Assembly (NCBI GenBank): GCA_022842285.1 | Contig: JALHPV010000043.1 | Span: forward strand, 1-34,196 | DNA: 34,196 nt | Direction: 5' to 3' | Origin: Kofleriaceae bacterium | GTDB taxonomy: Bacteria; Myxococcota_A; Polyangia; Haliangiales; Haliangiaceae | Shown here: piece after piece, positions 1 to 34,196 of the stretch | How positions within the stretch are numbered: position 1 is the stretch's first letter | Layout of the letters: each line of letters starts with the position of its first letter | The notes under the pieces: generated by a model | The model's database searches: none | What the model saw: the letters and a program-made list of their open reading frames with translations, nothing else | What the model was told of the DNA's origin: nothing | Made by a program: the position numbers and the translations under genes

Positions 1-191
1 TGGGAGCCGTCCTCGTCGACCTGCGCGCGGGCCAGCCGGGCGCGCTCACCCTGGGGCTGGCCGCAGTCACCTCGGGGCTCGCCGTGGCCCGGTTCTCCGC
101 GCAGGCCCGGCTCCCGATGGCCCAGGGCTTCATCGCGGCCATGGCCGGGATGCTGCTGCTCGTGCCTCCCGCGTGGTCCGCTCTACAGTAG
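1..191 (+). CDS. C-terminal end of a membrane protein (partial)
   Basis: An open frame enters from the left edge (codons in phase with position 3) and stops at TAG 189-191. The 62 visible residues are rich in Ala, Leu and Gly and form two hydrophobic stretches separated by a short Arg/Gln-containing loop, so this is the tail of an integral membrane protein. The family cannot be named from so little. The ribF frame begins nearby, so the two genes may be co-transcribed. Confidence 0.6.
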   Translation, partial: GAVLVDLRAGQPGALTLGLAAVTSGLAVARFSAQARLPMAQGFIAAMAGMLLLVPPAWSALQ

Positions 192-202
192 GCTCGCAGG
201 CG

Positions 203-1150
203 ATGCTCGTCGTTCGCGGCCATGGAACCGCGCCCACGTGGGGTGGCGCTGCGGTCGCGATCGGCAACTTCGATGGGGTGCACCTCGGCCATCGCGCGCT
301 GATCGAGCGGGCATGCGCCATCGCGCAGACGACGCCTGACACGCAGGCCATCGCGCTCACCTTCGAGCCGCATCCCTCCGCCATCACCTCGAGCAAGGGC
401 CCGCCCGCGCGCATCACCACCCCCGAGCGGCGCCTCGAGCTCCTCGGCGAAGCGGGGCTCGCGGCCACCGTGATCGAGCCGTTCACCCCGGCCCTCGCCG
501 CCACCTCGGCCGAGGCCTTCGTCGAGACGATCCTCGTCGCGGGCCTCCGCGCCCGCGCGGTCGTGGTCGGCTACGACTTCGCGTACGGCTGTCAGCGCAC
601 CGGGACCATCGAGACGCTCCGCGCGCACGGCGAGCGCGCCGGCTTCCGCGTCCTCGTCGTCCCGCCCGTCGAGGTCGACGGCGTCGTCGCTTCGTCGACC
701 CGGATCCGCGAGGCCCTCGCCGCCGGCGACGTCATGGGCGCGGCCCGCCTCCTCGGTCGCGACTGGGATGTCGACGGGCCGGTCGTGCACGGCGCGAAGC
801 GGGGCCGCACCATCGGCGTCCCCACCGCGAACATCGCGACCCCCGGGCATTCGCTACCCGTTCGACCGGGGATCTACGCCGTGACGCTGGCCGTCGAAGG
901 CGGTCCGCCGCTGCCGGCGGTCGCGAGCCTGGGGACGAACCCGACCTTCGTCAACGACGGTCAGCTCGTGCTGGAGGTCCATGTCCTCGACTGGGCAGGG
1001 GATCTCTACGACCGGGTCGTGCGGTGCCGCTTCGTCGACTGGATTCGCCCCGAGGCGAAGTTCGACTCGATCGATAGTCTCGTCGCGCAGATGCACGCTG
1101 ACATGGCCCGGGCCCGGTTGGTGCTGAATTCTCGAAGCATCCCAGGCTGA
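203..1150 (+). CDS. ribF: Bifunctional riboflavin kinase/FAD synthetase
   Basis: Converts riboflavin to FMN and FMN to FAD in the cytoplasm. The N-terminal FMN adenylyltransferase half shows IGNFDGVHLGH (nucleotidyltransferase HxGH) and the SSTRIREAL motif. The C-terminal riboflavin-kinase half shows GRTIGVPTANI and a GIYAV strand. About 315 residues is the normal family length. The ATG at 203 is preferred because it lies 11 bases after the preceding stop. A GTG at 173 would add ten residues with no family similarity and overlap the upstream gene. The product is a housekeeping flavin enzyme, and its link to the neighbouring protease is only positional. Confidence 0.93.
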   Translation: MLVVRGHGTAPTWGGAAVAIGNFDGVHLGHRALIERACAIAQTTPDTQAIALTFEPHPSAITSSKGPPARITTPERRLELLGEAGLAATVIEPFTPALAATSAEAFVETILVAGLRARAVVVGYDFAYGCQRTGTIETLRAHGERAGFRVLVVPPVEVDGVVASSTRIREALAAGDVMGAARLLGRDWDVDGPVVHGAKRGRTIGVPTANIATPGHSLPVRPGIYAVTLAVEGGPPLPAVASLGTNPTFVNDGQLVLEVHVLDWAGDLYDRVVRCRFVDWIRPEAKFDSIDSLVAQMHADMARARLVLNSRSIPG

Positions 1151-1197
1151 TGCCCTGACACATCGCGGAATGCGTGGGGCGCGCCTCGCATGAGAAA

Positions 1198-1214
1198 GGT
1201 GGATGTCATCCACC
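1198..1214. promoter_or_regulatory. Perfect 17-bp palindrome upstream of the protease gene
   Basis: GGTGGATG (1198-1205) is followed after a single base by its exact reverse complement CATCCACC (1207-1214). The site lies 48 bases after ribF and 60 bases before the protease start. A one-base centre suits a dimeric repressor site better than an RNA hairpin, and no T-run follows, so a terminator is less likely. No regulator is assigned. Confidence 0.35.
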
Positions 1215-1274
1215 GTCCATTGGCGTACCTTCCGCCCGCGTGTCTGATGCGCACGCACGCAAAGGGAGGATTCG

Positions 1275-4097
1275 ATGCGCCTGCGTACCCTCGGAATTGC
1301 CGCCGCCCTGACGGCCGCGCTCTATCAGACCAGCTTCGCCGTCAAGCTCGACAAGCACGGCGAGACCGGTCGGATCACCGCCATCCGCGCGCCCCGGAGC
1401 GCGCTGCACACCACCTGGAAGGCGGGCCCCACGGGCACGTCTCTCGCCAACTGGACGGCCATCTACGATGCGGACACCGACGTTCCGCTGCGCATGTACG
1501 GCCCGAGCATCCTGACCAGCGGTTCGGTCGCGGATCCGGCGATCGCCGAGAACGCGGCCCGCCAGTTCCTCGCCACGAACATCGCGACGCTGGCGCCGGG
1601 CGCGACGCTCGCCGACTTCAAGCTCTTCTCCAATGGGCTGACCGGCGGCGACGACGTCCGCACCGTCATCTTCCAGCAGCACGCGGGCGGCATCGCGGTT
1701 CACGAGGCGTACGTCATCATCAACTTCAAGCGCGATCGCCTGCTCCTCGCCGGCTCGACCGCGATGCCCAACGTCACGGTCGCCGCCAACCCCGCGCGCG
1801 TCCTCCCGCAGGCCCTGGGCGTACGCGCCATCGCATGGCTCGCCGAGGCGGGCATCGAGGCCGAGCTCGAGGGCTCGCAAGCACTCGCAGCGCCCCGCAT
1901 CATCCTCCCGACGGTGCACACGAAGACGGGCGCCACGCCCGACATCACGTTCTCCCTCGTCGAGCAGGTCGCGGTCAGGGCGAAGGCGGGCGCGGGTCGC
2001 TGGACGGTCTGGCTCGACGCGGCGACGGGAGCGCCGGTCGCGCGGGTCTCCCACGTGATCAACGCGACCGGGACCGTGAACTTCAACGTCCCGAACCGCT
2101 ATCCAGGTGATGGTTACTCGGCGCGGCCGGCGTCCTACGCGACCCACAACGTGAACGGCGTGGCGGCCACCGCGGACGTCGCGGGTGTCGTCACGTGGGA
2201 CGGCGCGGCCGCCTCGAGCGTCGCGCTCAGGCTCAGCGGAACCTACGCGCGGATCAACGTCGAGTCGGGAACGCTCGCGGCCGACACGTTGCCGCTCCAG
2301 CCGAATGGTTCGATCCTGTGGACCAAGTCCACCGACGAGGCGGCGGACGGACAGCTCAGCGCCTACGTCCACACCAACGTCGTGAAGGAGTTCATCCGGA
2401 CCGGTGGGCTGGGAGCGCTCTCCCCGGCCACCACGCAGTGGGTCAACGCTCGCCTGAACGTCAACGTCAGCATTCAGGATCAGTGCAACGCCTACTACGA
2501 CGGCCAGACGATCAACTTCTTCCTGCGCGGCTCCGACTGCGAGAACACGGCCCGGCTCGCCGACGTCGTCTATCACGAGTTCGGCCACGGCCTGCACGAC
2601 AAGTCGAACCCCATGGGCATCACCGATAGCGCGCGCGCCCTGTCGGAGGGCACGAGTGACTTCCTGTCGGCGCTCATCACGCGCGACAATGGCCTCGGCC
2701 GCGGCTTCTTCTTCACCAACCAGCCGCTTCGCAACCTGAACCCCAACGGCGTCGAGAAGCGCTGGCCCGAGGACGCCGACCCGAACCGCCCCCACGACGA
2801 GGGCGAGATCATCGGCGGCACGCTCTGGGACATGACGACGAACCTGGTCGCGTCCCTCGGTGAGGGCCCGGCCTGGTCGCAGGCGGGCAAGATCTATTAC
2901 GGCGTCATTTCGCGCGCGACCGACATCCCGTCGACGTTCATGGAGGCGCTGGTCGCTGACGATGACGACGGTGACCTGACCAACGGTACGCCGAACAAGT
3001 GCGACCTCGTCGAGGCATGGGATCGCCATGGTCTCGCCGACGCGTCGGCCAGCCTCTCGGTCGGCCTCCCGACCCGCGACAAGTTCAACGTCGCGATCGA
3101 GATCGCCAGCAACTCCACGTGTGGAGGCGACATCACGGGCGCCTCGATCGAGTGGAAGCTCCGCGGCGGCACGGTCGCCACCGTCCCGATGACGGCGAGC
3201 GCGAACGGCTTCGAGGGTGACATCCCCCAGCAGCCCGAAGGCAGCGTCATCCAGTACAAGGTCATCGTCACCAACGCGGATGGCTCGACGAGCCTCCCGA
3301 TCAACGCGGCGGATCCCTTCTACGAGTTCTACGTGGGCGCCACCGAGGAGATCTACTGCGAGGGCTTCGAGACCGGGCTCAACGGCTGGGCCGGCACGCT
3401 CGGCTGGGGCGCCGGCGTCTCGCAGGGCGAGAGCGGTGACCCGGCGAGCGCGCACACGGGCAACAACGTGCTCGGCCTGCGCCTGGACGGCGCATACACG
3501 CCCGACACCAACGCGTACATCGAGTCGCCCGCGATCGAGCTCGAGGGCAAGACGGCGGTCCGCCTCCACATGTGGCGCTGGCTGAACGTCGAGGACGGCG
3601 TGTTCGACCAGGCGCGCATCCTCGTCAACGGCACGCAGGTGTGGAGCAACTACGCGAGCCCCTCACAGCAGAACGCCTCGACGCACCACACCGATCGCGA
3701 GTGGCGCTTCGCGGACTTCGATCTCGCCCCGCACATCGTCGACGGCAAGGTGAAGCTGCGCTTCGAGCTCGCCTCGGACCAGGGCCTCGAGATGGGCGGC
3801 TGGACGATGGATGACGTCTGCGTCGTGGCGCTCGCGGGTCCCGCGATCACCTGCGGCAACGGCGAAGTCGACTCCGGCGAGACCTGCGACGACGGCAACC
3901 GCATCGACGGTGACGGCTGCAACGCGGACTGCGCCACCGAGGGTGGCGGCGGCGACGGCGATGGCGATGGCGACGGCGATGGCGATGGCGACGAGGGCGG
4001 CTGCTGCTCGGCGAACCCGGGTCCGTCGGGCGCTTCGGCCCTCGCCCTCCTGACGCTTGGCCTCGTGCTCGGCTCGCGCAAGCGCCGCCGCAAGTAA
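1275..4097 (+). CDS. Secreted M36-like zinc metalloprotease with MYXO-CTERM tail
   Basis: A 940-residue exported protease. It has an N-terminal signal sequence, then an FTP-like propeptide region (about 40-260). The catalytic domain carries HEFGH at 434-438 and the third zinc ligand Glu458 in SEGTSDF, which is the fungalysin (M36) arrangement HEXXH...EGxSD. A jelly-roll-like adhesion region (about 690-850) follows. Next come one DUF4215-type cysteine repeat (CGNGEVDSGETCDDGN), a Gly-Asp repeat linker, and a CC motif, hydrophobic helix and Arg/Lys cluster typical of MYXO-CTERM surface sorting. The start is fixed by a strong ribosome binding site, GGGAGGA, seven bases before the ATG. The protein is probably cut by a MYXO-CTERM sortase-like system and displayed or released. 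The protease family is assigned from motifs only. Confidence 0.88.
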   Translation: MRLRTLGIAAALTAALYQTSFAVKLDKHGETGRITAIRAPRSALHTTWKAGPTGTSLANWTAIYDADTDVPLRMYGPSILTSGSVADPAIAENAARQFLATNIATLAPGATLADFKLFSNGLTGGDDVRTVIFQQHAGGIAVHEAYVIINFKRDRLLLAGSTAMPNVTVAANPARVLPQALGVRAIAWLAEAGIEAELEGSQALAAPRIILPTVHTKTGATPDITFSLVEQVAVRAKAGAGRWTVWLDAATGAPVARVSHVINATGTVNFNVPNRYPGDGYSARPASYATHNVNGVAATADVAGVVTWDGAAASSVALRLSGTYARINVESGTLAADTLPLQPNGSILWTKSTDEAADGQLSAYVHTNVVKEFIRTGGLGALSPATTQWVNARLNVNVSIQDQCNAYYDGQTINFFLRGSDCENTARLADVVYHEFGHGLHDKSNPMGITDSARALSEGTSDFLSALITRDNGLGRGFFFTNQPLRNLNPNGVEKRWPEDADPNRPHDEGEIIGGTLWDMTTNLVASLGEGPAWSQAGKIYYGVISRATDIPSTFMEALVADDDDGDLTNGTPNKCDLVEAWDRHGLADASASLSVGLPTRDKFNVAIEIASNSTCGGDITGASIEWKLRGGTVATVPMTASANGFEGDIPQQPEGSVIQYKVIVTNADGSTSLPINAADPFYEFYVGATEEIYCEGFETGLNGWAGTLGWGAGVSQGESGDPASAHTGNNVLGLRLDGAYTPDTNAYIESPAIELEGKTAVRLHMWRWLNVEDGVFDQARILVNGTQVWSNYASPSQQNASTHHTDREWRFADFDLAPHIVDGKVKLRFELASDQGLEMGGWTMDDVCVVALAGPAITCGNGEVDSGETCDDGNRIDGDGCNADCATEGGGGDGDGDGDGDGDGDEGGCCSANPGPSGASALALLTLGLVLGSRKRRRK
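3949..3993 (+). repeat. GGCGAY hexamer repeat coding a Gly-Asp linker
   Basis: Tandem GGCGAT/GGCGAC hexamers encode a (Gly-Asp)n spacer between the cysteine repeat and the MYXO-CTERM anchor of the protease. Such low-complexity linkers are expected to vary in copy number between strains and probably act as a flexible spacer at the surface. Confidence 0.7.
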
Positions 4098-4124
4098 CCC
4101 AGGTTTCCGTCGTGTGACGGACGT

Positions 4125-4158
4125 GGCCCAATCCCTTCGCGGGGGTTGGGCCGGTTTC
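4125..4158 (+). terminator. Strong intrinsic terminator after the protease gene
   Basis: An 11-bp stem (4125-4135 pairing with 4142-4152, one G-T wobble) closes a six-base loop that contains TTCG and is followed by GGTTTCGTTT. It sits 28 bases after the protease stop codon and separates that gene from the metal-binding unit. Confidence 0.75.
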
Positions 4159-4194
4159 GTTTCGGGGCTTGCCCGGGTTCGGACCTTGTGATAC

Positions 4195-4210
4195 TTCATC
4201 AATCGTTGAA
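4195..4210. promoter_or_regulatory. Imperfect palindrome, candidate SmtB/ArsR operator
   Basis: The 16 bases 4195-4210 match their own reverse complement at 12 positions (TTCA...TGAA ends) and lie in an AT-rich island, 25 bases before the His-rich protein start. A neighbouring TGAAC-TGTTAAATCA stretch (4207-4221) recalls the TGAACA-NN-TATTCA core bound by SmtB-type repressors. The sensor encoded by the second gene of this unit would be the natural ligand. The site does not resemble the TGCAA-N5-TTGCA boxes found further right. Confidence 0.4.
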
Positions 4211-4234
4211 CTGTTAAATCAACGCGGAGCCCCC

Positions 4235-4579
4235 ATGTCTCACAAGCCCCACGACAAGCACGACCACGTCCACGGCCCCACCTGCGGCCATCCCTCCGTG
4301 AAGCACGGCGATCACGTCGACTACCTGCACGATGGTCATCTGCACCGCGAGCACGACGGCCACTTCGACGAGTGCGGCATCGCCGTCGACGCGGCGAACC
4401 CGGCGGCCTGCACGCCGAACCATGCGTGCTCGAAGCACCCCGCTGACCACAAGCATGGTCCGGGCTGCGGTCACGCACAGGTGCCCCACGGGGATCACGT
4501 CGACTACCTGGTCGATGGTCACCTGCACCACGACCACGCTGGACACTGCGACGATCACGGCCCACTGTCTCTGGCGTGA
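4235..4579 (+). CDS. His-rich metal-binding protein with internal duplication
   Basis: A 114-residue soluble protein with about a quarter histidine, plus Cys and Asp. It consists of two copies of a roughly 35-residue module, HGPxCGHxxxxHGDHVDYL-x-DGHLH-xx-H-x-GH, separated by a Cys-containing spacer. No signal peptide or membrane segment is seen, so it probably stays in the cytoplasm. Similar small proteins are known to me beside ArsR-type regulators in many bacteria, sometimes mislabelled as zinc transporter permease. The likely role is buffering or storing Zn(II) or a related metal. The ATG at 4235 follows CGGAG; an upstream in-frame ATG at 4169 would read through the promoter region. The stop overlaps the start of the next gene (GTGA). 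Confidence 0.8.
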   Translation: MSHKPHDKHDHVHGPTCGHPSVKHGDHVDYLHDGHLHREHDGHFDECGIAVDAANPAACTPNHACSKHPADHKHGPGCGHAQVPHGDHVDYLVDGHLHHDHAGHCDDHGPLSLA

Positions 4580-4914
4580 AGGGGGCCCCGGCGCACACGC
4601 ATCCGCGCCGGACGGGGGTCAAGAGTCCGTCCGACACCGCCTTCGTGCGCGCGGCCGCGCTGTTCCGGGCGGCCGGAGATCCGTCGCGGTTGAAGCTCCT
4701 GCAGCGCCTCTCGCTTGGCGAGTGGTGCGTGAGCGAGCTGGCCGCGGAGACCGGCACCCAGCTCTCCACGCTGTCGCAGCAGCTACGGCTGCTGCACAGC
4801 GAACGCCTCGTCCAGCGACGGCGCGAGGGCAAGCACGTGTACTACGAGCTCGCCGATTCCCATATCGAGCACCTCGTCCAGATGGTGCTCGACCACGTCG
4901 CCGAGTCCGAGTAG
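4576..4914 (+). CDS. ArsR/SmtB-family metal-sensing repressor
   Basis: A 112-residue winged-helix repressor. The recognition region reads ELAAETGTQLSTLSQQLRLL, and the wing follows in RREGKHVYYEL. The C-terminal helix carries D94-x-H96 and H107-xx-E110. This is the spacing of the alpha-5 zinc site of SmtB (D104, H106, H117, E120), so the protein should release DNA when Zn(II), or Co(II)/Ni(II), is high. A Cys in the WCVSEL segment corresponds to the SmtB alpha-3 cysteine. The GTG start at 4576 overlaps the upstream TGA, implying translational coupling with the His-rich protein. The candidate operator is at 4195-4210. No cognate efflux pump is adjacent. Confidence 0.87.
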   Translation: MKGAPAHTHPRRTGVKSPSDTAFVRAAALFRAAGDPSRLKLLQRLSLGEWCVSELAAETGTQLSTLSQQLRLLHSERLVQRRREGKHVYYELADSHIEHLVQMVLDHVAESE

Positions 4915-4917
4915 CCG

Positions 4918-5535
4918 CTACGGGACGGTGACGTTGAAGTTGACGGACACGTCGCTGGCACCGGGCAGGCTGGAGATGCCGCCCGTCTTCACGTCGTCGG
5001 CGAGGCCCGCGACCTTCTGATCGACGGCGTTCACGGGGGGCAGGTGGCGGAGGGTCACGGTGAGAACCCCGGTCCCGGCGGCGGCCGTGATCGTGTTGTC
5101 GAGTCCGATCGGGTTGCCGTTCGCGTCGGTGTCCGCGTAGGCCTGGGTCAGGGGCCCGGTCGTGTTCGTCGTCGCCGGACCCACAACGGCCGTACCGGTG
5201 AAGAAGACCTGATGCTCGTCTGCCTCGTCCGCGACCTCCTCCGTGATCTCCTCGGCCGGCGTCTCGAGCTCGTTCAGGAAGCGCACCGCCAGGGAGAACG
5301 ATCCGGCCGGGAGCATGACCGGATCGATCACGGGGGCATTGCCGCCATCGCCGTCCGTATCCCGGAAGGAGGCCGACACGGTGGCGCCTCCACCCGAAGG
5401 CGTGAACTCGAGGGTCACCGTAGTGATGACCTCTTCTTCGTTACCATCGCCGCCGTCTGAGGAGTCATCGCCGCACGCGGCGACGGACAGGGTGAACCCG
5501 AGAAGCGAGGTCAGAGCGATCGATAGTGACTTCAT
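4918..5535 (-). CDS. Lipoprotein of the 'type 1 periplasmic binding fold' type
   Basis: A 205-residue lipoprotein: signal helix, lipobox SVAAC, then an Asp/Glu-rich linker. The body contains DTDGDGGNAPVI, an acidic EEITEEV segment ending in DEHQVFF, and YADTDANGNPIGL. From memory these are hallmarks of a small Bacteroidetes lipoprotein family annotated as type 1 periplasmic binding fold superfamily, often near TonB receptors. The acidic/His segment could bind a cation, but this is inference. The ATG at 5535 gives a proper signal peptide; a GTG at 5553 is possible. The operator-like box at 5566-5580 lies 30 bases upstream and is shared with the divergent CDF-like gene. Confidence 0.75.
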   Translation of the reverse strand: MKSLSIALTSLLGFTLSVAACGDDSSDGGDGNEEEVITTVTLEFTPSGGGATVSASFRDTDGDGGNAPVIDPVMLPAGSFSLAVRFLNELETPAEEITEEVADEADEHQVFFTGTAVVGPATTNTTGPLTQAYADTDANGNPIGLDNTITAAAGTGVLTVTLRHLPPVNAVDQKVAGLADDVKTGGISSLPGASDVSVNFNVTVP

Positions 5536-5565
5536 GGCGCGAGTCAACCGCACGTCCGGCGTAGA

Positions 5566-5580
5566 TGCAACGGCATTACA
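5566..5580. promoter_or_regulatory. Zur-type operator A (one mismatch)
   Basis: TGCAA-cggca-TTACA, one mismatch from the TGCAA-N5-TTGCA consensus of this locus. It lies in the divergent region, 30 bases before the lipoprotein start (5535, minus) and 36 bases before the CDF-like gene (5617, plus), so it could control both. It is the weakest of the ten sites. Confidence 0.55.
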
Positions 5581-5616
5581 ATAGAAATGAAGTCACACGT
5601 GATGTAGTCTGCATCC

Positions 5617-6276
5617 GTGAGTGTGTGTCACTGCCTGCCCGTCGAGCGGCCGGTGCCGCCGCGGACCACGGCCCTCCGCAAGGCGCTGGTTGTCCTGGCG
5701 GGACTCACGTTCGTCGGCGGACTGCTGATCGAGTCGTATCTGCTCGCCGCATCCGCATGGTTCGCGGCGAGCATGCTGGCCCCCGCGGTGGTGACGGCGG
5801 TCGCGCGCCACGTCGCCCGCTCGTGGCTCGCGCGGGCCACCTTCGGGTTCACCCCCGGCAAGCTGACCGCGCTGGTCGAGCACACGTGCGCGGTGATGTT
5901 CGTGCTCGGCGCGATGGCCATCGGCACCGCGGCGGGGCGCAGCCTCCTGCTGGGGGGACCGGCGCTGGCCGTCGTCGATGCGGTGGCGGGCCTGGCCGTG
6001 CTCGTGCCGACGCTGGTCGCGTGCGTCGCGCGGAGTCGCCACGCGCTGCGCGAGCTCGTCGACATGGACCCGGGCGGGGCGGTCCAGCGGCAGGTGCGGG
6101 CACTGTTGCCACCTCCGATCCAGGAGGTTCGCGTATGGTCGCTCGGTACGGGTATGTACGGATGCACGGCCACCCTGCACGGTGGACCGGAGCTCGACCT
6201 GGCCGCGTGCCGCGAGAAGATCCTCGCGATGGGACACGTAGCGCACGTGACGCTCGAGGTGCGACCGCCTACGTGA
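5617..6276 (+). CDS. Shortened, degenerate CDF (DmeF-like) membrane protein
   Basis: A 219-residue membrane protein with three or four hydrophobic segments and a C-terminal soluble domain. The C-terminus (about 167-217), VRVWSLGTGMYGC...HVAHVTLEV, matches the cytoplasmic domain of cation diffusion facilitators of the DmeF type. The TFGFTPGK motif (75-82) matches the loop before TM3 of those proteins. However, the TM2 metal site, normally LADxxHxxxD, is replaced by LLAASAWFAAS. The TM4-TM5 region with the second HxxxD seems absent, since TM6-like sequence follows TM3 directly. Full CDFs are about 300 residues or more. It is unlikely to pump zinc by the normal route and may be a regulatory or partner subunit. 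GTG start at 5617; operator A is upstream. Confidence 0.65.
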   Translation: MSVCHCLPVERPVPPRTTALRKALVVLAGLTFVGGLLIESYLLAASAWFAASMLAPAVVTAVARHVARSWLARATFGFTPGKLTALVEHTCAVMFVLGAMAIGTAAGRSLLLGGPALAVVDAVAGLAVLVPTLVACVARSRHALRELVDMDPGGAVQRQVRALLPPPIQEVRVWSLGTGMYGCTATLHGGPELDLAACREKILAMGHVAHVTLEVRPPT

Positions 6277-6311
6277 AGCTACGGCGCGGCGCGCGACGAC
6301 GTGGGGCGGTA

Positions 6312-6752
6312 CTAGGTGCAGGTATCGCAGATGCCGCGGAGCTGGAGCTCGACCTCGCGGCGCTTGACGGCCCGCGGCGCCTTCGCCTTCGGCTTCGGCG
6401 TCATGAGCTCGACGTCGGGAAGGCACTCGACCACCCCGCACTCCTTGCACACGAAATGCGCGTGATCGTCGGTGTGGGCGCCGTCGATGGCTTCGAACCG
6501 CCAGACGTGGTCGCCAACATCGGTGCGACGAGCCAGCCCCGCTTCCACCAGATCGAGCAAGTTGCGGTAGATCGTCGCCGGATCCCACGGACCGGTCGAG
6601 AGCTTCGCGGTCACGTCGGCGTGCGAGACGGGCTGACCGCCCATCGCCCGCAGATGCTGGAGGACGGCGATGCGAGACGCCGTGGCCCGCAGACCTCGTT
6701 CGCGCAGAATGCTGCGAAACGCTTCGAGGTCGGGCTTCATCGCTTCAACCAT
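6312..6752 (-). CDS. zur: Fur-family regulator, probable Zur
   Basis: A 146-residue Fur-family repressor with an N-terminal winged helix (RATASRIAVLQHL and WDPATIYRNLLDLVEAGL) and a C-terminal dimer/metal domain. The HTDDHAHFVCKECG segment contributes regulatory-metal ligands, and two CxxC pairs (CKEC and CDTC) form the structural zinc site. Family membership is clear. The assignment to zinc (Zur) rests on context: COG0523 GTPases, a ZIP-like transporter, DUF1826 and a repeated operator all around it. The ATG at 6752 is preceded by GAGGGAG at a good distance, which favours it over the ATG at 6740. Operator B lies about 140 bases upstream, suggesting autoregulation. It faces the CDF-like gene tail to tail. 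Confidence 0.85.
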   Translation of the reverse strand: MVEAMKPDLEAFRSILRERGLRATASRIAVLQHLRAMGGQPVSHADVTAKLSTGPWDPATIYRNLLDLVEAGLARRTDVGDHVWRFEAIDGAHTDDHAHFVCKECGVVECLPDVELMTPKPKAKAPRAVKRREVELQLRGICDTCT

Positions 6753-6884
6753 ACGCTGGCTCCCTCGTCATAACAAGGACACGCTCTCGACGCGGCCCGC
6801 TCGAGATGCCGCGGACCCCGAGGGTGCGTGGGGTGAGCTGGGAGGCTCGTTCGGAGCCCGCGGCGAGCATGAACGTGCCACGCG
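6753..6884. other. Leader region upstream of zur
   Basis: 132 bases between the zur start and the stop of the FAD gene. No convincing coding frame is seen on either strand. It probably holds the zur promoter, with operator B just beyond its right edge. Confidence 0.4.
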
Positions 6885-8039
6885 CTAGGAGTTATTGCAA
6901 GTCGATTGCATCAGACGTTCGCCCGCCGCGCGGGCTCCAGCGATGTTGCGCGCTGACGGGCCGAGGCGGAGCTCGGCGAGGGAGCCGGTGACGTAGAGGC
7001 CCGGTGCCCACTCGAGCGTGTCGCGCGGTAGCGGGAAGCCACATGCGGAGCAGGGGAGGCCGAGGTCGTCGATCAAGCGATCTACCAGCGCACCGCCGGG
7101 ACGCCGGCGAGCGAAGCCCGTGGCCAGGACGACCTGATCGACGCGCAACGATCGACGGGACTCGGTCAGCTCGAGCTCGAACGACGCATCCGCCGTCACG
7201 CGGGCGATCTCTCCTTCGAGCCAGTCGATGGTCCCCGCGCGCGCGGCCCGCCGGAGGGCCCGTGTGAGATCGCGCGGGATCGATCCCCGGTGTCGGGCCC
7301 GGTCGATCTGCGCCCGCCGTTCGTGGAGGGGCGAGGCCGCGAACGCCGCCATGTGGCGTGGGCCGAGCCAGCCCGCGTCGCTGTCGAACTGGTGTTCGCG
7401 CGGCGCATGGCGGGCGATGATCGAGACCTGCAGCCCACGGCGGTTCAGATCGAGGGCGACCTGGGCCGCCGAGATCCCTCCGCCGATGATCGCGACCCGC
7501 TGCCCGGCCGCGAGATGCGTGGTGCTGAATGCGGGGTGAAAGACGTGCCAGTCCGGCGTGGGCGCCCATGTCGGGATCGCGATCTCGTCACTCGCCCCGA
7601 GGGCCAGCACCACCCGTCGGGTCTGGAGCGGTCCCCGGCTCGTCTCGACCCGGAATCCGGACGGAGTCCGCTCGACAGACGTCGCGGCCGCCATCACGCG
7701 GAGCGCATCGAGGCCGTGCTTCTCGGTGACGTGCCTGGAATGGGCCCGAAACAGCGAGAGGCGAGGGCGGTCGTACGGGGGAATGAACCCGCCGTGGCGG
7801 CCGCGGGACCGCTTGTGGAAGTCGAGCAGGGAGTACGGATGCAGATCGAGATGGTGCACGCCCACCGAACGCATGTGCGTCATGCCGGTCGCCGCCGTGT
7901 ACTGCCAGAACACGGCCAGCGGCTCGGCCTCGCGGTCGAGCACGCAAACGCGGTCACGCGCGACCCCCTTCCCGGTGGTGAGCACGTGGGACAGGTGCGT
8001 GCCATGCACGCCCCCCCCGATGACGACCCATTCCAGCAT
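6885..8039 (-). CDS. FAD/NAD(P)-binding oxidoreductase
   Basis: A 384-residue flavoprotein-like enzyme. An N-terminal dinucleotide fold (VVIGGGVHGTHLSH) and a second Rossmann motif in the middle (VAIIGGGISAAQVAL) match the two-nucleotide layout of flavin-dependent monooxygenases of the lysine/ornithine N-hydroxylase and FAD-NAD(P)-binding type. An ATGF motif (LATGFARR) precedes the final FAD contact region near GLYVTGSLAEL. The substrate is not recognisable. The ATG at 8039 is chosen because the longer frame to 8099 would read straight through operator C; a GTG at 8054 is also possible. The last codons run through operator B, so the C-terminal residues (QSTCNN) are partly dictated by a regulatory site. 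The gene is divergent from the ZIP-like gene and shares operator C with it. Confidence 0.75.
   Translation of the reverse strand: MLEWVVIGGGVHGTHLSHVLTTGKGVARDRVCVLDREAEPLAVFWQYTAATGMTHMRSVGVHHLDLHPYSLLDFHKRSRGRHGGFIPPYDRPRLSLFRAHSRHVTEKHGLDALRVMAAATSVERTPSGFRVETSRGPLQTRRVVLALGASDEIAIPTWAPTPDWHVFHPAFSTTHLAAGQRVAIIGGGISAAQVALDLNRRGLQVSIIARHAPREHQFDSDAGWLGPRHMAAFAASPLHERRAQIDRARHRGSIPRDLTRALRRAARAGTIDWLEGEIARVTADASFELELTESRRSLRVDQVVLATGFARRRPGGALVDRLIDDLGLPCSACGFPLPRDTLEWAPGLYVTGSLAELRLGPSARNIAGARAAGERLMQSTCNNS
6896..6910. promoter_or_regulatory. Zur-type operator B, inside the end of the FAD gene
   Basis: TGCAA-gtcga-TTGCA, a perfect match to the locus consensus. It lies within the last codons of the FAD oxidoreductase gene (stop at 6885-6887) and about 140 bases upstream of zur, the next gene in that direction. 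Autoregulation of zur is the simplest reading. Confidence 0.75.
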
Positions 8040-8068
8040 GCCGTCGGGCACCTGCGTATGATGAGTCG

Positions 8069-8096
8069 TTGCAATTGATTTGCAATAGTATTGCGG
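8069..8096. promoter_or_regulatory. Zur-type operator C, triple hexamer
   Basis: TTGCAA at 8069, TTGCAA at 8080 and TTGCGG at 8091 are spaced exactly 11 bp apart, giving two overlapping boxes (TGCAA-N5-TTGCA at 8070-8084 and TGCAA-N5-TTGCG at 8081-8095). The array occupies the divergent promoter of the FAD oxidoreductase (start 8039, minus) and the ZIP-like gene (start 8111, plus), so two repressor dimers could bind side by side. Confidence 0.8.
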
Positions 8097-8110
8097 CATA
8101 ATGTGCAGGC

Positions 8111-9544
8111 GTGCTGGCCCTCGCCCTCGCCGTGTCGATCGCCGGCATGTTCGTGGGGCCCTTGCTCGCGCCCCTGGCCGCGCGCTCGCCGCGGGGCATG
8201 CACGTGCTCGATGCCATCACGCTCGCGCTCGTGCCGGGCGTGGTGATCACCCGGACGCTCCCGCACCTGCTCGAGGACGGCGGGGTCGCGCCGGTCCTCG
8301 GCCTGGTCGGGGGATATGCGGCCTACCAGGCGATCGAGAGCTACACCCACAGCCGCGCCTCGCGGATGGGCGTGATCGTGGCCGTGACCGCGCTCGGACT
8401 GCACGCCCTCTTCGATGGCGCCACCCTCGGCGTGATCCTCCGCGGTCAGCCCTTCGATGCCGAGCTGGTCCCCCTGATCGTCGCGCTGCTGCTGCACCGC
8501 GTGCCCGAGGGCCTCTTCGTGGGGACGTCGCTGCGGCTGACCGACCGCCGCACGCTCTTCGCGATCGCGGCGGGGCTGTGCACCATGACGGTGGCGGGCG
8601 CGATGATCGGCGACGCGGTGGTGGAGGTGCTGCCGCACGAGACGACGCACACGGTGATCGCCGTCGGGCTTGGCGTCATGATCAGGATGGTCGTCGACCG
8701 CCACGATCGGCCGGTCGACGTGGAGCACCGCACGCACCTCGCGTGCGGCCTCGCGTTCCTGTTCTGTATCGCGCTGCTCCTGGTGGTGCCGAACACCGAA
8801 GACATCTTTGCCACGGCCCGCGCTCACGAGCTGTCCGTGCGCGAGGCGCTCGTGCCTCTCTTCTTCGAGACGGCACCGCTGCTCCTCACCACGCTCGTGA
8901 TCGGCGAGGTCGTCGCGCGTCGCCTTCGCCTGAGTGATCCGGCGCATCACGCCGATGCGTGGACCAGCACGAGCGTGCTCGCCGCCGCGCTCATCAGTCC
9001 ATGGTCAGGCCTCCTGCGCATGGTGGCCACCCCCGCCTTCGCCGCCGCGTTCGGTCGCACCGGGCAGTGGTGGATTCCGCGGGCCCGGAGCGTCCTTCCC
9101 ACGTACGTCGTCGGCGTCATGGTCGCGGCGGTCCTCGAGGCCGCCCTCCCGGCCCAGCTCTTCGCCGGCTGGTCGCCCGTGGTGCTCACGATCGGGGCCG
9201 TGATCGTTGCCAGCACCGTCCACGTCGGCGGTGCCGCGGCGGTCGTGGCGGCGGTGCTCGTGCACAAGGGGATCGGCGTTCCCGTCGCGCTCGCGTTCCT
9301 GCTCGCCTCGGCCGCCCGCGAGCTGGCGCATGACCTACGACAGCGCGTCTTCGGCGCGGTGACAGCTGCCCTCGCCGCGGCTGGGTTCGCCCAGTTCTTC
9401 GGCCCGGTCGCCCATCCCCAGCTCCACGAGGCGGCGGCGCATCCGCACGCGATTCATGAATGGATCTGTGCGGTCGCGCTCGTCGCCTGGATCGCCGTCG
9501 ATCTCGCGGCGGCCGGGCCGCGCCGCTGGCTCGACGACCGCTGA
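8111..9544 (+). CDS. ZIP-like metal transporter fused to a permease-like domain
   Basis: A 477-residue polytopic membrane protein. The first half resembles ZIP transporters: HALFDG (H98...D102) and LLLHRVPEG (H129...E133) match the HxxxDG and HxxPEG metal-site helices of TM4 and TM5. The second half (about 235-440) adds more membrane segments. One, LVHKGIGVPVALAFLLASA, resembles the RKGAPLGAAxAFLLASP signature of ArsP/DUF318 permeases, but without that family's cysteines. ZIP proteins are normally 250-300 residues, so this looks like a fusion. Likely role: Zn(II) uptake into the cytoplasm under zinc shortage. GTG start at 8111, right after operator C. Confidence 0.7.
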   Translation: MLALALAVSIAGMFVGPLLAPLAARSPRGMHVLDAITLALVPGVVITRTLPHLLEDGGVAPVLGLVGGYAAYQAIESYTHSRASRMGVIVAVTALGLHALFDGATLGVILRGQPFDAELVPLIVALLLHRVPEGLFVGTSLRLTDRRTLFAIAAGLCTMTVAGAMIGDAVVEVLPHETTHTVIAVGLGVMIRMVVDRHDRPVDVEHRTHLACGLAFLFCIALLLVVPNTEDIFATARAHELSVREALVPLFFETAPLLLTTLVIGEVVARRLRLSDPAHHADAWTSTSVLAAALISPWSGLLRMVATPAFAAAFGRTGQWWIPRARSVLPTYVVGVMVAAVLEAALPAQLFAGWSPVVLTIGAVIVASTVHVGGAAAVVAAVLVHKGIGVPVALAFLLASAARELAHDLRQRVFGAVTAALAAAGFAQFFGPVAHPQLHEAAAHPHAIHEWICAVALVAWIAVDLAAAGPRRWLDDR

Positions 9545-9545
9545 C

Positions 9546-9824
9546 TCATTCGCAGGAGAGGCGCGCGATGGTGCCATCGGGGCGCCCACACGGACCTTCG
9601 TAGCCGCTACAGGTCTCCGAGGGAGGCATCCGGACCGGCTCGTCGTCCCCGCACCGGCAGTAACAATGCACGGTCGCGTCATGCTCGACGCCGATCTCGA
9701 GGGGCTGCGAGCTGAACGGGTCGTCGCGGTAGGCCTCGCCGCAGGGGCACGGCGATCCACCCGCCATGCACGCCGCGATGGCCGTACCGAGCACAGCAGC
9801 GAGCGCCAGCGGCCACGAGGACAT
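9546..9824 (-). CDS. Small Cys-rich lipoprotein
   Basis: A 92-residue precursor with a signal helix and lipobox AIAAC. The mature part is small and unusually rich in cysteine, including CPCG, HCYCRCG and two further spaced Cys. The pattern suggests disulfides or a thiolate metal site at the cell surface. No family is recognised. It lies 41 bases after the EGF-like lipoprotein gene on the same strand, so the two are probably one transcript driven from operator D. It meets the ZIP-like gene tail to tail with a one-base gap. Confidence 0.65.
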   Translation of the reverse strand: MSSWPLALAAVLGTAIAACMAGGSPCPCGEAYRDDPFSSQPLEIGVEHDATVHCYCRCGDDEPVRMPPSETCSGYEGPCGRPDGTIARLSCE

Positions 9825-9865
9825 GCCTGCAGCCTACCGAAAGCGTGCGGCCCTCGCACGCGATT

Positions 9866-10579
9866 TCACGGGGTCAACGCAGCGGAGAACGCCCACGATG
9901 CAAGCCGATAGGCCTGCGCGCCCGGCACTGGCGTGGTCTCCAGCTGCTGGTTGATCGTGACCTCCTGGAACACGATGTTGGTCAGCGACCCGGAGAAGGT
10001 CTCGCCGGCAGCGGTTCCGAGCGCGGTGAGCTCTACCGTGCCTTCGGCGCGCGGCATGTAGGTGGTCGAGCAATGGAAGTGATCATCGTGGGCCGTGCAG
10101 CCCGTCTGGTAGAGCAGGCACGTGGCACACGTCGCGTAGCTCGTCTCTTGCGCCGTCATCGTGACGGTGCCGGGAGTCGTGGGGCCGCCATAGCTCTCGT
10201 AGTTCTCGACCGTGAGGACGCTCATCCCATCGACGCCGTTGAGGACCCATACGCGCTCTCCACCGGACTCGGTCCGGGTCCGGGCCGTCTGCGTGCCCGG
10301 GTTGAACACGAGCTCCGCAGGCTCATCCACCGGCGCGTCGGGCTCGTCCATCGGACCATCGGGTTCGTCACTGGGCGCATCGGGCTCATCGATGTCCGCG
10401 AGCTCGACGCAGCTCTGCTCGTCGGCAGTCTGCATGTAACCGCGCTCGCAGTGGCAGTGGCCGTGAAGGTACTCGCCATGACCGGCGCAATCGTTCTCGG
10501 TGTCGTCTGCCATGTTATCGGCACCGCACGCCCCGAGGACGAGGACGGCGCATGCGATCAGGAGGAGCGGGGGCTTCAT
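9866..10579 (-). CDS. Lipoprotein with EGF-like His/Cys motif
   Basis: A 237-residue lipoprotein: signal helix with lipobox VLGAC, an EGF-like segment (CAGHGEYLHGHCHCERGY), and a Pro/Asp/Glu repeat linker (DEPDAP units). A C-terminal beta-rich domain carries CATC and CTAHDDHFHC. The clustering of His, Asp and Cys in two places suggests metal binding outside the cytoplasm, but this is not proven. The ATG at 10579 gives a normal signal peptide; an ATG-type extension to 10597 is possible. Operator D lies 32 bases upstream, and the small Cys-rich lipoprotein follows in the same direction. Confidence 0.7.
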   Translation of the reverse strand: MKPPLLLIACAVLVLGACGADNMADDTENDCAGHGEYLHGHCHCERGYMQTADEQSCVELADIDEPDAPSDEPDGPMDEPDAPVDEPAELVFNPGTQTARTRTESGGERVWVLNGVDGMSVLTVENYESYGGPTTPGTVTMTAQETSYATCATCLLYQTGCTAHDDHFHCSTTYMPRAEGTVELTALGTAAGETFSGSLTNIVFQEVTINQQLETTPVPGAQAYRLASWAFSAALTP

Positions 10580-10610
10580 GCGAAGTGGGTACATCAACCA
10601 CGTGTGCTAA

Positions 10611-10625
10611 TGCAATCGCTTTGCG
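10611..10625. promoter_or_regulatory. Zur-type operator D
   Basis: TGCAA-tcgct-TTGCG, one mismatch from consensus. It fills the short gap between the DUF1826 stop (10635) and the EGF-like lipoprotein start (10579), both on the minus strand, so the lipoprotein pair has its own control point. Confidence 0.75.
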
Positions 10626-10634
10626 ATAAGCCCA

Positions 10635-11309
10635 TCACCCGAGCGGGTCGAGCGTGAGCAGCCACCGCGTCGAGGCCGGGCGCGGCGAGCGATGCACGAT
10701 CCCCCCAACATCGGAGTCCCAGAGCTCGCCCTTCATGATGACGACGTCGCCCGTCTGGGCCCGCGCGATCGTGCCGCCCTCGCGGAGGAGGCCCGACGTC
10801 TCATCCGGGAGTCCACCATGGTGGGGCGAGAGCTTGCTGCGATTCACCTGTCCCTCGCTGATCATCTCCGTCCCCTCGCCGGCGTACGCGATGACGAGTC
10901 GAAGCAGCACGCGGTCGACGTGGAACCGGGGACACATGGCCTTGGCCTCGTGGGCGAGCCGGACGCCCACGAGCGGGACGTCGCACAGATCCGACATCAC
11001 GCCGACCCAGAACGCGATGTCGTTCGTGAGGGCTCGCGGCAAGCCGAGGCCGCCGTGGAGCGCCGCCCGCGCATCGTCCCGGGCTTCGACCACCAGCTTC
11101 GTCGCTGGTCGCTCGTCCCCACCGAGCGCGGCCACCTCGGCCGCCACCGCGGCGTCGGGTGGGCGCCGCAGGATCACCGCGTTGATGTCCCGATCGAAGA
11201 TCCGGATGATCCCCGAGGTGTGGGACGTCACGACGATGCTGTCGCGTCCGATGCTCTGCGCGCGGGGAGGGTGATCGTGGTCATCGCAACAGGCCGGAGT
11301 TGCATCCAT
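10635..11309 (-). CDS. DUF1826 family protein
   Basis: A 224-residue cytoplasmic protein. The core CPRFHVDRVLLRLV, then GDVVIMKGELW, IVHRSP and a closing RWLLTLD strand match my memory of DUF1826, a family often found beside COG0523 GTPases in zinc-responsive clusters. H130-x-D132, a distal H206 and a following Arg resemble the iron-binding H-x-D...H and 2-oxoglutarate Arg of Fe(II)/2OG oxygenases; this is inference. A short N-terminal segment has CC..H.H residues. The ATG at 11309 is preferred; a TTG at 11345 would begin inside operator E. Confidence 0.75.
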   Translation of the reverse strand: MDATPACCDDHDHPPRAQSIGRDSIVVTSHTSGIIRIFDRDINAVILRRPPDAAVAAEVAALGGDERPATKLVVEARDDARAALHGGLGLPRALTNDIAFWVGVMSDLCDVPLVGVRLAHEAKAMCPRFHVDRVLLRLVIAYAGEGTEMISEGQVNRSKLSPHHGGLPDETSGLLREGGTIARAQTGDVVIMKGELWDSDVGGIVHRSPRPASTRWLLTLDPLG

Positions 11310-11340
11310 CGCCCACACGGAAGCACGACTCGAGTGCTGG

Positions 11341-11355
11341 TGCAATGGATTTGCA
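11341..11355. promoter_or_regulatory. Zur-type operator E
   Basis: TGCAA-tggat-TTGCA, a perfect consensus. It sits directly after the stop of the first COG0523 gene (11357-11359) and 32 bases upstream of the DUF1826 start, so DUF1826 has a separate control site from the GTPase gene behind it. Confidence 0.8.
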
Positions 11356-11356
11356 A

Positions 11357-12559
11357 CTAGACGTCGTCGACCCAGGATGGAAACGGATCCTCGAACCGGT
11401 TCCAGGTCATCACTCCACCCTCGAGCTCGGAATCCGTGACCAGGGCCTCCTCGAAGCGGCGACGCAGCGCGACCTCGTCGAGCTGCTGTCCGATGATGAC
11501 GAGCTCCTGACGGCGATCACCCCATGGCTCCTGCCAGTCCCGATCGAGCTGGCTCCGCGTCTCGTCATCGGTTGGCCACTCGCTCTTCGGAAGGACCGCG
11601 AACCACATGCCGCCGGGGGTCACGTTGCCCGAGGCGCCGGCCTGGGACCAGATGGCCATGACCGGCGACCGCGAGGCGATCCACATGAAGCCCTTCGAGC
11701 GCAGCACGCGGCTCCAGGCCGCCTCGTCATGCAGGAGCGCCCAGAGGCGCGCGGGGTGAAACGGTCGGCGCGCGCGGAAGACGAAGCTCGAGATGCCGTA
11801 CTCCTCGGTCTCCGGCACGTGCTCGCCCCGCAACTCGGCCATCCAGCCCGGGGCGCGCGCCGCGCGCTCGAAGTCGAACGCGCCCGTTCCGAGCACGCGG
11901 TCGAGGGGCACCCGCCCTCGCTCGGCCCGGATGATCTGCGCGTCGCGATTCAGCTGGCGCAGAATGACCTCGAGGTGGTCGACCTCGGCGGGGGTGACGA
12001 GGTCGACCTTCGAGATCACGATGACGTTGGCGAACTCGACCTGCTCGACGAGCAGGTCCACGACGGTCCGCGCGTCCTCGTCATCGAGCGCGGCCTCGCG
12101 CACCTGCAGGTCATCCTCGGACTGCCAGTCGCGGAGGAAGTTCTTCGCATCCACGACCGTCACCATCGTATCGAGTCGCGCCACGTCCGAGAGCTGCTGG
12201 CCGGTCGCGTCCTCGAAGGTGAAGGTCTCGGCGACGGGGAGGGGCTCCGAGATGCCGGTCGATTCCACGAGCAGGTAGTCGAACCGGCCCTCGCGGGCGA
12301 GCCGCGAGACCTCGATCAGGAGATCCTCGCGCAACGTGCAGCAGATGCATCCGTTCTGCATCTCCACGAGCTTCTCGTCGACACGCGAGAGCGCGACCTT
12401 GCCGCCCGAGACCAGTCGCGCGTCGATGTTCACTTCGCTCATGTCGTTGACGATGACGGCGACCTTGCGACCCTCGCGATTGGCGAGGATCTGGTTCAGC
12501 AGGGTGGTCTTGCCCGCACCGAGGAAACCGCTCAGGACCGTGACCGGTAGCTTCTCCAT
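11357..12559 (-). CDS. COG0523 GTPase, YciC/ZigA (ZNG1-like) type
   Basis: A 400-residue SIMIBI-class GTPase metallochaperone. Visible motifs: Walker [13 protein letters not shown] near the N-terminus, the metal motif NGCICC (CxCC) with the flanking [10 protein letters not shown] segment, ESTGISEP, and the base-specifying SKVD in place of NKxD. The C-terminal CobW_C region contains the W/F-rich GFMWIASR segment. Family members deliver Zn(II) to client enzymes when zinc is short, and Zur control is the rule for this subtype. The ATG at 12559 is preceded by GAGG, and operator F lies 10 bases further upstream, overlapping the likely promoter. An open frame to 12610 would read through the operator and is rejected. 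Confidence 0.92.
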
Positions 12560-12568
12560 ATGACCTCG

Positions 12569-12583
12569 TGCAAAGGCTTTGCA
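12569..12583. promoter_or_regulatory. Zur-type operator F
   Basis: TGCAA-aggct-TTGCA, a perfect consensus, 10 bases upstream of the first COG0523 GTPase start. Binding there would block the promoter or early transcript. Confidence 0.8.
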
Positions 12584-12666
12584 ACTACATCCAGCGTGTG
12601 TCGATGTCAATCCGCGCGTTCGCTGTCCGTGACGGCCGCGCCGGAGCCGACGTCACCCGGTCGCGG

Positions 12667-12885
12667 TCACGCCGCAAGCGACTCGGAGGCGCGCTGGAAG
12701 TACCCGAGCACGCGGCGACGGTGCGCGTCACCGTAGATCCGAGTGAAGGCCTTCGTATCGGATGAGGTCTCGTCCGAGAGCGCGGCGACCCGGCCAGCCA
12801 CGTACTCGGGAGTCATGGCGATCCGACACTTGCGCGTGATGCACTCGTACCAGGCGTCGTACGTGGCGAGGTCGTCGACCGTCAT
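12667..12885 (-). CDS. Small conserved-looking 72-residue protein
   Basis: A 72-residue soluble protein, helical in character, with a central YECITRKCRI segment (two Cys five residues apart) and a basic RIYGDAHRRRVLGYF stretch. No family is recognised and no signal peptide is seen. Its own operator (box G, 32 bases upstream) and normal codon usage argue that it is a real gene rather than a chance frame. It lies upstream of the first COG0523 GTPase on the same strand, with more than 100 bases and operator F between them. Confidence 0.6.
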   Translation of the reverse strand: MTVDDLATYDAWYECITRKCRIAMTPEYVAGRVAALSDETSSDTKAFTRIYGDAHRRRVLGYFQRASESLAA

Positions 12886-12916
12886 CCGCCGTCAGTTATC
12901 GCAATAGGACCAGTGA

Positions 12917-12931
12917 TGCAATAGATTTGCG
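12917..12931. promoter_or_regulatory. Zur-type operator G
   Basis: TGCAA-tagat-TTGCG, one mismatch. It lies between the lipoprotein stop (12959) and the start of the 72-residue protein (12885), both minus strand. A further CGCAAT half-site at 12900-12905 lies closer to the start codon. Confidence 0.75.
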
Positions 12932-12958
12932 ATTGCGTCGTGATCGGTCGCGCGCGGG

Positions 12959-13453
12959 TCACGGCGCTTCGTCGACCACGCGGACGTGCCGGCGCGAGGA
13001 CGCGAGCTCGGTGTCACCCGTGATGGCGCGAACCGAGAGCGTACCGGCCGTGCTCAGGACCCCGCCCGGTTGGGTGATGTCGAGCACCGCGCGGTCACCG
13101 AGCCGCACGAAGTGATCGCCCATGTCGATCACGCGCCGTCGCGTCAAGGTGTAGCGTGCGGGGTAGTTCACGGGCTCGTCCGTGCCGTCGAGGACGAACT
13201 GGTACTCGAGATCGATGGTATCGGGGTCGAGGTTCCAGAACCGGGCCGCCACGTCGATGTGCCAGCCCCCCTGGGGCCCGAACACCAGCTCCACCGGATC
13301 TTCGTCACCCAGCTCGACGTACGCGGTCACACCGGTGCCGAGCTCGATGCGGGCCGCGCCGGCCCCGTCCATCACCATGTTGGCGTCAGGGGCATCGGCA
13401 CCGTCAGCGGGGCAGGCCGCGAGCACGAGCAGACACGCCGGTGCGAATCTCAC
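12959..13453 (-). CDS. Lipoprotein, unknown function
   Basis: A 164-residue precursor with a short signal sequence and lipobox VLAAC, then an Asp/Ala linker. The mature domain (about 35-160) appears all-beta, with GGWHIDVAARFWNL and MGDHFVRLGDRAV segments. No named family is recognised. It is divergent from the DUF4876 lipoprotein and shares operator H (31 bases upstream), so both surface proteins should respond to the same signal. Confidence 0.65.
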   Translation of the reverse strand: MRFAPACLLVLAACPADGADAPDANMVMDGAGAARIELGTGVTAYVELGDEDPVELVFGPQGGWHIDVAARFWNLDPDTIDLEYQFVLDGTDEPVNYPARYTLTRRRVIDMGDHFVRLGDRAVLDITQPGGVLSTAGTLSVRAITGDTELASSRRHVRVVDEAP

Positions 13454-13483
13454 CCGTGCACGCTAGCCGAGAGGGTTGCGTGA

Positions 13484-13498
13484 TGCAAACGGTTTGCA
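13484..13498. promoter_or_regulatory. Zur-type operator H
   Basis: TGCAA-acggt-TTGCA, a perfect consensus, centred between two divergent lipoprotein genes about 30 bases from each start codon (13453 minus, 13529 plus). Confidence 0.8.
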
Positions 13499-13528
13499 AA
13501 CGCAAGGCGGTCAGGATAGGTAGAGTCG

Positions 13529-14701
13529 ATGCGTCTTCAAGCCTCGCTCGCCGTGTTCTTGGTTGCCGTGTGTGTTGGGTGTGGAGGCGACGACACCGAC
13601 GACGTGGAAGGGGCGGACGCCGCCTCGGATGCGCGCTCGATCCAGGTGCGCTGGCCAGCCAGCTACGCAGAAGAGCTCGCAGCGGGGGTCGAGATCGTGG
13701 TGACCCCGGCGTCGGGGCCGCCCGTCACGCTCGTCACGGATGCAGAAGGACGGGCCTCGGTCAGCCTCTCTGGCGCGGCCACGGTGGAGGCGACGATCGA
13801 CCTCTCCGAGGCCAGGGTGGAGGCGCTCACGGGCCACCAGGGCGCGATCGAGCTCACCGCGCGGGGGAGCCTCGCGACAGGCGACACCACCCTCGCGCTG
13901 GTGCTCGACGGGCCGGTGCTGGGAGGCTTTCTCATCGAGGAGGTCTCGTACACGGGGGCGGCGGGCCTCGAGGAGGGCGACCACTACTTCGACGACCAGT
14001 TCGTCGAGGTCTACAACAACTCGACGCACCTCCTGTACGCGGACGGGCTCCTCCTTGCCGACGTGCACGGCTCGGCCGGTGCGATCAATCCCGGTCAGCC
14101 CGTGACGCCGTTCGCCGCGGACCTGGAGCACGTGTACGTCAACTCGATCTGGCGCATCCCGGGTTCGGGGAGCGATGTGCCGGTCCCCCCGGGCGGCTCC
14201 ATCGTGATCGCCCACGACGGTACGAACCACCAGCCGCAGAGCACGGTCGATATGACCGACGCGGACTTCGAGGCCTACAACATGCGCGCCGACAATCGCG
14301 ACGTCGATTATCCGACGGTGGCGAACCTCGAGCGGGTGCGCTTCGAAGGCGGCTTCGATTGGCTCTTGCCGGTGTTCGGCCCCGGAGTGGTGCTCCTGCG
14401 CGGCGACAACGTCGAGACGTTGCCCACCGCGGATACCGGGTTCTCCGATGCGACCAAGGTGCCGCTCTCGTGGGTCGTGGATGCGTTCGAGGCGTTGATG
14501 GATGGCGACTCGGTGACCTACAAGCGCGTCCCCGCGGCGCTCGATCGGGGGTTCGTCTTCAGCTCCGGTACCTATGTCGGCGAGAGCGCCATCCGTCGCG
14601 TTCGCACCCGGATCGGCGAACGCGCGGTGCTGCAGGACAGCAACGACAGCACGATGGACTTCGAGGTCGTGACCGCGCCGCAGCCGCGCGAGGAGCGCTG
14701 A
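13529..14701 (+). CDS. DUF4876-like lipoprotein
   Basis: A 390-residue lipoprotein with signal helix and lipobox CVGCG. An Ig-like/carboxypeptidase-regulatory-like domain follows (about 35-130). The large domain contains GGFLIEEVSYTG, HYFDDQFVEVYNNSTH and LLYADGLLLADV, which I associate with DUF4876, a family known mainly from Bacteroidetes outer-membrane loci. It is probably exposed on the cell surface; no enzymatic motif is visible. Its TGA abuts the GTG of the next gene with no gap, so it is co-transcribed with the haloperoxidase-like lipoprotein under operator H. Confidence 0.72.
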   Translation: MRLQASLAVFLVAVCVGCGGDDTDDVEGADAASDARSIQVRWPASYAEELAAGVEIVVTPASGPPVTLVTDAEGRASVSLSGAATVEATIDLSEARVEALTGHQGAIELTARGSLATGDTTLALVLDGPVLGGFLIEEVSYTGAAGLEEGDHYFDDQFVEVYNNSTHLLYADGLLLADVHGSAGAINPGQPVTPFAADLEHVYVNSIWRIPGSGSDVPVPPGGSIVIAHDGTNHQPQSTVDMTDADFEAYNMRADNRDVDYPTVANLERVRFEGGFDWLLPVFGPGVVLLRGDNVETLPTADTGFSDATKVPLSWVVDAFEALMDGDSVTYKRVPAALDRGFVFSSGTYVGESAIRRVRTRIGERAVLQDSNDSTMDFEVVTAPQPREER

Positions 14702-17518
14702 GTGCGCACCGCAGTCGAGATCGTCGTACTCGCTGCGGTGGTCACGGCGTGCCAGACGAGCGAGCCGGCGTCCTACCAGCTCGCGGCCACGGACCTCACC
14801 GAGGCATTGCTCGCCGTCAACGGCACATCGTCACGAGACGTATGGGCGGTCGGCTCCGACAAGGGGCAGGGGCCGATCGTGCTGCGTTACGACGGCGCGG
14901 CGTGGAGCCGCATCGCCACGGGCACCCGCGGTGACCTGTGGTGGATCGCGCCCGTGCCTGACGGGCCGACCTACCTCGCCGGCAAGGACGCCACCATCTT
15001 GCGCTTCGATGGCTCGCAGTTCACGCGCATGGCGACGCCCGGCCTCGCGGAGCACACGATCTTCGGGCTGTATGCCGCTCGTGCGGACGATGTGTGGGCC
15101 GTCGGGAGCGTGTCGGGGCGCAACGGCTTTGTCTGGCACTACGACGGCGTGGTCTGGAGTGACGTGCCGATCCCGCTCGGCGTTCCAGCGACCACGGACG
15201 ACAACGACGCCGTGGGCTTCTTCAAGGTGTGGGGCGATCGCGACGGCCGGCCGTACATCGTCGGGGGCAAGGGAACGATCCTGCACTGGACCGGGGCCGA
15301 GCTCGAGCTGGTGGAGAGCCCGACGGCGGCGACCCTGTTCACGGTTCATGCGGGGGGCGACCTCGTGGTCGCCGTCGGCGGTCCCGCCGGCACGATCGTC
15401 GAGAAGCGCGACACCGGGCCCTTCGTCGACCGGTCGCCGCGTGGCGGTGAGCTCGTGCAAGGGGTGTGGGTGCGCGCGGACGCGAAGGACGCGTGGGCGA
15501 GCGGCAGCGGGGCGACGCTCTACCAGCGAGCGTCCGACGGGACGTGGCAGGAACGCGATCACGGGTTCGAGCTGTCGATCGAGTCTCTGCACTCGATCTG
15601 GATCGACCCCGAGGGCGGCGTCTGGGCCGTGGGTGGCAACGTGGTCTCGGCGAGGCTCGACGCGGGAACGATCATGTACCGCGGCACGCGGGTGGTACCG
15701 CGCTACCTGCCGAACGGCGGGGGGCAGCCACCACCACCGCCCGATCCGACATGTCCCGTCGCCGAGGTCGATCCGACGCCCGATCGCTCGATCGCGCGCC
15801 GGTGGAACGAACAGATCCTCGGTGCGATCCGGCGCGACATTCCCCGTCCCGGGGTTCACGCGCGCAACCTGTTCCACGTCTCGGTCGCGATGTGGGACGC
15901 GTGGACGGCCTACGACACGGTCTCCGATGCCTATCTCGCACAGGAGCGACTCTCTGCCTCCGACATCGAGGCCGCCCGGCGCGAAGCGATCAGCTACGCC
16001 GCGTACCGCGTGCTGTCCCATCGCTACCGCACCGCGGTCGGAGGCGGCGTTTCCCAGGCGTGCTTCGAGGCCTTCATGAGCACGCTGGGGTACCCCGTCG
16101 CTGACACGACCACGGTCGGTTCGACGCCACGCGCGCTCGGCAACCGGATCGGGCAGCGCGTGATCGAGGCGTTCGCGAACGACGGTGCCAACGAGGCCAA
16201 CGACTACGCGGATCTGACCGGCTGGGCCCCGGTCAACGAGCCACTCGTGGTCGTGCAGCCCGGCACCATCTGCACGAACCCGTCCGAGTACCAGCCGCTG
16301 AACCTCGCGGTCGCCGAGACCCAGAACGGCATCGTCCTCCCGTCGGGACAGCAGGGCTACATCGGCTCGAACTGGGGCGTTGGCGTCACGCCGTTCGCAC
16401 TGGTGCGTGACGGCACGCGGCCCTACTTCGATTGGGGCGCCTACCCGAGCTTCGCATCGCCCGCCATGAAGGACTGGGTCGTGACGGTGCTCGCGCGGTC
16501 GGCGAACCTCGACCACACCGATGGGGTGCTGGTCGACATCTCGCCGGGGCGCTACGGCAACAACCCGCTCGCGAGCGACGAGGGCGGGGGCCATCCCGTG
16601 AACCCCGCGACCGGCGAGCCTTACGCACCGAACGTCGTCCCCCGCGGTGACTTCGCGCGCGTCCTGGCCGAGTTCTGGGCCGACGGTCCGAAGTCGGAGA
16701 CGCCGCCCGGCCACTGGGACAAGCTCGCGAACGAGGTGACCGATGCGCCTGGCTTCGCGCGGCGGCTCGGCGGTACCGGCCCCGAGCTCGACCCGCTCGC
16801 CTGGGATGTGCACCTGTACCTCGCGCTGAACGGCGCCGTTCACGATGCTGCGATCGCGGCGTGGGAGCTCAAGCGCCTCTCGCTCAGTGCGCGCCCGATC
16901 AAGCTCGTTCGCCACATGGCGGTGGCCGGTCAAGCGAGTGACCCTGCGCTACCCTCGTATCACGAGGACGGTCTCCCTCTTGTCGAGGGGCTCATCGAGC
17001 TCGTCACGGCCGAGTCGAGTGCACCGGGACAGCGTCACGCGCACCTGCGGCGCTTCATCGGCCAGGTGGCGGTCAAGAGCTGGCGCGGCGAGCCCGGCGA
17101 CCGGAGGCACGAGGTCGGAGGCGTCGCCTGGATCCGGGCGATGGACTGGATCCCCTACCAGCGCCGCACGTTCGTGACGCCCGCATTCCCCGGCTACGTG
17201 TCCGGGCACAGCACCTTCAGCCGAGCGGCCGCCGAGGTCCTCGCCGCGATCACCGGCACGCCGTACTTCCCGGGTGGTCTCGGTGCGTTCACGGCGAAGG
17301 CGGGTCAGTACCTCGTGTTCGAGCAGGGGCCCAGCGTCGATGTTCGACTCGAATGGGCGACATATTTCGACGCCGCCGACCAGGCTGGTCAGTCGCGCAT
17401 CTATGGCGGGATCCACATCACGCCGGACGACTTCGACGGCCGACGCACGGGCCACGAGTGTGGCCTGCGCGCGTACGGCAAGGCGACGACGTACTGGGAT
17501 GGAAGCGCGGTGCCCTGA
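14702..17518 (+). CDS. Lipoprotein: beta-propeller plus vanadium haloperoxidase/PAP2-like domain
   Basis: A 938-residue surface lipoprotein. After a signal with lipobox VTACQ come repeats of the DVWAVGS...YDG..W type (about 30-330), forming a probable beta-propeller, and a Pro-rich linker. The C-terminal half is an alpha-helical haloperoxidase/acid-phosphatase-like domain with all three signature motifs in order. These are K724-x6-R731-P732, YVSGHS with H836, and SR-x5-H-x3-D (S898, H905, D909). These residues bind vanadate or phosphate in the PAP2/vanadium haloperoxidase superfamily. The substrate is unknown. GTG start directly after the DUF4876 stop. Confidence 0.82.
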   Translation: MRTAVEIVVLAAVVTACQTSEPASYQLAATDLTEALLAVNGTSSRDVWAVGSDKGQGPIVLRYDGAAWSRIATGTRGDLWWIAPVPDGPTYLAGKDATILRFDGSQFTRMATPGLAEHTIFGLYAARADDVWAVGSVSGRNGFVWHYDGVVWSDVPIPLGVPATTDDNDAVGFFKVWGDRDGRPYIVGGKGTILHWTGAELELVESPTAATLFTVHAGGDLVVAVGGPAGTIVEKRDTGPFVDRSPRGGELVQGVWVRADAKDAWASGSGATLYQRASDGTWQERDHGFELSIESLHSIWIDPEGGVWAVGGNVVSARLDAGTIMYRGTRVVPRYLPNGGGQPPPPPDPTCPVAEVDPTPDRSIARRWNEQILGAIRRDIPRPGVHARNLFHVSVAMWDAWTAYDTVSDAYLAQERLSASDIEAARREAISYAAYRVLSHRYRTAVGGGVSQACFEAFMSTLGYPVADTTTVGSTPRALGNRIGQRVIEAFANDGANEANDYADLTGWAPVNEPLVVVQPGTICTNPSEYQPLNLAVAETQNGIVLPSGQQGYIGSNWGVGVTPFALVRDGTRPYFDWGAYPSFASPAMKDWVVTVLARSANLDHTDGVLVDISPGRYGNNPLASDEGGGHPVNPATGEPYAPNVVPRGDFARVLAEFWADGPKSETPPGHWDKLANEVTDAPGFARRLGGTGPELDPLAWDVHLYLALNGAVHDAAIAAWELKRLSLSARPIKLVRHMAVAGQASDPALPSYHEDGLPLVEGLIELVTAESSAPGQRHAHLRRFIGQVAVKSWRGEPGDRRHEVGGVAWIRAMDWIPYQRRTFVTPAFPGYVSGHSTFSRAAAEVLAAITGTPYFPGGLGAFTAKAGQYLVFEQGPSVDVRLEWATYFDAADQAGQSRIYGGIHITPDDFDGRRTGHECGLRAYGKATTYWDGSAVP

Positions 17519-17540
17519 GGGGAACGACGGATGAAAGCAA

Positions 17541-17572
17541 TGCAACGTCGATGCAAGTGCAATAAGATTGCA
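17541..17572. promoter_or_regulatory. Zur-type operator I, tandem
   Basis: A perfect box TGCAA-taaga-TTGCA (17558-17572), whose inner bases extend the symmetry to TGCAAT...ATTGCA, is preceded by a weaker box TGCAA-cgtcg-ATGCA (17541-17555). Together they occupy the only gap between the haloperoxidase gene and the methyltransferase gene, 33 bases before the latter's start. Confidence 0.75.
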
Positions 17573-17604
17573 TAAATCTCGAAGCCGAGCGTAAGGTCCT
17601 CCGG

Positions 17605-18402
17605 GTGCAGGGCGCGTGGTCACGGTTCACCGGCGAACAGATGCCGGCCTTGCTCCCGGGACGTCCGGCCCAGGTGGTGCGAGGGGTTGCCCTGCCACAT
17701 GCCCAGGCCACCGCGATCGGTACGCTCCGCGCTCGCGCCGCGGACGCCTCTCGCTTCGCGTCCGTCCTGCGCGATGCCCACGCCACGCGCCTGGCGAGTC
17801 GGCTCGGCCTTCCCCTGGGAGGCGTGTGTCCGCGGCGTACGCGGGTGATCGCGACGCGGTCGCTTCACATCGACGACCGACTCCGCGACCACCAGGCCCG
17901 CGCCCCGCACGGGACCGTTGTCGAGCTCGGGGCCGGATTCAGCACGCGCTTCGAGCGGATCGACAACGGTACCCAGCGGTGGCTCGATATCGACCTGCCT
18001 CCCATCGTCGCGTTGCGCCAGTCGCACCTTCCGGGCAGCCCGCGGCGGGGCCACCTGGCCGCCTCGATCACGGATCTGACGTGGATGGACCTCGTGGCGA
18101 CGTTGCCGTCACCGCACTGCTTCGTGCTCGAAGCCGTCCTCGCGTATCTGCCGAGGGAGCTCGTCCCCGCGCTGCTGACGCGGATCGCGAGGCGGTTTCC
18201 CGGCGCGACGCTCCTGCTCGATCTACCCCGCACCGGCTCAGGTGTCGTGACGGCGGACGAGATCACGGCGTGGAAGACGGGCCTCGTCGTCCTCGAGGAC
18301 CACGCGTTCTTCGTGCCGAGTGCGGGGACGGCGTGCGCGGCGGAACCGCCGTATCGGCTCCTCCGCCTGCAGACGACCGCCGGACGCCGGTTCGGAATAT
18401 AG
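17605..18402 (+). CDS. LCM-family SAM-dependent methyltransferase
   Basis: A 265-residue cytoplasmic class I methyltransferase. The SAM-binding motif GTVVELGAGFSTRFERI and the following WLDIDLPPIVALR segment match the leucine carboxyl methyltransferase (LCM, PF04072-like) family, which includes PP2A carboxyl methyltransferases and bacterial O-methyltransferases of natural-product pathways. The VLEAVLAYLP segment is also typical. The methyl acceptor is unknown. Operator I lies 33 bases upstream. GTG start at 17605; no better ATG is seen. An origin in a small-molecule (metallophore-like) pathway is conceivable given the FAD enzyme in the same regulon, but no synthetase is present. Confidence 0.75.
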   Translation: MQGAWSRFTGEQMPALLPGRPAQVVRGVALPHAQATAIGTLRARAADASRFASVLRDAHATRLASRLGLPLGGVCPRRTRVIATRSLHIDDRLRDHQARAPHGTVVELGAGFSTRFERIDNGTQRWLDIDLPPIVALRQSHLPGSPRRGHLAASITDLTWMDLVATLPSPHCFVLEAVLAYLPRELVPALLTRIARRFPGATLLLDLPRTGSGVVTADEITAWKTGLVVLEDHAFFVPSAGTACAAEPPYRLLRLQTTAGRRFGI

Positions 18403-18428
18403 GCAATTCGATTGCAATTGAGTTCCAA
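18401..18428. promoter_or_regulatory. Zur-type operator J, triple hexamer
   Basis: AGGCAA at 18401, TTGCAA at 18412 and TTCCAA at 18423 are 11 bp apart, giving two overlapping boxes (GGCAA-N5-TTGCA and TGCAA-N5-TTCCA). The array lies 20 bases upstream of the second COG0523 gene and begins at the methyltransferase stop codon. Confidence 0.75.
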
Positions 18429-18447
18429 TTGCGATTACGCATACGGG

Positions 18448-19788
18448 ATGAGCGAGCGCGTTCCCGTCACTGTCCTCACCGGCTTCCTGGGCGCCGGGAA
18501 GACCACCTTGTTGAACCGGATCCTCACCGAGCATCACGGGCAACGCATCGCCGTCATCGAGAACGAGTTCGGCGAGATCGGGATCGACCAGGCCCTCGTC
18601 ATCAAGGCCGACGAAGAGATCTTCGAGATGAACAACGGGTGCATCTGCTGCACCGTCCGCGGCGATCTGATCCGGGTCCTCGGAAACTTGATGAAGCGAC
18701 GCGACAAGTTCGATCGCATCGTCGTCGAGACGACGGGGATGGCGAACCCCGGTCCGGTCGCCCAGACGTTCTTCGTCGACGAGGACGTCCAGAGTGACTT
18801 TCGCCTCGATGGCATCGTGACCCTGGTCGACGCGAAGCACCTCGACCTCCACCTCGGGCACCAGACCGAGGCCCACGAGCAGCTGGCGTTCGCGGACGTC
18901 ATTGTCGTGAACAAGGTCGATCTCGTGTCGGCCGATGAAGCGGCGGACATCGAGCGGCGGGTGCGTGGCCTCAACGGCATGGCGCGCGTCCTCCGGGGCC
19001 AGCACGGCGACGTACCGCTCGCCGCGGTCCTCGACGTCGGGGGCTTCGACCTCCAGCGCGCCCTGGAGCTGAGGCCCGATTTCCTGGAACCCGAGTACCC
19101 GTTCGAGTGGGGCGGGGTGTACCGGCTCGAGTCAGGGCCATACGCGGCCCACCTCGAGGCGGGGCCTGATCCGAGCATGAAGCTCCTCGTCGCTCCCATC
19201 GAGGAGGCGAGCCTGGAGGCGCTGGCGGGCGCGGCGGAGCGCGCGATGCGAAAGCTCGCGGAGGAACCCGTACCCATCGCGCCGGGCGCGGGGATCGAGG
19301 TCGCGCGGGCCGTCGAGCTCGAGCTCGTCGGGACTGCCCCGTACTCCTTCGGCCTCCCGATCGGACCGACGAGGCTCTACGTCGTGTTCACGCAGCACCT
19401 GCCGAGCGAGTTCACCTTCCAGCTCCGTGATGCTGCCGGACAGCTCGTGAGCCCCGTGGTCGAACGCGAATTCGCAGCGGCCCATACGCACGACAACGCC
19501 GTCGGGTCGGTGGGCGTCGAGTTCGATCGTCCGTTCGACGAGAAGCGCCTGAACGCGTGGCTCGGGACGCTGCTGCGCGAGCGTGGGGCCGACATCTTCC
19601 GCATGAAGGGCATCCTCGACATCGCGGGGTCCGACCAGCGGTTCGTGTTCCAGGGCGTCCACATGCTGTTCGATGGGCGCCCCGATGCGGTGTGGGGAGC
19701 GCGGCCCCGGAAGAGCCAGGTCGTGTTCATCGGTCGGAACCTCGATCGCGCGGAGCTGAAAGAGGGACTCGCGTCGTGCCTCGCCTGA
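18448..19788 (+). CDS. COG0523 GTPase, second paralogue
   Basis: A 446-residue GTPase metallochaperone with Walker [23 protein letters not shown], the metal motif NGCICCTVRGDL, ETTGMANPGP and a canonical NKVDLV. The CobW_C region ends with DIFRMKGILD and a histidine-containing VFQGVHMLF. An inserted region (about 205-330) makes it longer than the first paralogue, and a AAHTHDN patch adds a possible metal site. It differs from the 11357-12559 paralogue in the ENEFGEIGID and NKxD motifs, so it is a different COG0523 subgroup. The ATG at 18448 follows GGG; the frame to 18412 would start inside operator J. It heads a likely four-gene transcript. Confidence 0.9.
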   Translation: MSERVPVTVLTGFLGAGKTTLLNRILTEHHGQRIAVIENEFGEIGIDQALVIKADEEIFEMNNGCICCTVRGDLIRVLGNLMKRRDKFDRIVVETTGMANPGPVAQTFFVDEDVQSDFRLDGIVTLVDAKHLDLHLGHQTEAHEQLAFADVIVVNKVDLVSADEAADIERRVRGLNGMARVLRGQHGDVPLAAVLDVGGFDLQRALELRPDFLEPEYPFEWGGVYRLESGPYAAHLEAGPDPSMKLLVAPIEEASLEALAGAAERAMRKLAEEPVPIAPGAGIEVARAVELELVGTAPYSFGLPIGPTRLYVVFTQHLPSEFTFQLRDAAGQLVSPVVEREFAAAHTHDNAVGSVGVEFDRPFDEKRLNAWLGTLLRERGADIFRMKGILDIAGSDQRFVFQGVHMLFDGRPDAVWGARPRKSQVVFIGRNLDRAELKEGLASCLA

Positions 19789-19808
19789 GTGTTCGACCGG
19801 AGCGCGCG

Positions 19809-20807
19809 ATGGAGCAACGCCCTCTCCTGGTGACCCGACCGGGATATCCGACGGCGATGGCCTGGTCGAGCACGGGAGACCTCCTCGCGGTCGGCGATGA
19901 CAGCGGCGAGCTCGCTCTCTACTCCCCGGACGGAGAGCGGCGATGCGTTCGCGCCCACGAGGGCCCGCTCCAGTCGCTGGCGTGGCATCCACGGCGCGCC
20001 GCCCTCCTCACCACCGGGCAGGACGGCGCCGTGCGGTTGTGGGAAGCACCCTTCACCGCGCCGACGGAGCTCCTGCCCCCGAGCGGGACGTGGGCGGACC
20101 ACGCATGCTGGTCCCCGAAAGGCGAGTACTCCGCCGTCGCGCTCGGGACGCGGGCGCACGTCTTCGGCGCCGGCGGTGCCGTCGTGACGGACGCGGTCGC
20201 ATCGACCGTCGCGGGCCTCGCGTTCAGTCCCAGTGGCAAGAGCCTCGGGATGGCCTGTTACGGCGGCGCAACGCTGGTCGCGCCAGCGACGGGCAAGCCG
20301 CTGCGCAAGCTCGCGTGGCGTGGGTCGATGGTCTCGATCGTGTTCTCCCCCGATGGCTCCGTCGTGGCCTGCGGGTGCCAGGACAACAGCGTTCACTTCT
20401 GGCGCGTGGCCTCCGGCCAGGACTCCCAGATGTCGGGCTACCCCGCGAAGCCGCGCAGCATCTCGTTCAACCACGACGGGAGCTGGCTCGCGACGTCGGG
20501 GGACGCCACGATCTCCCTCTGGCCGTTCGACAAGAAGGGGCCCGAGGGTCGCCGTCCCGTCCAGCTCGAGGGGCACACCGACGTGGTGACCGAGGTCGCG
20601 TTCGCCCCGCTCGTGGATGTCCTGATCTCGGGCAGCCGAGATGGCGTGGTCGCCGTCTGGATGCCTCCCAAGCTCACGCAACCGGTCTGGAGCATGCGCG
20701 GCGCGGGCAAGATCTCCCGGGTCGCATGGGGGGCCGACAGCACGCGCGGGACGCTGCGGTGGGCGATGGCCGATGCGCAGGGGCAGCTCGTACTGGGAGA
20801 GATCTGA
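19809..20807 (+). CDS. WD40-repeat beta-propeller protein
   Basis: A 332-residue cytoplasmic protein made of WD40-type repeats (for example GPLQSLAWHPRRAALLT, VSIVFSPDGSVVACG, DVVTEVAFAPLVDVLISG), enough for one seven-bladed propeller. It has no signal peptide or enzymatic domain, so it is likely a scaffold. It starts 20 bases after the COG0523 gene, and its TGA overlaps the ATG of the next gene. I recall WD40 proteins beside COG0523 GTPases in other proteobacteria. A role as partner of the GTPase or of its client is plausible but unproven. Confidence 0.82.
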   Translation: MEQRPLLVTRPGYPTAMAWSSTGDLLAVGDDSGELALYSPDGERRCVRAHEGPLQSLAWHPRRAALLTTGQDGAVRLWEAPFTAPTELLPPSGTWADHACWSPKGEYSAVALGTRAHVFGAGGAVVTDAVASTVAGLAFSPSGKSLGMACYGGATLVAPATGKPLRKLAWRGSMVSIVFSPDGSVVACGCQDNSVHFWRVASGQDSQMSGYPAKPRSISFNHDGSWLATSGDATISLWPFDKKGPEGRRPVQLEGHTDVVTEVAFAPLVDVLISGSRDGVVAVWMPPKLTQPVWSMRGAGKISRVAWGADSTRGTLRWAMADAQGQLVLGEI

Positions 20808-21406
20808 TGTTCGCGGCGGTCGTGCTCGGGGCCGCTCAGGGCGCGCGGCACTCGCTGGAGCCCGATCACCTCGCGGCCGTGTCGGTGCTGATCACCGGCC
20901 ATCGCGGCGCTCGGCGGAGTGCGTGGCTCGGCGCGGTGTGGGGCTTCGGGCACACCGTGTCGCTGGTCCTGATGAGCATCGTCCTGGTCGTCCTCGGCCG
21001 GGCCCTGCCTGATTCGGCCGACCGCGCCTTCACCGGGCTCGTCGGGGTGGTCCTCGTCGCGCTGGGGATCAGAACTCTCGTGACGCGGCCGCGACCCGAG
21101 CAGGTGCGGCCGGTCCGTACGACGCTGCAGGCGTTGTCGGTGGGCGCGCTGCATGGCCTGGCCGGTACGAGCGCGCTGACCGCGGTCGTGTTCGCCGCCT
21201 TGCCGACGGCGCTGGAGCGTCTCGTCTACATCACGCTGTTCGGCGTGGGGTCCATTGCCGGCATGGCCGCGGTGTCAGCCCTCGCGGGGCTCTGGCTCGG
21301 TCGGGTGCTCCAGCCTCGCTTGCTCGCCGGGCTCGGCATCGCCATCGGCCTGTTCTCGATCGGGATCGGGGCTCAGCTCCTGCTCTCGACGCTGGGCCTG
21401 CTGTGA
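20807..21406 (+). CDS. NicO/HupE-like metal permease
   Basis: A 199-residue protein with about six membrane helices. It shows HSLEPDHLAAV (an HxxxxDH metal motif) in the first helix and WGFGHTVSL in the second. A second half begins GALHGLAGTSALTA. These match the RcnA/NicO/HupE group of Ni/Co-type transporters. Under zinc-limitation control it may import an alternative metal or zinc itself; direction and metal cannot be read from sequence. Its start overlaps the WD40 stop (TGATG) and its stop overlaps the next start (GTGA), so translation is coupled. Confidence 0.75.
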   Translation: MFAAVVLGAAQGARHSLEPDHLAAVSVLITGHRGARRSAWLGAVWGFGHTVSLVLMSIVLVVLGRALPDSADRAFTGLVGVVLVALGIRTLVTRPRPEQVRPVRTTLQALSVGALHGLAGTSALTAVVFAALPTALERLVYITLFGVGSIAGMAAVSALAGLWLGRVLQPRLLAGLGIAIGLFSIGIGAQLLLSTLGLL

Positions 21407-21660
21407 CCGACGACGCCCACCGGCGCGAGGCGCGTCGCCGGATCAAGGCGCGCACCGTGGAGTTGCTCGCGCTGCCCGACGACGCCGTCGTGATGGTGAG
21501 CGAGCTGCAATGCACGGAGCCAGGCTGTCCGCCCGTCGAGACGGTGGTGGCCGTGCTCGCGCAGAGCTCGCCGCGGCGGCAGGTGAAGATCCACAAGCCC
21601 GTCGGTGACGTCAGCGACGACGATCTCGCGGCGGCGTTCGCCGGCCGCCACGCACACTGA
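21403..21660 (+). CDS. Small Cys-containing protein, last gene of the COG0523 operon
   Basis: An 85-residue soluble protein: a basic helical N-terminus (residues 7-18), then VSELQCTEPGCPPVETVVAVL, an ExxCxxxGCPPxE motif, and a His-ending C-terminus (GRHAH). I recall small proteins with this C-x-E-P-G-C-P-P motif next to COG0523 genes elsewhere, some mislabelled as nitrate reductase. The two cysteines and terminal histidines could take metal from the GTPase. GTG start overlapping the permease stop. Confidence 0.7.
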   Translation: MTDDAHRREARRRIKARTVELLALPDDAVVMVSELQCTEPGCPPVETVVAVLAQSSPRRQVKIHKPVGDVSDDDLAAAFAGRHAH

Positions 21661-21667
21661 GGGGGCG

Positions 21668-23146
21668 CTACACCGCGACGGGCAGGACGCGGCGCCGCAC
21701 GAGCTTGATGCTGAGGAGGCGGTACAGCATCTTGCTCACCTCGAAGGAGCCCATGCGCGACTTGCGGATGATCTCCTTCACCGTGTTCTTGCCGTTCACC
21801 AGCTCGAGCACCGCGAGCTCCTCGCGGGTGAGGCGACCGCGACCCATCTGGGCCACGGAGTCTTCGTTGCGCAGGAACACGACGTCGAAGTTGTCGATGG
21901 CGCGCTCGATGAGGTGCCATTCGTCGACGCGGCGATAGCCCTCCATGAGGACGGCTTCCACGTCGAGGCCCAGGGCGGCATCGATGACGAACGGCGGGAG
22001 CTCGAGGCCCGCGCTGAAGCGGAAGCGGCCGTGGCGCCAGCGCAGGATCTCGTAGATCAGCTCGCTCGACTGGCGGGTGAGGCACGCCTTCAGGTCGGGC
22101 TCCGACAGGTGCCCGAGCTTCACGAGCGAGAGGCCGATGAGGCGCTGCGACGCCGAGGGCCTGATCGATCCGGCGCCCGTCTGCGTGCCCCCCGACGACT
22201 CCATGCGCTGCTCGATGAATGACTCGAAGTCGGCGCGCTGCATGAGCTCGGCGTCGAGCACGAAGCGGCCGAGCAAGAACTCCTCGGGGACGCCGTCGGA
22301 GACCGCCTGATCGACGCGCCCGCGGCGGAAGTAGATGTCGACGCGCGCGTTGCTGCGCTCGACGGTCAGGACCCCCGACTGCTCCTGCACGTCGAGGAGC
22401 TGGAGCACCTCGGCGAGCGGCACGACGCGGAGGTCGCCGCGGAGCCCGGGCGTGCCCTCGGCGAAGAGGCCGAGATCGATCGCGCCGAGCATCTTGCCGA
22501 GCGCGATGTCATCGAGGGCGGTGCGCGCGGCCTCCGCGATCGCGGCCGCATCGGTGGCCACGAGCGCGCTCTCGCCATCGCCGGTGTCGCGCGCGTCCTT
22601 GCTGGACTGCGCGAGCGCGAACAGGGCGGCGACGCGGGCGCCCACGACATCGGAGACCTGGCGGCGGAGCTCGGCGAGCGCCGAGGTCTTGGCGTGGGCG
22701 CGATCGGCGTCGTCGTTCGCGGAGAGATCTTCCCCCGTGATGAGGGACGCGCTCTTGTCGTCCTCGCCCGAGCTGTACTTCCCGATCGTGTGCTGGACGA
22801 CGGCGGTGATCGCCTCGGGCGAGAACGGCTTGGTGATGTAGTCGACGATGCCCATCACCTTGACGAAGCGCTCGCCCACCTGGTCGCCCTTGGCGGACAT
22901 GAGGACCACGGGGATGTCCCGAAGTTTCTGATCCGCCACCAGCTCGCGGCAGAACTGATAGCCGTTCATCCTCGGCATCACGAAGTCGAGAAGGATCAAG
23001 GCGGGGCGCTGGGCGCGCACCGACTCTAGACCTGCCTCTCCATCTGGTGCGGTCGCCACCTGATAGCCGGCCTTGGTCAGGACCAGCTGCACCACCTTGG
23101 TGATGGTGGGACTGTCATCGATCACGAGGACCAGTTCGCCGGCCAT
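21668..23146 (-). CDS. PatA-like response regulator (REC + DUF4388)
   Basis: A 492-residue cytoplasmic signalling protein. The N-terminal receiver domain (1-125) has the acidic pair D10-D11, phospho-acceptor D54 in LLDFVMPRMNG, and the KPFS lysine. A helical linker rich in Ala/Ser follows (about 130-225). Next is a DUF4388/PATAN domain (about 230-330) starting DLRVVPLAEVLQLLDVQEQSGVL and containing IYFRRGRVDQA. The C-terminal helical region is typical of myxobacterial proteins of this class. Such proteins often act in gliding or developmental signalling without a DNA-binding domain. It is divergent from the twin-kinase gene with 89 bases between starts. Confidence 0.88.
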   Translation of the reverse strand: MAGELVLVIDDSPTITKVVQLVLTKAGYQVATAPDGEAGLESVRAQRPALILLDFVMPRMNGYQFCRELVADQKLRDIPVVLMSAKGDQVGERFVKVMGIVDYITKPFSPEAITAVVQHTIGKYSSGEDDKSASLITGEDLSANDDADRAHAKTSALAELRRQVSDVVGARVAALFALAQSSKDARDTGDGESALVATDAAAIAEAARTALDDIALGKMLGAIDLGLFAEGTPGLRGDLRVVPLAEVLQLLDVQEQSGVLTVERSNARVDIYFRRGRVDQAVSDGVPEEFLLGRFVLDAELMQRADFESFIEQRMESSGGTQTGAGSIRPSASQRLIGLSLVKLGHLSEPDLKACLTRQSSELIYEILRWRHGRFRFSAGLELPPFVIDAALGLDVEAVLMEGYRRVDEWHLIERAIDNFDVVFLRNEDSVAQMGRGRLTREELAVLELVNGKNTVKEIIRKSRMGSFEVSKMLYRLLSIKLVRRRVLPVAV

Positions 23147-23235
23147 GTCGGTTAACCCCGCACAGATAGTAAGGCCTCGAGCGATCGCAGAGTGATTTGG
23201 AACCGCCTTTCCGTGCGTGGTAGGTTCGACCCTGC

Positions 23236-26200
23236 GTGCCGCTCCAAGAGGGAGACCTGGAGCATTACCCCAGGAAATTCGGCAAGTATCACTTGCTCGG
23301 ACCCCTGGCTCAGGGAGGCATGGGTGCGCTCTATCTGGCCGTCACCGGCGACCGCGGGCTCGAACGGCTCATGGTCATCAAGACGGTGCTGCCGCACCTC
23401 GCCGATGCCGAGTACGTGGCGCGGTTCCGGGACGAGGCCAAGGTCGTCGTCAAGCTCTCGCACGGCAACCTGATCCCGGTCTTCGACGCCGGCCTCGTGG
23501 GCGGGGAGCTGTTCCTCGCGATGGACTTCGTGGAGGGCCGCGACCTGCGCGCGGTGTGGAACCGCTGTGCGAAGAAGCAGGTCGCGTTCCCGATCGACGT
23601 CGCCGTCTACATCGTGAAGGAGCTGTGCCGCGGCCTCGCGTACGCGCACAGCTACCCCGAGCTCAACCTCGTTCACCGCGACGTCTCGCCGCCGAACGTC
23701 CTCGTCTCGTACACGGGCGAGGTGAAGCTGACCGACTTCGGGCTCGCGTCCTCGACGCTGAAGCTCGAGAAGACGGCCCCGGGCATCATCTACGGCAAGG
23801 TCGCCTATATGTCGCCGGAGCAGGCGCGCGGCGAGAAGCTCGACGGTCGCAGCGACATGTACGCGACGGCGATCGTCCTGTGGGAGCTGCTCACGGGGCG
23901 CCAGCTGTTCCCGCCTGGCAAGGATCAGCCGCAGGATCTCCTGTCGCGCGCCAAGAATCCCGAGCCGATGCGCCCGAGCAAGCGGGCGCCGCGCGTGCCC
24001 GTCGACCTCGACGAGATCTGCCTGCGCGCACTGGCCGCGTCGCGCGAGGACCGCTACGCGAACTGCGACGAGATGCGCATGGCGCTGCAGGGGTGGCTCG
24101 CGGTGAACGCGCCGACCACCGACGGCACGCGCATGTCGACCTTCCTCAAGGAGCTGTTCGCCGACGATATCGACCGCGAGCGCGCCGAGCGGCAGGAGCT
24201 GATCTCGCGGGTGCGTACGCGCGCCCTGACGCTGCCGCCGACGGACGAGCTCCGCCAGTGGATCGAGAAGAGCGAAGGCACGGCGCTGCCCGACGACGCC
24301 GCGCACATCCACGACGAGCCGCCGGTGCGCAAGCCGGGCTCGGTGGGACGCCGCGCCACGGATCGGCAAGAGGAAGGCGAGGATCGCCGCAAGGCCGACG
24401 ATCGCCGCGGCGGTCCCCCCGTGCGCCCATCGAGCCAGGCCATCCAGAACGCGGGTGCGGCCGCCACTGCCGCCGCCCTCGCCCTCGATCCCGAGGCCGA
24501 GCCGAACCTGATCGGCGTCCAGGTCGACGGTCGCTACCGCGTCATCGAGCTCCTCGGTGAAGGCGGCATGGGCAAGGTCTATCTCGCCGAGCACATCGAG
24601 ATCGGCAAGCGCGTCGCCCTGAAGGTCTTGCATCCGAGCTACAGCCGCATGCCCGACCTCGTCGAGCGCTTCCGCCGCGAGGCGCGCGCCGCATCGAAGA
24701 TCGGTCATCCGAACATCGTCGACGTCACCGACTCCGGCACCACCAGCGACGGCAGCGTGTACTTCGTCATGGAGTACCTCGAGGGCGTCGAGCTCGGCAG
24801 CGTGCTCGATCGCGGCGGCCCCATCGACGTCGCTCGGTCGCTGAAGATCGCCGGCCAGATCTGCCGTGCGCTCTCGGCCGCCCACGCGCAGGGCATCGTC
24901 CACCGCGACCTCAAGCCGGAGAACATCTTCCTCATCACGCGCGGCGGCGAAGCCGATGTCGTGAAGGTCCTCGACTTCGGCATCGCGAAGACGACCGAGG
25001 CCGAGGCCGCGCGCGAGCGCCGGCTCACCAGCCCCGGCATGGCGATGGGCACGCCCGAATACATGTCGCCCGAGCAGGCGGCGGGGCGACCGGCCGATGC
25101 GCGCTGCGATGTCTACGCGCTCGGCGCGATCCTCTACGAGATGGTCACCGGCGACGCTCCGTACTCCGGCGACAACTTCATGGAGATCCTGACCAAGAAG
25201 GCGACGCAGGATCCGCCCCCGCCGTCCCAGCTCCGGCCCGAGCTCCACGATCAAGTCTCCGACCTCGTCATGCAGGCGATGGCGCGCAACCCCGACGACC
25301 GTCCCCAGACGATGGAGGCGTTCGAGTACCAGCTCAACAAGTGCCTCGCGGGCCGTGGCGTCGCCGTCGCACAGATCCTGGGCATGACGACCGACGCGAA
25401 CGTCGTCGCGCAGCTGAACCCCGGTCTCTCGATGCGCGTCCAGGACGAAGGCGTCGTCTCGTCGCGTGCGCAGACGAGCTTGCCCGCGATCGGCCGCGTG
25501 GCCACGCAGAGCGGCGTCTCCGTCATTCCGCGCGAAGCGGCCGCCGCCACCGGCGACCTCCTCGGCATGGCCTCCGGACCGGCGGCGCAGAGCCAGCCGG
25601 TCCTCCGCGCGCAAAGCGAGCCGGGTCGCGTGACCCCGCGCGCGAGCACGAGCATGCCCATCCCGACACCGGGCAGCGAGCCGAACCCGACGGTGTCGTC
25701 GCAGCAGATCATCGTGAAGCGCAGCGCCGCCGGGGCCCTCGGCTGGCTCTTGCTCGGCGCGCTCCTGTTCGGTGGCGTCGGCGCGCTCCTCTACGTCGCG
25801 ATCGGCGAGCGCGGCGCGAAGACCGCGACGGACGAGCAAGTGGCGAAGCCGACGGCTGACTCGGCATCGGGCAGTGGGGCGACCGACGTGATCCCCGCCC
25901 TCGCCCCGCCGACTGAAGGCAGCGGCAAGCAGCCGGCGACGCCCGACACCGGCAGCGGCAAGTCCGAGCCGCAGACACAGGTCACGAAGCAGGACCCCGA
26001 CGAGAAGGGCGGCGAGCTCGAGAAGCCGGACAAGACCGAGAAGCCGGACAAGAAGCTTCCAAAGCGGGACGATGCCGCCGAGGCCAAGGCGCTGCTCGCG
26101 CAGGGCAAGGCCTTCGAGAAGTCGAAGGACTTCGCGCAGGCGCGCGCCACCTACGAGAAGCTCGAGAAGATCAAAGGCTACGCCTCGCAGGCCGCGTACC

Positions 26201-26553
26201 TCCAGGCGTGGGTCGCGTTCGCGGCGAACGACAGCAACGCGGTTCCGCTCGCCGAGCGGGCGGTAAGGCTTGCCTCCGGCAGCAAGACCGAAGCGATGTT
26301 CCTCTACGGCGACATCCTGTTTCGCCAGGGCCTCTACCTCCGCGCGCGCACGGTCTACCTCAGCCTCTACGGCCGGCTCTCTGGCGGCGACAAGGCGAAC
26401 GCCCGGCGCAAGATCGCCGCCTGCAACAAGTCCCTCGGCAAGCCCGAGGCCGACGGCATCACGGCGGAGACCAAGCCCGAGCCGACCAAGTCCGAGCCGA
26501 CGAAGCTCGAGCAGAAGCCGGCCAGCGGCGGCACGCAGAAGCCCAAGATCTAG
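23236..26553 (+). CDS. Tandem Ser/Thr protein kinase with TM helix and TPR-like C-terminus
   Basis: A 1105-residue protein with two PknB-type kinase domains. Domain 1 (about 17-285): K49, HRDVSPPN (147-154) with the variant catalytic loop common in myxobacteria, TDFG. Domain 2 (about 431-695): glycine loop [22 protein letters not shown] (556-563), DFGIAK and the APE-equivalent PEYMSPEQ. A low-complexity Arg/Asp linker joins them. A disordered stretch leads to one membrane helix (about 834-858), then a Lys/Glu/Pro-rich stalk and TPR-like helices (about 950-1070), probably on the outer side. Both kinases keep the key residues, so both may be active. GTG start at 23236. Confidence 0.9.
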
Positions 26554-26558
26554 TGGTA

Positions 26559-26589
26559 GGTGTCGCAGGGGTCGGACCCCTGCGACACC
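26559..26589. repeat. Perfect 15-bp inverted repeat (hairpin), terminator or REP-like element
   Basis: The arms 26559-26573 and 26575-26589 are exact reverse complements around a single G, with the core GGGGTCGGACCCC. The element fills the 46-base gap between two convergent genes, so it can terminate both, although there is no T-run. Similar GGGGTC-N-GACCCC palindromes are dispersed as REP-type repeats beside Y1 (RAYT) transposases in some phyla; that link is from memory. Confidence 0.7.
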
Positions 26590-26599
26590 CCGACGACCG

Positions 26600-27013
26600 C
26601 TACTTCTTCTTCTGGAACTGCTTCAGCCACGCGCCCGTCGTGTCCTCGATGCCATTGGCCATGTGGTTGCCGGTCAGGCCGTCGGCGAGCCCGACCATCG
26701 GCGGGGTCGCGACGGAGGCCCCGCCCGTCATCAAGCCGTGAATCACCCGACCGAACGGACCGAGCTGCGAGGGGTTGTTGTATGTGGTCTGCGCGCCCGT
26801 GTAGACGCCGCCGAGGATCGGGACCTTCTTGGCCATCGACGTGGCCATCTTCGACCCGCCCTTGGCGAACTTGTCGATGCCGTCCCATTTGGCGGCCTGG
26901 CCGTTGATGGTCGCGCCGATGGGGTCGAAGGACGACGAGCGGGGTGCGATCGAGGGGCCGTCGTGATCGCCAAAGTCCATGCGGCCGATCGAGTCCATAT
27001 CTTCAAACGCCAT
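26600..27013 (-). CDS. Hypothetical protein, 137 residues
   Basis: A 137-residue protein with an acidic N-terminus (residues 4-18, FEDMDSIGRMDFGDH), a Lys-rich middle, and a Gly/Ala-rich hydrophobic segment (about 90-118) that could be one membrane or pore-like helix, ending in a Lys cluster. No family is recognised. Its ATG overlaps the last 11 bases of the acetyltransferase gene, so it belongs to the same transcript as the two genes upstream. It could be a secreted or effector-like partner; there is no direct evidence. Confidence 0.6.
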   Translation of the reverse strand: MAFEDMDSIGRMDFGDHDGPSIAPRSSSFDPIGATINGQAAKWDGIDKFAKGGSKMATSMAKKVPILGGVYTGAQTTYNNPSQLGPFGRVIHGLMTGGASVATPPMVGLADGLTGNHMANGIEDTTGAWLKQFQKKK

Positions 27014-27788
27014 GGTGATGCTCCGTCGTGGTGAGGGTGAACGACCGCACGCGGCCGATGGTGGTGAAGCCCGCGCGGAAGAAGGTCCGCTGCGAGGCCA
27101 GGTTCAAGCTGTCGATCTCGGCCCGGGCGATGTGAGCGCCCGCGGCGGAGGCCCGCGCGAGCACGCTGCGGAGGGCGTCGGTGGCGAAGTGGTGTCCGCG
27201 CAGCGCCGGCACGAGGCCGAAGAAGGAGAGGGCGATGGCGCGGGGGCCGCACGGAGACGGCAGCGCGACGCCCGCGAGCTGGCCGTCGAGCTCGAGGGTG
27301 CTCCACGCGATCTCGCGGAAGCGCGGAGGCGTGATCGCCGCGTAGCGCGCGTAGCAGTCCATGCGGAGGGTGGGATCGGCCGAGCCCTCCATCGCCGAGT
27401 ACACGAGCGCGGCGAAGGACTCCGAGCCGATCTCGGCCTCGCGGCGATGGGTCCACGCGCGCTGCGGGCGCGGGGAGAACACGAGCGAGCGGCTCACGAT
27501 GATGCGCTCGGACCGGGGCGCATAGCCGGCGAGCGCCAGCGCGGCTTGGTGATCTGCGCTCGCCGCGACCTCGCGCAGGGCGACGTCGCGGCACCCCATG
27601 CTGGGGAGCTCGCGAATCAGGAGGGAGAGCGCGGCGGAGTCGCCGGCCACGCCCCGCACGCGGCGCGTGATGCGGTCGATGAGGATCGCCGCGCGCGCGT
27701 CACCGACGATCTCGTCGCGCGCCTCGACGGCGATGTCGCCGAGCTCGGGGAAGCGCGCGAGGGCGGCCGTGAAGTCGAGGCTGCTCAT
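27003..27788 (-). CDS. GNAT-family N-acetyltransferase-like protein
   Basis: A 261-residue protein. The N-terminal half (1-130) is an unassigned helical region. The C-terminal half carries a GNAT fold: FFGLVPALRGHHFATDALRS, matching the acetyl-CoA pyrophosphate loop R-x-x-G-x-A region, and the closing LNLASQRTFFRAGFTTIGR segment. The substrate is unknown. The ATG at 27788 overlaps the stop of the upstream YbjN-like gene (ATGA), and its end overlaps the 137-residue gene, so three genes form one coupled unit. Longer starts up to 28097 would overlap the upstream gene and are rejected. Confidence 0.72.
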   Translation of the reverse strand: MSSLDFTAALARFPELGDIAVEARDEIVGDARAAILIDRITRRVRGVAGDSAALSLLIRELPSMGCRDVALREVAASADHQAALALAGYAPRSERIIVSRSLVFSPRPQRAWTHRREAEIGSESFAALVYSAMEGSADPTLRMDCYARYAAITPPRFREIAWSTLELDGQLAGVALPSPCGPRAIALSFFGLVPALRGHHFATDALRSVLARASAAGAHIARAEIDSLNLASQRTFFRAGFTTIGRVRSFTLTTTEHHHGV

Positions 27789-28237
27789 TCGGCGAACCAG
27801 CTCGGGACCTCGGGGGCCACCTCGGTGATGGTCGCGGCGAAGTGCGGCGTGAACATCTGCACGGTCTCCTGCACGGTGACGACGAGGCGACCGACCGCGT
27901 GAGCGTCGACGCGCCCGGACGCATCGGGCACGATCGCGGTCCGGAACTCGACGTAGCCGGTCTCCGTCGAGAGCACGAAGCCGAGGATGTCGAGCGTGGC
28001 GTTGATGGACGAGACGAGCTGCATCACGGCGCCGAAGCGCGACGGAGCGACCTCGGCGACGGGCATACGGAGGTGAAGCGAGCCACCCGGTTGCCACTGC
28101 AACACGAGCTGACCGGCGTCCTCGGGGAGCAGCAGCCGCACGCCGTCGGCGAGTGCCTGGATCTCCGCGCGGGTGTCATTGAACATCACGAACGCGCCGA
28201 CCTCGCGCGCCGAGGTCAGGTACTGCGGGGTGCTCAT
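27785..28237 (-). CDS. YbjN-like / secretion-chaperone-fold protein
   Basis: A 150-residue cytoplasmic protein with an alternating strand-helix pattern: QLVLQWQPGGSLHLRMPV, AVMQLVSSINATLDILGFVL, GYVEFRTAIVPD. The last is followed by a long helix of the VGRLVVTVQETVQMFTPHF type. This pattern fits the YbjN/type III chaperone-like fold, where such small proteins act as adaptors. The ATG at 28237 is preferred because longer frames run into the intergenic region. It is the first gene of the overlapping trio. Confidence 0.6.
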   Translation of the reverse strand: MSTPQYLTSAREVGAFVMFNDTRAEIQALADGVRLLLPEDAGQLVLQWQPGGSLHLRMPVAEVAPSRFGAVMQLVSSINATLDILGFVLSTETGYVEFRTAIVPDASGRVDAHAVGRLVVTVQETVQMFTPHFAATITEVAPEVPSWFAE

Positions 28238-28301
28238 ACAAGGACACACGCGAGCGGCTGCCCGACCCTGCAGAACTTTTTTCTCCAGTCTAGACGGGCG
28301 G

Positions 28302-29933
28302 TTACATGCCGCCCCAGCGCCAGTCGCGCCGCCAGGCCGCGAGCCAGGCAGTGCCATCGAGCGTGGCGACCAGGAACGAGACCGGCGGCGCAGCCTCCCC
28401 GAGGTCCCAGGTCGTCGGGCCCGTGCGGGTGGCCGTCAACCGGCGCGGCTCGGCGACGTCATCGACATAGAGGTCGAACGTGATGGCATCGGCGAGCACG
28501 AGGCCACGCGGATCGAGCTCCAGTTGCGTACCGCGCCAGTGGCCGAGCAGCGTGCGGAACGTGCCGTCGGCGGTGAGCTCCCCCGTGGTCGCGATCGACG
28601 TCTCCTCGAAGCGTGCGGGGGCGGGATACGGTGGCGCCACGAACAGCGACAGCGAGTGTCGCAACGTGGGCCACTGCCAGTCGGTGTACTGGGTGCGCGA
28701 CCGCGCGAGGATCATGCGGAGCTGGCCCTCGAGAGCGTCCGCGTCGCGCGGCGTGTAGCGACCGCGGTAGCGATGGTCGAGGGCATAGTCGATGAGGCTC
28801 TGGGGGGCCGTGCCGAGCGTGTGATACCGGTCGCCGGGCACGCCGTACGAGAGGTGCTCGGTGTAGGGCGCGCGGGCGCGGATGGTCGAGTACATCGGAT
28901 ACGACGAGAACGGATACGTGTTCAGCCGCGCGTCGAGCCGCGGCACGAACGAGACGACGACGTCGTAGGTGACGAACGCCAGCACGTACCACCACGCCGC
29001 GCGGGGCGGTCGCCATGCCGCGGGCGCCTCGGGCGGAGCCGGCCGGCGGAAGAGGCGGTCCCAATCGATGAAGACCGCGACGAGCGGCAACCAGCGCAGG
29101 TCCCAGAGATCGACGACGACCGCGAGCGCGAGCACCTCGACCGCGAAGAGCGCGCCCCCGAGGGCACGGATCCACGGCCGCCGCACGAACACCACGGCGA
29201 GGAGCGGGCCGAGCTGCGAGCCGAAGTTCATCAGCGCCGCCAGCCGATACCTCCAGACGCTCTCGAGCAACCACTCCGCCACGGCGGGGCGGGGCTTGCC
29301 CGCCAGGTCGAACGTGACCATGAGCTGGTGGCGCAGGTTGTCGGAGAGGGCCCAGCGCAACGTGAACTGTCCCTGCGCGAGCTTGAAGAACGCGGCGCTG
29401 ACGAACATGAGCGCGACCGCGAGCTGACAGAGGCGGAGCGACCACTGATAGCCGCGCGGGACATCCAGCGGCGGGACACCGCGCAGCCTGCGGATCACCG
29501 CGTCGAGGCTGAGCGTGTCGCCGACTCGGCCGCCGACCAGCGCGAGCTGGGCGACGAAGACGACGTTGTGCTGGTGCGACCAGGACGCAGACTTCGCCGA
29601 GAAGATGAGCGACGCCAGGGCGACACTCGCCACGACACTCGCGACGACCGCGATGCGCGACGAGAGCCCGACGAGCATCGCGAAGGTGGCGACCCAGGCC
29701 ACCGCCCAGAGCGCCTGGACCAAAGCCTCCGACGGCGGCGAGGATCCGTACAGCATCCAGATTCCGACGGGGCGGTAAACGCCATTCGGTGCGGCGAGTG
29801 GTTCCGGCAACTCCGCGATGTTGCGCAAGGTGAGCAAGACCGCGATGGCCACGCCGATGCGCACGCAGGCGAGCGCGAACCGGCCTCCGTCGTCGAACCA
29901 GTAGCGCGCCCCGCGACGGCTCACACTTCGCAC
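28302..29933 (-). CDS. HTTM-domain (gamma-carboxylase-like) membrane protein
   Basis: A 543-residue polytopic membrane protein. Multiple hydrophobic helices (about 18-330) contain the pattern of HTTM/vitamin-K carboxylase-like proteins, including SHQHNVVFVAQLAL, FFKLAQGQFTLRWAL and RWLPLVAVFIDWDRLF. A soluble C-terminal part (about 350-543) follows. The function is not established for most bacterial members. GTG start at 29933, with an alternative GTG at 29924. The gene is divergent from the RCC1 lipoprotein with 27 bases between starts. Confidence 0.72.
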   Translation of the reverse strand: MRSVSRRGARYWFDDGGRFALACVRIGVAIAVLLTLRNIAELPEPLAAPNGVYRPVGIWMLYGSSPPSEALVQALWAVAWVATFAMLVGLSSRIAVVASVVASVALASLIFSAKSASWSHQHNVVFVAQLALVGGRVGDTLSLDAVIRRLRGVPPLDVPRGYQWSLRLCQLAVALMFVSAAFFKLAQGQFTLRWALSDNLRHQLMVTFDLAGKPRPAVAEWLLESVWRYRLAALMNFGSQLGPLLAVVFVRRPWIRALGGALFAVEVLALAVVVDLWDLRWLPLVAVFIDWDRLFRRPAPPEAPAAWRPPRAAWWYVLAFVTYDVVVSFVPRLDARLNTYPFSSYPMYSTIRARAPYTEHLSYGVPGDRYHTLGTAPQSLIDYALDHRYRGRYTPRDADALEGQLRMILARSRTQYTDWQWPTLRHSLSLFVAPPYPAPARFEETSIATTGELTADGTFRTLLGHWRGTQLELDPRGLVLADAITFDLYVDDVAEPRRLTATRTGPTTWDLGEAAPPVSFLVATLDGTAWLAAWRRDWRWGGM

Positions 29934-29960
29934 GTTACACCCGCGGGAGCTTTTGGCAGT

Positions 29961-31193
29961 ATGCGCGCCGTGCGGGTCCTCCTCGGTATCTCGATAGCGC
30001 TGGCGGCATGCAACTTCGGTGGTGACGGCGCGGATGACACGAGCGACGAGCCCAGCGATGGCAGCGAAGCCACCGACGAGCAGCCGGCGGATGACGATGT
30101 GATCGAGCCGATGGTCGATGCCCCGGGCGCCGGCGCGTGCGAGCCCGTCGAGGTTCGCGCGGCCGCGTCACATACCTGCATCCGGGTGGCCGATGGCCGC
30201 GTGCTCTGCTGGGGACAGAACTCGAACGGTCAGATCGGTAGCGCGGCCACCGCAACGTGCGGCTCGTCCAGCTGCAACCCGCGTCCGACGCTGGTGCCGC
30301 TCCCCGGTCCCGCGACGGGGATCGGTGTCGGCGATCAGACTGGCTGCGCGATCGTCGGCAGTGACGTCCTGTGCTGGGGCGGTAACTCGTTCGGGCAGCT
30401 CGGCACCGGGACCGCGGGTAATACCCTGCCGCCGACGGTGATCCCGTTCTGGGAGAACGCACTCGAGCTCGCCGGCGGCGCCAACTTCATGTGCGCGCGC
30501 GATGCCACGGGCATGCGTTGCGTCGGCGGCAATGACCAGGGACAGCTCGCCACCGGGAACACGGGCATGTCGCTCGAGCCCGTGGCGATCGATCTCCCGC
30601 CCCCGGTCACGGCGATGGCCGTCGGCTTCAAGACGGTCTGCGCGATCGTGGCAGGCCGGGATGTCGAGTGCTGGGGGGCGAACACCGCGGGGCAGACCGA
30701 CCAGGCCCAGCAGCCGTCCGTCGACGCCGAGCCCATCTCGCTGATCGCGCCGTTCGCGGGCGTCGTCGCCGCCGAAGCGCACATGTGCGTGGTCCACGAC
30801 GACGACGAGCGTAACGTCTCGTGCCGCGGCGCGAACGCGACCGGCCAGCTCGGCGACGGCACCCGTGCTTCGCGCAGCGGCTACGTGCAGCCGGACCTAC
30901 GGGACGTCGTCGAGATCCGCGGCAACGCCGATCACACCTGCGTCCGCACGGACAACGGTGATGTGCAGTGCTGGGGCGCGGCCAACACCCGCTTCGCGGC
31001 GTCGCCGGTCAAGATCGATCTGCCCGGCAAGGCCACGGCCATCGCGTCGGGGGCGTTCCACGACTGTGCGATCCTCGAGGACGACACCGTCCGCTGCTGG
31101 GGCTACCGCGGCTCGGGCCAGCTCGGGAACGGCGAGCTCACGGGCTCGATGAACGAGCCGACGCCGCAGCTCGCCTACGGCTGCCCGGACTGA
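29961..31193 (+). CDS. RCC1-repeat lipoprotein
   Basis: A 410-residue lipoprotein: signal helix, lipobox ALAAC, acidic Asp/Glu/Ser linker, then about seven RCC1-type repeats (HTCIRVADGRVLCWGQNSNGQIG-like units, each with a Cys pair). The repeats form one beta-propeller, stabilised by disulfides and exposed outside the cell. Such proteins are abundant in myxobacteria; the ligand is unknown. The ATG at 29961 is preceded by GGGAG at 12 bases. A very long open frame from 28173 lies opposite the HTTM gene and is not coding. Confidence 0.87.
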   Translation: MRAVRVLLGISIALAACNFGGDGADDTSDEPSDGSEATDEQPADDDVIEPMVDAPGAGACEPVEVRAAASHTCIRVADGRVLCWGQNSNGQIGSAATATCGSSSCNPRPTLVPLPGPATGIGVGDQTGCAIVGSDVLCWGGNSFGQLGTGTAGNTLPPTVIPFWENALELAGGANFMCARDATGMRCVGGNDQGQLATGNTGMSLEPVAIDLPPPVTAMAVGFKTVCAIVAGRDVECWGANTAGQTDQAQQPSVDAEPISLIAPFAGVVAAEAHMCVVHDDDERNVSCRGANATGQLGDGTRASRSGYVQPDLRDVVEIRGNADHTCVRTDNGDVQCWGAANTRFAASPVKIDLPGKATAIASGAFHDCAILEDDTVRCWGYRGSGQLGNGELTGSMNEPTPQLAYGCPD

Positions 31194-31408
31194 GCGGCGT
31201 CGGCCGGTGCCTGGAGCGCGTCCAGGCCGGCATCGACGGACCGGGGCGGGATCACGAGCTCGATCTTCTCGAACTTCGACGGCGGTGCCTCGTACGAGCA
31301 CATGCCGAGCGCGACGTTGATCGCGCCGATGATGATCATCCCGCCCGTCACCGTGAACCAGTAACGGCGATGCTTCCGCGAGAACGGCGCGGCGCGATCC
31401 TTGGACAC
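31175..31408 (-). CDS. Small single-helix membrane protein
   Basis: A 77-residue protein with a basic N-terminus (RKHRRYWF) and one membrane helix (VTGGMIIIGAINVALGM), then a Cys/Pro-containing outer segment ending in an Ala-rich tail. No family is recognised. GTG start at 31408; its last 19 bases overlap the end of the RCC1 gene tail to tail. It lies just downstream of the SppA-type gene on the same strand (9 bases), so it is probably co-transcribed. Confidence 0.6.
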   Translation of the reverse strand: MSKDRAAPFSRKHRRYWFTVTGGMIIIGAINVALGMCSYEAPPSKFEKIELVIPPRSVDAGLDALQAPADAAQSGQP

Positions 31409-31417
31409 GGGCGGTGT

Positions 31418-33964
31418 CTACCACCACTCGAGGTCGAAGGGCATGCGCGCTTGTGCCGCGGTCGGATCGGTCAGCACGGACACCGGCAGCGTATCCAGGA
31501 GGGACCGCACGATGGGCAGGTCCATCAGGCCGGGCGTGGCGGCAGCCTGGGACCCGCCCAGGACCTTCCCCAGGAGCGCAAACAGGCCGCCCGAGACCTC
31601 CGGGAGCTCGACGAGCTGGACCTTCTCGGTCACCGGCAGGCCCATGCGGGACTTGGCCTCGTCGATCGCATCGCCCAGGCCCCCGAGCCGGTCCACGAGC
31701 CGGATGGGCTTGGCCATGTCACCCGTCCAGACGTGGCCGCGGCCGACGGCGTCGACCTCGGTCTTCTCCATCTTGCGCCCTTCGCTCACGGCGCCGACGA
31801 AGCGCCCGTAACTGTATTCGAGCTGCTTCATGAGCGACACGCGCTCGTCGTCGGTGAAGGGCCGGTAGAAGCTCTCGGCGTCGGAGCGCTTGCCCCGCTT
31901 GTAGGTGTCCGTCGTGATGCCGAGCTTGCCGATGAGACCCGATAGATCGAACTTGCCGTAGAAGATGCCGATCGAGCCGGTGATCGTCGTCGGCTCGGCG
32001 TAGATCAGGTCGCAGCCGGCGGCGATGAAGTACCCGCCCGAGGCCGCGACATCCGACATCGAGCAGAGGATCGGCTTCACGCCGCGCGTCGCGAACACCT
32101 CGCGCGACACCAGCTCCGAGGCGAGCGCGCTCCCGCCGGGAGAGTCGATGCGCAGGATGATGGCGCCGATATCGGGGTTGGCGCGCGCGGCCGCGATCGT
32201 GCGCACGAGCGTCTCGCCGCCCGCCATCTTGCGGCCGAGGATGGGCACCGTCTGGGATTGGCCGTCCGTGATGTCACCCTCGACGTAGATGACCGCGATG
32301 CCGGGGCGCTCCCAGCGATCGGGGCGCGTCCGCGCCGGCGTATCGACGGCCAGCACCCGCCCCATGTCCGTCGCCACGAGCTCGCTGATCTTGTCCGGTG
32401 CGCCGATGCCGTCGACGAGCTTGCTCGCCAGCGAGCCGGCCACGGCGAGGTCGCCGGCCGAGTACGGCCCCTCGTCGATGAGCTTCTGCAGCTCCTCCTT
32501 CGAGAGCTTGCGGCTCGCACTCACCTGGGACACCCACTGGTCCCACAGCGAGTCGAACAGCTCGTTGTTCATCTTCGCGGCGGTCTCCGTCGGATGCGTC
32601 TCCGTGTATTGCTCGGGCGCGCTCTTGTACTCGGCGATCTTCTCGAACTGCGGCGTGACGCCGATCATGTCGAAGAACCCGCGGAAGAACATCGTGGTAC
32701 CCGCGAGGCCGACGAGCCGCAGGCCGCCGGCGGGGTCGATGTAGATCTTGTGCGCCGCCGACGCGACGAAGTAGTCACGGCCGGTGCCGGTGACCATGTA
32801 CGCGTAGACCTGCTTGCCGGCCTTGCGGATCGCCATCAGCTCGTCGCGCAGCTCCTGGAGCGTGCCCCAGCCGGCTTCGACGCCATCGAACGCCACCACC
32901 ACGCCCGCCACCGACTCGTCGCGGGCAATGCTCCGCAACCGCCCGACGAGGCCGGTGAGCTCGCGCAGGTCGATCGCCCCCGACAGCTCCACGCGCTCGA
33001 GGTGCTCCGATGGCGCCACCACCGACGGGGAGCCCAGCGCCGACATGCGCAGGACGAGCTGGCCTCCGAGCGCGCGGTAGTCGCCCTGGTTGTCGCGGAG
33101 CCCCGTCGCGAGCGCGATCACGCCCTTGCCCCCGAACGACAGCTCGACGCCGAAGGTCGCCCGCGTATCGCGGCGCTCGTCATCGACGATGCCATCGACG
33201 GTGGTCGTGAGCGTCTGCAGGGCCCGCGTCTCGACGGCGGCGTGCAGGTACACGCCCCGGGCTACGCGCGCTGTCACGCGGCCCCAGCCATCGAGGTCAC
33301 CGCGCGTCTCGCCCACGCGCCCGCCGAGGGCAAGGTCGAGGCGATCGGTACCGAGCGGGCGGCCGGTCAGCTCGAGCTCGTAGCGGCGCTGCACGGGCGT
33401 GCCCGCGATCTCGTTGGTGGCGAGGTCCTTCACCACCGCGCCGAACGAGAAGTGATTACCGACGCGGTACGCGAGGCCGAGATCATGCGTGTCGGCGCCG
33501 CCGAGCATGCCGTCGTCGAAGAAGTGGTGCCACGACCACCCGAGGCCGCCGTTCTTGCCGAGGGGGAGCGCGAACCCGAGCGTGGTGCGCACCGGCTCCC
33601 CTGGATCGGGCGCGAGCGCGTCCCGCGGTCCGCGCAGCCACTCGACGCCGAAGCCCATACCGAGGCGCGGCAGCAGGCCCCCGCCGATCGAGCCTGCGAA
33701 GTAGCCACCGAACCCGGCGCCGCTGCTGCTCGCGACATCGAGGTCCTGGAGCTCCATGGCGAGGGCAAACTCGGCCCCGCGCACGAGCGGGAGTCCGCCC
33801 GGGTTCATGGCGACGACGCGGCCGTCGTACTCGCCGGCGATCGGTGCGGTGGGGAGCGCCAGACCCTCCGTGGGCTCCTCGGCGAAGCGCGTGGTGCTCT
33901 GTGCATGCGCCGTCGCGGCGAGGAGACTGGAGGTCGCGAGGGTAGTGAGGACCGCGTACCGCAT
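31418..33964 (-). CDS. sppA: SppA-type signal peptide peptidase with N-terminal beta-barrel-like domain
   Basis: An 848-residue exported protein. After a signal peptide ending AHAQ, residues about 25-320 are Gly-rich alternating beta-strands (RLGMGFGVEWL, LGLAYRVGNHFSFGAVV, VTARVARGVYLHAAVE), like an outer-membrane barrel of the FadL/PorV sort. Residues about 325-820 form a full two-domain protease IV with catalytic Lys447 (IAEYKSAPEQ) and nucleophile Ser642 (DVAASGGYF). The 195-residue spacing equals that of E. coli K209/S409. The classical enzyme digests cleaved signal peptides at the inner membrane. The barrel fusion would place this one at the outer membrane, which is inference. ATG start at 33964. 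Confidence 0.87.
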   Translation of the reverse strand: MRYAVLTTLATSSLLAATAHAQSTTRFAEEPTEGLALPTAPIAGEYDGRVVAMNPGGLPLVRGAEFALAMELQDLDVASSSGAGFGGYFAGSIGGGLLPRLGMGFGVEWLRGPRDALAPDPGEPVRTTLGFALPLGKNGGLGWSWHHFFDDGMLGGADTHDLGLAYRVGNHFSFGAVVKDLATNEIAGTPVQRRYELELTGRPLGTDRLDLALGGRVGETRGDLDGWGRVTARVARGVYLHAAVETRALQTLTTTVDGIVDDERRDTRATFGVELSFGGKGVIALATGLRDNQGDYRALGGQLVLRMSALGSPSVVAPSEHLERVELSGAIDLRELTGLVGRLRSIARDESVAGVVVAFDGVEAGWGTLQELRDELMAIRKAGKQVYAYMVTGTGRDYFVASAAHKIYIDPAGGLRLVGLAGTTMFFRGFFDMIGVTPQFEKIAEYKSAPEQYTETHPTETAAKMNNELFDSLWDQWVSQVSASRKLSKEELQKLIDEGPYSAGDLAVAGSLASKLVDGIGAPDKISELVATDMGRVLAVDTPARTRPDRWERPGIAVIYVEGDITDGQSQTVPILGRKMAGGETLVRTIAAARANPDIGAIILRIDSPGGSALASELVSREVFATRGVKPILCSMSDVAASGGYFIAAGCDLIYAEPTTITGSIGIFYGKFDLSGLIGKLGITTDTYKRGKRSDAESFYRPFTDDERVSLMKQLEYSYGRFVGAVSEGRKMEKTEVDAVGRGHVWTGDMAKPIRLVDRLGGLGDAIDEAKSRMGLPVTEKVQLVELPEVSGGLFALLGKVLGGSQAAATPGLMDLPIVRSLLDTLPVSVLTDPTAAQARMPFDLEWW

Positions 33965-33981
33965 CCGTGGACTGTAGTCCG

Positions 33982-34196
33982 TCAGCTCAGCGCGCGCAGG
34001 GACTCGACCTGCTGAGCGAACCGGGCTTCGTCGAAACCAGGCTTGTCCGCGAGGGACCTCTGAAAGTGCCGATACGTGAGCTCTGCACCGGCCGGCCCCT
34101 TGAACTGCGCAAGCGCGATCTTCGTCACGTAGCCGAGGGGACTCCCCGACGTCCCGCTCATCCCATCTTCGATGCTGATGACGGTGAAGCCCTCCG
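33982..34196 (-). CDS. C-terminal part of an unrecognised protein (partial)
   Basis: A minus-strand frame enters from the right edge and stops at 33982-33984, 17 bases before the SppA start. The 71 visible residues include an SIEDGMSGTSG segment, an AQFKGPAGAELTYRHF segment and an amphipathic C-terminal helix. No family is recognised and the start lies outside the window. It may form an operon with sppA. Confidence 0.5.
   Translation of the reverse strand, partial: EGFTVISIEDGMSGTSGSPLGYVTKIALAQFKGPAGAELTYRHFQRSLADKPGFDEARFAQQVESLRALS

Follow-up and report, generated by a model that had tools for sequence, protein, structure and literature searches.

A ZIP protein with a decayed permease half in a putative Zur locus of a Kofleriaceae bacterium

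In this study, a gene on the forward strand of a 34,196-nucleotide stretch of Kofleriaceae DNA (hereafter the window) was found to join a ZIP-family half to the decayed half of an ArsP_1/SO_0444-type permease. It is a shortened member of a widespread group of longer fusions, in which both halves are intact. Zinc importers and exporters are normally separate proteins that are oppositely controlled. A ZIP fold and an efflux-type permease in one chain raise the questions of which direction the metal takes and whether one half controls the other. We lean, by a modest degree, toward reading the window protein as a Zur-repressed zinc-uptake ZIP with a vestigial exporter half, descended from a longer ZIP-permease fusion. 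Of the two proteins, the intact fusion is the more novel and more interesting one.

The fused gene and its ZIP half

The gene (8111 to 9544) begins with GTG, encodes 477 residues and ends with a stop codon at 9542 to 9544. No stop or frameshift lies inside the open reading frame. Third-position GC is uniform over its thirds (0.96, 0.89 and 0.89) and falls off on either side, which indicates that 8111 to 9544 is a single coding frame. A plasmid-borne copy was considered and rejected, a plasmid collection having given no match.

Residues 1 to 230 (8111 to 8800, forward strand) form the ZIP half, with eight helices. Pfam Zip (PF02535) matched it with an E-value of 7e-8 and 32.5 bits, just under the cut-off of 35.1, and BbZIP was matched by the family profile (E about 1e-13) across TM3 to TM8. 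The predicted model of the protein (pLDDT 85, pTM 0.85) resembled BbZIP with a Z score of 10.9 across 205 residues, the top non-ZIP chain reaching 7.0; Z scores below about 13 can be common among helical bundles. Fold and profile place this half in the ZIP family, with the single-sequence Pfam score under its cut-off. The HxxxDG and HxxPEG helices that a sequence-only reading of the locus had recognized are present as HALFDG in TM4 (residues 98 to 103; 8402 to 8419) and HRVPEG in TM5 (residues 129 to 134; 8495 to 8512), both on the forward strand.

The metal centre of BbZIP consists of M99, H177, N178, E181, Q207, D208, E211 and E240 (PMC9873690). In the profile alignment, H98, D102, H129 and E133 of the window protein stand at H177, E181, Q207 and E211, the four M1 positions compared. 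At the M2 positions, A99, R130 and T160 replace N178, D208 and E240; M2 is not known to be a universal requirement of ZIP proteins. Judged from this alignment, M1 is largely retained and M2 is lost, and the arginine for D208 and the threonine for E240 make the metal centre depart from that of a standard ZIP. The window protein thus shares with BbZIP and the ZIP family the eight-helix fold, the H, D and E residues of M1 and the two motifs, but differs in lacking the M2 residues, in having a histidine for Q207 and in carrying a second, fused membrane domain. A TM7 histidine that is invariant in intact fusions is replaced by other residues. Across 36 intact members, the TM4 histidine and aspartate and the TM5 histidine likewise never varied, and the TM5 arginine hardly did. 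The position of E211 is not a glutamate in 64 of 99 CxC-bearing fusions; the window protein has a glutamate there.

The permease remnant and its intact relatives

The second half (residues 243 to 477; 8837 to 9541, forward strand) matched ArsP_1 weakly when searched in isolation (E 0.025). Its best-conserved part (residues 331 to 474; 9101 to 9532, forward strand) matched the permease half of a 605-residue homologue, L002, at E 4.8e-7, and the permease half of L002 matched ArsP_1 at E 2.2e-32. Fused relatives therefore bridge to ArsP_1, making the kinship of this half to the SO_0444 Cu/Zn efflux/ArsP_1 permeases solid. Searching each half separately, as the sequence-only reading had proposed, gave ZIP proteins for the first and permeases for the second, which aligned to no ZIP. 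The idea of another ZIP module in the second half was rejected, since the Zip profile has no match there.

The motifs CxC, TPEL, YVCA and GPATN are gone from the second half, together with about 130 residues; nearly all intact relatives have CxC, YVCA and GPATN. In agreement with the earlier description of a DUF318-like half without cysteines, neither the CxC nor the YVCA site has a cysteine. The segment that bears CSCG in relatives would fall at 8912 to 8970 on the forward strand (the local alignment is approximate), and no frame of the gene encodes it. A frameshift or mis-assembly as the origin of the shortening was rejected, since no frame yields CSCG and third-position GC stays uniform along the gene. 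The window protein gave no match to NF033936, an equivalog model with a curated cut-off of 300 bits. Decay is graded among relatives: ArsP_1 scored 107 bits for L002, 38 for L005 and 14 for the window half, and gave nothing for L007. The second half of the window protein is still predicted to be a helical membrane domain, whose last third shows conservation with relatives. A fold search with this half of the model gave no clear match, and it is too reduced for fold comparison with ArsB/YdaH/INDY-type elevator transporters. With the thiolates (CxC and the YVCA cysteine), GPATN and some 130 residues lost, it probably no longer transports.

Homologues were found in 31 of the 192 genomes searched of the same class. 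The complete ones are mostly longer (about 590 to 720 residues) and consist of a ZIP-like half followed by a full permease with the motifs CSCG, TPELG, YVCASGATP and GPATN; many intact members end in a histidine-rich stretch. Among 25 members, the ZIP half matched Pfam Zip in 18, the permease half matched ArsP_1 in 21 (best E 1e-48), and NCBIfam CuZnOut_SO0444 (NF033936) was matched by 21 (best E 4.8e-68). A profile search across 377 genomes from the phylum turned up full-length fusions in about 90, as counted from the listing. A scan of GTDB genomes, seeded with 11 intact members and hence biased in its named list to intact forms, returned 80 loci, and in all 80 a fusion reading frame spanned both halves. 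Intact fusions occur in at least eight phyla. The lineages include Gemmatimonadota, Latescibacterota, Planctomycetota, Acidobacteriota, Myxococcota, Bdellovibrionota, Binatota, Rhodothermota and Alteromonadaceae; the genomes are mostly metagenome-assembled, with Enhygromyxa salina and Acanthopleuribacter pedis as named strains. These distributions bear on the earlier claims. A length of 477 residues had been regarded as unusual; in this family a fusion of such size is ordinary, and it is about 130 residues below the nearest fused relatives. The proposal of a two-module importer has lost its support, because the second module is akin to SO_0444, a family linked to metal efflux.

Among known families, the intact permease half comes nearest to the SO_0444 Cu/Zn efflux transporters. 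Like SO_0444 (NF033936) and ArsP_1/DUF318 (PF03773) proteins, it carries CxC, YVCA and GPATN, whereas the window protein has none of the three. In Shewanella, SO_0444 was needed for growth under zinc or copper stress, with complementation, hence its efflux annotation (PMC3219624). A review lists a selenoprotein variant of this family with UxC (PMC13188914), suggesting that CxC is important. Whole intact fusions scored 200 to 237 bits against NF033936, under its cut-off of 300, which indicates a branch separate from the SO_0444 family. Intact fusions may be annotated under the name of one half only.

The model of the intact Enhygromyxa protein (pLDDT 85) has a ZIP half resembling BbZIP (Z 11.6) and a permease half (residues 241 to 541) resembling YdaH (Z 13.3) and ArsB (Z 12.9), values to be read with the same caution about helical bundles. 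Nearly all fold matches to this permease half were elevator-type transporters. A sequence search of the PDB with the permease half gave no match; its likeness to ArsB/YdaH/INDY-type elevators is one of fold alone. An intact fusion with two elevator folds per chain looks undescribed: no description of a ZIP-ArsP fusion was found in open-access papers, a set that excludes most subscription titles. The earlier suggestion of a new transporter architecture holds in so far as the fusion is absent from the papers searched; it fails as a property of this locus, which encodes a shortened, motif-less form.

In a tree of ZIP halves, the window protein grouped with L002 to L008 (support 100/100) on a long branch (1.15), and this group mixes members with and without CxC. 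Over the whole tree, the absence of CxC requires six changes, at least five of them forced by supported branches; the other motif-less members are L005 to L008, L015, L016 and L026. The tree gives no direction to these changes. Losses appear likelier than gains, given the match of intact permeases to ArsP_1 proteins at large.

Putative Zur boxes and neighbouring genes

A perfect TTGCAA-N5-TTGCAA palindrome, a putative Zur box (8069 to 8085), covers the -35 element of a promoter-like sequence, TTGATT-16-CATAAT (8075 to 8102, forward strand; a consensus match only). A second, overlapping putative box with two mismatches (8080 to 8096) lies just ahead of the -10 element. Because the promoter-like sequence ends nine bases ahead of the GTG, transcription may give a leaderless mRNA. 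Paired Zur boxes across -35 and -10 are known elsewhere, and zupT is listed among Zur targets (PMC6103462). Allowing up to three mismatches, the window holds 13 such boxes against 1.8 expected, a number reached by no shuffle. Genome-wide (7.9 Mb), eight boxes have at most one mismatch, six of them in the window, and the only perfect one is that on the fusion promoter.

The neighbouring genes agree with the Zur locus that the sequence-only reading had assumed: the promoter bears a palindromic putative operator, and a FUR-family regulator is encoded close by. This regulator, presumed to be Zur (6312 to 6752, reverse strand; Pfam FUR E 1.5e-12), has a box upstream at 6895 to 6911. On the same strand lie a DUF1826 protein (10635 to 11345; E 8.5e-39; box at 11340) and the zinc metallochaperone GTPase ZigA of COG0523 (11357 to 12610; NCBIfam 636 bits, cut-off 600; box at 12568). 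COG0523 genes with DUF1826 have been seen in published Zur clusters (PMC2770081). On the forward strand, a second COG0523 (cobW) GTPase (18412 to 19788) has overlapping tandem boxes at 18401 and 18412, with the same 11-base spacing as those before the ZIP fusion, and is adjoined by a 487-residue protein weakly like NicO (nickel transport; 19943 to 21406, forward strand; just under the cut-off). A CDF-like protein (5617 to 6276, forward strand; weak DmeF match; box at 5565) lacks the HxxxD-type residues of the CDF protein adjoining L002, and also a block of about 70 residues bearing the second metal motif. With it, the putative Zur cluster holds two decayed exporters. ZupT is likewise a ZIP-type protein in a Zur setting, and some relatives of the fusion match NF003243 weakly; unlike the window protein with its fused, decayed permease, ZupT is a single-domain protein.

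The context of the fusion family is mixed, as some members adjoin ArsR-type regulators. Among 149 neighbours of intact fusions, HTH_5 (ArsR type) was counted 6 times, FUR 3, cobW 2 and ALAD 6; a universal partner gene was sought among them and rejected. A FUR-family gene stands immediately before the fusion, in the same orientation, in two near relatives (L142 and L144). A search for the TTGCAA box before the relatives found none at most of them and gave scattered matches, the best at L146, L128 and L150. An intact fusion of Alteromonadaceae (L130; 6792 to 8653) stands directly beside DUF1826 and ZigA genes. Zur regulation of Bacillus subtilis ycgRQ (DUF318) was considered but was unsupported by the papers found.

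Profile searches detected no other Zip, ArsP_1 or ABC-3/ZnuB protein in the rest of the assembly (96.65% complete); in the control, the ABC-3 search was positive in 13 of 14. In a survey of 30 genomes of the bacterial family, 20 were without ABC-3 and 16 without a Zip match. Such frequent absence means that other zinc routes must exist in this family. A part for the window fusion as the main zinc importer would fit the lack of any other detected Zip or ZnuB.

Possible roles of the window protein

In the reading that we favour slightly, scarcity of zinc would release Zur from the tandem promoter boxes, and the protein would be made. The ZIP half would carry Zn(II) through a single M1-type site (H98, D102, H129 and E133) by an elevator movement of the BbZIP type. 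The second half, a presumed remnant of an SO_0444/ArsP-type metal exporter, may persist as a scaffold in the membrane, perhaps aiding dimerization or stability.

The protein may instead be no transporter at all, its ZIP half binding zinc as a membrane sensor or regulator while the remnant docks a partner such as the CDF-like protein or ZigA. Loss of M2, an arginine in the metal centre, a neighbouring CDF-like protein that also lacks metal-site segments, and a decayed half that was retained, not deleted, would suit such a role. However, the four M1 positions are kept, the glutamate at the E211 position sets the protein apart from most intact fusions, and it is the sole ZIP detected in the genome; we regard a sensor as unlikely. 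A role in export or in two-way transport, with the altered second half taking part despite its missing cysteines, could draw on the predicted helical membrane domain and its conserved last third. The loss of four motifs with so many residues, and boxes and neighbours that indicate zinc starvation, leave this very unlikely. The long branch, the occurrence of the protein in a single draft assembly and its absence from the 15 congeneric genomes searched would be expected of a functionless decaying gene or an assembly artefact. An uninterrupted frame of uniform third-position GC, motif-less members in other genomes and a promoter-like site carrying the best box of the genome argue against both, and we consider them highly improbable.

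Beyond the favoured role as a zinc-uptake ZIP, a broader and speculative view, to which we give rather little credence, concerns the intact fusion. It would be a single-chain dual-elevator transporter with coupled importer and exporter folds, whose exporter half was switched off in several lineages, the window protein being one such form under zinc-starvation control. The coupling could serve two-way zinc homeostasis, or the ZIP half could sense metal and gate efflux. Repeated loss of the exporter cysteines while the fused ZIP persists would supply natural variants for testing the direction of the metal and whether one half controls the other. In three of the CxC-less members (L006, L007 and L008), the loop joining TM4 and TM5 of the ZIP half contains a histidine-rich insert.
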